Origin: Ceraceosorus guamensis
Taxonomy: Eukaryota; Basidiomycota; Exobasidiomycetes; Ceraceosorales; Ceraceosoraceae
Assembly (NCBI RefSeq): GCF_003144195.1
Contig: NW_020290047.1
Span: 78,916-142,915 of the forward strand
Length of the DNA: 64,000 nt
Direction of reading: 5' to 3'
Position numbers and translations under genes: made by a program. Each line of letters opens with the position of its first letter. Position 1 is the first letter of the stretch. Shown piece by piece: positions 1 through 64,000 of the stretch. The notes beneath the pieces were generated by a model. The model was not told where the DNA came from and did not search any database. It was given only the letters and a program-made list of their open reading frames with translations.

Positions 1-2
1 GA

Positions 3-1295
3 GAGGTCAAACGCGCCAGAAAGGTGTCTCTTCCACTGCTGTGGGGCGGAGGCAGCAAGAAGACAGAGGAAGATGGCAAAGGCGTGTACGAGCAGCCATC
101 GCCTCCTTCATCTGCTGGAAGCGTAGCTACCCTGCCCGGTGCTTCGCGCTTCCCCGTTCCTACAAAATCCATCATGAGCAAGAAAGAGGCTCGGGCGAAA
201 GCAAAAGAGGAGCAGTCTTTGATGAAAGAGCTGGAAAAGGTGGACAAGATGGTCAGAGAGCACGACAGAAAAATGCAAAAGGAGATGGCAAAAGCCAAAA
301 GTAGAGAGAGAAAGAGTGCTTCGGAGTCCGGCGGGAATGCGATCGAAGGCGCGAGCGCCACAAGCAGAGCGCTGCGAAGGCTGACCATCTTCAGCGCTTC
401 ATCGAAGGCAAGGCCGACGCCACCCTCTCCTATGCCCCCCCCGCCAGGCACACACTTAAGTGGTCATGAGTCCCTTGCACGCAGATCCAGCCGGAGAATG
501 CAGGCCGCATCTCGACCTATTGTCCGCCAGGAAGCATCAGCAGTGATACGGAATTCTGAGCTGGTCGAGCCAACCTCACCTCCCGGAGCTCCTCTTAGGC
601 ACGACTCGTCAGATTGGGCAGATGAAGTTCAATATGATCAGCCAGTGAGCCCGCCTCAAGCTGTACGACCAAGCTCCTCTTCCTCTTCCATACAGCGTGC
701 CTTGGCTATGAGCGATGCAGAGTCGCAGATGCTTCGCAAAAAGGCGTCCCTACGCCGGCGTCCGTCCCAGCAACGAGCAGAGTCTCGACGATCAAGTAGG
801 GTGGTCGAGTCGGAATGGGCAGATGAGATCACTGTTCAAGGTGATGGGCAAGTGACGCCACGGCCAGGATACGCCACCCCCCGACCCCGCGCAGCAAGTC
901 CAGCTACACCGACAATCCCTGCCACAGACACGGCCGCTGCGGCGCGCCGAATTTCAACGAAACCAGAGCGACCGCCTCGCCGCTCTCCCTCACCAGAGCA
1001 AATACGAGCCAGTGCCGCTTCTCCGATCTCCTTTTCGCGACCCTTTCGTCAAAGCAGCATCATAAGCTCGGATGACGATGGCTTCTCCTCCGCTTCCACC
1101 ACCGCTCCTCCCACTCCTACCTCTACGGATCAGACTGGCGCCGGCATTGCCAAGTCTAGATCACCGCCCGCTAACCCGAATGGGTTCGCTTTTCCCGCTC
1201 GCGCAGGCAGGTCCGGTACGCTGCCTTCCATTCATTCTCCACAGCATGATGCTCGAGATCCTCTTGCTAGGAGCACTAGCGATCCCCAATTGTAA
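3..1295 (+). CDS. 3' part of an unrecognised Ser/Pro/Arg-rich protein (5' end outside window)
   Basis: The reading frame is open from the window edge to a TAA at 1293-1295, so this is the C-terminal 430 or so residues of a longer protein; the first in-window GTG at 24 is not a convincing start. The visible part begins with a Pro-rich stretch, then a strongly charged Lys/Glu/Arg segment (bases 177-320) likely to form a helix or coiled coil, then a long low-complexity Ser/Pro/Arg tail. Two similar short acidic words, DWADEV (near 616-633) and EWADEI (near 811-828), sit in otherwise disordered sequence and may be duplicated binding motifs. I do not recognise the family and the catalytic or structured part, if any, lies upstream of the window. 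Confidence 0.7.
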   Translation, partial: EVKRARKVSLPLLWGGGSKKTEEDGKGVYEQPSPPSSAGSVATLPGASRFPVPTKSIMSKKEARAKAKEEQSLMKELEKVDKMVREHDRKMQKEMAKAKSRERKSASESGGNAIEGASATSRALRRLTIFSASSKARPTPPSPMPPPPGTHLSGHESLARRSSRRMQAASRPIVRQEASAVIRNSELVEPTSPPGAPLRHDSSDWADEVQYDQPVSPPQAVRPSSSSSSIQRALAMSDAESQMLRKKASLRRRPSQQRAESRRSSRVVESEWADEITVQGDGQVTPRPGYATPRPRAASPATPTIPATDTAAAARRISTKPERPPRRSPSPEQIRASAASPISFSRPFRQSSIISSDDDGFSSASTTAPPTPTSTDQTGAGIAKSRSPPANPNGFAFPARAGRSGTLPSIHSPQHDARDPLARSTSDPQL

Positions 1296-2605
1296 TACTA
1301 TTTGGCCTCATCTGGTCGTACCAGCGTCCACACGGTCCACCTTTTCGTTCTCTTTTGCGCACCTCTATCTCAACCATACCCGTGCATCGTCTTCAATTTG
1401 CCTCACCTTTGCAATAAAATGCCTTCTTACTGGGACACCTGTGCCGAACTTTTCATGTCCATGCCTTTCGCTGGGGAAATCGTCCAGACGCTTACAGCAC
1501 GGGTCCTCCGCCAAGATGAAAAGCATCGCTTCCGAATCGCGCATCCGATTGGCACTGCCGAAGTTGCGAGCGCGACATCCGGCTCGTCACACATGTGTAC
1601 CAGACGCTCGATGGCGCACCTGAAGTATCACTTGGCTCTAACAGAGGGGCGAAACGTCGCCACAGCATGAATTGGATACGTGATCGAAGGCTGCTTCCGC
1701 ATAGAAAGGAGTGGTGTACCTGATAAGCTGTCGTAGAGGCCTATGCTCGGAATGATCAGGAGCCCACCACACTCACGCCAGCGAAGCACCGAACAGCAAG
1801 CTCTCGAAGACGGGTCGCTTTCACAGTCGCGCGAAGGGCGCGGCGGGGCCCCTCGTACATCGCGACTCGTAAGCTGGGATGTGAGTCGGCGTGGTTGTCA
1901 TAGCGGTACTGCAGGCAGTAGCACGCTGCGCAAGGCGTGCAGTCAAGGGCAGTCTCGCGCAACATTTTGGCTGGTCCTCACAGTACTTGCTCTTCCTGAG
2001 GTCAAAGACCTCATCACGCATTGCAACATTCCGAGAATTCCGCTCCGCGCTGTAGTCAGCAGAGACTTTACAGGACCGGGATTAGAAAATCGTCGCGCAG
2101 CAAGAGGCTTTGTCATCCAAGCTGTACATCCTCCCCATTTTCACCACTATTTGTTGCGCCAAAAGGAGAGGTATGGACGCTGACGAACTGACCGCAGTGT
2201 GTGTAAATACCTGAAGGCAAGCCCAAAAATCTGTCATGATTCTGGTAGGTGTTCCACAAGCTGGCCTTAGACCATTCGTGAATCCGGATTGGTCCTCAAC
2301 ATCCCCCGCTAGATAACCCAAGATGCTGAAGGATCTGAGAGGAATCCTAGCCATCAGTATGAGGTGCAACTTGCTGTTGCTGTCAAGTGTCACGAGCGAA
2401 GATCAGGTGTTGCAAACAAGGGTGACGCGGAATTGGTGAGGAAACAGCGGGCCGCGACTATTGCAGATCTGCTGATTCATCGTGCATTCTGTGCGCAGGT
2501 TCTGCTAATGGTCTAGCTACTAGAAACGGTGGTTCCAAAGCACAACTCTCATGCGAATGGTTGCAGAGGTCATCGGAGGGCTGAGAAGAGTGTGTTGCGC
2601 TGGGG
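1296..2605. other. Intergenic, no supported gene
   Basis: About 1.3 kb between the stop of the first gene and the tRNA. Open frames here are short, overlap in several frames and show no recognisable domain or consistent splice structure. It probably holds the 3' untranslated region of the upstream gene. I see nothing else I can support. Confidence 0.5.
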
Positions 2606-2617
2606 AAAAAAAAAAAA
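2606..2617 (-). terminator. Pol III terminator of tRNA-Glu (T12)
   Basis: Read on the minus strand, a run of twelve T residues begins two bases after the tRNA 3' end. A run of four or more T on the sense strand is the standard RNA polymerase III stop, and one this long should be very efficient. Confidence 0.85.
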
Positions 2618-2618
2618 T

Positions 2619-2699
2619 TTCCCCGTCCGGGGTTCGAACCCGGGTCATCCGCGGACTATGCATGAGAGGCGGATATCCATACCACTGGACCAACGAGGA
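2619..2699 (-). tRNA. tRNA-Glu (anticodon CTC) with a 9-base intron
   Basis: The minus strand folds into a complete cloverleaf: acceptor TCCTCGT paired with ACGGGGA plus discriminator A (one T-G pair), a D-arm with GGTCCAGTGGTA (A box), anticodon stem TCCGC/GCGGA, a 4-base variable region and T-arm CCGGG-TTCGAAC-CCCGG (B box). The anticodon loop is 16 bases, so it must contain an intron; placing it after A37 leaves loop C-T-CTC-A-C and a 9-base intron at about 2654-2662 (one-base ambiguity at each edge). The anticodon is at 2664-2666. The mature length is 72 nt, usual for tRNA-Glu. The gene has its own internal promoter and is followed by T12. Confidence 0.93.
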
Positions 2700-3326
2700 A
2701 TGACATGTTTCCGCGTGTTACCACTCGGAAGCCGCTGTGCGAACGATCGATCAACTTTAACATTTATAAACCCGTGCGCGAAGAATGAAGCGAGCCTTCA
2801 TCGTTCATTGCCGATTGTGATGCAATAAATCACGTGATTAAATGCTTCTTGCGCGCGGGAATTTAGGGGGCAGATATTACTCGGAGACGCGCGCGTTCAA
2901 TTTTCGGAGACAACGCCATATATGGACGTACCAAAACGGCATTTATATGGCATTATTTGCCCTAATTTGCGCGCCCGGTAAGAGTCGCGAACGCGAACGA
3001 GAAGATCTTCAGAAGGAGCGCCGGGCACGTCGCCGACGGAGTTCGAACACGATCCCGTGTCATTCCACGCGCTCGCTGCTGTTCGGGCGTGACGGCATGG
3101 GGCTTCGTAGGCATGCGGGGCAATGTATCCTCGGGTTGGCTGGCTGGAGTGCGGCGGGTCTGATCAGGTCGACCTTGTGCCCGAACGTGTCACACATCCA
3201 TATGCTATATAGCCTCTGCAACGCGCGACAACCCACGAAGATGATGGGAAAGCCGAGCCCTTGTTCGACACGCGGATCTCTGTCAAGTTCTTGCCAGTCT
3301 GGGCGCTAGCGCAATGTCAAATGCAT
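2700..3326. other. Intergenic with a CACGTG palindrome
   Basis: Upstream flank of the tRNA and 3' flank of the lactate dehydrogenase gene. No gene is supported. A perfect 12-base palindrome AATCACGTGATT at 2828-2839 contains the E-box core CACGTG, a possible binding site for a bHLH factor; there is no functional evidence. Confidence 0.45.
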
Positions 3327-5969
3327 TCAAAAAGCGTCCTGTGGTTCGCGAGGCTGCGCGTACAATGGAGGCGGCATCCTGGGTAGTATATCCACGTACT
3401 CAGGTCCAAGCTGGTCCAAGCTCGTGACGCCAAGCAGGCGCATTCCTCTCTCGATCTCATCTCGAAGGATATCAATTGCTCGGATCGCACCTTCCTGGCC
3501 ATATCCTGACTGAGCATACAGGAAAGGTCTACCTAGACCTACTCCGGTAGCGCCGAGAGCGAGTGCCTTCAGCACATCTGTGCCTCGTCGAATGCCCCCA
3601 TCGATGTAAATTTCCAGCTTGTCGAATGTTTCAGGATGATGCTCTCGCAGCTCGATCAGAACATCGATGGGCGCAGGAGAATAATCGAGACTCCGGCCGC
3701 CGTGATTCGAGAGGATTATTCCGCTGACCCCTGGTGTGCTGGCAGCTAAGCGCGCATCGGCCACGCTCTGTATGCCTTTGATGTAGAGAGGAAGGGAGCA
3801 GGATTTTGTGTACCATGACACGATGCTCCAATCCTATACGAAGTCCGGATATCCTTACGTCAGCAACTCAGATGACAAGGCGGTGAGGGCAGAAAGTAAT
3901 AGCCACCACACTCACCAGATTCGGGTCTATGTAGCCACTGATGGCGGCAGCTACGCCTTGTGCCTTCTCATCCCGTCCGGTGTCACCTCCCACATCAACA
4001 ACTTCTCCCTTTGCTCTCATATCACGTTCCCGTTTGCCCATTACTGCTGCGTCAACTGTCAGCATTACAGCTTTCACGCCCCTCTCTTCGCAGCTTGTCA
4101 AAATCTTCTCTGACGCGGAACGGTCGCGATTGACGTAGAGCTGGTAGACAACAGCTGACATCATTCAGGGGCCACGAAAGGTGAGTGGTTGCGAGCGCTT
4201 GGAGGTCGAGAACTCGATCAGCCGCAAACGTACCCTGACCATCAGCTCGTGCATCCAGCATGTCATCCAAGCCGCAAGATGCGTTGGCAGATATCTGAGA
4301 GAAGCACACTGCCATAGGTCAGGGGAGCTTCTCTGAAGCGGCTTGGGAAGGATGATCGCGTTCATCCCCAAAGAGACTCACACCCTGGACCACATTTCCG
4401 AGACCAGCTGCTCGCGTCAAATTGAGCTCGCCATCGGGGTGGCCGAGCTTGGCAAGCGCAGCTGGGGAAATGTAAAAAGGTAGATGGTCCTTCGTGCCGC
4501 CGCCAAAAAGCTTCTTCGTTGACGCGTCTACTTCTCCAACGTGCCGAAGTATCCTTGGCCTAAACATGATGCGATTGTACGCAGCTCTGTTGTTGTGCGC
4601 AGCTGGGGATAAGAGAGAATTCAGCAGTCAGTGTGAGCTCGTCAGCAACGGCTTGATACCAAGCTCTGGAGATGATCGTTTTAACCTACAAACTTCATCG
4701 TCACCAGCCGAGGAATAGTAGGCCCAGGCTTGCTGAGACAGGTGCCTTCTTGCTATGCTCTATTTGCCAATGATCAGAGTGCGCGTGAGAGGCGGTTCGT
4801 GTAGTCAGTGCCATCCACAACTTTATGTACTTGTAGGAAGAGAAGGAATAGCGCGTGCAGAACATTTTGAGGTGGATGCCGACCTGGCGATGGATGACGC
4901 TAAAGCAAGATCATATGCTGATGAGATTAGCTCACCTCAAACTCGTCTAAATTCAGCACGCTGCCCACGACCGGCAGCTCGTCTGCAGCCAGCTTCCTTG
5001 GGGCTTGCGCATCGGAATCGCTAGCTTTGGGTGCTTGCTCATCGCCACTTAGCGACCCCACATGAGCCTCATCGGGCAACGTCTTTATGGCGTCTGGAGG
5101 ATGGATAGGCGTGTACAGCTCACTGAGGGCGTGTCCACAGGATGAAGGGAAGCGAATGGAGCTCAGCGCGCTCCGGAAAGAGGCAACGGCAGCGTCATGC
5201 TGCAGCATCTCACACCTGACCCTCTGCACAGCCCGGCCGCAAGAAGCTCACTCACGTAGCATCCTTTCCTGCCGCCTTCCGAATCACATGGGCACCACCC
5301 GGATGCTGTGTCAGGAAATTGGTGACGCTGCATGAAAAAGGCTGCGTTCAAGAGGCTGATCTGCGTAGGGGAAAGTCAGCTGCACCAGAGAACTTACTCG
5401 TACACGTTGCCATCGATGGCCACCCAGGTTTCTTTGCCGTGTTTGCCATCGTGCTTGATCAGATCATCGACAGACACCACCTTGCCACTGGCGATGCTCC
5501 GACGCTCAGCTTTCACCAAATTGTCGTCACCCGCGTCGGCGGCAACGGTGCCGGTTCCCATCATCCAAAGCGTGCAGCATCCTGCCAGCGCTGCGGCCAT
5601 GAGGTAGAGGGAAAGCTTTGCTGTCCGAGTATCGAGTTGTGCAGAGATTGACGATGGGGTTGTGGAGCGTCGCCAAGCGCTGCTAGAGAAGGACCGCTTG
5701 GATGCGTAGTGATGAGCCGCGACACGAGGCTCACGTAACGTGGCAGTAGCAAGCGTCCTGGCGGGCAACGTAGGGCCAGCCTTACTTGGGCTTGCCTGGC
5801 ACTTCGAGCAGCTTGTCTGCGTGCTGAACGACGGGCTTCGCAGTAAGCGCGGCAGGAGACGTGGTGGCCAAGACGTGCAGGCGGGGTGGCTCATCTGAAA
5901 CATCATCCTCGCCGTCGTCCTTCGTCCCACACCTGCGCCGGCGCCAGAAGAGAGTGGTGAAGTCGGCAT
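3327..5969 (-). CDS. CYB2: Flavocytochrome b2, L-lactate:cytochrome c oxidoreductase
   Basis: Oxidises L-lactate to pyruvate in the mitochondrial intermembrane space and passes electrons to cytochrome c. Exons (minus strand): 5969-5398, 5327-5256, 5122-4936, 4759-4690, 4602-4382, 4294-4234, 4154-3916, 3833-3327; all joins keep frame, giving 642 residues. The N terminus is Arg-rich without acids and followed by a hydrophobic stretch (residues 119-140), the bipartite sorting signal expected for this compartment. A cytochrome b5 domain (about 165-250) has heme ligands His199 (in HPGG) and His222, the 23-residue spacing of yeast b2. The FMN domain follows, with DVSK-type Lys493 (YIKG) and catalytic His518/Arg521 (SNHGGR). 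The C terminus lacks an obvious extra tail. The start is uncertain: ATGs at 5969, 5906 and nearby are possible, and a further 5' intron cannot be excluded. Confidence 0.9.
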
Positions 5970-7146
5970 TGCGATCACGAATTTGAATGCTCTCGCTCTC
6001 GAATCCGACCACAACGTCTCCTCTCTGTTGTGAGATGGATGGCGTATGCTAGCGTCGCTGTCAGTCCAGTAGGGCAAGGCACAAGCAAAAGCGCTTCAGA
6101 AGATTGCTTTGCACTCTTCAGACTCACGACTGCAGTTGTCTGCCATGCACTCACTGACTCGCGAACCACAATCTCACGTTTGACTGTAGGAGAAGTCTGA
6201 GTCTGATCATGAGTGTGAACAGCTGATCAGCCCTATGCGCACAATAAGAGTTTAAGATGGCGCGTCAGGCCGCGCCTTGTTACGTAGCCTCGATCCCTCC
6301 ACTTCCGCGTCCATGTACGGTACGGTACCGGTACCCGCGGAAGGAATTGACGCGATTTGATTGGCTATAGGCGAGCGCATCAGCATCGATCGTATTCACT
6401 CACACCCGTCGTGAATCCAAATCGAGCTCCGCTTCAAAAAGAGATGAGCGGCCAGCATAGCATGCACGCGAAGAATCACGAATGCAAAAGTCGAATTTTC
6501 GGTCTCGACAATTTGGCAGCCCACAGCCCAGCCCAGCCCAGCGCAGCCTGTACCTACAGCCAAGCTTATCTACCACTCGATCGCGCCTCGACCTCGGCTC
6601 GCACGGCTCACTGATAAGGGCGCCCTTGCTGCCCCAGCCAACCGATGACCGCCCACCCCACCATCGCAGTGATAGCTGTAGGCTGCGTGTCAAGCATGCA
6701 GCGAAGAAGATGTACGATCTGCAGCCAATCAATTGCAACACCGATTTCGTAACGACCAGAATCGTGAATGCGAATCGTGACAGCGAATGCGCCCGTGATT
6801 GTATGGAGAGCTGATTAGAAGGACGTACAGGGAAGGGTTCAGTTCATGCGTCCAGCCACGATTTGTGCCCCATTAGCAATCGCTTGATGTCAATCGCCCT
6901 TCATGACAACCCACCACCACACTCGGAGCTGAGCTGAACACGCAGACACACTCACTTTGACAGGCTGCCCGCGATACCTACCGAGCTGATTGATCCGCTC
7001 TCATCTGCAGCAACGTGCTTTGCTCCTCGCGGCCACAAGTCACAAATCACACAGCAAGCGCTCGCCCTGCAGTGCTCTTCAGCTGAGCATCCGCAGGACC
7101 AGCAGCAGCTTCATTGGTGTGAGACACTTCGATATCCCCGGACGAG
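5970..7146. promoter_or_regulatory. Divergent intergenic region between CYB2 and the next gene
   Basis: About 1.2 kb that must contain the promoters of CYB2 (minus) and the gene at 7147 (plus). It contains the 10-base words AATCACGAAT at 6474-6483 and AATCGTGAAT at 6760-6769 that recur elsewhere in the window, and a small inverted stretch of GGTACCGGTACC character near 6318-6337. No TATA box stands out, and no additional gene is supported. Confidence 0.4.
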
Positions 7147-8090
7147 ATGGCAGCTCAGCGCGATCCCATCTTCCTCGAGCGGTTCTTGCGGCTCTCGTTG
7201 CCCGAGATGCCCAAGCATCCCTTTCCAGCCGACTATCAAGCGCCCTACCAAGTAGCTCCTCCGCTCAAGACGACGTCCAAGGTGCACCTCGTGCCCTGGC
7301 GATCACCCAGCAATGCAGGCGAAGCCTCTTCGCTCAGTTTCAAAGAGGCTATCGAAGCCGAGCTAAGCAGTTTGGACGACGCTGCCAAGTTCCAGCACGT
7401 GCTGCCTCCAGCCGCATTTAGAAAGGGCGACTTGCCCGAAGTCACGCTGCTGCACACTGTACACCTTTGGTGCATCGTACAAGTCTGGCAGCCTTTTCTC
7501 AGAGTGGTGAGTGGCGAGGCGGAGTAGTTGAATATGCATGCGCCTACGTGCCCCAGCCAGAGACGTGGGGGCAGGTCGACCATTTCTGATTCTTCGTCGC
7601 ACGATCTTCCGTCTCCCAGCTCAATTTGGAGGACGAGGTGGCGCTTGGCGGCTTTGACAGCACGACGAGCAAGCAAAAAGGTGCCCTGCACATCGGCGAC
7701 CATCTACCAGTACACGCCTCTTCGGGCGTTGCCATTCCTCGACAGCTCGTGTTCCGCTCGTCTCAAGCGGGCAACATTCTCGCCCCCGTCTGCATTCATC
7801 CTCCCTGGAACGTCACCTTGTCAAACTTGGCGCAAGATCAGGAAGTGCAAGTCGACGATCAGACCTCCTCCAACGAACCTCACGTCAAGGCTCTGAGAGA
7901 CGCCATCGCCTTCATGCAAGCTGCCGACGCTCAACACGCTGTGGTGTCCACCTATGACGAATTCGTCTTTCTCAAGTCGGTCGAGGGCGGCAAGGTGCAG
8001 GTGTCCCCAGTGATCAAGGCAAGCGATACGGACCTGACCGTGTACATGGCACTGTGGTATTGGTGTAGAGACGTTGCCCGGCAGTCGTGA
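7147..8090 (+). CDS. Unknown protein, possibly related to the domain found with fungal FunK1-type kinases
   Basis: Two exons, 7147-7506 and 7620-8090, joined in phase 0 by a 113-base GTGAGT...CAG intron, encode 276 residues. No signal peptide or membrane segment is seen. The C-terminal half has the order ALRDAIAFM...AVVSTYDEFVFLK...SPVIKASDTDLTVYMALWYW, which is reminiscent of a small alpha/beta segment found in many basidiomycete proteins, often beside FunK1-like kinase domains (pattern 'GVLTTY...WFL...ISP.I...PTV..AL.YL'). No kinase domain follows here, as the stop at 8088 is clear and the next gene is H3 on the other strand. The family link is from memory and weak; the exon model itself is sound. 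Confidence 0.65.
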
Positions 8091-8410
8091 TGACGGAATG
8101 CATGCGTAGATGGACAAGTCGCGTCAGCAACCGCACGCTGGTCATTCTACTCAAGTCTACGCATCACACGAGCAGAGGGGCTAACTAAGATCGATGGAAT
8201 ATTGGGCTAAGTGTACATGTGTAGGACTGCGCTACGGGAGAACGAGTGTGCAGAATGCACGATGCATGGGGTTGAATTGAGCATGATGCTGATCGAGCTG
8301 GCGAGAGTGGGTGCGCCGGATGAGATTGACAGTGTACGAGTTAGAGCTTGATGAGCTGAGCTCCAGATGTACGAAGTAGTGGCAAGGTTTGTGACCAAGC
8401 TGAGAAACGC
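8091..8410. other. Convergent 3' intergenic region
   Basis: About 320 bases between the 3' end of the plus-strand gene and the stop codon of H3 on the minus strand. It should hold both 3' untranslated regions. No gene is supported. I did not find a convincing animal-type histone 3' stem-loop, which fungi normally lack anyway. Confidence 0.5.
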
Positions 8411-10662
<2,252 letters not shown>

Positions 10663-11117
10663 GAGGAGATTGTCTACCGTCATCAAACCGACAAACTTGC
10701 CCTTTGGGGCTCTCACACGCACAAACACCCATGCACTTCAGCGTTTGTATCCGTCTCAACTCCCACACGTGTACTTCTATATGCCTTCTTAGCATCCATG
10801 AGCCTGTCTCCGTGTGTCTTTTCTCATTGTGCGCGTGCTCACGCTGTCCAGCATGTTTGTGAGCGAGTACTCTGTCAAGCTATCAGTTCAGTGATTAAAA
10901 TTGTGAATGCTCGACATGCAATCACAATCACAATTGTCCCGTGCGTAACGCGCGCCGCATCTCTCGCGCCACGCCACGCCAGCCACGATTAGCCCACACT
11001 GACCTGTATGCAGCCACTGCACATCGCACCTCTCCCACCATCTCCCTAAACATCTCGAACCACAGCAAAGCTCGGTCTGCTCGCTCGCGCTCTCAAAATG
11101 CGGACGGAGCCCGGGAG
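10663..11117. other. Intergenic between H4 and the DUF4504-like gene
   Basis: About 455 bases holding the H4 3' untranslated region and the promoter and 5' leader of the downstream gene. No open frame or RNA is supported here. Confidence 0.45.
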
Positions 11118-12144
11118 ATGATCACTTCCACGCACGATGCCATTCTGCAGAAGCTCATCGAGCATCACCCTCGCAGCAAGCGTAGTCGAATAAGACAGCT
11201 AGCGCGGGCGCTCACCTTCGTCGCCGAAGGTATCAAACCGTCGCAGCTTATCGACGACGGTAGCGTCGCGCCAGTCCCGTTGGCGCAAGCGCTCGAGAGC
11301 CTCGAAGCGCAGGATGGAGCTTCTGGCCTCAGGGTCTGGATTCATGGCCCGAGTGGCTCTTTCGGAGTGCTAAACGTTGCGGCTGTAGCCAGACTCGCCT
11401 GCCCTCCGCCATGCGTCATGGACGCATCTTCGAACTCTCCTGCAGGCACCATCCTGGTCAGTGGCGGCGTGAGCGGCGTAAGTGCCCAAGCGATAGCATC
11501 TGACCTGGACCAGTACCATTGTATCTTGATAGCACCCATCATCGGCGATCGAGAGCCTCAAATGCATCCAATTGCTTAGCGAAGCTTGCCGACGATCTAC
11601 TGCGATTCTGTCTGGTCACGTCCTTTCGCTCTCTGGACGTGCGCCTTCGGCAGGGGTAGCTTTGGCTGGTTGGCTCTTGGACTACCCAGTCGTGTATGCA
11701 CTCAAGTCAGACTCCACAGGATTCGACTGCAGGCTCGACGTTCAACATTACAGAAGATACAAGGAATCAGAGGCGCAGTGGGAAGAAGGCGCTGTCGGCA
11801 ACAACCTCGGCGGGTCGCCTTTGTGCTGCTTCGAGGTCTTCATTCGCCGGGATGAAGAGGGCACAGCGGAGCAGGAGCGTTTGCAGTCGTTCACCGTACC
11901 ACAGGTCGCGCTGAGTGCGGCGGCTGAACGACTTGGGCTTGACTGCGAAGGAGAAAACAGCGAGGAGCTGATCCGAGCTCTTTCGATCCAGAAGATCCAA
12001 TCACGTATCGAAGTGCTGCGCTCCACAAGATCTCCGCCCCTTACATCGGTGGATCCGGCCAAGGACGCCCGCTGCCGCTGGCTGGACAACGTTGAGGCTC
12101 GCGCAACTTGTAAAATCGCGACGTTTGAGCGAGTGGTCTTGTAG
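11118..12144 (+). CDS. Conserved protein, possibly DUF4504 / C1orf74-like
   Basis: Two exons, 11118-11477 and 11533-12144, joined in phase 0 across a 55-base intron with a GTAAGT donor, encode 323 residues. The frame continues upstream of 11118 but the ATG at 11118 is the first convincing start. No signal peptide or membrane span is seen. The central part includes GWLLDYPVVYAL and a downstream segment CCFEVFIRR, an arrangement that reminds me of the DUF4504 (UPF0739, human C1orf74) family of unknown function; this assignment is from memory and tentative. Exon 2 in another frame can also be read for 90 codons, but only the quoted frame runs through to the stop and fits the strong splice signals. 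Confidence 0.6.
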
Positions 12145-12192
12145 CGCGGCGGCGTGGTCGTGCTGAGGCCGCGACGCGAGCGGATGCACGAC

Positions 12193-13536
12193 TCAGCGTA
12201 GCAAGTTCTCGCCACTTGACGAGATCCAACGATCGTCACAGAAAGTCCCTGGCGGTATGCTCCCCCAGCGCCCATCAGGTCCTAAGCAAAGTTTGGGCGC
12301 GAATTTGCTGATGTTGATGTCGCAATCGCTCAAGCCCAACTCGTCGCGCAGTACCCTTTCTCGATCTCGATCTTTGCATCTCACTCGTCCTCCACCCTCT
12401 TGCTTGTCCCACCTTGCCTGCAACAGACCTGCCAGCTCGTTGTAGTCTTTCACTTGGCCATTCGTCTTGCAAAAGTCCCAGCGATTGCCCTGCTCCAGCG
12501 TTGAGCGGCGCATACTCTCCCACGCTTTGGCATCTTTCTTCGACGGCGCGCGGAAGGTCGAGCCAACTCGAACTCCCTCTTTACCGCAGCCGGGGCAACA
12601 AGTGACTACTTGCCTCCAAAAGACATGCGCCGCTGAGGAAGAATGCTTCGCAATCCACGACTGACGCGCCTCGAGCGTCTTTCCGGCCTCCAAGGAAGGC
12701 TGGCGGGAAGTCCTTGTTGGGAAGAGCTCTTGCGCCTGCGAGACAGTTGCGCGACCAAATTTCTTGTAATGCTCGATCCGTTGAGGGCTTGCGAGCAAAT
12801 TGACATCGCCCACTGGCTCAGCAGTTGCGTCCTCTCGTTCGTCCAAAGGTGCCGCGGTGCGGATCAACCACACCGGGTCGGTCGGTCTGGCACCAGGTGG
12901 ATGCGTGTAAATTCCATCCCGATCTTGCCTTCTGCGACTAAGATGCTGTGTGCGAGCTACAGCTAAGCTCAGCTCTGCATCGCTCTCTTGCCCTGTGGGG
13001 GGCACGATTTGGCCATCGGTGGTCAGGTCGGCCAGCCCTCGAGCGCCGTACAAGCTCTCGTTTCCGTCGCATGCGGTGGGCTTGAACGCCCTTCTGCAAT
13101 CGAAGCAGGCATACTTTGGTTTGTGCAAGATGCTTGCTTGCTGCCCTGCGTATTGGCTGTACTTCTTGGCCTCTGTCTTATAGCGCTGAAGACAGGCATC
13201 ATACGCTGGCAAGCTCAGAGCGCTTTGACCCGGGAGCCGCTTCGCATGTGCCTCGCACCGGGGCGCAGAGTGTCCTCGCTCGAGCTGTACGAGGTAGTCG
13301 AAGCCGTCGTACTCGATCCACGGACGGGTGCCAGTGGCGTCGGGGCAGCAGCCGAGTCCGTTTGCACGATCTCGTCTTCTGCAGGACATGGTTCTGTGCG
13401 GTGTCGATAGTGCGGCTCGAGCAGATCGGGTTCGATGTTTGTGTGAGATGCCAGCTTGGACAGGGAGCAAAATCCATGTGGTCGCCTTTTGAAGACGTAC
13501 CTCCCAACCAAAGCCCGCACTCAATGCCTGCAACAT
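12193..13536 (-). CDS. Cys-rich protein with putative zinc-ribbon motifs, function unknown
   Basis: A single open frame of 447 codons on the minus strand. It contains two CxxC pairs typical of metal-binding knuckles: YACFDCRRAFK at about residues 142-152, and CCPGCGKEGVRVGSTF near residue 310, followed by a basic helix with KKDAKAWE. Other Cys/His residues near the N terminus (MSCRRRD, GLGCC) could add a further site. The pattern CxxCG...VG..F.AP.K.D.K.W recurs in small zinc-ribbon proteins of fungi, but I cannot name a family or function. The start is ambiguous: ATG at 13536 gives the full frame, while ATG at 13392 (MSCRRRD) is equally plausible. The 3' end is 48 bases from the stop of the convergent neighbour at 12144. 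Confidence 0.6.
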   Translation of the reverse strand: MLQALSAGFGWEVRLQKATTWILLPVQAGISHKHRTRSARAALSTPHRTMSCRRRDRANGLGCCPDATGTRPWIEYDGFDYLVQLERGHSAPRCEAHAKRLPGQSALSLPAYDACLQRYKTEAKKYSQYAGQQASILHKPKYACFDCRRAFKPTACDGNESLYGARGLADLTTDGQIVPPTGQESDAELSLAVARTQHLSRRRQDRDGIYTHPPGARPTDPVWLIRTAAPLDEREDATAEPVGDVNLLASPQRIEHYKKFGRATVSQAQELFPTRTSRQPSLEAGKTLEARQSWIAKHSSSAAHVFWRQVVTCCPGCGKEGVRVGSTFRAPSKKDAKAWESMRRSTLEQGNRWDFCKTNGQVKDYNELAGLLQARWDKQEGGGRVRCKDRDRERVLRDELGLSDCDINISKFAPKLCLGPDGRWGSIPPGTFCDDRWISSSGENLLR

Positions 13537-14311
13537 TCACATTGTGAATGTCTGCCTACCTGCCCAAAGCGCCGCATTTCCCTACGCTTCCAGACTTCCC
13601 CCCTCCTGTCAGACATCCCCCACCACACACACACACACGTTTGCTAGAAGTGGCTGTGATCACGCTAACGAGAAATGATCTCATGCGCCACGCTCCGGGC
13701 ACTACCGAGCGGCAAGTCAGGAGCCCATGCATGCACCCATGCTGCTGAGCTTTTACCACTCAGACTATCGTGTCAAAAGCTCGGGCGTAGCAGTCGTGCG
13801 CGACAGTGGGCCATCTGCACGACTCGGCGTGCTGCGCATTCGTGGCTTGGGTTTTACTGCGCGCTCCACTGTGACTCGTGACTATATATGCTGAGCATGC
13901 GAACAGAGATGATGGCATCATGCGAGGTAAATTCTCAAGCCAAATGACTCAATTTCATCGATCGAATTGCTTTGTACATTTGACATTCTAGACACTCTCA
14001 TCGCCTGCCCTTCACAGCCCTTATATAACAGCCCTCGTTCCATTTTGACTTCCTTCGAGACCCTCAATCTTGACCTTTGATTCGTGATTTTGTGGACTCA
14101 GTAAACGGGCGCAACGATGATAAAGAGTGGCTGTGCAAGGCCGTCACGGCCAAAGAGGGAAACCAAGAAGATCAAGAAATTTCGTTCTGTCGGCTGAAGT
14201 CGTGACGCGATTCGGAGCGGACAGAGGCGCAAGTCGAGTGCCAGGACCGATTGCCTCCATCTGAAAGCCACGCGTGCGACCTTGTGGGCAAATCAATGGA
14301 TAACGCGAGTT
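13537..14311. other. Intergenic, 775 bases
   Basis: Lies between the 5' end of the zinc-ribbon gene and the 3' end of the bZIP gene, both on the minus strand. It carries one ATTCGTGATT word at 14080-14089 and a TATATAA-like stretch at about 14023-14029. No gene is supported. Confidence 0.4.
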
Positions 14312-17300
14312 TCAAGCGTGATGCACAGATCTGGCACCAGCGAGCAATTGCTCCACAATCGCCGCGCTTGAGCGCAAATCCTTCGGCCCGGTGAGACCCA
14401 GCTCCAAGGCAAAGAAATCCTGCTGGACCAGGTCGCCGTTCTGCGTGCGAGGGCTGCCAGTGGCGCCAAGTAGCCGGAAGGCAGTACGAGCTGCTTTGAC
14501 GAAGCTTAAGGACTTGGAGGAGTTACGTGCTTTGCTCGGTGCTGACTTGGAAATAGACCCGCCGGACGCGCTGGCTCGCCACTGCTGCTGAGCACGTTGA
14601 CTAGCTGTGCGTGGTGCGGGAATGAACAGCGTCACCCGTCTCGACGCGGACGAAGAAGGCTTGACATCGCTTGCGGCCTCGCGCACAGGCGTGGCCGGAG
14701 CTGGCGAGCTCTTGGCGGACTGCTCTGACTCTTTTTCGACGTCGACGTCGAGATAGGCCCGTTCCACGTCAAGCCCGCTGCGCCCCAAGTGCTCACCCAG
14801 AGCGTGCATGCTCATCGAGTCGTTTGGTGCGTTGTCGCGCACCCATCTCAAGTCAAGCGGAAGATCGAGCAAGCGCTCCAATTCTGCGCTGCTTTGGCTC
14901 TGAGATGCCTTTGCGCTGCTCTTGTCCTCAGCGGCGTGCCCGCTGTCTGCTTCTTGATCATCCTTCTCTTCGTCTTTGCGCTTTGGAAGCACGCAGTGCA
15001 CCAGTGGCGCTCCGGCAGAATCTATCTGCTGGCCAAGGTTGAAGCTGGAAGAAGGCGATGGACTCAGTTGAGCGGCTTCTATCAGACTAGTCCAGTACCA
15101 ACAAACTCACAAATTGTCGCCGCACGCATGTGCAGACCCGTCTCCTGGAGCTGAGGTAGCTCCAAACAACGCGAAACTGAACAGCATGACCATCAAGGCA
15201 ACGCCTCCTGTTGTCTTGCGAGGAGTGTATTGGCCGGCAGATCCTGACTTGACAGCAGGGGCCCGCACTGGCTTTGGGTGTGACTTGTGCGCGATCGTCG
15301 TTACCGAATCAGTGCCATCCATGGTTTCACGAGCATCCTGATAGTCTTCCGCGGCTTCCTGGCTGGCGGAAGCCGGCTCCCGGCTCACAAAAGCAGTCAA
15401 TGCCTCTTGGTCTTCCTGACCACATTCTGGCGGGGTCAGCGACTGGGTCGCCTGCTTGAGCTGATTGCAGGTAGCAGCTTCAGGTTCGACGACTAGCGTT
15501 CGGGCAGAGGCCAGCGTGTCGCTGTCAGTCACAGACGCTGGCGGCCCTGATCGAAAAGGACGCTCATCGCCTGCTTGTGCAGTAGAGCCACCGGTCTGAG
15601 GCCTGGGTGCAGCACTGCCCCCATTCAGCATGTTCATCGATGCAGGCCACTGCGACGCAGAGGCAGCCTCATCGAGGTTTGACGCTTCCATTTGCGAGCG
15701 CAGCGAGAATAATTCGTTTTGTGGCGCTTGATCTGAAGTCGCTGCGTTGGCTGTGTGGTTCGCCTCTCCACGGTCGCGTTTGACACCGCGTGTGCTAAAG
15801 CTTTCCGAAATTTCGCTGGCTTGATCAGAAAGAGGCGGCACAGAAGACCCTGCTGAGGGGTCTTCGGTAGGTGCGATGCTGGCTCCTTTGGCGTTGACCA
15901 CCAGTTCAAGAACTTCGCGAACGTCTGGTGTCTCTTCTCCCAGCAACATTGGCAACACTGTCTGTCCGAAAGCCGACCAGGGCATATCGGGACCAGCAGC
16001 GACCTCCCACAGACGCCAGACCAGTCGTGACATGCTTCGACAGCGGCTCTCGAGCTCCTCGAACTGCTCTCGCTTGCGCTGACGACTGAGGAAGGCGGCA
16101 GCGCGATTCTTGACCAGCCTCGCCTCGCGCTTTGTGAGCCCAGATGTGTCAGGATGGACGAACAGCGACGAGTGAGTGGCCGACGTGTCAATGACCGGGA
16201 AAGGCTGGCCACTTTCGGTGATCTGCGATGCGGAAGGAGGCTCCCTTTTCTTGGATGGTTTCGCAGGCGCTAGCTTGGCTTCTTCTGGCTGCTTGTCTGT
16301 GGCAAGCGATGGGTCCACTGCGGCAGGCTGAGCAGGCTGAGTAGGCAGAGCAGGCAGAGCAGGCAGAGCAGGCTGAGCAGGCAAAGCAGTGGCTTCACTT
16401 GTTTGCGCTTCACCATTGGGAGGATCCGTTTCAGCGGGGACATCGGCGCCGCTCGTGGGCAGAGGTGGAGATGCTCCCTTTTTGGTCTGCTTGCGCTTTG
16501 CGCCTCCGCCAGAACGTCGCTTGGAGTCACTGGAGCGATGCGCTACTTTCGAGCTTGCCGTGCTGGCACTACCGGTAGGACTACCGAGTCGGCGGCGCTT
16601 GTCTGACACAGGGCTCACGTTGCCTAGCATGCTAGCATGGGCAGATGAGCTAGGGCTTGATCGATCTTCAGAGAAGGGGCTTGGCATGTTCTCCAGCGTG
16701 AAGTCCATTGGGTGCTCGGAAGCTTCCATCTTGAAACCCACCGGCGCATTCGGCATCGTCAGCATCTCCTCTGCGCCATCCATGTCGCGGAAGGGTCCGG
16801 CTGGGTAGGCATCAACGTGCGAGAGCCGCATGGCAAAGTGGTCAGGGACAAAACGAGCATCGTGCTCCATACCTCCAAAGCCATCGGCAGGCCATGCGAC
16901 CGGCGACTGAATGCCAAAGCTTCGGAACGGTGGTTTATCGAAGGTGTACGAATGAGGGTTTGGCGATGGAAGGGCCAAGGACAGGGCAGCGCTCGGGCTC
17001 TGCACCATGCTCATGCCCGTGTCTGGACTCGTCTCGGGACCACTCTCGCCGAACTCGAATGAGAGGCTATGCAGAGAGGCGCTGTGAGAGCTAGGAGTGG
17101 AAATATGAGTTGGGAAGCAGACATCGGCGGTGCTCGGCGAAGCTGGCAAAAGAGCGGGGGAGCCAGTCATTCGTCCATTCGAGTGATGAGCACCAGACTG
17201 AAGATGGTTCGGCACCGCAGAGATGGCAAGTTGAGCAGGCTTGCTCTTCCGCTTGGCTTGAGTGCCGCTATCCGATCTTTTGTATTCGGACGGGGGCGTA

Positions 17301-17413
17301 ATTGTGTTCACATTCCCGTTGAGATCGGTCGCGTCGCTCTCCATCATCTGTTCGGTGTGTAGAAAGTCGTCCAGATCGCCAGTGTCGATGGATGCCATGT
17401 TGAGCAAGGACAT
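14312..17413 (-). CDS. Membrane-tethered bZIP transcription factor (ATF6/CREB3-like architecture)
   Basis: Two exons, 17413-15111 and 15044-14312, encode 1011 residues; the 66-base intron has GTGAGT and TTCTTCCAG ends. The bZIP domain is at about residues 428-470: basic region KREARLVKNRAAAFLSRQRK with the invariant Asn and Arg, then a short zipper with Leu-Met-Leu heptads (about three) broken by Gly-Pro. A stretch of about 18-20 hydrophobic residues at 738-757 (VALMVMLFSFALFG), preceded by Lys/Arg, is a likely transmembrane helix, leaving about 250 residues on its far side. DNA-binding domain first and a single membrane span later is the layout of ATF6, CREB3 and plant bZIP17/28, released by proteolysis under ER stress. 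A low-complexity Ala-Leu-Pro/Gln repeat lies at 16320-16385. Alternative: a Hac1/Cib1 relative, but the intron looks spliceosomal. An ATG at 17398 is a second possible start. Confidence 0.8.
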
Positions 17414-17872
17414 GACGAGGTTAACTTGGGTGTAGCGACTGAGAGGGGCTGACTGTTGGTTGGGGGACGAAGCGTTCAGAAGACCGCACGCTGCCAACCG
17501 TGGCGTTGGATGAATAACACAAGTCGTTCAAAACGTCAGGGCGTGAAGAATGTCATGCAGCTGGAGTTGCTGTGAAGAGGAAGGATGACGATGCCAACGG
17601 ATAAGAGTAGCAGAGCGAGAGAGGGTGACGTTGGTCGATGACGCCGCAACCACGCGGACACGAAGATAGGAAGTTGGAGGATCGAGGGCGGAGGATTGCT
17701 CGAGCTCGATACGAGCTGCGTGTCTGGCCGAGCAGACGGTAGCACTCGAGCTTTTAATCAAGCGACACACGGTCAATGAAAGGCGTTTGTCGCCGATAGG
17801 AAGGTGTCGAGGGAGTGGAAATACGCAACGGGGAGCCCAAAATGCCGGTTACTTAGTGACGGTGAAGGATCA

Positions 17873-17908
17873 AGTCGAGTCGAGTCGAGTCGAGTCGGGT
17901 CGGGTCAC
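17873..17908. repeat. (CGAGT)n pentanucleotide microsatellite
   Basis: A short tandem array of the unit CGAGT (four near-perfect copies followed by CGGGT variants) in the upstream region of the bZIP gene. Confidence 0.8.
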
Positions 17909-18279
17909 GACGAGTCGGAAACGAGACTGATACAGGTGCAAAGGTCGACGCGTCTATGATGACCAGTGATTGTCGTGGTCGAGAGTCAATGGTCAGCGCG
18001 AAATGAGATGAAGCAGGTCCAAGCGCCTCTTCCACGTGTGGCGCTTGGCAGAGGCGAGCGCCTGTGAGAGGAGAGGGGCGCGGGCGCCCGACTGTGTGCG
18101 CCCGCGCCCTTCGCAAAAGGAGGCCCGAGCGAGCGCGTGCGAGGGACAAGAAGATGCATGCCACTTGTCTGCACGCGGCACTGGACCTGTCATGCAGTCA
18201 TGCTTTGCGTGATTGCATGCTGCGGACGTACGGCAAGCTGGTGATGAAGCGCGGTGATGCGTACAGTACATCCTGCTAC

Positions 18280-18307
18280 AGTAGCTGCTGCTGCTCCTGC
18301 TGCTGCA
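18280..18307. repeat. CTG-rich trinucleotide repeat
   Basis: An interrupted run of CTG/CTC units ending in GCTGCTGCATGC. It lies in non-coding DNA. Confidence 0.6.
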
Positions 18308-21300
18308 TGCCGCGAAGGACTGGAGTTCGCCGGGGCTTGGAGCGCGGCGTTATGATCGATGTATGCATCGTATAGAATCAAGAATAGCTGCAAGCTGTTG
18401 GGCTGCGTTTGAGTCGGGGCATGATGCTCAATCAGATATGAATGAGTCCGCCGTCAAGCCTCGGTTGGCTTGTTTTCGAAGTGTCTCTATGCTTATAGCT
18501 CCTGCTCTATTTCAATTAAGGATCAGGCTCCTCAAATGTCACGTCTGCTTGCAAGTGGTTACCGCTGTCCCGGTAGTGCTCACTCAAACTCGGCAGAGCG
18601 CAGATCGAGAAACGATGCGAAATTGGAAGTGCTTCGCGAAAGCTCGCGAAGGCCAAGGCCTCGTAGCTCAGGTCTCGATGCCGCGAATGGCTGCATGCCG
18701 CTCACAGCCTCGACTTACGCGCCTTTGCACATCATGCAGGCCGCGATGCCGGAGCTTGAGGTTGACGCGGTACGTCGCGAGAGGCGCGTTTGACAGTCAT
18801 AGTGTGCTGTCGTGGCCCCCCTATACTGATTCATGCGCGCTGCACGAACGACCGCCCTTAACGCGGGCTGCATGGTTCATCATGCAGCCTAGCCCGGGCG
18901 TCATCATTCTTCACTGGCGCTACAGCACTATACTGCGACCACTTTGAGTTCAATATCCGCAAAACTTCGGGCTGTGCGTGGCGCTGCTGTGTTTCTTGTT
19001 CTTGCTCCCGCGGCATGCGCAGGGGTGTGGGAAATGGAGCGCGCGTGTGGAGAAGTGTGGGCGACGGCGCACGCGCTGCCGCGCGAATGCTGCATGGCCT
19101 TTCCCTTGCTCCTCACACAACGAGTAATCAACTTCTTGCACTTCGAAGATGAGTGCGGGGCAGCTGTGCGATAGGTGATGCCTAGCTGCCATTGATTGTG
19201 CCCGAGATGCAGTTCGACGAGTGTGACCAACTTCTGAAATGAGAGTTCGGAAGAGCTGAGTGCCTGCAAGTGCAGGCCCATCCATGCAAAACCATGCGGG
19301 GTAGAGATAGAATCACCTGAATGCGCACGCACACGGCAAACCTTAGACTTTGCTTGCAACACCCAGCATCAGCAGCGTCTCCTTCATCAGCCGGATTCGC
19401 TGCAGCACGCGAGCCAAGAGCGTGCAGAAAGCTTGCAGTGCTGCAGTGCCTGCGGGCACATCTGAGCACGGCCACACCCAGAGCATGCGCGGCTGTAAGC
19501 ATCTTATCTAGCGCCAATTCGGCCGTGGGTCGCTCTTGCCTCGACTGGAGCTACATGCAGTCTCGAGTCTCGAGTCTTGAGCGTATACCTATACTTAGCT
19601 TGCTGCGACTTGAGAAAGCGCCCGATCTCCAGAAAGACAAGAAGGTCAAGACGACGTGGTCCATACGACTCGACTTTGCCACATCGATGCACATAGAAGC
19701 AATGAGGAGCATATTCAAAGGCTCCTCTCGCGGGTCACGAGCTACGAGTTGAGGCTGGGTGAGGAACCTTGCTTGCTTCCCATCGGAACGCCCAGACGGT
19801 CGGTTCGAGGCTCCGGTGACCGCGCGATGACTGGTATATATGCTGCTCTGCACGTCCCCCAAGTCTATAATAGCTGCATGCAGAAGACGTGACACGCCGC
19901 ATGGCATTCGTCGATTAGGAACCTCCTGCGCAGACACTCACGACTGATGGCTGCATATATGTTGTTGTGACTTGACTATCCGTAACAATCATTGGTGAGT
20001 GTGTAGAGTCTACAGTCTAGTAGTGTGTACTGCACACAGACTACTCTGCTTCTGCGACTACCACTCATCAATGTTGAGCAAACTTCCCCGCCATGCAGCC
20101 AACGCTCTTGCCTCTGCATGACTACTAATGCCTCGTTCGCCCCGAGCCGCGAGCACCAGCCTCGGATGCAAAAACCAAGTGCCAGCAAGACCACTAGCGC
20201 CGCTCGCCGGTACGGTGGTCCCGTGTGCTCGTGCGCACTCACTGCCTGACTAGCGGTGCAGCGCTCGACAGCGCTCGCAACTTCCATCGGCGGATCTGTA
20301 AATCAGGAATCTGAATGTGAATGTCAACTTTTGAATTTGAACGAACGTCAAAGGCGAGTCTGGGCGTTGGCGGAGGTAGCTGTGGGGCAGCGCCGGACGG
20401 TGGAGAGATCATGACAGACCATGTCACGGATCACAGTCTTGAGTCGATGGTGAGCGTACAAGACAAGCAGGCACACCTGGCTTGCCTCACGCAAGGAATC
20501 AATTAAAGAGTTGAAACTTTGAATCCAGATCTTGCATTCAAGATTCCTGATTCCAAGATGCCAAGCCTCACGGCTTGCCGGATTCAAGGACGCTTGACGC
20601 TTGACTCTTGACTGACTGTGGTCAATTTACTTCAACTTCTAAGTCATCTGAACAACAACAACTCAAATCAAAATCGTAGTCTACGTGCACCGGTACTCGA
20701 TTCGGCGGCCGATTTTGAGTTTTGATTGGGGCTCAAGCCGCATTCAAGATTCACATTCAAGATTTCAAAGCGGCAGCAGGGAGTTCCAATTCTTCAGAAG
20801 ATGATCATGCCATCGAGACTCGCGATTCTTGACCTTGACTGTACAATGGTCTTGCAGCAAAGTGGGCACAGGCATGAGCATCCTCTACAGCGATGCAAGG
20901 GTCCGAGTGCGTGATGAAGCGTCAAGCATGGGGAGCGTCTCCGTGTTTGTCGACCACGTCGCGGTCTACGTTCCAGTCAAAGAATCTTTGATTCGAATCG
21001 CAACACCTGGTTCATTCGAATTGAATGTGACTTCCGATTGCTAAGCGCGCCCTCTCTGATTATGATAGTCGTGAGTATGCTTCGACATGGCACATATATC
21101 ATGATCGTGGGTGCATGGATGGCCGACAAGCATCATGATGGCAACTAGCGCTACCTGTCCTGCTATAGCCGAGAGCACGCGTCCGTTAAGCGGAGAGCTA
21201 AGCAATCAAAATCGCAGAGGCCACTTCCTATTCACGCGCGATTATGCTGTATATACACCGCGCCGCAAGTCCCTTACTTGCGCGCGAATATTCGTGATTA

Positions 21301-21897
21301 TTCTGCCGATTATGCATCTTGACATGTACGGTACCGTACACAGCATGGACGCAAGCAGCATGGATTCAAGATTCACTCATTGCTTGCTCCCGCCCCTGTG
21401 CGAACCCTCGTCGGCTAGCCGGCTCGAATTCCCGCGCGCTGCATGGCCAAGGGCGGGTATAAGCGATATAGCGGACATCCAAAAAGTTGTCGCCTGCATC
21501 GGGACTCGTGACGGCTGACTCTGACTCTGACTCAGATAGACGGACGGTATTTGCACGCTTGCTTCAATTTACCATTCGTGATTTGACGACTTCTTTGAGA
21601 CGATCGGGAAGCCGCGACGGCTCATGGACGGGGCACTCTCGACTCTCCGTCGCTGTCAACTGCGACACGACTCGCCAGCCGCCTGATGTGCGCAAGAAAG
21701 GCCACAATCGATACACAAATCGTTCGTGCGCTCGACTGATCTTGTCTCACCCTCAACTGACTCGCGCTGGCAGACCTGCATGATACCTCTGGCGCTAGGC
21801 TGGTTGGGAAATTGGCTTCACGATTGCGACTTGCCGGAAATCTCTGGCATCATTACGACCATCAACGACCACCATCAATCCATATATCGAAATCAAC

Positions 21898-23922
21898 ATG
21901 TCCAATCCCAGAGGACCATCGGTGCGTGTGCGCCGGCGGTCGACGGTCAGCTCTCCGTCAAGCCCTTCGCCCGCTCCCAACGCTGCTGTGGAACAGCGAC
22001 GAGCCCATGCTGACGACCTGCTGAATCGCGAAGCTGGGCATGCACATGGGCCTCTGCATCACGCCATCCACAACAAGCATCCCGATCGAGATCACCGCAG
22101 GCATGGCATCGTAGAAGGCATCGCATCCAGACACCGGGCCATCGCGGAGCGCCGCGCCGAAGAACGACGTGTACGCCGACTCAATAGGTTCGCTGCAATC
22201 GGTAATGAGCTGCAAGAAATACGCGAAGCTCAAGAAGACGGTAGAGGCAATGTCGATGAGGATTCGCTCAAAGAGAGCGCATCGCGCAAAAGGATTGCGT
22301 CTCGATGGCCATTCGGGCGAAGTGGACACCGCCAAGAGGCATCGCAAAGGCCCACAGGGCGCACCAAAGAGGCGAAGCGCTCAACAGAGGCCCTTACCGC
22401 TTCCTTGCGACGAGGACCCACGCGCAACAGCACGCGAGCTTCTGAGCTTGAGGACGAGCACAGCTGGGAAGCTGTAGAGGTCTTGGACGTCATCGACCCC
22501 CGCGTTGGCACAGTTGCCGTGCTCTCCGACATCACGCGGAGCATCTTTGTGCCTGCTGCTCTCGCTGGCTCCGAGCCTATCGTCGACCTTCCAAGCCCCG
22601 AAGAGCGACTCGCTGACGATGTCGAAGGCCAGCTGGAGGGTGGCGGCGCGGTCACACGTGCGCGGACACGGAAGCACGTCGACAGTGCGGATGAGTCGGC
22701 AGCGCTCCTCGATTCTCACGTCGAGCATCTGCTCACAAAGAGACAGCAGCGCATTGCGCTTCTCAAGAAGGTGCTCTCGGGTGTTTGGACATTCATGAAG
22801 ACCCCACTTGGCATCATCGTATCCATCTACGGCTTTCTTGTTGTGTAAGTGCCTCACGAGCTTTCGGTCTCCTTCGATTGCCCTCCTTACCCGAAGCTGC
22901 TTCCCTATCGCGTTTAGATTCACTGGAGCTGCTCTGGTCATCTGCCTGTTTGGGTGGGTGCCTGGAAACAAAGACCTGTGAGTGAAGCATCACCGCACCC
23001 TTTCCCTCAATCCCGGCATCCACGCTGATCATCATCCCCACCATATTCTTCGACAGTCAGGTTGAGGCTTTCAGTCAAGCGATCAACGGGTTGTTCACCA
23101 TCACCGGTGTCGGCCTCATCCCTTGGCGCGTACGCGATACATAGTGAGTAACAGATTCTGAACTCTCGCCATTCCTGTGTCAGCGCCGCTCACGACGAGT
23201 GCGCATGTACATGATGCAGCCGGATGTCGCGAATCTGCCACTATCGCAACCTCACCTGGCGCTTAAGGCGAGAGCGAGGTCTTCCTCCCCTCAAGAACCG
23301 CGAAGATCTGGCAGAAGAAAGGCTGGAACAGAAGTATGAAAAGGAGCCAAGCTCACCTACTGCTGCGGGAGAGGGACAAGCTGGAAATGCGCAAGATCAG
23401 CTGTCCACGCTCCCGTCCATCGATCACGATGCTGAGCATGTGCTCAAGCCGCGACAAGCAGAGAGAATGATGGAGCTGCAGAGCAGATTTGCAGCATCGG
23501 CAACTTGGTACCGGTACACCGAGACCAGTACCCATACCGCATTTCCGATCAGCATGGCTGTGGCCATCACAGCCCTCAACGTCGGCAACAGCATCTTTCA
23601 ATGCTGTCTGTGCGCGGCCATGTGGGGTTATGCTGGTCCTGAAAAGTACCACGATCGCCCAGCTTGGATGACAGCGCTTGGTATTGTCCTGTCTTTTAGC
23701 TGCGGCATCGCCGCTGCGGTTCTCATCGCTGTAGGAGGCAAGCAAACGAAGAAGACGAAAGAGGTGGAAGAGCGTTTGAAGGCTGCATTTGCTAGGGATG
23801 CGGATGAGACCGTTCCGAGAGGAAAGGAGGACGTCAATGCAAGCGAGGACAGTCAGGCGGGCGAGGCACATCGAAGCTCGACTGACGAAGCAACCGAGCT
23901 GGCACAGCAGCAAAAGGCATGA
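21898..23922 (+). CDS. DUF2985 family integral membrane protein
   Basis: Four exons, 21898-22844, 22918-22977, 23057-23143 and 23220-23922, encode 598 residues. The N-terminal 290 residues are Arg/Ser-rich, His-containing and probably cytosolic and disordered. The membrane part begins with TPLGIIVSIYGFLVVFTGAAL and a second short span, then INGLFTITGVGLIPWRVRD, a signature of the fungal DUF2985 family, followed by a charged linker and two further hydrophobic segments near 23541-23640 and 23667-23740. The two small middle exons code exactly for the conserved spans, and all joins keep frame, which supports the model. The family's molecular role is unknown; members are multi-span fungal membrane proteins. 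Confidence 0.85.
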
Positions 23923-24200
23923 TCCTTGGCCAGACAGCAATCGCGCCCGCATGCATCCACTTGCCAGAGCGTCACTGTACACGATAGCTGCCTGCACACG
24001 ATATCTACGTTCTACATGTTGTAATTCGTACTCGTACCCAAATAGACGTCATCCAACGCACAAACTTCTCGACCCGAGCACAGCGGGGTGAGGCGAAGTG
24101 CGGACGGGTGAGAGGTGCTGATCTGCGGTATGGGAGCGCTGTCGTTGACGCGCTGCTTGCCGTCTTCCATTTCGTCTTCCTTTGGGATTTGAACTTGTCT

Positions 24201-25814
24201 TCAAGTGTTCAGCTTGAGTAGCCACTTCAAGTTGCGATCCATGCCGACTTTCTGCACCTCTGCATAGCAGATGGGAATGTTGTACGGGTCGTGCGACGCT
24301 TTCTTGTCCTCAAAGCTGTGCACGAGCGTTTGGTCAGCCTGCACATCTTTCTTGTACGCCTTTGCCAGATCCCTTATCTCGTCGATGAACTTTTCCAGAC
24401 TTCCACCCATGACGATGAGGGGAGGGAAGCCTTTGTAGTCGTGCACGGGCGACTCGCGACCCAGATGAAGGCTGGAAATGTACAGGCTTTTCTCGTCGCC
24501 TGCTGCCACGCCGCGCAGAAGCTCCGAGGATGCGGTCGCCAGGCCCATGAGGCTCAAAATGTCATACGGCGCGTTGAGGTGATGCGAGGCGTTGGGCTTG
24601 GTGCCGTACGACAGCGAGGCGTCGACCCAAGGCTAAAGGCGAGAAGAGTGGGGGGTTCGAAGTGGTTAGGGCGCGCGCGCGAGGAATGGAACATGACGCC
24701 CGTCTAGACTGACCGAGTACAGCATCAGACCCCGGGGCATCCCAGATTTGCCGAAAGGTCGCACGTCTCGGATGTACCGCGTAAGCGCGAGGCTGAGGTG
24801 ACCTGAGGCGAGGCGTGGGCCCGAGGAGCAGCGGATCAGATGGCGCGCAGCGGGGCAGACGTGGAGGGCCCATCACGCCTATTCAAAATCTCTCACCTCC
24901 AGCACTGTCGCCTCCAACATAGATGTTCTCCGGCTCATATTCGCAGTCCTCTACAAGATAACGCCAGCTGGACACGGCGTCGGCAAGGATGCCCGAGAAT
25001 GATGTCTTGTCGCTGAGCCGGTACTCGAGCGAGAACGCTTTGCGCGGCAAGAGCTTTGCATCGCCTTCGTATCCTTGAGCAAGGTGCTCCTCGATCTTTT
25101 TGAGCAGCTGACGAGGTACAGCTGTAGTTTGGGATTTGGGCCCAGCAGATCGCTCCAAGTAGCCTCCTCTGCGGAGAATTGGCGTACAGGCGAAAAGAGT
25201 GTGAGCATGTGGTCTGGACGGAGGGAGCGGTGACAGGGCCAGCTCTGTCATAGCGTGACTGACCCGTGAAAGTAGAGCAACACCTGCTCGCCTTTGGCAG
25301 CCTTTATCCTGGCCACTGCTGCCTTCTCTACATCCTCCTCGTCAAACAGCTCCCGCCATTGCGCCGCATTGCCGTGCGAGTCCAGGCTGGACGGGATGGC
25401 AAACCACCAGCCGTGGGTGCGCACGCTGCGCGTTCCCGCTCTCTTTTCCAGCTGACCCGCCTCACCTTGTAGCGCGCCATCCAGCTTTGGCACCCACACC
25501 GCCTTGGCCAAGAGCCTACCGAGAGATTCTGACTTTGCGTTCGTGTACTTCGACAGCTTCTCCACGGTCCATCTATCGGAGTACCAGTCTGCGCGCCTGA
25601 AGAGACCCATGAAACGCACGATGCGCACTACCATTGCTTGAGCAAAGGTAAAGTCGGGATGGGGACGGGCAGATCGAAAGAGCAGCTGCGTGATTGCGTA
25701 GAAGGGCAACTGAAAGAAAAGGACAGATATGAGAGTCTTGGTCATGTAGATGGCCTTCCATGGTTGGTGCTGGATCGACACGTACGGCCTGGCAGGCCGG
25801 TTGATGTCGCTCAT
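24201..25814 (-). CDS. Membrane-anchored alpha/beta-hydrolase (esterase/lipase, fold-3 type)
   Basis: Four exons, 25814-25264, 25168-24897, 24802-24714 and 24632-24201, encode 447 residues. Near the N terminus a hydrophobic stretch (TLISVLFFQLPFYAITQLLF, about residues 26-45) is a likely signal anchor. The catalytic domain has the oxyanion-hole motif HGGGY (183-187, assembled across the first intron) and nucleophile motif GDSAGG (270-275, Ser272, across the second intron). The acid and His are expected in the last exon; SHDPYN near its end is a candidate for the His. These features place it with the hormone-sensitive-lipase-like esterases that act on acetylated sterols or other esters at the ER; the substrate cannot be told from sequence. 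Start chosen at MSDINRP; an upstream frame extends to 25850. Confidence 0.86.
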
Positions 25815-27313
25815 CCTGATCAAACGGTCTGGTGGAGACGTCGTAGGCAATCAGCTTGCACGACGATCCTGCGCAGTCAGATGGAGGATGGTAGACGTGA
25901 TCACGAAGGAGGGAGCGAGCGGGTGATGTTGTCCACATGGCTAGTGCGCCGTGATTATCACACGCGCGCATTCCAAAAGCGGACCACATCACTAAGGCAG
26001 CACCTTCATCCCAGTAGGCAGGTCGAAGGTGTGTGGAAGCGCGGCATCATACATTCGTGATTCACATTGCACGTGCAGCATCGCAGCTTCCAAATCCGTC
26101 TATCGCAGTCGTGGAGCTGGGGATTCTTGATTCGTGCTTCTCCTAAATCACGAGGAGCGTTGTGTCAAATTCGAAGCGGTTGTCCAGATATTGGTTTGCC
26201 TCGCGGCGAAGGCGAGAAATCAAAATCGTGAATATGAATGATGAATTCGTGAAAGCAAACGCGCGTAAGCTGTAGGGCTCCGCACGGATAAAACGGATCA
26301 GCGCAGGTACAGTCGAAATTAAAGGTATGTATACGTACGGCATAATCGTAGGCGGGCAATCGTGAATTTGGAACTTCGAATCGTGAATATCTTCAAGGTC
26401 GAGAATCTTGAATTGATTATCAGCCCGGGTCTAGCACGTGATTAGGAGCCTCACGGTCGCAGACGGTCGCTCAACCTCATTTGTGAGCTTGAACTGGGAA
26501 GATGCCGAATGTTGGAGGCATTTTGAGTACAGCTTGATCATATATACTCTGGAGTGATGTATGATCAATGTGGACCGTACACATGCAGTTCCCGAGAGGC
26601 GCTTCAGGTAAGGTGTAGATTTGATATCGCGAAATGACCCTGATGATTGTTGGCACACTGGAATAATTGACACCTCTTTCCATCAACACAATAGGCTCTT
26701 CGCCGCTGAAAATGCCTGCTATGAGCTCAAGTTTCATTCCGAGCACACTGCGGCATTCTCGATTTTATTACCAGCTAGTCAGCAGCTACCAACGGTGCAG
26801 CACGCCGTGGACTCTCTTCTACGTGTCTCTTGACTCTACCGTAATCCTAAATATCGCGACTACCGTGGGTGATGAGACCGCGCTTCGGCGCACCAGCACG
26901 TGCCACGGAAAGGGCACCACGTGAGGGAGATGAGCGGATCGGCTCGCGGTCGGTCGCGTGACCGTGTCGCGCGCGCCGTACCGTCCAGCACACGGCGCGC
27001 TCCTTCCCGCCTTGGTGTCGCTGAACGGCGGGGTTTCGTGCAGCGTGAGAGGCGCCCTCTCTCATGATTATGATTCTCACATGCCCAAGCCCTGCACCCC
27101 ACCGCCACGCTGCTGGGACGAGGGAGGCAAAGATTGTCCACTCCACATGCTCGAACTTGCGTCAAGACGTGCTCCGATGATGATATCCGGTCTCGCCTGG
27201 CGACATCACGAGCAGCCCTACTACGCGCGCCTCTCGCGTGACGGATACCTCGCGAGCACACATCAGCCCTAGTCGAGACCCTGAGGCGCCCATACAGAAT
27301 ACAATTGGCATTG
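25815..27313. promoter_or_regulatory. Divergent 1.5 kb intergenic region
   Basis: Separates the divergent hydrolase (minus) and PQ-loop transporter (plus) genes. The middle is AT-rich and holds four copies of the recurrent words ATTCGTGATT (26053-26062) and AATCGTGAAT (26224-26233, 26358-26367, 26379-26388); the right third is GC-rich. No gene is supported in it. Confidence 0.45.
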
Positions 27314-29982
27314 ATGAGCTGGCGAGGTGAATCGGCACCGAGCGAAAGCCACGCTGGCATTCTCATCGAAGGTTTGCACGCCGTGCTGTGCTATGCTCAT
27401 CGATGGTGGCATGCGTGGGACCGGCAAGCGGTCAGTGACGCGGCTGGGAAAGCCAGCTTCTTCGTGTGGCTCTTTGCGCAAAGTCCGTGAGTACGCAAAC
27501 GTCGCCTCGTTACCCGAGCTCGAAAAGTCGCATTGAGTCTGACACTTGCCCTTGTCGCTTGCAGCCAGATCTACGAGAACTACGCCAGGTCTTCGGTAGA
27601 CGGGCTCAGCCCTACTTTCTTGCTGCAATGGATGGGAGGCGATATCACGAATCTGTAAGCGCTGTGTATGCTGCACAATCATGTCGACGTGGCTGACATC
27701 CCTGCCTTCACTCACCGGCTCCACAGAATCGGGTGTCTACTCACCAACCAACTCGCTTTTCAGGTCGCCATCGCAGTGTATTTCTGCGTTGTGGATGCGA
27801 TCATAGGCATCCAATTCGTATGTGAGATCTGCTACCTGAGTCATAAATGGGAACGCGCTTTACTGAATCTCGCTGTTCTTTCGTAACGAAAGACTACTCG
27901 AGACGGAATGAGAAAGCTATGCCTGCCGCGCCGAGTCGAGCACGCTATGCCAGTACTGCGTCGACCTTCACAGCGCGAGATCTACGTTCCCTGCCTGGCT
28001 CCCCCCTCGTCAGGCGCGCTGGCATTCCGCGATGGAGTAGTAGAGACATGTCGGCGAGCGTCCCCACGCTGACTGACTCGTCTTCTGGCCGGCTGCCTAA
28101 AAGGCGAAGCGATAGCTCGAGTCCCGGTTTCATGGCGCGATCAGGCAGCTGGCGACTGCCGCGGTCCTCGAGCATACAGTCGGTCGAGACGGATGCTGGT
28201 CAAGTCAGCGCAGCTGGACACACCGTCGAGGAGTATGCAAATCTTCGCTTGGCTCACGCACAGCAATACGTGGCTGCAGCACGTAGAGCTGCCCAGCTCA
28301 GCTCGCAACAAGCGGAGGGAAGGGCTAGCTCTGGCTCCAGGCAGCAACCTTCAACGCTAGGTCGCCAAAGAGCGGGCTCTACAAGGTGGGCTCCTCACCT
28401 CCTTAGTCCTACGCGAGAGCAAAGCGTTGGGCCAGAAACACAGGCAGAGCTTCACGACTATGGCGCTATGGCAGACAGCTTACAGAGCGAAGCATCTACT
28501 GCCAGCGGTGGCAGTCTTCAGCGCATATGGGGCTCAAGCGATGCAGCACACAAGACTCGACCTGCAGCTTCCTTTGCGCGGTTCAGGGAGCAAGCGCGAG
28601 CACGGTCCATCCCAACAAGTGCGAAGCTGCTTTCGCGCATATCGACAGTTGATGAAAGCGTCACTGCGATGGAAGATGGGGAACCGACTGCGGTTTCCGA
28701 CTCTGAAAGTCCAGATGCCGAGCCTCGACGTGGAAGAGGAATGATCCGGACGGCCGAGCGTATCAGCACACCCAAACAAGATGCGGCGCTACTTGGCAAG
28801 TCTCCCGGAGGCAACAGCGCCATTCTGGTCAGAGGCGGTGCGATTGGCGATCTTGGAGCAGCAGGCTCGGCAGTCGAACAGGAGAGCTCTTCTTACTTCG
28901 AATCGAGGCATCCTTCTGTCGCTCCATCGCTCGAGGATGGCCACAGAGAGGCTAGTCGCTCCTCTTCTATCTCGCCGTCGCGTCGGAGACGAGCGAGTCG
29001 CGGGCTGGGCGCTGCTCTGCTAGGCCTTGGGGCTCTTTGGGGCGTGGGCCCATCAACAGGCGGCACGGCCCTCTTTAGCTTGCGGGAGGCTGCTGCAGGA
29101 GATCTCAGCACTATGCGACAAGCACGCACGATGGAGACAAGGCCGTCAGCAGCACTCGGTCCTTTCGCTCCGAACACCGTGGGGTCCGCCTATGCCCTCA
29201 AATTTGTGAATCGGGGGGAATTCCCCGTGTATCCAAGCCAGCATCTGCTGACCATCGTCCCAAGGCTGACGGATCCTTTGCTCGCCCCAGCAGATGTCCA
29301 AGCAGAACGTGAAGGCGATCTCGAAACGCCACCATCACGTGAAGAATGGGACCGGATTGTCGGAAGACTCTTTGCATGGATCTGCTGCTTTCTTTACATG
29401 ACATCGCGCATCCCTCAGATATGGACCAACTTTGTCCGCCAGAGTGTGGAGGGGCTATCGATGCTGCTGTTCGTAGCTGCAGCGCTGGGCAACACGCTCT
29501 ACTCTATCAGTATCTTGGTCTCGCCGCTAGCAACTGGACGAGGTGCAAAAGCCTACTTGATTGAATCGCTCCCGTTTTTGCTCGGCTCGGGCGGCACTTT
29601 GATCTTTGACGCCATCATTGTTGCTCAATCCATCGCATGGAGACACTTGCCTCCTGAAGCTGAGTTGCTAAGACTGGACGAAGAGCAGGACGATCCCATC
29701 GCGCCAGAGCCCGGCAGCTACGTCGCAAGACCAGGTCTTTCCAGACGCTCCTCTATACGAAGCGCCTACGACGACGTGGAGAGGACGAGGAGCATGAGTC
29801 GTCCAAGAGATGCGCGCGAATCGCTGCGAAGATCTACCTCCAGCAGGCGCTCTGTCCGCCACTGGATGGCGCATCCAACTGCTGCTCCAACCACACCGCG
29901 CCGTCCTGTGCGCTCGTCGTCAAGCACCAACACTTCTCGTGGCAACAGCAGAGCGCCAACCGAAAGGACATCTCTGATCTGA
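27314..29982 (+). CDS. PQ-loop vacuolar cationic amino acid transporter, with a large internal insertion
   Basis: Related to yeast Ypq1/Rtc2 and animal PQLC2, which export Lys/Arg across the vacuole or lysosome membrane. Exons 27314-27486, 27565-27654, 27727-27821 and 27893-29982 encode 815 residues. The first PQ-loop (Pro58-Gln59, then GDITNLIGCLL and further spans) is formed across the first introns, and the second (RIPQIW, about 624-629, then LSMLLFVAAALGN and later spans) lies in the last exon. Between them is a roughly 500-residue Ser/Arg/Ala-rich, apparently disordered loop, whereas Ypq1 is about 300 residues in all. A Ser/Arg-rich tail follows the last span. The N terminus before the first PQ motif is longer than usual, so the start at 27314 is provisional. 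Confidence 0.87.
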
Positions 29983-30024
29983 AAATTGCATCCGATTAAA
30001 TGTCAGTCATGCGTGCCTACGAGG

Positions 30025-33000
30025 TCAAGGCTTTGCCACTGTCACCCTGATCTGCAGGCCGTCGTCGGTGACTTCTGCTACTTGAGCACTATCTCCTAAG
30101 GGCATCAGCCTGCGCGTGTCGCTCCGTGGCAATTTAAAAGTGAGATCCCAGTGTCCTGCAAAGCCACCATGAAGGAGCTTGAAGCCGCATTGCACGGTTT
30201 GGGAACCGGCAATGCTTTGGAAGAATACCTCGTACTCTGTCCACTCGCCGCTGGTAGTCGCTGCGTTTGAGCACCCGTCATCTTCAATGACGACAAAAGA
30301 TCCGCTGCAACTTGTCGCAGCTTCGATGGGCGCTGGGTAAATTGATACGATTCTGCCCGACCGACTGGTTGAAAGTGCATCCTGTCCGACCTCGGAGGCA
30401 AGGACGAGGATGCCTCCGGCTCTCATCAACGCCGGACAGCGGTCGAGGGCCGCATCTGATACAACCGTACAGATGGACGCCCAAGAAGCAGCCGATGAGC
30501 GCTCGACGGGTCGTTGTTCGAACTTGGCGACACTCACCTTCCGTGACATCAGCGCCTCCAACTGGGAGGCGCGTCCACACCCCCGTGTGGAAATTGCACC
30601 ACCAGATTGGCTCGATTTGGCCGCCTGGCAGGTGAAAGTCCACGCTTGTTGCTCCTTGCGTTGTGTTTGGCGCAATCAGCAGATGCGACCCCAGCAGGAA
30701 TTGCTCATCCTGAGTCAACGTGATTCGGTCGTACGAGTGATGCCACAAGAGAGGCTAAAATGCCACCAGGATGTGGCAACAGAGGATGAGCAGCGAAGAT
30801 CATGGCAAGCGCAGAAGACGCAACTTACCTTGAGGACTGGCCAACCACGTCGGTGGTAATCGCTGCAGAGATGTTTCATCAAGACTTCAATTGAGCCTGC
30901 CGGCGCCAAGACATCACGTTTGATGGATCACCGCAACACACTTACGTGACATATAGAGAGTATAGTGTCGGAATGAGCTGATATCGGAAGTTGATTACCT
31001 CACGTAAGATGCGACCGACGTCTGGGACGTGATCATACATCCAAAGCGTCGTGGAGATCTGCATCGATTGGCAAAGAGGTTCAGGCACTGCGCTGGCACT
31101 GGTCCGGGTGCGAGAAGCAACGGACCTTTTTCCACGAATGCACAGTGAAGCGCGTATGCCACAGTGCCTGCTGGCACCAACGGACCAAAAGTTCGGGGCT
31201 CGGGCTGTGGGCACCAGCAAACCCTGCGATTGATCAACGTGGTCAATGTTGCCAATCTGAGGTCAGTGCATGAGCAAAGCTGTTGCATCTTCATCAAGAT
31301 GTGGGTGACCCACCGCCAATATCGTGCCCATAGAGGCCAGGGCCAAAGCTGATGCCGGTGCTCAACGTCATCTTCGTGCTCCATTTGAGCGATTTCCAGG
31401 TAGTGGAATTGTCGCCAGACCAACTTCCGTGCGCGAAGGTTTGCATGCCTGGCACGAAGCTTCGCGTCACTACCACCGGTCGCGCGTGCGGCCTCGCGCG
31501 CTGTTTTGGACCACAAGAAGGCAAGTATCAGCAGCAGAGCACTGTCGCTTCTGGACCAGGCTGTCCACCCACAAGGAGATGCTCTGCCGTTGCGCGCGCC
31601 ATGCCCATCGTTAGCACACCACGGCCAAACGTTCCCACCGTGAAGTGGTCTCCCGTACTCCCTCCCATTCTCTGCTGCACCTCCACCTTGAGCATGGCAT
31701 CTGCTTCTGAGTGCAGACCGGTTGCACTGGGTACATCGCAAGCGCCTTCGAAGGGCGAGGACCATGCGGCGACCTGTCCGGCAAGCTCTTCATCATCATC
31801 GACTAGGGTCGAGAATTCATTGTTGTCGATCCAGAGACCAGTGATATTATTGTCGAGCACACCGCGCTGCATCATTCGCTGCCAGCTCTGACAGCCTCGC
31901 ACGCTGGAAAAGTCAAAGTACGACCCTTTGCCCGTGTCACCCATGTTCACACTCCAATGCAGCGTCCTAGCTGGATGGGTGTGATACGCCCCACATCGAT
32001 CTGCATCTGTCGGCGCAGAGCCGCCTTCTAGAGGTCTAGCGTCCGGAGCGGCGCGAACGAAAGCACCCTCTCTGGCAGCCTCGTCATACCAAGGATGCGA
32101 CTCAAGTAACCAAGGCTTGACGTTGATGATCAATTGGCAGGACTGCCCTCGCTCCAGCTCCTTGCCCATGGCCTCTGGATCCGGATACTTGCTGCGATCC
32201 CACGTGAAATAATTCCGGTCACCAGAGACGGCATCTTGGCAGTAACCCGAGCTGAGATGCATACCGTCAATCGGGAAGCCGCGCGCTCTGGTTTGGGCGA
32301 CGTAGTCTATTACTGCAGCCTGTGCGTCAGACCGCTCTGACAAGGTCAGACTGCTCGCCAGGTAGCCGAATTGTGAAAGAGGGGGAAGATGAGGACTCGC
32401 TTGCCAACGACCATTGGACGTGTCGCCGAGCGCACCGGAATGATGCGGTGTCACGAGGTGAGCAAGCTGCGAGACTATGCCAGGCAGGCTTGGCCTTGGC
32501 CTGACATTGCCGGATAGCTCATGGCTGCCGAGGAGGACGTAGTAATCCAAAGGACTTTGCTCCGCGCTGTGATGTTAAGGATCCGTTAGCCACCGCCATA
32601 CAATGCCAGATAGTTGCTTCAGGCACTCACCAGAAAGATCTGAAATTGCCAGTGCTAAAGTCGTGCTCTCCACCAAGGTCGAAGATTGATGGAGACAGAG
32701 TGTTGTAATAGAGCCCGTACCAGAAGCGCGTCTCCGCGTTGTATACTGAGTAGAAAGGACATAACTGCGCGGGATCGGGGTGCGGCGTTGGGAGTCAGTG
32801 CGGGAAGCGACGCCAGCTCGCCTCTCTACAAGCAGCGCACCTTGTACAGAGGATCCGTCTCCTCTGGATCTGCGGCCAGACTATCCCGGCCCTCGATGAT
32901 GTACCGCTTGCCGGCCTTCATCATCGGCCCTTTAGTCTCTCCAAGCCCATAGACGAATTCGTTTTGGGCAGGATGAGCAGGATGATTGGTGTTTGCGCTT

Positions 33001-33750
33001 TGCGCCTCCTCACAAAGTGGCATGTACGACTCGCGGCAGACCTGCGCAGAGGCGGGTTGCGTGGGAGTCAGAGGGACCGTGGCGTCGTCTCATACGAACC
33101 GCGTGCTTCGAAGCCCGAGCTAAGGGACTGACGTAGTGGAATGCTCGACCTGATTTCTCGTCGTACCTGTATGCGTGCTTAAAGTCCTTCAGGAAGACAA
33201 AACCATTCTCTGCGCCTGCGTCGACCCACATCCAGCTCAGGAGGATGGCGTGACTGTAGTCGACGTGTATGCGAATGCCAGCCAGTCCACCCAACACGGC
33301 AGCACTAGTCAACGTCGCCCTTTTGCGGCTCTCATCGTGCTTCACCGACCAGCCCTGTCCCAGTGCTCGCTCCCAAGCAACTCCGTCTCGCCCCCGGCCT
33401 GCACGTCCAGCTTGACCGCCCAAGTAAGTCCGACCTCCAAACTTTTCAGGTAGCGTGTGAATCACGCGCACTAGCTGGTCGGAGATCGCGTGAATGTGGA
33501 AGGCGTGGCCCGAGCCGTTGCGAAGGGAAAGAATCGGCCAGACCTGGGACTTGGGATCCTCGAGAGAGGGGCCGGAAGCTCCTGCGGATGATGTGTCCGG
33601 CCAAAGCGTCCAGCCTACCGGGTTAATCAAGCGAGGCATCCCTGTTCGCGTCGTTTTTCCAGAGCCCCGACTCGAATTTGCCGACGCTGGATGTTGGGAG
33701 GGGTGTGGCGAGGGGAGAGCGACGACTGACTTGACACCAATGTAATGCAT
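30025..33750 (-). CDS. Glycoside hydrolase family 31 (alpha-glucosidase/alpha-xylosidase type)
   Basis: Ten exons (minus): 33750-33133, 33041-32841, 32764-32631, 32566-31573, 31500-31314, 31223-31126, 31058-30946, 30862-30829, 30754-30538, 30455-30025; all joins keep frame, giving 1008 residues. Retaining alpha-glycosidase landmarks in order: EFVYGLGETKGP and DPLYK in the N-terminal domain; LLGS near the catalytic barrel entry; nucleophile Asp565 in LWIDNNEF; acid/base Asp679 in SWSGDN; GHDIGGF split across an intron; LWMYDHVPD; and the C-terminal sheet (DRCPALMRAGGI). The nucleophile reads DNNE rather than the common DMNE, pointing to a less-studied GH31 branch. No signal peptide is visible, so it may be intracellular or use another 5' exon; ATG at 33639 is an alternative start. 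The tiny 34-base exon is well supported by its neighbours. The 3' end is 42 bases from the transporter gene. Confidence 0.9.
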
Positions 33751-34532
33751 GCCTTTTGTGTCATATCCATCGCTGCGTGACGGATCGAGACCCTAACGCC
33801 CCACAAAGGGAGAGCACGTGCGCTCGATTCGGCATGCCTGCGCATGGCTTTGAGACGAGGGATCCCGTTCGTGATTGTCATTCAGATTTGCTGCTGCACT
33901 TCGTCTCAAGTCAAAGTGTCATCTCTACCAAGAAGAGCGAAGGGACCAGAATTTGGAGATCAGCATTCCCTGGTGTGTACAGACGCAGATGTCTAGTGAC
34001 TGTCGAGCGCAGAACCCAAGATTCTCTGAAGAGCTCACGATTCAAGATTGCCTCGCGCGGTCTCGCAAGCTGCGGGGTTGCGGATTCAAAATTGTGAATC
34101 ATTCACATTCAGATTGCGATTGAACCACGCGCCAAACGCGTCGTTGGTGTTGAGCGCGTCACCTCAATGCACGACTCGTGACTGGCGAAGTCACGCGGCG
34201 ACTGGTGAGTCTGAGTCTTGAGTGGAAGGCAAAGTTAGATTCAAGATGTTCTTGATTCAAAGTTCACAAGTTTAACGTCGATTCACCATTGTTAATTGGT
34301 AATTCTCGATAGAAATCCCAGGGAAATTTCACCACATCAAATCTTTGATTTCAAGCCTTGGAACCATGAGGTTGCGCTAAATTGTGAAATTTGAAATCAG
34401 AATACTACAGATCTTGAAGGCATCGCTCCGCATAGGAAAGCATTGCGCGTCAAATCACACCTCGAGGCGCTTCAAGCTTCCACAACACTCCTCTCTTTGG
34501 GCCCATACGCTGGATCGGTAGGGCGCAGCAGA
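33751..34532. promoter_or_regulatory. Divergent intergenic region, AT-rich
   Basis: About 780 bases between the GH31 gene (minus) and the RGG-rich gene (plus). The stretch 34010-34400 is AT-rich with many degenerate ATTCAAGATT/TTGTGAATC words of the type seen in other intergenic regions here. No gene is supported. Confidence 0.4.
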
Positions 34533-35974
34533 ATGGTGCTGCAGAACAAGTACAAAGCAAGAGCGTCTCGAAGGTACGTGGCCACCCGTTCAGGTTCTTC
34601 GGAAGGTGCAGAATCCAGCCGGGGCCGCGGAGGTCGAGGAGCAGCAAGGGGAGGTACAGGGAGCAGAGGGAGGGGAGGGAGAGGCCGCGGCGGCGGCGAT
34701 GGTGAAAACGTGCGGTGGAGTAGGTTTGATGAGGGCGAAGAGGATGGTGGAAGTGGTGGGGGTGAAGAGGAGGAGCTGGACGACGAGCAAGAAGTGGAGC
34801 TCAATCCGGCCTTTCCATCGCTGAAGAATGGATTGCGTCACACATCGCATAACGCTGAGCATGTCACGAAGACTGCCGCCCATCAAACGGCGGATGGTGA
34901 GCAGACTACGGGAGGCATCCCTTCGCACCAATCCACAGGTCTCGAAGCGAGTGCGACAGAGGAAGCGTCCGACTCAGAAGAACCAGAAGTGGACATCTCC
35001 AATCTGCTTGCTCGAGTGTCTGCTCTCGGTGAAGATGCGCCAGTCCAAGGGTTCGCTGCAGGCGATAGGCGCGCAGATGGCAACGTCACAGGTCAGGATT
35101 CTGAGGATGTCGACGTGCAAAAAGACACCGATCAATCATTGGCGTATCTCCATGCGAGGCAACAGACGAGGGATGCCCGCACACGGAGCGCCATGAAGCG
35201 GGCAGACGAGAGCTTCAGGAAAGATAGGGCATCTGGTGTGGACACTGAGATGCCAGCGGAAGAAAGAGAGAGAAGAAGGAAGGAAGAGGAGGAAATGCTA
35301 AAGGAGAGGGAAAAGGCCGAGGCTGTCACGTGTGAGTCCTTTTGAGTTGACTGCCGCACATCTCTATCTCTTCATCAACGGTGGCTGACGGCGTGGCTAT
35401 CCTGCTCCTTCCGCCAGCTCTGAAAGAGCGCTTCAGGGGGCACAAAGTAGGGGAGCGAAGGGAAGCTGCAGCGACGAGAACTTCCGCATCGTCCGCTGCC
35501 AAAGGCGGCGAAGTACGCGCTTCTCTTGCGCATTCACAGCAACCAGAAGGCAAGCGACTCAATGGCCCAGCTCTTGCTATGCAGACATCGACCAATACAG
35601 ATGATCTAGATGCCCTGCTCGGCATATCTTCCCCACTCAGATCATTGTCAGCAACCTCTCGGTCTCCAGCCCGACCGCCTTCGCCGCTAGCGTCCTCTGC
35701 CGGGCTGCTGTCCATGGACGGAGCGGCATCCCGAGGCCCCACCTCGGAGGTGACCTTGACTGCTCTCGAACGGGAGAAACGTCGAGCCCAAGAGGCGGAA
35801 CAGCGTCGTGTAAAGGGCGAGGCAGCGCTTCAAGAAGCCCTTCAAAACATGGGCATCAAGAATACTGGCCATGCAAGTCAAGGCAAGGGCGATGCGAGGA
35901 AACCTCAGACTTCCACAGCGAAGACGACCGCTCTCGAGTCCCACCAGGAGTTCTTGGACGAGATGCTTGGCTGA
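34533..35974 (+). CDS. RGG-rich, acidic/charged protein of unknown function
   Basis: Exons 34533-35331 and 35418-35974 encode 451 residues (phase-1 join, GTGAGT donor). The protein starts MVLQNKYKAR, then has a glycine-arginine tract with RGG/RG repeats (bases 34619-34700), followed at once by an acidic Glu/Asp/Gly-rich segment. A central region has DISNLLARV and a long charged helix (EERERRRKEEEEMLKEREK), and near the C terminus another Arg/Glu/Gln helix followed by EFLDEMLG at the end. RGG tracts commonly bind RNA or are methylated by Rmt1/PRMT1; the rest suggests an RNA- or ribosome-associated factor, but I recognise no defined domain. Confidence 0.7.
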
Positions 35975-36556
35975 GCGATTGGTGTGTGCCAACAAGCTCC
36001 CTCATAGTCAATGACAGAGCCGTGGCAGCTGATCGCCTCGATACAAGCTACAAGCCTTCCTCAATGCACGACGCGGACTTCTTAGTGAGCGCTTCTGCTG
36101 CTGGCAAGGTACTCGCATGCCGAAGGCTTGCAATCCCGCGTAAAGCCTGTCGTCCGCCGATGGACCCTTGCTGAGAACATAGAATCATCAAAGACTTAGA
36201 TCGGGAAGAGCGTACATCCGCCACCAGATCAGCAGGTCAGGTCTGTGCGTCTACAAGCAGTCCGCCCGTCCATGTCGGGGACACCTCCAGACGCTGTGCC
36301 TTGCGCGGGCACTGTGCACTTGCTTGGCAGAAGCGGCTCATCCACCGAACATCGCAGATGGGCACGAGCGCATTGCTATTGCTGGTCAAAAGAACAACGG
36401 TGACTAGGGTGACATTGAAGGGAGGAGACTTCTATAGGGCAGGTCAAATGCGGCTTGATTTGGCGGGGAATCAACCACCGAGGGTGAGGGAATGCGAAGA
36501 GCAATATATAAAGCAGTGGTGTGAAGATCAAGCACGCTCGACGGGCCAGAACCCGC
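35975..36556. other. Convergent 3' intergenic region
   Basis: About 580 bases between two convergent genes, containing their 3' untranslated regions. No gene is supported. Confidence 0.45.
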
Positions 36557-38669
36557 TCAGTGCGAGTACGGTCCAAAGTTGAAAGTGGTCTTCTTCAGGA
36601 AAGGATATGCGTTCTGGTCGATGCGCTTGCCCGTGGAAGGAATGAGCGGAATCAGTGCGTCGACGACCTGACCGATGATCTCGTCCCAAAGGTTTTGCCG
36701 CTTTTTGACGGCGCCGGCGTTTCGTCGGATAGCATAGCTGGTGACCACTGCCCCGGATCCGTTTGGTCCAGTGGTATAAGTGACCGTGCTCTGCTGCTGA
36801 TAAGTCTTGTACAGAGCGCACACTGCTGCTCCTTCTTTACCGCCATTGAAACGAATCAATTCGGCCATAGCGCAACCTTTGGTCCTCTCGCAATTCGCGG
36901 CACACGTGTTGGCTTGTGACCCACCGAGCCAGGTCTGACCCAGCGTACCGCGAGAGATGAAGCCGGTAGAGGTTGCGTACGAAGAACGCTTGCCTTGAAT
37001 AGTCCAGCTGATTCTGTATCCGTTGGGTGCGGTGACGGCAGTCGTTGGTGTAGATGCTGGCGGCGCTGCGGTCGTCGTTGTCGGCGCAGGTGGCGCCTGA
37101 GTGGTCGTGGTGGTGGGTGTGACAACAAAGGTAGTGGTACTTGTAGTGGTGCTGGGCAAAGCGGCGGTGTTGGTACCGGTGATCGTAGCGGTGTTTGTGA
37201 TGGTAGAATTGCCTGTAGAGTTGGTTTGTGGGTATGATGTGGTAGCAAAGGTGACTGCTTTGCGCAGGTTGTTGGTAGGGCATCCATTCGAGTCGCGTGC
37301 AAAGGCATAGTCGTCAAGGTTCGAGGGAATCCAGCCTTGCGCCATCGCGTCTTTGTAAGACCATTCGCCTCTGCTAGCCGTCTTCCAAGACCACATGATC
37401 CATCCTGCAGATTTCTCGTACGTGACTTGCTGTGCCTCCCAGAACCTCCGCATGAAGAGATTCTGCGTCGCATTGTTTTGAGCATTGATGTTGTCGCTCA
37501 TCGTTGCATAGCTACAGTTGGTGCACCGTGTAGCAAGGCTGAACTCTCCCACGAATGTAGGCCGTACTCGATTGGCATTGCTGAGCTCGGATGAAAGACC
37601 GCAGGTGTAGCTGATATGTTGGTCCCACGTGTAGTCTACTTGAGGGGCCCAAGCTTGATATCGATGTGTGTCGAGAGAGGTGGTACCTGCGGTGTAACCT
37701 TGTGCTGTAGTGTATGAGCTGTCCCAGTCGCTCAGCGGCTGGTCAAAGCCATCGTGAAAGGTGATGGAAGGAATGATGGGGGCATTTGAGGTGATGTTGC
37801 CCATGATAGCTTTGTACGCAGGCTTGTGTACTTGAGAGACCATCCATGTTCTGGTGAGGTTGCCGTTCCACATCTGAGGTTCGTTGAGGACACCGATCGA
37901 CTTGATGACACCTCCGTAGGATGGATCGTTGACCCATCTCTTGACGGACTCGGTGAGAGCAAAAATCAGACGGTTGACGTTATCAGCAGGATTACCTCCT
38001 TCAGTTCTGAAACCAACTGGTCCTTGTCTGCCGCTGTTGTCGAAGCCATTTTGACCTGCGGCAAATGTTGAACTTGCTCGTCAGACAAGGCAACAAAGGA
38101 GACGATCTGGCAGCGTTCTACTCCCGTCACTCACTGTAGGGAGCTGTGTGCATGTCAAATGTGACGTCAAGGCCGTACTGCTTGGCCCACCGCAAAGCCT
38201 TGTCTACGTAGGGAATTTCGAGCCCAGAACCGATGTAGGGCTCGCCACTAGTAGTTTTGAGCGCTACCCCTGCGGCATCTCCGAACATGTAGTGGGGGAC
38301 TGGCAAACGGATCGTGTTGAGACCAGCCGCCTTAATCTGTCTGAAGTCATCTTCTGTGATCCAAGAGTCGTAGTGACCTTGTAGAAGTGAGGCGGAGCTC
38401 GCAGGGTCGTTGATAATCTTCATCAAGGTCCAAGTGTCTATGGCACCTTGAGCAGAGTAGGGCGCGAAAAGCTCTGGCTGCATCCATGCTTCCAAAACCA
38501 ACCAATTGCCCAAGTTGACTCCGCGGATCTTGCGGCCAGTGCCGAAGCCAGAGTTTGCAGCTCGGGGGGCAAGGTGAGACGATTGTGATGAGCCCACTGC
38601 TGGTGCCGCGTCCACGCGCGCCAACAAGATCGCCGCGAGAGCGACCGTCAGCAGGGACAGGAAACGCAT
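36557..38669 (-). CDS. Secreted GH5 exo-beta-1,3-glucanase with C-terminal Cys-containing domain
   Basis: Exons 38669-38135 and 38055-36557 encode 677 residues. A signal peptide (MRFLSLLTVALAAILLARVDA) is followed by the catalytic barrel: GVNLGNWLVLE, TIRLPVPHYMF, HTAPYSQNGFDNSG (across the intron), acid/base Glu237 in VLNEP and nucleophile Glu349 in FVGEFS. This is the Exg1-type GH5 family that trims beta-1,3-glucan in the cell wall. Unlike the roughly 450-residue yeast enzyme, a Thr/Pro-rich linker (bases 37020-37240) leads to an extra domain with CAANCERTKGCAMAEL and a later Cys, resembling a PAN/apple-like fold that may bind carbohydrate or protein. The final residues are basic and then end FNFGPYSH, with no GPI signal. 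Function of the C-terminal domain is inferred. Confidence 0.92.
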
Positions 38670-40129
38670 GCCGAAGAAGGAAAGGTTGATGCGTTGCGAG
38701 ACCGGTCAAGTTGCAGCGATTGGGGGGCAAGGAGGTAGTTGACGAGGTTCCGATCAAGGCTTTGTTGGATGATTCGCGCTCCGGGGTGCGCTGAGAGATG
38801 CCATATTTATAGACCTCCTGAGCTCGCTTTGAGCTGTCAATCAATCCTGTGTCTGACCAGAAAAGAAAGACTTGGCCGCATCGGCGTGGCGTCGGGAAGC
38901 GTGCTCACCGATGCAGCGAAGGATGCTTGCGGTCCCGGAGCATTTTTGAGCGGGTCTCCTACGATTCTGCTGAAGATGCTCATCTCCTTGGATGTTCAGG
39001 CTTCCTCTGCGAAGGTGTTCCAGGTGCAGTGCCTATAGAGGCGAAGAGACGGGCGACACGCTACAGGCTGCATCATCAAGGACAGAAGAGGTCTGGAATG
39101 ATCGACTCCGATTCGGCATCGGGACTCAAGCGAGGCGCAAGTCTTGCCTGGAGCGGTCTCGAAGAGAAACTTGTGCCACAGTCACGAGTGCTGAACCCAC
39201 GTTCGCGGCGCACCTCGACACCAGGGCAGCTGGACCTACACGAAAAGTTGACGCGGCCTCGCATGCAGAGAGCGGTGTAGGTCGCGCAGCGAGGCCGGAA
39301 GTGGCTTCGAGCTGAACTCCGATTATCCAGGAGACGTCGTGCCTGCACGCTTGGATTCTTCTCACGATCGGAGCTCAAGCATGTCGCCCCTTGTCTCACA
39401 CTCGAAATCTGAGCGTCGAGAGCTAGCCCAGTGGGTCGTCCAGCGGAGGTGAGGCAGCCTCCAGCACGAGGTGCGTGCTGTGTGGCTTGCAGTCCCGACA
39501 TGGCCGGACCTCGAACCTGCACGTCGCGCATCGGGAAGGACCTGCAGCTACAACCCCGGCCTCAGGCAGCAGCCGGGACCGCTTTGGGACACGCCTCTGC
39601 TCTAGGCCGGCGCTTCATCAGCCGAAAAGATGGCGTCAAGGATCGACAAGCCAGATAGGGTCTTATACCACACTCACGACGCGTACACTCTGACTTCACG
39701 AGCAGTGAGCGATCCAGCACAGCTCCCCACACTCACGCCGGCGAGAGAAGCAAGGCAACCGCATCTGTGCCTTCCAACCCTTCCCAGGAGGGTGAGTGTG
39801 CTGGACTGGCCATCACGCTAGCATCGAAGATGATCGTGCCGGGCGGGCCTAGAATCGTGCCGCTTCTTGTCACCGCACCTACTTGAATGTCAGGCCATTG
39901 TGGTTGCGGACACGCCTATATTGTAACGCGGGTACTGGGAGTATCACGCAGGCAGCGCCTGTGACTGTACCTCCCGTCTACTGATAGAGACAGCGGGTTG
40001 GCCCATTTCAATTCATGATGCAATCTTGGAGCGAGCCGCTGTTTCTGGCGTGACGTTGCGGGCAGGGCTATTTGAAAAGAGACCGTGGAATGATGCGAGA
40101 GGTTTCAGCCAAGTGTCGTCAGATTCATG
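38670..40129. other. Intergenic, 1.46 kb
   Basis: Contains the GH5 promoter at its left end and the 3' flank of the PIG-C gene at its right. Open frames between 38850 and 39800 occur in all frames, as expected for GC-rich DNA, and none has a recognisable product or splice structure. Confidence 0.45.
38803..38811 (-). promoter_or_regulatory. Candidate TATA box of the GH5 gene
   Basis: On the minus strand the sequence reads TATAAATAT, about 134 bases before the GH5 start codon, a normal distance for a fungal TATA element with a leader of roughly 100 bases. It is the clearest TATA match near any gene start in the window, fitting a regulated secreted enzyme. Confidence 0.5.
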
Positions 40130-41241
40130 CTATTGTATCGCTCGCGTCCGTATGATAGGAATGGCCGGGTCCCACGGCCCATGCAGAGGCTTTCGCCAGC
40201 CCGATCGATGAGCTATGCCAAGCGCCATTGGGGCGAGAATGGCCACTCCGCCGAGAACAAGTGCACAGGCAATACCAGCTGTGTAGCTCAATGGGGCGAG
40301 GATGGCTATGGATGCTGCGCACAGACATACAGCTCTAGAGACGCGTGAGCGCTGCGCGACCTGGTCTGCTGCCGGAAAAGGCGTGTTTGTGGAAGGAGAG
40401 AACAGCACACAGGACAGCAGCAACAATGAGAATACAGAAGAGGGACGGACGAGGCGAGAAGAAAGAACGACGCTCGCAGCGATGGCTGCGTTCACGCTAA
40501 CAGCGTAGCGTACTGGAGCGACCTGCGAGCTGTGACTCGAAGCGTCCAAAATTCCATGAGCGCTGCCTGAAGCGTATGGAGCCAAGGCAAAATGTCCGAA
40601 GAAGAGCGTCGCTGAGAGGGCCCAGATGCTGTCGCTTGAGGTGCTCTCGCTGAGAGAGCGAAGAATGGGGGAAAGCGATAGCAAAAGGAGAGCCAAGACC
40701 ACTCGAGCTACTCCCCGAGCACCGCTGCCCTTGATACTTGCAGGTGGAGAAGTCACTTGCGCGTGCAACGTTGGTGAAGGCTCTGCGTCGGGATTTGATG
40801 GACTGTGTGATGCTGAATGAGGTGGCCGTCGCATCAAGCGATTTTGCGCTGGGCTCGCGAGCATGACGAAAAGAGCTGTGCCCGATAGAAGCAATGGACC
40901 GATGTTACCGAGTAGCAGATGCGCATACAAGCCTACGAAAATCAGAATCGTTGCCAGCTGCTGAGTGATCGGTAGGGCGTCCACCACGAGAGACCGTAAT
41001 TTGATGTGCTGCGGAGCTGAAAGAGATGCACGGTATGAGCACCTGTCAGGGGCCTGTGCGCGCTTTACAAAGCCCCACACTCACTTTGCCGTCGCAAGCC
41101 CGACAGAAAGCTGGATGGCACGTAAGAGTCGGGAAAGGGCTGTGTCTTCCAAAGCACCTTCTCCCATTGGTCGACCTCCACGCTCCCCACATCGTTCCGG
41201 CTTGCGGTTTGTGTGATGGATGCATTCGCAATATTCGACAT
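40130..41241 (-). CDS. GPI2: GPI-GlcNAc transferase subunit C (PIG-C / Gpi2)
   Basis: Part of the ER complex that adds GlcNAc to phosphatidylinositol, the first step of GPI-anchor synthesis. Exons 41241-41085 and 41016-40130 encode 347 residues. The N terminus has the family hallmark WEKVLWKTQPFPDSYVPSSFL; the remainder is a set of hydrophobic helices including SDSIWALSATLFFGHF, and the protein ends with a HGPWDPA motif, the diagnostic PIG-C C-terminal signature. A Ser/Pro-rich hydrophilic loop (bases 40740-40850) separates helices. The intron (68 bases, GTGAGT...TTTCAG) is supported by frame and by the conserved sequence on both sides. Start at MSNIANAS is the first ATG in frame. Confidence 0.92.
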
Positions 41242-44180
41242 TCCAAGAATCGTTTGTGGTAGCGTCCGGCACCACGACCTCGTGAAAAGCTAGCTTGACT
41301 CGCCACTGCTGACGCAGGTCTTTGCAATAGAAATGGCTGCAGCGACAAGATCACCCTCTGCTATGGTCGTGCGCTGGCCTGGCTGTCTTATGTGGTGCCG
41401 CGGGCATGCAGCGGTGACTCAGAGGCAGGCTTGAGTCAAACTCGAGCCATCTTCGCATCTCAGAACTTGCCAGCACCAGTCCTGTCGTATGGGTTACGTG
41501 AGAAAAAGAGTCGTGGGTGTGAGTACCTGACACCTGCTGCATGGCGTGTTTCGAAGCCTCCTGGGCTTGTCCAGATTCACCGGTCTTCAATTTGTGACTC
41601 TTTTCATTCAGAATTCAAACAAGATCTGACGGCTCCATCTGCTGTGTAGCGAAATTTAGAGAAGCTGCGCGCTACACTGCACCTGTCTCGAGTCACGTGT
41701 CATGAATCGTCGCGCGTGTTGAGTACCGGTGCAGCAGTGAAAGTCTCCTCTTGAAGCCTCGCTTTTGATGAGTCTTCTTTGCAGTTGCAGAGCTCGCTAG
41801 ATGAGCCTCGTTGAAGGCTCCTGAAGTAGACGATTCGCAGGGAGCCTCTCACACAGACCTTTGATACGAAATATGAGAGCAGACTATCCATCAGACATGA
41901 TTCCTGAAATCCAACGAGATACACGTAATGTGCGCGGGTGGAGAAGACAAGCCTTTTGCTGGATCATTCGCATCGCGAACATCCAAAGCCTCAGCAGGCA
42001 TGCTGCTCGAGCGCGCTGCCTGCAAATCGCAAATTGGATTGTCTTGATTTGATTGGCAATCACAAATGTGATCGACGTGGATGCGGATCATGATTTTTGC
42101 TGATTTTGCGGAGCCTTGAGTCAAGTGTGTCTGCTTAGAACCTCAATCAAATGCCGCGCAGCCTAGCTTCCAGTTGAGTCTGCAGCACTCCAAAACGTGC
42201 CATGCCATCATTCACGATGGGCCCGACTCGCGACCCTTCGTACCGCGGTAGCGCGCGCGCGCACGCGCCCAACAAAAGCATCTTTAGTTGTCGCAAGAAT
42301 GAAGGACTTCAACACTGCGTGAACTGCTCTCGTATAGCATGCAAAAGGCTCACGATTCGCATCCACGACGCGTGATTGAGTGATCTGATTCCCGCCGGTC
42401 ATGTGTCTAGCTTGTGCCCGCAATCACAAATCACCCTACAGCTCCGCGCACGACGTGCGAGCCTGCCGCCCCGCCGCGCGCGCATCGGTGCGTCCGACTT
42501 TTTGACCGGTCAGGCACACCTGATGACCGGTGCTGAACGTTGAGATGAGTTACTTGCGCATATCTTGGCTTACGCGCCTCTCGAGCGGCGTTGAAACAAA
42601 TCGCGAATGCTGGCAGGTGCAGGTGCATGCTAGCTGAGACAACTTACGCGCCTCGTCGCGCAAGCTCAATTCGTAGTTGTTCGTGGTGGTCATGATGAGC
42701 GTCACGTCCACCAGACTTCATCACGATTTCTGAGCTATGAAAGCGGCTGCAAAGGTCAGCGGACAACGAAGGACTTGCCCGGACATAGCACTTAAAAATG
42801 TGACATCGCATCTTTGTGGCCTAGTCATTGCTGTCGACGTCGAAGGGTTGGCCACCGCTGCCGTGTGGCCGAGAAGAGGTGGGAATCTAGTTGTGACAGG
42901 CCAGGCAGGCCATGCAGCAGCAGCATCGGTGAGATCTTCAAAAAATTAAAGATTGACGAGGGTCGTTTGTCCTGGCAATCATAGGAGCGGGGCGCAGCAG
43001 CGCTGCTGCTCTCGTCACTCCTTTACTCACTGCACCGCGCGCTGCTGTTGCTCGTCGTGGATGCGGCATTCACCTGGCTCATCCCGTTTGAGGCACTCAG
43101 GCAGCCGCCGAGCGCGTTCAATTAGTTTCATGATACTTTCACCGCGTGCGCGCCAGTGCGCGATCTCGACGTCTCACATCGAGCTGCCATACCGGCAGGC
43201 AGGAGCGAGGCACTATGTCTCTCTCCGCTGTCTTGTCTTGGCGCAAAGTCGCGAGATGCCAAAGAAAGCACCGCATGGGGCATCTTCTGCCGGCAAGCAT
43301 CGTAGCTGCAGGGGTCTTCCGCTCTCTCTATAATATATGTATACAAGGCCGCGCACAGTGTAAGTGGAAACTATCATGCATCAGCAGCCTCAGCAGCAGC
43401 TCTGCTGGCTGTACACACGCGCGCGGGGCATCCTATCAGTCGTTGAAGCCCATGCAGAGCGGGCAGATTGGCAGCAGCAGCAGCAACTCATCATCAAGCT
43501 GGCCGTCGCGCGCGCGCGCGGCAGCGGCGGCGGCCGCCATTCAGATTGACCTTCTCTCCTGATGAAGTCGCCAGCGGTTGGCGCAGGTCCATGTCAACCA
43601 TATGGACTGTTGACTCTGATGACCACGCCTCTATCGCATAAACAACAAGGAATCGCGGAAATCACCACCACAAATGCTGGCACGGCGGTCCTGCGCCTAG
43701 GAGTGCCTTCATTAGTCGCAACCCCTGAATTGTTCGCGACTCTTTCACCCGAACTCTGCCCCTCTCACTCATTCCCACACCCATCAGCATCAAGAGCGAC
43801 GCTTGTAATCTGCACGTCCCCGAGGTACGACCTAGCCAAGTCAGTCTTGATCTCGACTCGCGATCACAAATCTTCCACAATCGCAGTCATCAGTCCATCC
43901 AGTACAGCGATACGAATTTAAATCGACACCCAAAGCAGCGACGATTCCTTAGCCTCGCTGCTCCTGACGATCTGAGGACAAGCCCGGAAGGGGCGCTCAC
44001 ACTGAGTCTCCCGAGGGACGGCGTTCCGCTAAGTTGGCACGAGCCAATCGACCCCGCACGCGGTCTAGCTCACTTGCGCACCAAGATCATCAACACCGAG
44101 TTTTCGATCCATCACCAGACCACACTCACCATTGCTGAGAACGCGCGACGGCTGCGCTTCTGACGCCGTGGAGTCTCTAA
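41242..44180. other. Gene-poor 2.9 kb region
   Basis: Promoters of PIG-C (left) and SPA2 (right) must lie here. CAG-rich stretches occur at 43380-43400 and 43470-43490, and short (CG)n runs at 42250-42265 and 43505-43520. No gene is supported; a possible short spliced gene on the minus strand near 42430-42720 is discussed among the rejected items. The last 300 bases are CT-rich, consistent with a SPA2 leader. Confidence 0.4.
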
Positions 44181-47100
44181 ATGCCCGCAGCGGTCATGGC
44201 GTACCCCGCGAGGAACGGCGGGGGCCCTTTCTCGCCGCCCTCCCCCAATACTATGCCGATGACGAACGGCCCTCCCATGGGTAATGGCTTCCAGAGTGGT
44301 TCGAGAAACGGCCTTGCCAGCGCGGGCATGATGGGCAGGAATGGAAGTTTGGGCGGTGCATCATCTGGCGCAGGAAGTGACGGAAGTATGCTCTCCCCAC
44401 CCAACAGCGCCATGCGCTTCAATGGGGGCTTCACTGCTACCTCTAATTCGATGGCGAGCGAGCCTGGGAATTCCGCTACTGCCAGCGACGCACATAGAAT
44501 GCGTCGTCCAAGACCAGACACCGAAGAGATCAAGCGCGTTGGGCGCATACACTATCAAGAACTGCTCACGTTCTTGAGGAGTCATCTTGCCAAAGGTGAG
44601 CAGCTCGCTTCACAAAACGGTCCCATCGCAATTCTGAGCTTGCCTCGTTCCATGTTTCTCAGGTCAAAACGGCCCCCGGAGCAATGCCCGCGAGAAGCTG
44701 ACGCGTCTCAGCAAACAGCAATTTACAGAGCTCAGCACTGATGTTTACGATGAGCTTATGCGCCGATTAGACAGGAGTGGCAACGACATGCCACACCTCG
44801 CGGTGCGCGATGAGTTTCATCCGAAACGCAACCAGGCCAGACAAAAGCTGTCGACGTTGCCAAAGACACGCTTCAAAGACCTGTCGTCCGACGTCTTTTT
44901 CGAGCTCGAAAGGCGCTTTCCAGAGCTGAGGGACGAGTTCAGACCGGATGCAGCTGAGCGCGAAAGGGAGGAGAAGGCGCGCGTCGACGCCGAAGCTGTG
45001 GCTGCCGAGCGCAGTCGAGCGCCACCAATCAGTGCTCAACCTTCCACGGCGGACGTGATCATTCCAGCAAAGAGCACACTCGTCTCAGAGGATATTCCGC
45101 TGCCATACTCCCCAGGAGGTGGCGGGCGACCGCCAGATGATGAGACGAGTGGCGATACTGGTCCTCGTCCCAAGAAGGGTCACTCTTCTAGCTATACCGA
45201 TCACTCTCGAGACTCACTCGCTTCCAACAGGGATCTAAATGGCGCGCCTGATAACCGCAGCACAATGTATTCACAGGCGTCCAGCGTCGGCACAGGATTT
45301 CTCAATGGCTATGCTGGCAGCCGAGCCACGGAGAGTGTCGCAAGCCCGAACCTGGTGAGCACCCGCGGCATGTATCGCACATCTCACCCTATGCCTGGCT
45401 CACCGTCGCTCTTGCACCCATCAGCAATCCTCTGCCACGTTTGGCATAGAAAAGCTACGCTCAGACTATGAATTCAGGATAGCGACCCTGAATCAGCGGC
45501 TCGGCGCTTTGGAAACTGAGAATGCTGAACTCAAGGAAGAAGTCGAGTCAACAGCTTCCAGCGCACGGGGTAAGCTTTTAGAGGCGAACGAGCACAGAGA
45601 CAAGGCTAAGAATCTCGAGAAAGAGCTGGATGGCCTGCGCGAGCGTCATCGCACGCTGGAAGAGCAGCATCGCCAACACAAAGACGTGAGTCGCATGCTT
45701 GGCCAGGATGCGGGCCGGTCGTGCTTACCTCTGCACGCATTACCTCCCCAACCCAGTTGCACGAAGAGAAGCACACCCAGCTAGAGCAGACACTCAAGGC
45801 GCTAGACGACCTGCAGCGAGAGCATGAAGACTTGCAACACGAGCATGAACGGCAGCGCGTCGCTAGCGGGACTGGGAATGCGGCAGAGCTGTCGGAGCAG
45901 CTTGATGAGCTCCAGAGAGACTATGCACACCAAGAAGATCTTGTCAATGAGCTTCGCAGTGAGGTCACATCGTTGTTGGACGAAATCCGCCAGCTGTCCT
46001 CTCGCAACGACGAGATGATGGCAGAAAAAGAGTCCGATCTTGTGGTAGTTCGCGACCTCAACAACCAGATGCAATCGTACAAGCGCAAGTATGAGACGGC
46101 GAAGACGGAACTGCGCGCACTCAAGGCTACCTCGCAACTTTTCGTACAACCACCCAAGGCGGACGAAGTAATGCCGTCGACTGAAGGAGGCGCTATCGCA
46201 GACGTCAACTTGACCGCCTTCCAAAGCTCCATCGATGAGCTACTCTCGGCTGCACGATCAAAGACGCCAGGCAATGTCCTCCTGAGCATGAAGACGGTGG
46301 TGCTAGCGTCAACTTTGGTCACTGACGACGTGGTCAGATGGGAAGCTGCAAGCGGTGGAGAGCTTGCACCAGACGAGCGCGAACAGCTTGGGCTGCTGAA
46401 GAGCAAAGCCAGCAGCACGCTCAACAATCTCATGACCGCGTGCCGAAACCATGCGTCCAGCCAAGGCATGTCGCCCGTGAGTCTGTTGGACGCCGCTGCC
46501 AGCCACGTCTCTACCACCATCGTGGATCTGGCCAAGCTACTCAAGGTCCGAAAAGCCAGTCAAGCAGAGACAGAGGAGCTCGAAGCTACTTTCGCTCAGG
46601 GCTCGCTCCCCAACGGTCTAAGGCCATTGCACATAAATGCGCTAGCACAATCCAACAGCCGAGAGGCGCCGTTTTCGCCAACCACTGGGGCCCCGATTCC
46701 GGATTTCCGAGCGAGGCCTAGCCTTGACGATCGTCTGCAGCCAAGTGCGGCCAATGCTCCGTCTCCGAGGACGCGCTCAGGACCTGTGATGGGCCGCTAC
46801 TCGCCCGTAGGCTATCGCCCGGACATTGGGAGAAAGAACTCTCAAGGCGAAGGATCCTGGCAAGGTAGTCGGCAGCGGACGGCCAGCTCTTCCTCCAACT
46901 CTAGCAATGCAGGGGCTTCCGCCAACATACCGGCTGTTCCCCCCATCACACAAGAAATGCGGCAAAAGTCATACGCGAGCAGCACTCGACCGTCTTCTGC
47001 CGCCAACACTAGCGCGCCTCCTAGTCCTGCTGCGCTTGGCAGATCGCCTTCAGGCTCGACACAGGCTCAGACACCCCCGTCTGGTCCGCTCGACGATTCC

Positions 47101-47469
47101 GAAGAGAATTGGGCTGAGCTTCGCAACTACATCGAAGTGCAGACCGAGAGTATTGTGCACGCCATCCAGTCCTTGCTATCGGCCATCAGAGAAGGCGCTA
47201 CTGGAGTACAGCTGAGCGAGAATTTGGAGCAGATCACCACTATCGTGTCGTCCATCGTGGCTATCTCTAAAGACAATTTGCCCACTGGCCCTCGCGCTGC
47301 GGAAGGCGAAAGGATCCTGGCTGCCCTTCTAAGCGACTGTGAGAAGCTCTCTGAAATGCAGTCCAAGCCCGTATTCGACAAGGCGACCAAACGCACCATG
47401 GCGTCTGCAAGCTATGGCGTGGCAAAGGGTCTCAAGGCGCTCAACTCGCTGCTGTCGCCTCTCGATTAG
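44181..47469 (+). CDS. SPA2: Polarisome scaffold Spa2
   Basis: Spa2 organises the formin, Cdc42 effectors and MAPK components at growing tips and buds. Exons 44181-44595, 44663-45354, 45425-45685 and 45757-47469 encode 1026 residues. After a Gly/Ser/Asn-rich N terminus, two Spa2-homology (GIT-type) repeats are clear: HYQELLTFLRSHL...NAREKLTRLSKQQFTELSTDVYDELMRR and RNQARQKLSTLPKTRFKDLSSDVFFELERR (about residues 125-245). A long coiled coil (IEKLRSDYEFRIATLNQRL through about base 46120) follows, then a Spa2-type C-terminal domain with LDDSEENWAELRNYIE and helices to the stop. Exon 3 is pure coiled coil, and its flanking introns preserve frame. BUD4 follows in the same orientation 2 kb downstream. 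Confidence 0.94.
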
Positions 47470-48815
47470 GGGCTTGCTCTCTCGAAACTGAGGTTTTTTA
47501 ATGCTGTTCTTCTACAATCCTGATCTCACTGCGCTCCTATCTTGCCCTTTGTACATGCTACGTTAGTTTTCGAGCCGACACCTGTGCCCTAGTTCCCCTC
47601 TTCTCGTCACGTCACGAAGAATGATATCATCTGTAGGCCCTTTCTCCTGCGGCATCTACACCTACCTCATTAATTGCACGTGATGCTCCGTCAACTTGGC
47701 TTGTGAGCCTAGTGTGTGGGACTTGGTCGCAGCATAGGCGAGTGATCAGACTCCGATCCAAGAGCGAGAGTGATTGTTGTTTTAGTCAAGACTCTCATCA
47801 AGTCATCAGCGGGTCTCTTCGCTCACACAACAGACTCGAGATTCAACGCGCACCTCATTCTTGAATCGGCAGAGCGTGAGACACGTGACCACGACGCGTT
47901 TGGCGCACGACGCGACGTGGCTTTTCTTGTTCTCGTTCTGTTCATGCACGCACCAACGTCGGCTTCGTGATCAAAACCGATGGAGCGATGATCGTGAGTC
48001 AGCCAGCGTCTGCAGTCACGACTCACGAGTGCGTTTCGGCAATAATCAACCGACGGGTTCAGCCTGTCCGACAATGAGACACTCAAAACTCTTCCTTGGC
48101 GTGTGATGATACCGCTGCCAAGCAATAAAGTCTTAGAAGCGCGTTGAGAGACCCTTCAACAACCTCCGAGAAGGCACATGAGACTCACAGCGATAACGCG
48201 CGAAGGAAAGCGTCAGCTCCTAGCTGCTACACGAGATGTGTGGACGATTGACGATTGCCTGCAGTGCGCGCGCGTTCCCTCTCATTGCTGCATGCTGAGC
48301 AGCATCGGACTGCAAAATGCCAGCGGACCTAGATCATTGTGTTCGCTGTGCACAGTCGTGAGTGACAGATCGACTCAGCAATTCAGTGGAATGTTTGGCA
48401 GGATTGACGCAAAGGGTCTGCGCTTGGCGCATGAGGTGCCCGAACAACTTTCAACGACACTCACGCAATCAAGTCGTGATGCTGATGATGATGACGCGCG
48501 CGCGCGAAGTTCCGACTCAACATCTACATCGCGGAGAAGCTGCGTGCCGCGGGCGTTGGTATGCGCTGCTGCTGCTGCGCTGCCTCTTTCGATCGCTTTC
48601 AGGCGTTCCTGCGCTGGCTGCTGTGTGTACTCACTTGCATGGGGATCAGGTTGCGCACGTCTCCATATCCTGCTGATGTGCGTGAAGTGAATTCGCAGGG
48701 TGACATCACCCTTTAAAAATCACGAATGTCACAACAATTAGCGGGTGGATTTCGAATCACGAATCAGAGCGAATGTCTCTCAACGCTACGAAAGTCGCAA
48801 ATCAAATGACCGCAC

Positions 48816-48833
48816 TATAATAATAATAATAAT
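48816..48833. repeat. (TAA)n microsatellite
   Basis: Five to six tandem TAA units in non-coding DNA upstream of BUD4. Confidence 0.8.
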
Positions 48834-49089
48834 GTCTGCGGGCGCGCGTCTCCGAGCGCGCGCGATTCAGCGTGACAGGTGTTGTTGTGTCGCGATGTTG
48901 TTCTCCTGCACGGCGGCGGGTCGGAGGTGAGGCGCTGCTCAGCAGCTAGCAGATGCAGCAGCCCAGCGTTTCCGCCCAATTCGCTGGCTGTTGCTGCTCG
49001 CGGCAACCTTCAGACAGACTACGCGTCGGGACTTTCTCTTTAGCAGCTGCATAGCCACCTGGTCAGTCGCCTCATCACTCCAAATCTCC

Positions 49090-49138
49090 TGCCCGCCTGC
49101 CCGCCTGCCCGCCTGCCCGCCTGCCCGCCTGCCTGCCG
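49090..49138. repeat. Octamer tandem repeat (TGCCCGCC)n
   Basis: Five perfect copies of TGCCCGCC followed by degenerate copies, about 400 bases upstream of the BUD4 start codon. The C-rich strand alternates with G-rich complement runs of two to three G, so secondary structure is possible. Confidence 0.85.
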
Positions 49139-49540
49139 CCCAATTCCGATTTGTAGCAAAGAAAGAAGCTGGCGGCTCGAACAGCCAGCGTAGACTTTCC
49201 TCTTTCCGAAGTTGCGTCGGGCACATGTCTCCCAACATCCTAACATCGTACCACACCCTTTGTCCCACCTTGCTATCCAAATCATATCAAATTTAGGCCA
49301 CGTCGCTCCATTCGCGGTGCACTTCGAGCAGACCTCAGCCCGTCACGCCGGTCCTCGCTGCCGTTCGGAGAAAGTCTTGCAAGGCACGCTTCGGATACGA
49401 ACTGCCACCACTCTGCCTGAGCCAGGCGATTTCGCTCCTGTCTAGTCTCCCAACATCGCCAGCACAGGCTCTGACGCGTCAGTCAACTAGGCAGCCGTCG
49501 TCCTTCAGTCCTCGTAGCCTCTCCAAAGGGCATCATCGTC

Positions 49541-52500
49541 ATGACCTCGAACATCGAAGTTGCAATGCCTTCGCCAGAGGTCACCACCTCCGCCATCCTG
49601 GGCGCCTCGTCAAGCGGATGGGGCTCACCTCATCGAACACCACGTCGTCCGGCATTGGATCCTCAGCTGACCGGACAAAGCGACAGCGAGGGCTCGCCAT
49701 CGAGGACAGTCGGAGCTGGCACATTTGCTGCGCTGCGCTCGCACGGGCTCGTTTCCAACAGCATCTTCAAGAACGCATCACCGCAAGGCGGTCAGCACGC
49801 CTCGCCCTCTTCAGGTCCCGACAGTCCGAACAGGAGAGGCGCCGGCACCCGCTCACCAGCCGCTGCAGATCCTCCACGAAGAGCGAGTGTGGAACGCCTT
49901 GCCAACACGAGGCACGCCCGACAGCCTTCAAACATCGAGAATCACTCGCCTTCATCCCACACTTCTCTTTCACCTTCCGCACAGCCAGCCAGAAAAAGTC
50001 AAGGCTTTGCTGAGCTTTCTCGCAGCAGCTGTGTAAGCAACTCGCCGTTCCGAAATGTCGCAAATGGCGGTGTCACTAGCCCCACGCGACCACTGGACCT
50101 GCCCAAAAATGCCTGGGCGAGAAGCGCAGCTGCCCGACAAGGGGCTTCCGCGTCTGCCTCTGTTCTGCGAGGATCACAAGATCCAGAGCCACACACTCCT
50201 ACGGAAGAGCGACCTGTGCCGAACGATGTCTTCGGCACGCCCGAAAGGACGCCTCAAGCGAAGCGGCCACCTCCTTCTTCTGAGTCTTCGCCCACACGGA
50301 GATCAGCAGCTGAGGCTACTCCACGCGGTAATGGCAGCATTCCACCCGCCTACGTGCCAGGCGGACAATTGAACACGTCTCCTTCTCGCGGAAGTCTAGT
50401 GTCCAACCGCTTGCATGGGCCTCGCCACCTCCCAACCCCCGAGTCCAGCCCTTCATCTCGGCGCGAGCGCGAGCAAGAGCGCCGCAAGACAGTCACGTTC
50501 GACGAAGTTCTCGACGTGCAAGAATTTGATCGGGAAAGCTCGTTCGACCGAGAATCGATGCGAAGCGAGGGGAGCGGACTCAGCATGGCGTCCTCCGACC
50601 GTTCTGAAGGCTCTTCAGAGGAAGAGAGATTCTGGCGAGGCGAAAATGATGCGGCCGATCATCGCGCTGCCCAAAAGACGGCCCTGCAGGTGGTCAACGC
50701 GAGCCCCATCCCTCCACACAGCTCCGAAGATGACCGCGGCACCATGGATGACGAACCCATGCAAGACCTGTACAGTGGCACTTCTTCAGATGACAGTCGA
50801 GAAGTCTCCTCCATTGATGACCCGCCGAGCCCAAGACGCGGTCAAAGCCTTGCTATCCCAGATCGCTCATTCCGAAAGCGCTTTGCAGCCGCGGGCGACG
50901 ATGGGGATGACAGCTTCGATCGAGATGCAAGTTTTGCTGATCTGAGCGGTATGCGGAGGGTTGACAGTATGGTGGACGAGCTGCTCTCAGCGTCTATCCT
51001 CAACAGCCCTGCTGGAGCAAAGGGGGCCTCAGAGAGCCTGCAAGACTCGCCACCGCGCAGGCGTCGCTCGAAGGTCGCAGCCAGCTCTGCTCCTGCGGGC
51101 GAATCTCTGATGCCGACCGCCGATGCTGCTCTCCCAGCGACTGGTCTCTCCTTGCCGGTGCGGACCGATGACCAAGCGCACGTTACTCAAGATGGCGCGT
51201 TGCTGGACCCTTTCGTCACTCCACGCACGCTTGCAAGCAACATCATTGAGGGTATGAGCTCAGCTCAGAGCTATCAAGCGTCTATTCATCATGTCTCTGA
51301 GAGAGAGCGCGACGACAAGACGAGGGCGGCTGAAACAGAGCCAACGCCGTCGATCGGCTCAGCAGCTGGCCTGTCAAAGCCCTTGCCTACGCTCCCGCCC
51401 TCAGAAAAACACTCCAGCACGAAAGCCGATCAGCTCTCCCTCGGAGATCTGCCGACTTTGCCCGATTGGAGTCCTTTGTTGATGAATCACAAGAGCTTGC
51501 CACCAGAAGATGCGTCAGAGCAGACAGAAGAGGCTACATCTGCTCGCGCGGAAGCACAGCGAGGTTCGGAACCTCTCCGAACCCCGTCGGGCAGAGGACG
51601 ACCGCACATATCTCGTGATGCCGTTCTCTCGCGAGTCGCACGCGAAAAACGTGCTGAGCAGGAAGCACAAGCCCGCAGAGACTCTGCGGGGTCACATACA
51701 TCATCGGGTAACCAGACGACCACTTCCAAGAGTCAAATTATCAGCAGTGGTCGCAGGACGGTTGAGCCGCAGCGCATCAGCTCCGCCGAACACCCCGCCC
51801 CAGCTCCTTGGGCACCGACTGCTGCGAATCCACCGGCCCGCAGTCCAATCCTCGAGCTCGAAGCCGCGAGCCCGCTGGAGCGCTTAGGTGCTGAAGTCGC
51901 CGCTGAGCAGGCGCAGCAGCCTCAGAGCGCAGGATGCAGCCCCAAGAAGCCGGCAACAGAAAGCACATGGTTTCAGCGCGAAGACAGCGCGGCTCCGGAG
52001 CTTGAGTCGCCGAGCGGAGATGCACCACTGGCATGCAGGCCGGGATCAGCGCTCGGCGTACCTGGGACAAGCGCTTCGAGCGACAATGGGCGCTTATCGC
52101 CTTCCACACTGGGCGCTCCTCCTCCGCCTGTCAGCCCGATGCAGAACGCACAGGCTATCATCGCTCGACGCCGATCGAAAAATGGCGGCAAAGGTCGGGG
52201 GAGGAGAAGCTTGAGCACAGGGGATGCCCTTGCTGAAGTCAGTGCTCCTCGTCCCAAGCCTTTTGCTCTGAATGAGGCAGAGGACGGAGGCTCTGCATTG
52301 ATGGGAGGCAAGTCTCGTGCCATGAACCCTGATGTAGATGATGGGGAGGACGTCGATGACGATGCCGCTGAGACGGAGAGCCGTGAAGAGGTAGCGCGCG
52401 ATTTGTACACAAGTCAAAGGCTCCTGGATGCGAGCGTGCAAAAGGCCATGGAGGTAGGATTTGGGAATGGCATCGAACGCGAAATCAGCCGCATCTATCG

Positions 52501-54184
52501 GCAAGGGGAGGTGAGCTGTTCTTCGTTGGAAATGCCGCAGTTGTCGGCTTTGTGTGACTGACACATGCTCAACCGCACACAGCACAAGTACAAAGTTAGC
52601 GATCGGGGCGCCTTTTCGGGCGTGGCTGACGATAAGCTAGGTCTACTCAACAGTTCGGTTGAGAAGGGCACTGGCAGAGCATGGCGCAGGCTTCGAAGAC
52701 CTTCAGATATGCACGAATACGCCAAGGAAATGCGTGAATACCGCGCCTCGGAGAACCCTCGCAAGGCTACTGGCAAGGTCTTTGTGTTCATCGACGGCTT
52801 TATGCCCGCTCCTCAACTGCCTATTCCTCCTGCGCACAAGCCCACACGCTTCCATTGCATTCTCGACAACGGGCTGCACGTCGTCAAGACCGGCGATGCG
52901 ATGCTGAAGCCGCCTGTTGGTTCGGGCGCCGGACCTACTGTCAGCAAAATTGGCCAGGAGTTCGAGCTCATCAAGCACAAGAACCTGGAATTCAGCCTTA
53001 CACTTGTCATTGAGCGCAGCTCGCCGCACTTGGCGGAGACGCTTGCAGCGCCGCCAACGCCCTCGACCTCTGACAAGAAGCCTCCTAGCCTGGCGAAGGG
53101 CTTTAAAGGCCTTCTAAGCAGCCCTTTCCACAGCCCACGCAGAGGCAAGAGCACAGTCGTCGCGCCGCCGGCATCTCCAACTCGCGAGCCCATCTTGTCG
53201 TACCTTGCCAGGGATGGCACATTGGGCCGCGCCAGCATTGTCTTTGAGAGTGTGGCCGAGCAATCTCTTGGACGTTGCCACGTGGTCGAAGTGCCTGTGT
53301 TGGCAGGTCCGCAAGGACCTCAGAGAGGTCTGCTGAGGCTCAAACTCTTCTACTTGCCTGCTATGCCCAGCGTTCCTCGCGAATTGCTGCCCGACAATCT
53401 CAGCGAATGCATCAAGGGTATGCAGAACGCTGCGTGGCACAACTCCCCAGCTTGGATGGAGGGTGTGCTAACGCAACTTGGCGGCGATTGCACGACATGG
53501 CGACGCCGGCCGGTCAAGGCGCAGGGAGCGCATCTCATTGGCTACAATGAAATCACCAAGAAGCCCACGGTCAAGATCGATCTATCAAAGGCGGTGGCGG
53601 TGGAAGGAAGTTGGGACCCTCATTCTCGCAGCCCAGGCCCTCACACGCCATCTACAATCTCCATGTCGGCTCGTGCCAAGTCTTTCGTCGCAGCAGTGGA
53701 AGACGAAGAACCGGACGAGGCCTATCACGTCGAGCGTTCCTTTAGAATCACCTTTGCGGATGGGGAGCGAATCAACTTCTTTGCGGACACCGATGAACAA
53801 AAGGAGCAGTGGCTCGCATGCTTCGAACGGATGATCTCTCAGGAAATTCCGCCGAACCCAATGTGGGCGCAGGTCGCTCTCGAGCTGATCCGCGCACACC
53901 ACCTTTCCAAGGCACAGAATGCCGCGATGGCGAATGGAGCTCCTGATAAAGACACTTCACGCGACATGGTAGCTTCAGACCGGGCAGGTCGTCAGCCTTC
54001 GCAGCTTTCGAAGCAAGGCCGCATCATCCCACCGACCGTGCGCGAAGAGTCGCCTACTCTGCAAGGGACACCCGTGAGGCCAACGTCGCAGCTGCCCGCA
54101 CCAACCAGCACCTCGTCGCGCCTTAGGCCACGACCAATGAGCGAGGCTTATATCGATGGCGTCTCTTCGCAACGCAAGAGATGA
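49541..54184 (+). CDS. BUD4: Anillin-like septation/bud-site protein Bud4
   Basis: Bud4-class proteins sit with septins at the division site. Exons 49541-52510 and 52583-54184 encode 1523 residues. The first 990 residues are low-complexity Ser/Pro-rich sequence with scattered short motifs (for example TVTFDEVLDVQEFDRESSFDRESM) and acidic stretches. The second exon starts HKYKVSDRGAFSG and contains the conserved anillin-homology/Bud4 region (GKVFVFIDGFMP, LDNGLHVVKTGD, IGQEFELIKHKNLEFSLTLVIER), ending with a PH domain (VERSFRITFADGERINFFADT..QKEQWLACFERMI, about residues 1385-1430). A Ser/Pro tail follows. The single intron lies exactly at the boundary between disordered and folded halves. Confidence 0.92.
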
Positions 54185-54904
54185 TCACCTATTGCGCTCC
54201 ACACCGATCAGACCCTCTCCGTTCCGAGGCGGCATTTAATACTTCGTCTTCCAATCACCTGTCAATGTTCTTAGCGCGATATGCGCCCTTTTCATCTTGC
54301 GCCTCTCTTTAGTCCTCGCATCCCCGGTCTCGTCATGTTGTGTTTGCCGTCTCAACTCTCGACTGCGCAGATCAGATCTCTTACTCTCTCACATGGCCGC
54401 AGTGTCTCTTCTTCTCCGGATATTCTTCTCCTTTGCTCGATGTTGATCACAGTTGAATGGCATGCTTGAAGCACGCCGCTTACCGTTTGCACGTACCGCG
54501 CGCTTGCATCGCAACGTGCCTCAACGGCGTCTGGTTGGCCGTCAACTGCATCGAGGTGCAGAGCGTGAAGCGGCTTTCGCACCGACGCGTGCGCGTATGT
54601 CATACGCGTTCACGCGCACGTGTTAATTGATGTGTCGGCGCGTTACTTTGACGCACGACTCTTGACTCGTGACTTGAGTCAATCCATTTGTTTGGATCCA
54701 ACACCGATAGCTGTTCGGGTTCGATCAGAATCACAAATCTTGGTGCGCGCTTCGCTGCTTCTCCTCGGCGAGGCTTCTTCTTCCCCCCCCCTCCCCCACC
54801 TCCCATTGCTATATTTGCCCCCACGCCTCTCGAGCCAGTGCAAACGGACGAAGTGTCCACTCTGACCGCATCCGAATCGCAAGATTCAGGAGAGCGGATC
54901 TGCC
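54185..54904. other. Intergenic, 720 bases
   Basis: Between the BUD4 stop and the PMS1 start. A C-rich run (CCCCCCCCTCCCCC) at 54785-54798 lies about 110 bases before the PMS1 ATG. No gene is supported. Confidence 0.45.
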
Positions 54905-57900
54905 ATGCCGTTCACACCTTTCATTCCTTCGGGGCCTACAGCTGCCTCTTCCAGACCTGTGCATCACTCTGAGCCCTCACAGGCCAAGCAGACTGAAGAG
55001 GCGTCATCGCAGACCGCACACGAGGCAAGCTCAAGCTCGTCCGCCTTGCAGCGGGACCCATCAGCTATTCAGGCGATACCTAGGAGCGCCGTGCACCAAA
55101 TCACCAGCGGTCAGGTGGTCCTGGATTTGCAAGGTGCTCTCAAAGAGCTCATCGAGAATGCGCTTGACGCTGGGGCGACCAACATAGGTAAGCCTTGCAG
55201 TCATGAGCCTTGCTTCCGGCGCGTGCTTATGATACTGGCACACCTGTGCTACCGACGCAGAGGTCCGCTTCAAGGACTATGGCGGGGATAGCATAGAGGT
55301 GATTGACAACGGCAGCGGTATTGATCCCACCAACTATGAGGGCGTCGGTGAGTCTGGAGAGCGCAGGGCAAATGATCAAATGTCGAAGTTGACTCTCAAG
55401 ATACGGCTTCGCCACCCTCTCTCTGCCTTGCACGAACAGGACTGAAGCACTACACGAGCAAGCTGGACTCCTTCGACGACTTGACCAGCGTATCGACATT
55501 TGGGTTCAGAGGAGAAGCCATCTCGAGCCTGTGTGCTTTGGCCAAGGTGCAGTTCCTCACCGCCACGAAGGAAACGGCACCCGTCGGAACAGTGCTTGAG
55601 CTGGGTGCCGACGGCTCTTTGAGGGACAAGAGAGGCAAGAGTGCGCGTCAGGTCAGTGGATCTTCTCATCACTCAGTTTGCGAAATGTGATGCAAGGATG
55701 CTCAAACCATGTAGCGTCGGTTGCTCAGCGCGGCACGACTGTCATCGTCCAGGATCTGTTCGCCTCTCTTCCCGTCAGACGGCGCGAATTCGAGAGGAAC
55801 CTCAAGCGGGAATACGCCAAGGCCCAAAGTGTTCTGCAAGCCTACGCGCTGATCAGCAAAGGTGCGAGGTGGAGCGTCAGTAACACGCCAAAGGGAGGGT
55901 GAGTAGCCCAGCTCCAACGCTTCGACTCTCAGGCAAACAGCCAATATGAAGCTGACCGCGTCTTGTGTCCCGACCACTACTGTGCCTCCTTCTTAGTCGC
56001 AAGACTCCAGTCCTCTCTTTGCAGTCACCCGTAGGACCTGGCTACATGCTCAGCAACGTGAGCACGCTCTTCGGGGCAAAGACAGCTCAGACTCTCATGC
56101 CCATGAACCTTGAACTACAAACAAGTGGCTGTAGGCGCTCCCCTCGAAGGTTAAGGGCTGCCCAAACATGCAGAGTGCGCAAACGGAGACGCGTGAGCAG
56201 AGCCGACAGCGACGCTGTCAATGGGCCTTGTTCAGGCTCTGAAGCTGCTGACAGTGAGACGGACGAGGAAGACGATAGTCAGGAACGACGAGATGAGGAC
56301 TCCGAAGGCGACAGTCCCTCCGTCATTAGGGTCGCGGGCTTGATTTCGAAGCCGCAAATAGGCCACGGCCGAGCTTCGACGGATCGTCAAAATCTTTATC
56401 TCAATGGCCGGCCCTGGGATAATGCACGCATTATACGAGCGTTCAATGAGGTCTATCGGTCGTTCAACACCAATCAAAGCCCGCTTTTGGTTGCCAACTT
56501 TGAAGTGCCTGGTTCTCGATACGACGTCAATGTCAGCCCCGACAAACGGACTCTGCTGATACACGACGAGACCCTCGTAACAGAGCAATTGAAGGTGAGT
56601 GGTGAATCTGCATGCTGCTTGTGGCCACGAGTGCAGCATCGACTTACTCAGTCGTGCAATTAGACTCAACTCGAGGCGGCATTTGCACCCTTTCGAGGGA
56701 GCTTCATGGTCTCGGACCTCGGCCCGGCTGCCAGCAAAGTACCCACGAAGCAATCGCAAATCAGCTTCGAAGCGCTCAACTCAAGCGTCGAGGACTATTC
56801 GAGAGGGGACACGCGCGCAGAGGTCGCTGATTGCGCTTCACAAGAATCCGGCACGACAGCCTCGCCTATGCGCACGTCGAGTGACATGGACGAGCTACTC
56901 AGCTCACCAGCTGCCGAATCAGAAGGATCAACAATGAGAACTCAAGACTCTTCTCCGCGTTTGGTCGAGCGAACTCTTGCCGCGCAGGGCCAAGCGGATG
57001 GAATCAATGCGGATCATGTGATCGAGCGCGAGGCAGAAAGCGCTGCTGCTTTCCCGCAATCTGCGAGGCCCAGCACAAGCTCGCAAGTGCTGACACCACC
57101 TGCAGACTCCCTTCTCGAAGCGACCGGCAAGCTCTCAACACAGCATGACCGCATTGTGCCAGGGACCAGGATGGAACACCTTCCCCGTCTTACTGCTCCA
57201 TCTGTCTCGGCGGCGTTGGCGAACGGGGACGACTCACCTTCTGGTGTACGAAGCATCGACCTTCCCACCCATTCCGCTTCACGAGCTTCGCATATTTCCA
57301 AATTTGGCAGCTCGAGCTTCAAGCTTGACTTGCGCAGCACGCTGGCAAAGTACGCTCCGCCAGGCTCGATGGGGGATCTTAGCGCGGAGCCTTTGCAAGA
57401 CCCGGACGCGCTTGAGCACCATGAAAGCTCGCCAGCGAGCGAGATGCTCGAAGACCCTCCAATGCCAGCCAGCGGCTCTGAAGCACCCGAGGACGAAGAG
57501 GGGATGACAGACAACTTGGTCGAGGATGAGGATGCTGAGCGGAACCTTCACTTGGACAATCTTGACGATGGCGCGTCTAGTCTGACTGACTTTGACAAGT
57601 CTTTGCAAGCTCGATCTTACCGCGACGAAATTTTGAGCTTCATCAATGCCAGCGAAAGTCTGCTTAGCCTCGATATGGGCGATCTCGAGAGCCGAATTCG
57701 GGCGGCGGCTTTCCCGGGCGAAGGAGAGGCAAAATCTGCCCGCTCGTCCACCCAAGCTCAGCAGCAGAAAGATGCAGATCAGCAGGATTCCATTCGGGGA
57801 GCAGGGGTCAGCGCGCAAGATGGAGCAGCAGTGGAGCGCGAGCTCAGTCGTGTCATCAACAAAGCTGATTTTAAAGACATGCAAGTTGCAGGGCAATTCA

Positions 57901-58777
57901 ATCTCGGATTCATCATTGCTCGTAGACGAACACACGCTGGCGAATTAGCCAAGGCGATGGACGATCTTTTCATTGTGGACCAGCATGCATCTGACGAGAA
58001 GTACAACTTCGAGACCTTGCAGCGTGAGACGCGAATAAGAGGCCAGCGTCTCATAAGGTGAGTTCTCGTGACAGTGTCTTGCTATGAAGTTGCTTAGAAG
58101 GTCATTGCTCACGTTCAACAACCTCAGTCCGCGAGTACTCGAGCTCTCTCCCGCTGATGAATTGGTCGCCGCCGAACACATCGAGGCGATCCAACTGAAC
58201 GGTTTTGAGCTCCAGTTCGACGAGGGCGCCTTGCCTGGCACCCGCCTCAGATTGATCTCACAGCCCGTCAGCAAGGGTACTGTGTTTGGTGTAGCAGGTA
58301 AGCCTCGATCAATGCAGCTCAATGTCAAGGGAGATGCGCTGATCGCACGAAAATGCTTGCCTTGCAGATCTCGAGGAGCTCATTCACCTGCTATCAGACA
58401 CGGTGCCCGGAGGCAGCGCTTCTCGCAGCGTGCGCTGCTCGAAAGCTCGTGCAATGTTTGCCAGCAGAGCTTGTCGGAAGAGCGTCATGATTGGAAAAGC
58501 ATTGAACCAGAGACAAATGTCAAACATCCTCCTACACTTCAGCGAGATCGAGCAACCCTGGGTGAGTGGTGCGTCCATGTGACCTTTTGTTGCTTTTCTC
58601 GGCGCAAATTTTCTGAAACATGCCCGTGCGCCTCCACGGCAGAATTGCCCTCACGGCAGACCTACGATGAGGCACCTTGCAGACTTGAAGCACGTCAGAG
58701 TCGCTTCAAGTGGGGTGGAGGGGCACAAACGTTTTGCGAGAAGACCCGTAGACTGGTCTCGCCTAGGAAAGATCTAA
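54905..58777 (+). CDS. PMS1: MutL-alpha subunit Pms1 (PMS2 in animals), mismatch-repair endonuclease
   Basis: Nine exons: 54905-55187, 55261-55347, 55440-55651, 55729-55898, 55997-56594, 56664-58057, 58128-58297, 58368-58561, 58643-58777; 1080 residues. The N-terminal GHKL ATPase has all motifs: [24 protein letters not shown], then [17 protein letters not shown] and LYLNGRPW. A long acidic disordered linker follows. The C-terminal domain carries the metal-dependent nicking motif [12 protein letters not shown] (Asp889, His891, Glu895, Glu900), SRACRKSVM and NCPHGRPT, so this is the endonuclease-competent subunit that pairs with Mlh1, not Mlh1 or Mlh3-like degenerate copies. An acidic insertion lies within the ATPase (bases 56180-56310). 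The boundary of exon 4 was chosen by homology, since an upstream AG would break the frame. Confidence 0.95.
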
Positions 58778-59204
58778 GTGAATGATGCAACACGAAGGCC
58801 TTTTGCCATATCTATTGCATGCACATTTTCACCATCTTGTGTCGGATGATTCGATCGGCCAGCCAACCAGCCGTGCTGCACTAAGCGGTGGAGCATACAT
58901 GACATGCACAGCAGGTGACGCGACAGGCGAGCGTTGCGAGGCGTGGTTGAGGGCAACGCGCGCCATGCAACCTTGACCGTGGTGCACTAATCACGAATGG
59001 TGATGGCAATATGTGGACGCACTTCACCTTCTGCGAGGCAATGTCCACTGTACGCTCAATGCGACAAACTCTCATGTCTAGTATTGGGCAAGGCCAAGCC
59101 CAAGCGCCTGCTTCACTGGGCGAAATGTCTTCAAGACTGCTCAATTGCGGTGATGCAGCACAATCGACGTCGCGTCGAGGATATGCCATCGTGATGATTC
59201 ATTT
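58778..59204. other. Convergent 3' intergenic region
   Basis: About 430 bases between the PMS1 stop and the RRP43 stop. One AATCACGAAT word is at 58989-58998. No gene is supported. Confidence 0.45.
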
Positions 59205-60260
59205 TCAGCTCCTCCTCAGAGCGTCCTGTAATAGCGTTCTGAGGTATGCGTAGCGTCTCTTTGCACGCAAGAAGGACAGCTCAAGAGTCCGCTCATCGTC
59301 CAGCGCTATGTGACCTTCGGGCAGTGCTTTGCCACTTGCGAGCAGGCTCTGCAGATCCTTCAATCCCGAGCTGCTGCTGTTTGAATCTTGCTTGAGGCTC
59401 TGCACCTCTGACTTGGGTGTTCTGTGTACACAAGCACATCTACCTGCCTGGTAAAGGTGGCTCAAAGTGGGTGCTGCAGTTCGTTCGTCCATCGTCGTAC
59501 TCAAGCAGATGGCTATGTGCGACGAGGCGAGAGCAGATTCGAAGGCTGAGCAATCGGAGAGCAGGTGGGTTTTGTAGATGTCGAAAGAGCTGACCAGAGG
59601 TACATTGCGGATGTGCAAGCGTTGCCGGTCTGTTGCTTTTGCTGAGCAGACTACCGTCATTTCCTCGGGATCCCATCTGGCCGCTGGTATCGTGGTATCC
59701 GAGAGCGCACCCGCAATGGCGAGCATGCAAGCGTCCAGGACCCCCCCGTCGTAGCTCAAGCAGACCAGATCGATGTACAAGCACCAAGCTGCTTCCCCTT
59801 CTTGGATCGATAACGTCGTCAGATCGACAGGATTGGAAGAGTCCAACAGGTTGATGATCCTGCTGGTCAGTACCTGAGCTTCCTCTGAAGGAGGACCCGA
59901 TTTGAACCTGGGACTGCAAATGGGACTGAGATCCAGCGAGGGCACGATCCAGCCTCTATCTTTTCGCTTTTCTGGATCATAGGTTTGAGACTCGATCCTG
60001 CCGATTTCTGCTGTTACACCTGCGACGATGGTAGTCTGACCCAGACGGACCGTGCAGCTTCCCAAGGCTGTGCTGATGCTGCCTGTGACGATATCAACGG
60101 ACCTGAAGTCGAACGAAGAGCGTCCATCTTCGCGGACCGAAGGCTCTGCATCGAGAAATGAGGCCAGATAGGCGTGCGGATGCAGCCGCTTGAAGATGGT
60201 AGCCTGTGTCTCTACATTCGTCACCGCAGCGGCAGAGGTGGATGCCTCGCTGGAAGCCAT
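59205..60260 (-). CDS. RRP43: Exosome core subunit Rrp43 (EXOSC8), RNase PH-like
   Basis: A single exon of 351 residues. Rrp43 is one of six RNase-PH-type proteins forming the catalytically inactive ring of the RNA exosome. The sequence shows the family order: FKRLHPHAYLASFL and (S)VREDGRSSFDFR at the N terminus, SISTALGSCTVRLGQTTIVAGV, SPICSPRFKSGPPSEEAQVLTSRI, then WCLYIDLVCLSYDGGVLDACMLAIAGAL. Phosphorolytic active-site residues of archaeal RNase PH are not maintained, as usual for eukaryotic rings. The C-terminal 120 residues are less conserved. The frame remains open to 60458, but the ATG at 60260 begins a normal N terminus. Confidence 0.92.
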   Translation of the reverse strand: MASSEASTSAAAVTNVETQATIFKRLHPHAYLASFLDAEPSVREDGRSSFDFRSVDIVTGSISTALGSCTVRLGQTTIVAGVTAEIGRIESQTYDPEKRKDRGWIVPSLDLSPICSPRFKSGPPSEEAQVLTSRIINLLDSSNPVDLTTLSIQEGEAAWCLYIDLVCLSYDGGVLDACMLAIAGALSDTTIPAARWDPEEMTVVCSAKATDRQRLHIRNVPLVSSFDIYKTHLLSDCSAFESALASSHIAICLSTTMDERTAAPTLSHLYQAGRCACVHRTPKSEVQSLKQDSNSSSSGLKDLQSLLASGKALPEGHIALDDERTLELSFLRAKRRYAYLRTLLQDALRRS

Positions 60261-60928
60261 GTGATCTGATCGAAATGGCGGCAAGCCAGCGGACGTGACG
60301 CGAGGCGAGCAGGCGAGCAAGCGTTGACGAGGTGGTCGAGCGATGCGGGTGTGCCTGGCAGTCGTGAGTGGTGGAGCGATGGCATTCAAATTCAGTCCGG
60401 TGATGGTGCAAATAGCAGGAACCGATGCAGTAGGTGGGTGCGGCTCGACACCAACCATTCACTCAACTGTGACTATGCATGCATTCCAGACATTTTCTCT
60501 CGCACGGTATTCGTACAGCTCTGCGCGAGAGAGTAAAATCATGAATCTGAATGTAACTTTGGAAATCACGATTACCACAGCAGCGCGCACCGCAAGACGC
60601 GTCGAGGACGACGCGTAAACGAGCACGATCAAGCGACGAGCGCATGCCGCCCGCCGCACGCGAAGCAGTGAATGCTCACGTTGACTCGCTCTCGACTTCA
60701 AGTGTGAGTGGGAATGTCTCCACTCAGTCACTTGGTAAGCTCGTCTACGGATCCAGCACCTTAAAAGCTTTCGTTACCTCGCTGTGGCGCGCACTCTCTC
60801 AATCCGCACCGAGATCGCAGCCTGCCGGGCCGAAGAAGATCAGGCAGACCCTTTTGACCAAGACAACAGAGTAACTCTCAAAAACGCAAAGTCGTGTCCA
60901 CATTTGTCGCTCATCTACGCCAACGAGT
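60261..60928. promoter_or_regulatory. Divergent promoter region of RRP43 and RFC3
   Basis: About 670 bases between divergent start codons of two housekeeping genes. It contains AATC/ATTC-type words near 60535-60575. No TATA box is evident; no gene is supported. Confidence 0.45.
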
Positions 60929-62704
60929 ATGTCTTCAGATGTAGAGATGGAGGACGCGTCGGGCGGTGGACAGGCGACGGAGAATGGCAACAGCTCCTGG
61001 CCTTCCAAGGGTCTCGACAAGGGCAAGGGAAAAGCAAAGGCTAAAGAGGAGGAGAATGAAGATAGCGTGGATCTTTTGCCTTGGTGAGCTGCCAGCGGCA
61101 CGGGTTGGGATGGGATAGAGAGTGAGCGTGGCTGCCCAAAGACTGACGACCTGTTCGAATGGCTGCTCGCACAGGGTGGAAAAGTATCGTCCTAGCACGC
61201 TGGACGACCTCGTTTCTCACAAGGATATCACAGCGACGGGTAAGTCGACTGTCTGTTTAGGAACGCAGCCTCTCGATGTGCCTTCTCCGCTTCTCGTCGA
61301 AATTGACTGCCGACGCTTCGGCTGGCAGTCGAACGCTTCATCGATGCGAACAGGTTACCTCACCTGCTCTTCTACGGTCCGCCGGGAACGGGCAAGACGA
61401 GCACGATCCTGGCAATGGCCAGGCGCATATACGGAGAGCGGTGGAAGAACAATGTGCTCGAGGTAAGTCGTGCAGCCTTGTGCTTCTTGCGCGAACAGGT
61501 GCGTTTCGCTCCTTGCCTTGGTGCTCACTCGCCAAATTCGTACCTGCCACTCCCTCGACATCGCGCAGCTCAATGCCTCAGACGATCGAGGAATAGAAGT
61601 CGTACGAGAACAGATCAAAAGCTTTGCTAGCACGAGGAACGTCTTTAGCGCTGTTGGAGGCGGTACCACTGCTGCACCTGGCGGCTACAAGCTCATTGTA
61701 CTAGACGAGGCAGATGCGATGACCACCGCTGCTCAGGGCGCGTTGCGGCGAGGTGAGTGAACTCAATGATCAGCGCGACGCTGCACTCCCTTGGCCTAGG
61801 CTCCGTGTCAAGGGATGAAGCTTACTGCCCATGTTGCCGCGTTCATCGCAGTCATCGAGCAGTATACGAGGAACGTGAGGTTCTGCATCATTTGCAACTA
61901 CGTCAACAAAATCATCCCTGCCATTCAATCAAGGTGCACGCGATTTAGATTCAACCCACTGGAAATGGACCAGGTCGAAGGCCGATTGGACCATGTTATC
62001 GACAGCGAAAAGTGAGTGTGGCTTGGAGCGTCTGGCATAGGGGACGCACTTCTCAGAAGTGCTTTGCTGAAACCCCAACCTGGATCGCAGGTGCAATGTG
62101 ACCCAAGATGGCAAGGAAGCCTTGCTGAAATTGAGCAAAGGGGACATGCGTAGAGCTCTCAACATCTTGCAAGCTTGTCATGCTGCGTATGAAGACAAGA
62201 TCGACGAGACTGCAGTGTATGCGTGCACGGGCAACCCTCATCCGAGCGATATCGAGCTGATTGTGGGCAGCATGATGAATGACGAGTTCTCCACAAGCTA
62301 CAACTGTACGTGCCAGCGAGTTGACATACTGAATGAGCTCACGTCCACTGACGCCGCCGTTCCATCTGCCTGGACCAGATGTGTCGTCATTGAAAGTCTC
62401 GAAAGGCATGGCCATGGCAGACATGGTCAGCGGCATTTACGACTTTCTGATGACGCTCAAATTGCCCCCGACCGCGCGCATCTATCTGCTGGATCAACTC
62501 GCCACGATCGAGTGAGTTTGCTCGCGACGCCCGCAATCCACACTTGACTTACGTCCCACTTGCATGGCTCTTCTCTCATGACTCAGGCACCGACTGAGCA
62601 CCGGGTGCTCTGAGCGTATCCAACTATCAGCGCTGCTGGGAGCGGTAAAGGTCTCTGTGCAACTCGCCGACAAGGCAAAGAAAGCAGGTCATAAAGCCAA
62701 ATGA
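60929..62704 (+). CDS. RFC3: Replication factor C subunit 3 (clamp loader; human RFC5)
   Basis: Small AAA+ subunit of the RFC complex that loads PCNA. Eight exons: 60929-61083, 61175-61239, 61329-61462, 61569-61752, 61852-62011, 62091-62305, 62379-62511, 62587-62704; 387 residues. RFC boxes in order: [15 protein letters not shown], Walker A GPPGTGKT (90-97), [13 protein letters not shown], Walker B DEAD (164-167), and the SRC motif with arginine-finger Arg207. ALNILQACH and a collar domain ending in Lys-rich sequence complete it. About 50 non-conserved charged residues precede the core, and a Gly-rich insertion ([11 protein letters not shown]) sits just before Walker B. Identity as Rfc3 rather than Rfc2 or Rfc4 rests on similarity of the N-terminal half from memory. 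Confidence 0.93.
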
Positions 62705-62823
62705 TTTCCCGCACGTGTACACAAACGACCCCGAATGACACATGGGAAGGCACAAAGCATGCATGCAAGTCACCCAAATTTTGTTAAGATCCATTGGTAG
62801 GAGGCCCCGCAATGTCGAGCATC
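62705..62823. other. Short convergent 3' spacer
   Basis: Only 119 bases separate the stop codons of RFC3 (plus) and the flavoprotein gene (minus), so their 3' untranslated regions very likely overlap as antisense. Confidence 0.6.
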
Positions 62824-63982
62824 TCAAGGCACTACGCGCGTCTCCTCCCATTCCTCATGAGCTCCTTTGCCAGTGCCTTCGCTTTTGCGCTTGAACACGC
62901 TCCGTCTGTCTCGATTGAGGTCGACCACGTCCACCTCGCGAGGTAGCAGGACCACGAGAGCGAAGCTGGAGACAGATTGAGCAGTCATCGAGGTGTAGAG
63001 GCGATGTAAGGGTCAGAGAAGCCAAGGCTCGCAAAAGTGACACTCTTGAACCCAGAAAAGGGCCGAGGGCCCAAAGGGCTACCTCGAGTGACTCACTTCT
63101 CATTGCTCTTCTCTAGCAGCTTCTCTTGTTCGTCGGTGATTCCTTCGTCCGTAGGCTTTGGTAGTTCCAAAGGCCAAGGGCTCGCATCTCCTTTGCCTTC
63201 TCCTTCGCCTGGTCCGTCGCCGCGAGAATTGCCCTGAGGATGATCGGAGCCGGGTGTAGGTCTGGCAAAGGAAGCCAACAAGGAAGGGCTGAGCTTTTCA
63301 AAGATTCTCTTGCGCTCTTGTTGCCAATCCCATGATTGACCGGAGATCTTCGGCGGGGCGGCTTCGGAGGGCAAAGGCCGGAGTGTTGGATGATTGGCAT
63401 GGGGCACGAGGTGCAAAGTGCCCGTGATTCGAAACTATCGGGTAGCACCTTCGAGTCAGCCAATGAGCACCGTTTAGCAGAATTGTCCAGCGTCCCCCGC
63501 TTCTCTTTTCCCATCTGCGCACTAACCTGCAGCTTCGACGGATCGTGCCACCAAGCAATCTGAGCCTGAGCGCTTCCCGTCCTTTCTATGCTGTCCCGAA
63601 TCTGTTGCGCTTTGGGAGCCCTAACGTCCGTCGTGGTTAAAAGCGCCGTTCCACAGGCAAACCCATCCAGCGCCGGCTCTACACCCTCTGGCGTATCTGC
63701 TCTCTTCTCGTTCACAAAGCCACGGTGAACGACGTATCGGACTTGAGGAGTAGGTGGGGAACCTGGGATCACGCTCGAAAGTGCGTAGTACACTGCTCCC
63801 CCCCCCCCCCACCCCACCCCAGAAGAATGCGAGGTTCAGCGAGCCGTCTCGCAAGCGCAAAATCACATCAAGCTTCGATACTCACACACAGAGCCATCGT
63901 TCTTGATGTTCTCAGCTATGCTCTTTGCGATCAGCGTCTTCCATCTTGGATCCGCAACAGGTGCTGCTGCTGCCGAAGCCAT
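62824..63982 (-). CDS. Pyridoxamine 5'-phosphate oxidase-like FMN-binding protein (Alr4036 family)
   Basis: Exons 63982-63886, 63792-63527, 63434-63097 and 62965-62824 encode 280 residues. The layout matches the FMN-binding split-barrel family typified by Alr4036 and yeast Ypr172w: DPRWKTLIAKSI, YALSSVIPGSPPTPQVRYVVHRGF, TTDVRAPKAQQIRDS, AQIAWWHDPSKLQFRITG (across the third intron) and the family end FALVVLLPREVDVVDL...EEWEETRVVP. Such proteins bind FMN and have been linked to B6 vitamer oxidation, but substrate specificity is not known. The first intron is unusual: its 3' end is a run of G with no polypyrimidine tract. The complete gene lies in the window; the start at MASAAAAP is 18 bases from the window edge. 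Confidence 0.85.
63797..63820. repeat. C-rich tract (G-rich on the transcribed-gene strand) at an intron end
   Basis: On the plus strand the sequence reads a run of about twelve C followed by ACCCCACCCC. On the minus-strand transcript it is GGGG-T-GGGG-T-G(12), directly before the GAGCAG acceptor of the first intron of the flavoprotein gene. It could form a G-quadruplex. Confidence 0.8.
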
Positions 63983-64000
63983 CTTCGCCCGTTGAGTGTG

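Follow-up and report, generated by a model that had tools for sequence, protein, structure and literature searches.

The bZIP gene on the minus strand of this window (the whole stretch of DNA that was analysed, 64,000 nucleotides, to which all positions refer) raises the question of whether a fungus could keep a bZIP transcription factor in a membrane and free it by proteolysis, as is described for ATF6 in animals and bZIP28 in plants. A review of yeast species states that the unfolded protein response (UPR) of these organisms has no sensor other than Ire1 (PMC6116095), and Ire1-Cib1 alone is described in the text available from papers on smut fungi. A membrane-released fungal bZIP would bear on the evolution of ATF6-type signaling. 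In the openly licensed literature, no description of a fungal bZIP anchored in a membrane was seen, which is no proof of absence, and the strings NRAAAFLSR, KNRAAAFLS, and UMAG_03509 were not found in that literature either.

Gene model and DNA-binding half

The gene was modeled as two exons on the minus strand, 17413-15111 and 15044-14312, with a spliced product of 1011 aa. The features of the gene up to the linker behind the zipper are as follows.

15111..17413, minus strand: exon 1, codons 1-767 plus the first two bases of codon 768 (open frame, ATG, donor)
15045..15110, minus strand: intron of spliceosomal type, 66 nt (GTGAGT / CTCAAC / TTCTTCCAG, frame)
14312..15044, minus strand: exon 2, from the remainder of codon 768 through residue 1011 to the stop codon; tail predicted to be lumenal (frame, GC by codon position)
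16070..16132, minus strand: bZIP basic region, residues 428-448 (Pfam bZIP_1, genome search, 22/37 identity to BvbZIP21)
15992..16069, minus strand: short leucine zipper, residues 449-474, ended by P475 (sequence; modeled helix 428-472)
15878..15979, minus strand: short helices predicted at residues 479-492 and 496-512, behind the zipper (AlphaFold, pLDDT about 50-66)

The start ATG lies at 17413, the open frame runs past 15111, and the stop codon ends at 14312. Among the GT donors tried near the end of exon 1, the one at 15110 was alone in fitting the consensus. A CTCAAC branch-like site follows, and the TTCTTCCAG acceptor at 15045 keeps the frame, so that reading continues to the stop. With the intron retained, the protein would end at residue 768, just past the hydrophobic stretch described below. 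Similar intron signals could be recognized in the same genome's genes for Ire1 and signal peptide peptidase (SPP). By codon position, exon 1 has a GC content of 62/55/58 and exon 2 one of 64/51/65. An earlier description of this locus made from the letters alone (the sequence-only reading) had placed the gene limits at 14312 and 17413, which are identical to the ends of the derived model.

In the presumed 5' leader, ~140 nt before the ATG, there is a six-codon upstream open reading frame (MTFFTP, stop; 17536-17556, minus strand) that could dampen translation. An AGTCG pentamer is repeated in nine copies at 17873-17917, upstream of the gene. TGACG half-sites were considered as an upstream signal and set aside, with four in 400 bp and 3.8% of window segments reaching that count. 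Rfam gave four hits over 13900-18200, all far under their gathering scores. Nine of the 20 neighboring open frames had a Pfam match at E up to 0.001 (among them GH31, GPI2, PQ-loop, PH, RNase PH, and MutL_C, the last under its cut-off), and these matches suggested no functional link to the bZIP gene.

Pfam bZIP_1 matched residues 427-462 of the spliced protein (E 9.8e-6, 26.0 bits, slightly under the cut-off of 27.6), and the same place scored 32.7 bits, above the cut-off, in a six-frame search of the genome. Across the whole protein, Pfam at E up to 1 returned bZIP families only, and the SREBP domain DUF2014 was absent. The d positions of the zipper are L454, M461, and L468, followed by P475, which makes three heptads. 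AlphaFold was run on residues 419-767 from the single sequence; this weak model (mean pLDDT 50.2) contained one helix at 428-472 with block means of 65-88 pLDDT. A sequence search of the PDB with the bZIP stretch placed designed coiled coils on top and CREB next. The sequence-only reading had described both a basic region at about residues 428-448 and an unusually short zipper of about three heptads, and both descriptions hold. The residues DLDDFL, close to the N-terminus, resemble a short activation motif of acidic type. A 9-nt in-frame tandem repeat of 7.4 copies (16323-16389, minus strand) encodes a Pro/Ala/Leu-rich stretch in the linker just before the bZIP.

Affinity of the basic region and the Hac1/Cib1 question

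The basic region was compared with those printed for 47 sugar-beet bZIPs in a paper that counts 48 genes (PMC11319121). It scored 104 with BvbZIP21 and 75 with the second-best, BvbZIP7, against a median of 57, and 22 of the 37 aligned positions were identical to BvbZIP21. Reciprocally, among nine bZIPs of this genome, this gene scored 104 with BvbZIP21 and the next scored 58, where the values for L009, L010, and L015, which were cut by introns, and for L026, an approximate join, are lower bounds. Scores against approximate reference sequences were lower, at 76 for CREB, 75 for HacA, 72 for ATF6, 71 for yeast Hac1, and 66 for ATF2. The basic region of the 690-residue BvbZIP21 starts at 228 (PMC11319121), and Arabidopsis bZIP17 is listed with a bZIP at 226-287 and a span at 364-387 (PMC9237531). 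From its sequence and length, we infer that BvbZIP21, whose layout is close to that of Arabidopsis bZIP17, belongs to the bZIP17/28 group. The base-contact residues of the fungal protein are NxxAAxxSR, which we take to be the Hac1/CREB pattern, with NxxSAxxSR being that of bZIP17/28 and ATF6. One review unites ATF6 with HAC1 in a group that occurs in opisthokonts and is absent from plants (PMC6025073), and this grouping, as given there, sits awkwardly with a fungal domain that is nearest to a plant bZIP. A search for paralogues of the gene in its own genome returned none.

These base contacts bear on the leading rival explanation, which we judge unlikely: the gene would be the Hac1/Cib1/Hxl1 orthologue working under Ire1, and its hydrophobic stretch would carry the nascent chain and the mRNA to the ER and would not be a cleavable anchor. 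The nascent chain and mRNA of unspliced XBP1 are reportedly taken to the ER by a hydrophobic stretch. The contacts are of the Hac1/CREB pattern, and an Ire1 gene is present in the genome. HacA-type and T. reesei-type bZIP queries matched this gene alone in the genome, with weak E-values of 0.048 and 0.06, whereas the yeast Hac1 query found no match there. The score with BvbZIP21 (104) also exceeds those with HacA (75) and yeast Hac1 (71).

The intron can be read on both sides of this question. Its 66 nt are close to the 65 nt of the unconventional intron of U. maydis cib1, which is aligned among genes with a CNG'CNGN consensus (PMC8071499), and the unspliced frame stops just past the hydrophobic stretch; its borders, however, are spliceosomal. 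Of the 24 CNGCNGN sites in the gene, no two are separated by 60-70 nt, and no two fold into twin hairpins. This lack of Ire1-type twin loops argues against a Hac1/Cib1 identity. The sequence-only reading had set against its own proposal the prospect of a Hac1/Cib1 orthologue with an Ire1-type intron; the intron part was not borne out in this gene, and, as to the orthologue part, no separate Cib1 gene was identified among the nine bZIP loci found in the genome.

U. maydis Cib1 is UMAG_11782 (PMC4836707), whereas in an early survey the closest U. maydis gene to Hxl1 was UM03509 (PMC3154848). A convincing Ire1-type intron was absent from all nine bZIP loci found. L009, L010, and L015 were considered as Cib1 and rejected; each has a single loose hairpin pair ~2.5-3 kb past its bZIP, with spacings of 15, 22, and 79 nt, respectively. 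Folding of site pairs 50-80 nt apart gave no case with both loops open. A Yap-type bZIP locus, L013 (G000:C17:224400-232400, minus strand), carries a hairpin with a CCGCAGC loop and a GACT/AGTC stem ~1008 nt past the start of the bZIP match, and a partner loop was looked for there and not found. This hairpin is of the kind that Ire1 cuts, with CCGCAGC as in the XBP1 loop.

The hydrophobic segment, the tail, and candidate proteases

One further feature separates the bZIP half from the tail.

15149..15205, minus strand: hydrophobic helix, residues 737-755, predicted single span with the bZIP half cytosolic (hydropathy, insertion score, AlphaFold, comparison with the other bZIP frames)

The 19-residue Kyte-Doolittle mean of this segment was 1.90, a value reached by 1.2% of 2000 shuffles of the whole protein. 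The insertion score, calculated with approximate scale constants, was -0.60 at 734-753, which is modest next to -1.79 for glycophorin A on the same scale. The best segment elsewhere in the protein scored +4.25, and 0 of 100 shuffles scored as well as the segment. AlphaFold placed a helix at 735-751 within the stretch at about 51-65 pLDDT. The 25 residues before 737 hold five K/R and no D/E, and the 25 after 756 hold no K/R and three D/E. With basic residues on the bZIP side and acids on the tail side, the bZIP half is predicted to be cytosolic and the tail lumenal. The span has no lysine, and a Gly751-Ala752 pair lies at the lumenal end of the predicted helix. No similar hydrophobic segment was found in the open frames of eight other bZIP loci in the genome (highest hydropathy mean 1.01, best insertion score +2.25), a comparison of exon frames and not of whole proteins, made on a genome bZIP list that may be incomplete.

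The hydrophobic stretch is thus predicted to be a membrane-type helix. The sequence-only reading had expected a membrane helix at about 738-757, basic residues ahead of it, and about 250 residues after it (256 were counted past residue 755), and the ATF6/bZIP28-like order of bZIP, span, and tail that it proposed agrees with the sequence and the predictions. It had also named the lack of any predicted membrane helix as grounds against itself, and a helix is predicted.

An ordinary soluble nuclear bZIP, in which the stretch would be a buried or protein-binding helix, is in our view quite unlikely. The modest insertion score, the proportion of shuffles that reach the hydropathy value, the low pLDDT of the modeled helix, and a tail that lacks the signature of a lumenal domain (two Cys, two sequons, and an S1P motif at chance level) would fit such a protein. 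Against it stand the failure of any shuffle to reach the insertion score, the next segment being almost 5 units worse, and the charge asymmetry (5/0 vs. 0/3), with nothing like the segment in the eight other bZIP frames. The Arabidopsis members of the group that the basic region matches also carry a span in the same order, as listed in PMC9237531.

An even weaker rival, very improbable in our judgement, would have the membrane segment removed from the RNA by Ire1-type cuts on both sides, as in bZIP60, to give a soluble factor without proteolysis: of the 26 pairs of CNGCNGN sites past the zipper in the unspliced RNA, two would take out the helix while leaving a long frame (240 nt removed for a product of 953 aa, and 222 nt for one of 959 aa), and the second pair joins identical CTGCCGG sites. 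These sites are not placed in 7-nt hairpin loops, and of 362 random segments, 158 are likewise flanked by an in-frame pair and 14 by identical 7-mers. The CTGCCGG sites at 15240 and 15018 (15018-15243, minus strand) bracket the helix and the intron, and their flanks pair together in the predicted fold. This flanking pair is probably due to chance.

The tail after residue 755 is hydrophilic, has its two sequons at residues 842 and 942, and returned no Pfam match and no PDB sequence match. Its single-sequence AlphaFold model had a mean pLDDT of 39.9 and no confident fold. One S1P-like Rx[LIT][KL] motif occurs in it, at residue 904, 149 residues from the helix; this is at chance level, as 29.8% of shuffled tails have one. 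The lumenal tail of bZIP28 reportedly has disordered parts that are bound by BiP (PMC3935173), and a similar holding of the fungal tail would be an analogy only.

The genome was also searched for proteases that could release such a protein. The classical site-2 protease family PF02163 had no match, in a search whose 14 controls, all from prokaryotes, all matched. PF13398, of M50B type, matched two loci (L035 and L036; G000:C36 about 152917-154307 and G000:C63:62428-62646), and the protein on G000:C36 carries HEFGH and is a possible intramembrane metalloprotease. SPP was found in the same genome, and the rhomboid family had two matches, one of them weak. SPP, the rhomboid-family proteins, and the M50B-type metalloprotease are candidates for the releasing protease.

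The membrane-bound reading and its relation to known systems

We give about an even chance to the reading that the gene encodes a membrane-bound bZIP factor that proteolysis releases, which would give this fungus a pathway of the ATF6/bZIP28 kind. Under this reading, the protein would wait inactive in the membrane of the ER or of another secretory compartment, in type II orientation with its tail in the lumen. A stress perceived on the lumenal side or within the bilayer would lead to cleavage in or beside the helix, and a freed N-terminal fragment of about 735 residues and some 80 kDa would enter the nucleus and bind CRE/UPRE-like sites. The factor would then form an arm of ER or membrane stress signaling parallel to Ire1-Hac1/Cib1. 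Anchoring is predicted here, and we infer proteolytic release, the stress function, its trigger, and its targets.

The membrane-bound reading is favored because the segment goes beyond what composition gives, has a charge asymmetry and a predicted helix, and is absent from the eight other bZIP frames; because the basic region is nearest to BvbZIP21 and SPP, rhomboid, and M50B candidates are present; and because the Gly-Ala pair is also listed for bZIP17 and bZIP49 (PMC9237531). Counting against it are its basis in prediction from one genome, the modest insertion score, and the lack of lysine in the span. The missing PF02163 protease, the chance-level S1P motif, and a tail with neither match nor fold weigh on the same side, as do the NxxAAxxSR contacts and reciprocal queries partly shortened by introns. 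A broader proposal, that this is a second, Ire1-independent ER-to-nucleus arm with a DNA-binding domain that resembles plant bZIP17/28 more than animal ATF6, and an old eukaryotic trait, is tentative and falls a little short of even.

The literature is permissive of this reading. In one genetic background of Phaffia rhodozyma, DTT sensitivity rose more when the S2P Stp1 was lost than when Sre1 was lost; the authors describe their data as exploratory and bring up additional membrane-bound factors (PMC12732919). A screen for membrane-bound regulators, mainly of vertebrate proteins, includes a fungal NDT80-type candidate, and no fungal bZIP was seen in the available portion of that paper (PMC13294678). 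If the membrane-bound reading is true, some of the ER-stress control in fungi has escaped notice, in a kind of signaling not normally credited to fungi. The protein would then be a candidate for explaining the Sre1-independent effects of Stp1 loss described in Phaffia (PMC12732919). On the broader proposal, ATF6/bZIP28-type signaling would be an old eukaryotic trait kept in some fungi, and this protein might be the substrate other than Sre1 that is missing for fungal intramembrane proteases.

Compared with known systems, the protein shares a broadly similar basic region and the base-contact pattern with Hac1/HacA, U. maydis Cib1, and C. neoformans Hxl1, and Ire1 is in its genome. It differs from them in that the gene has no Ire1-type pair of splice sites and the protein is long and carries a membrane-type helix, a feature on which the text available for Cib1 and Hxl1 was silent. 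Sre1 is a bHLH protein and not a bZIP. Together with the S2P Stp1, it is an earlier fungal case of a transcription factor that is bound to a membrane and released by proteolysis (PMC12732919). The present protein differs from Sre1 in lacking DUF2014, which also had no match in the genome, in a search run without a working control. With animal ATF6/CREB3, it shares the layout and the predicted type II topology; its basic region is less close to theirs (72 for ATF6 vs. 104 for BvbZIP21), its lumenal tail is unrelated as far as seen, and cleavage in the fungus would be by analogy with theirs. From plant bZIP17, bZIP28, and bZIP49, it differs in its much longer N-terminal half and linker, its shorter zipper, two base-contact positions, and a tail that is similar to nothing found and has no RRIL-type S1P site near the membrane; the plant proteins are each listed with a lysine in the span, whereas the fungal span has none (PMC9237531). 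With these same plant proteins, it shares the order of bZIP, one span, and lumenal tail (PMC9237531), and its basic region is nearest to BvbZIP21, taken as a protein of that type.
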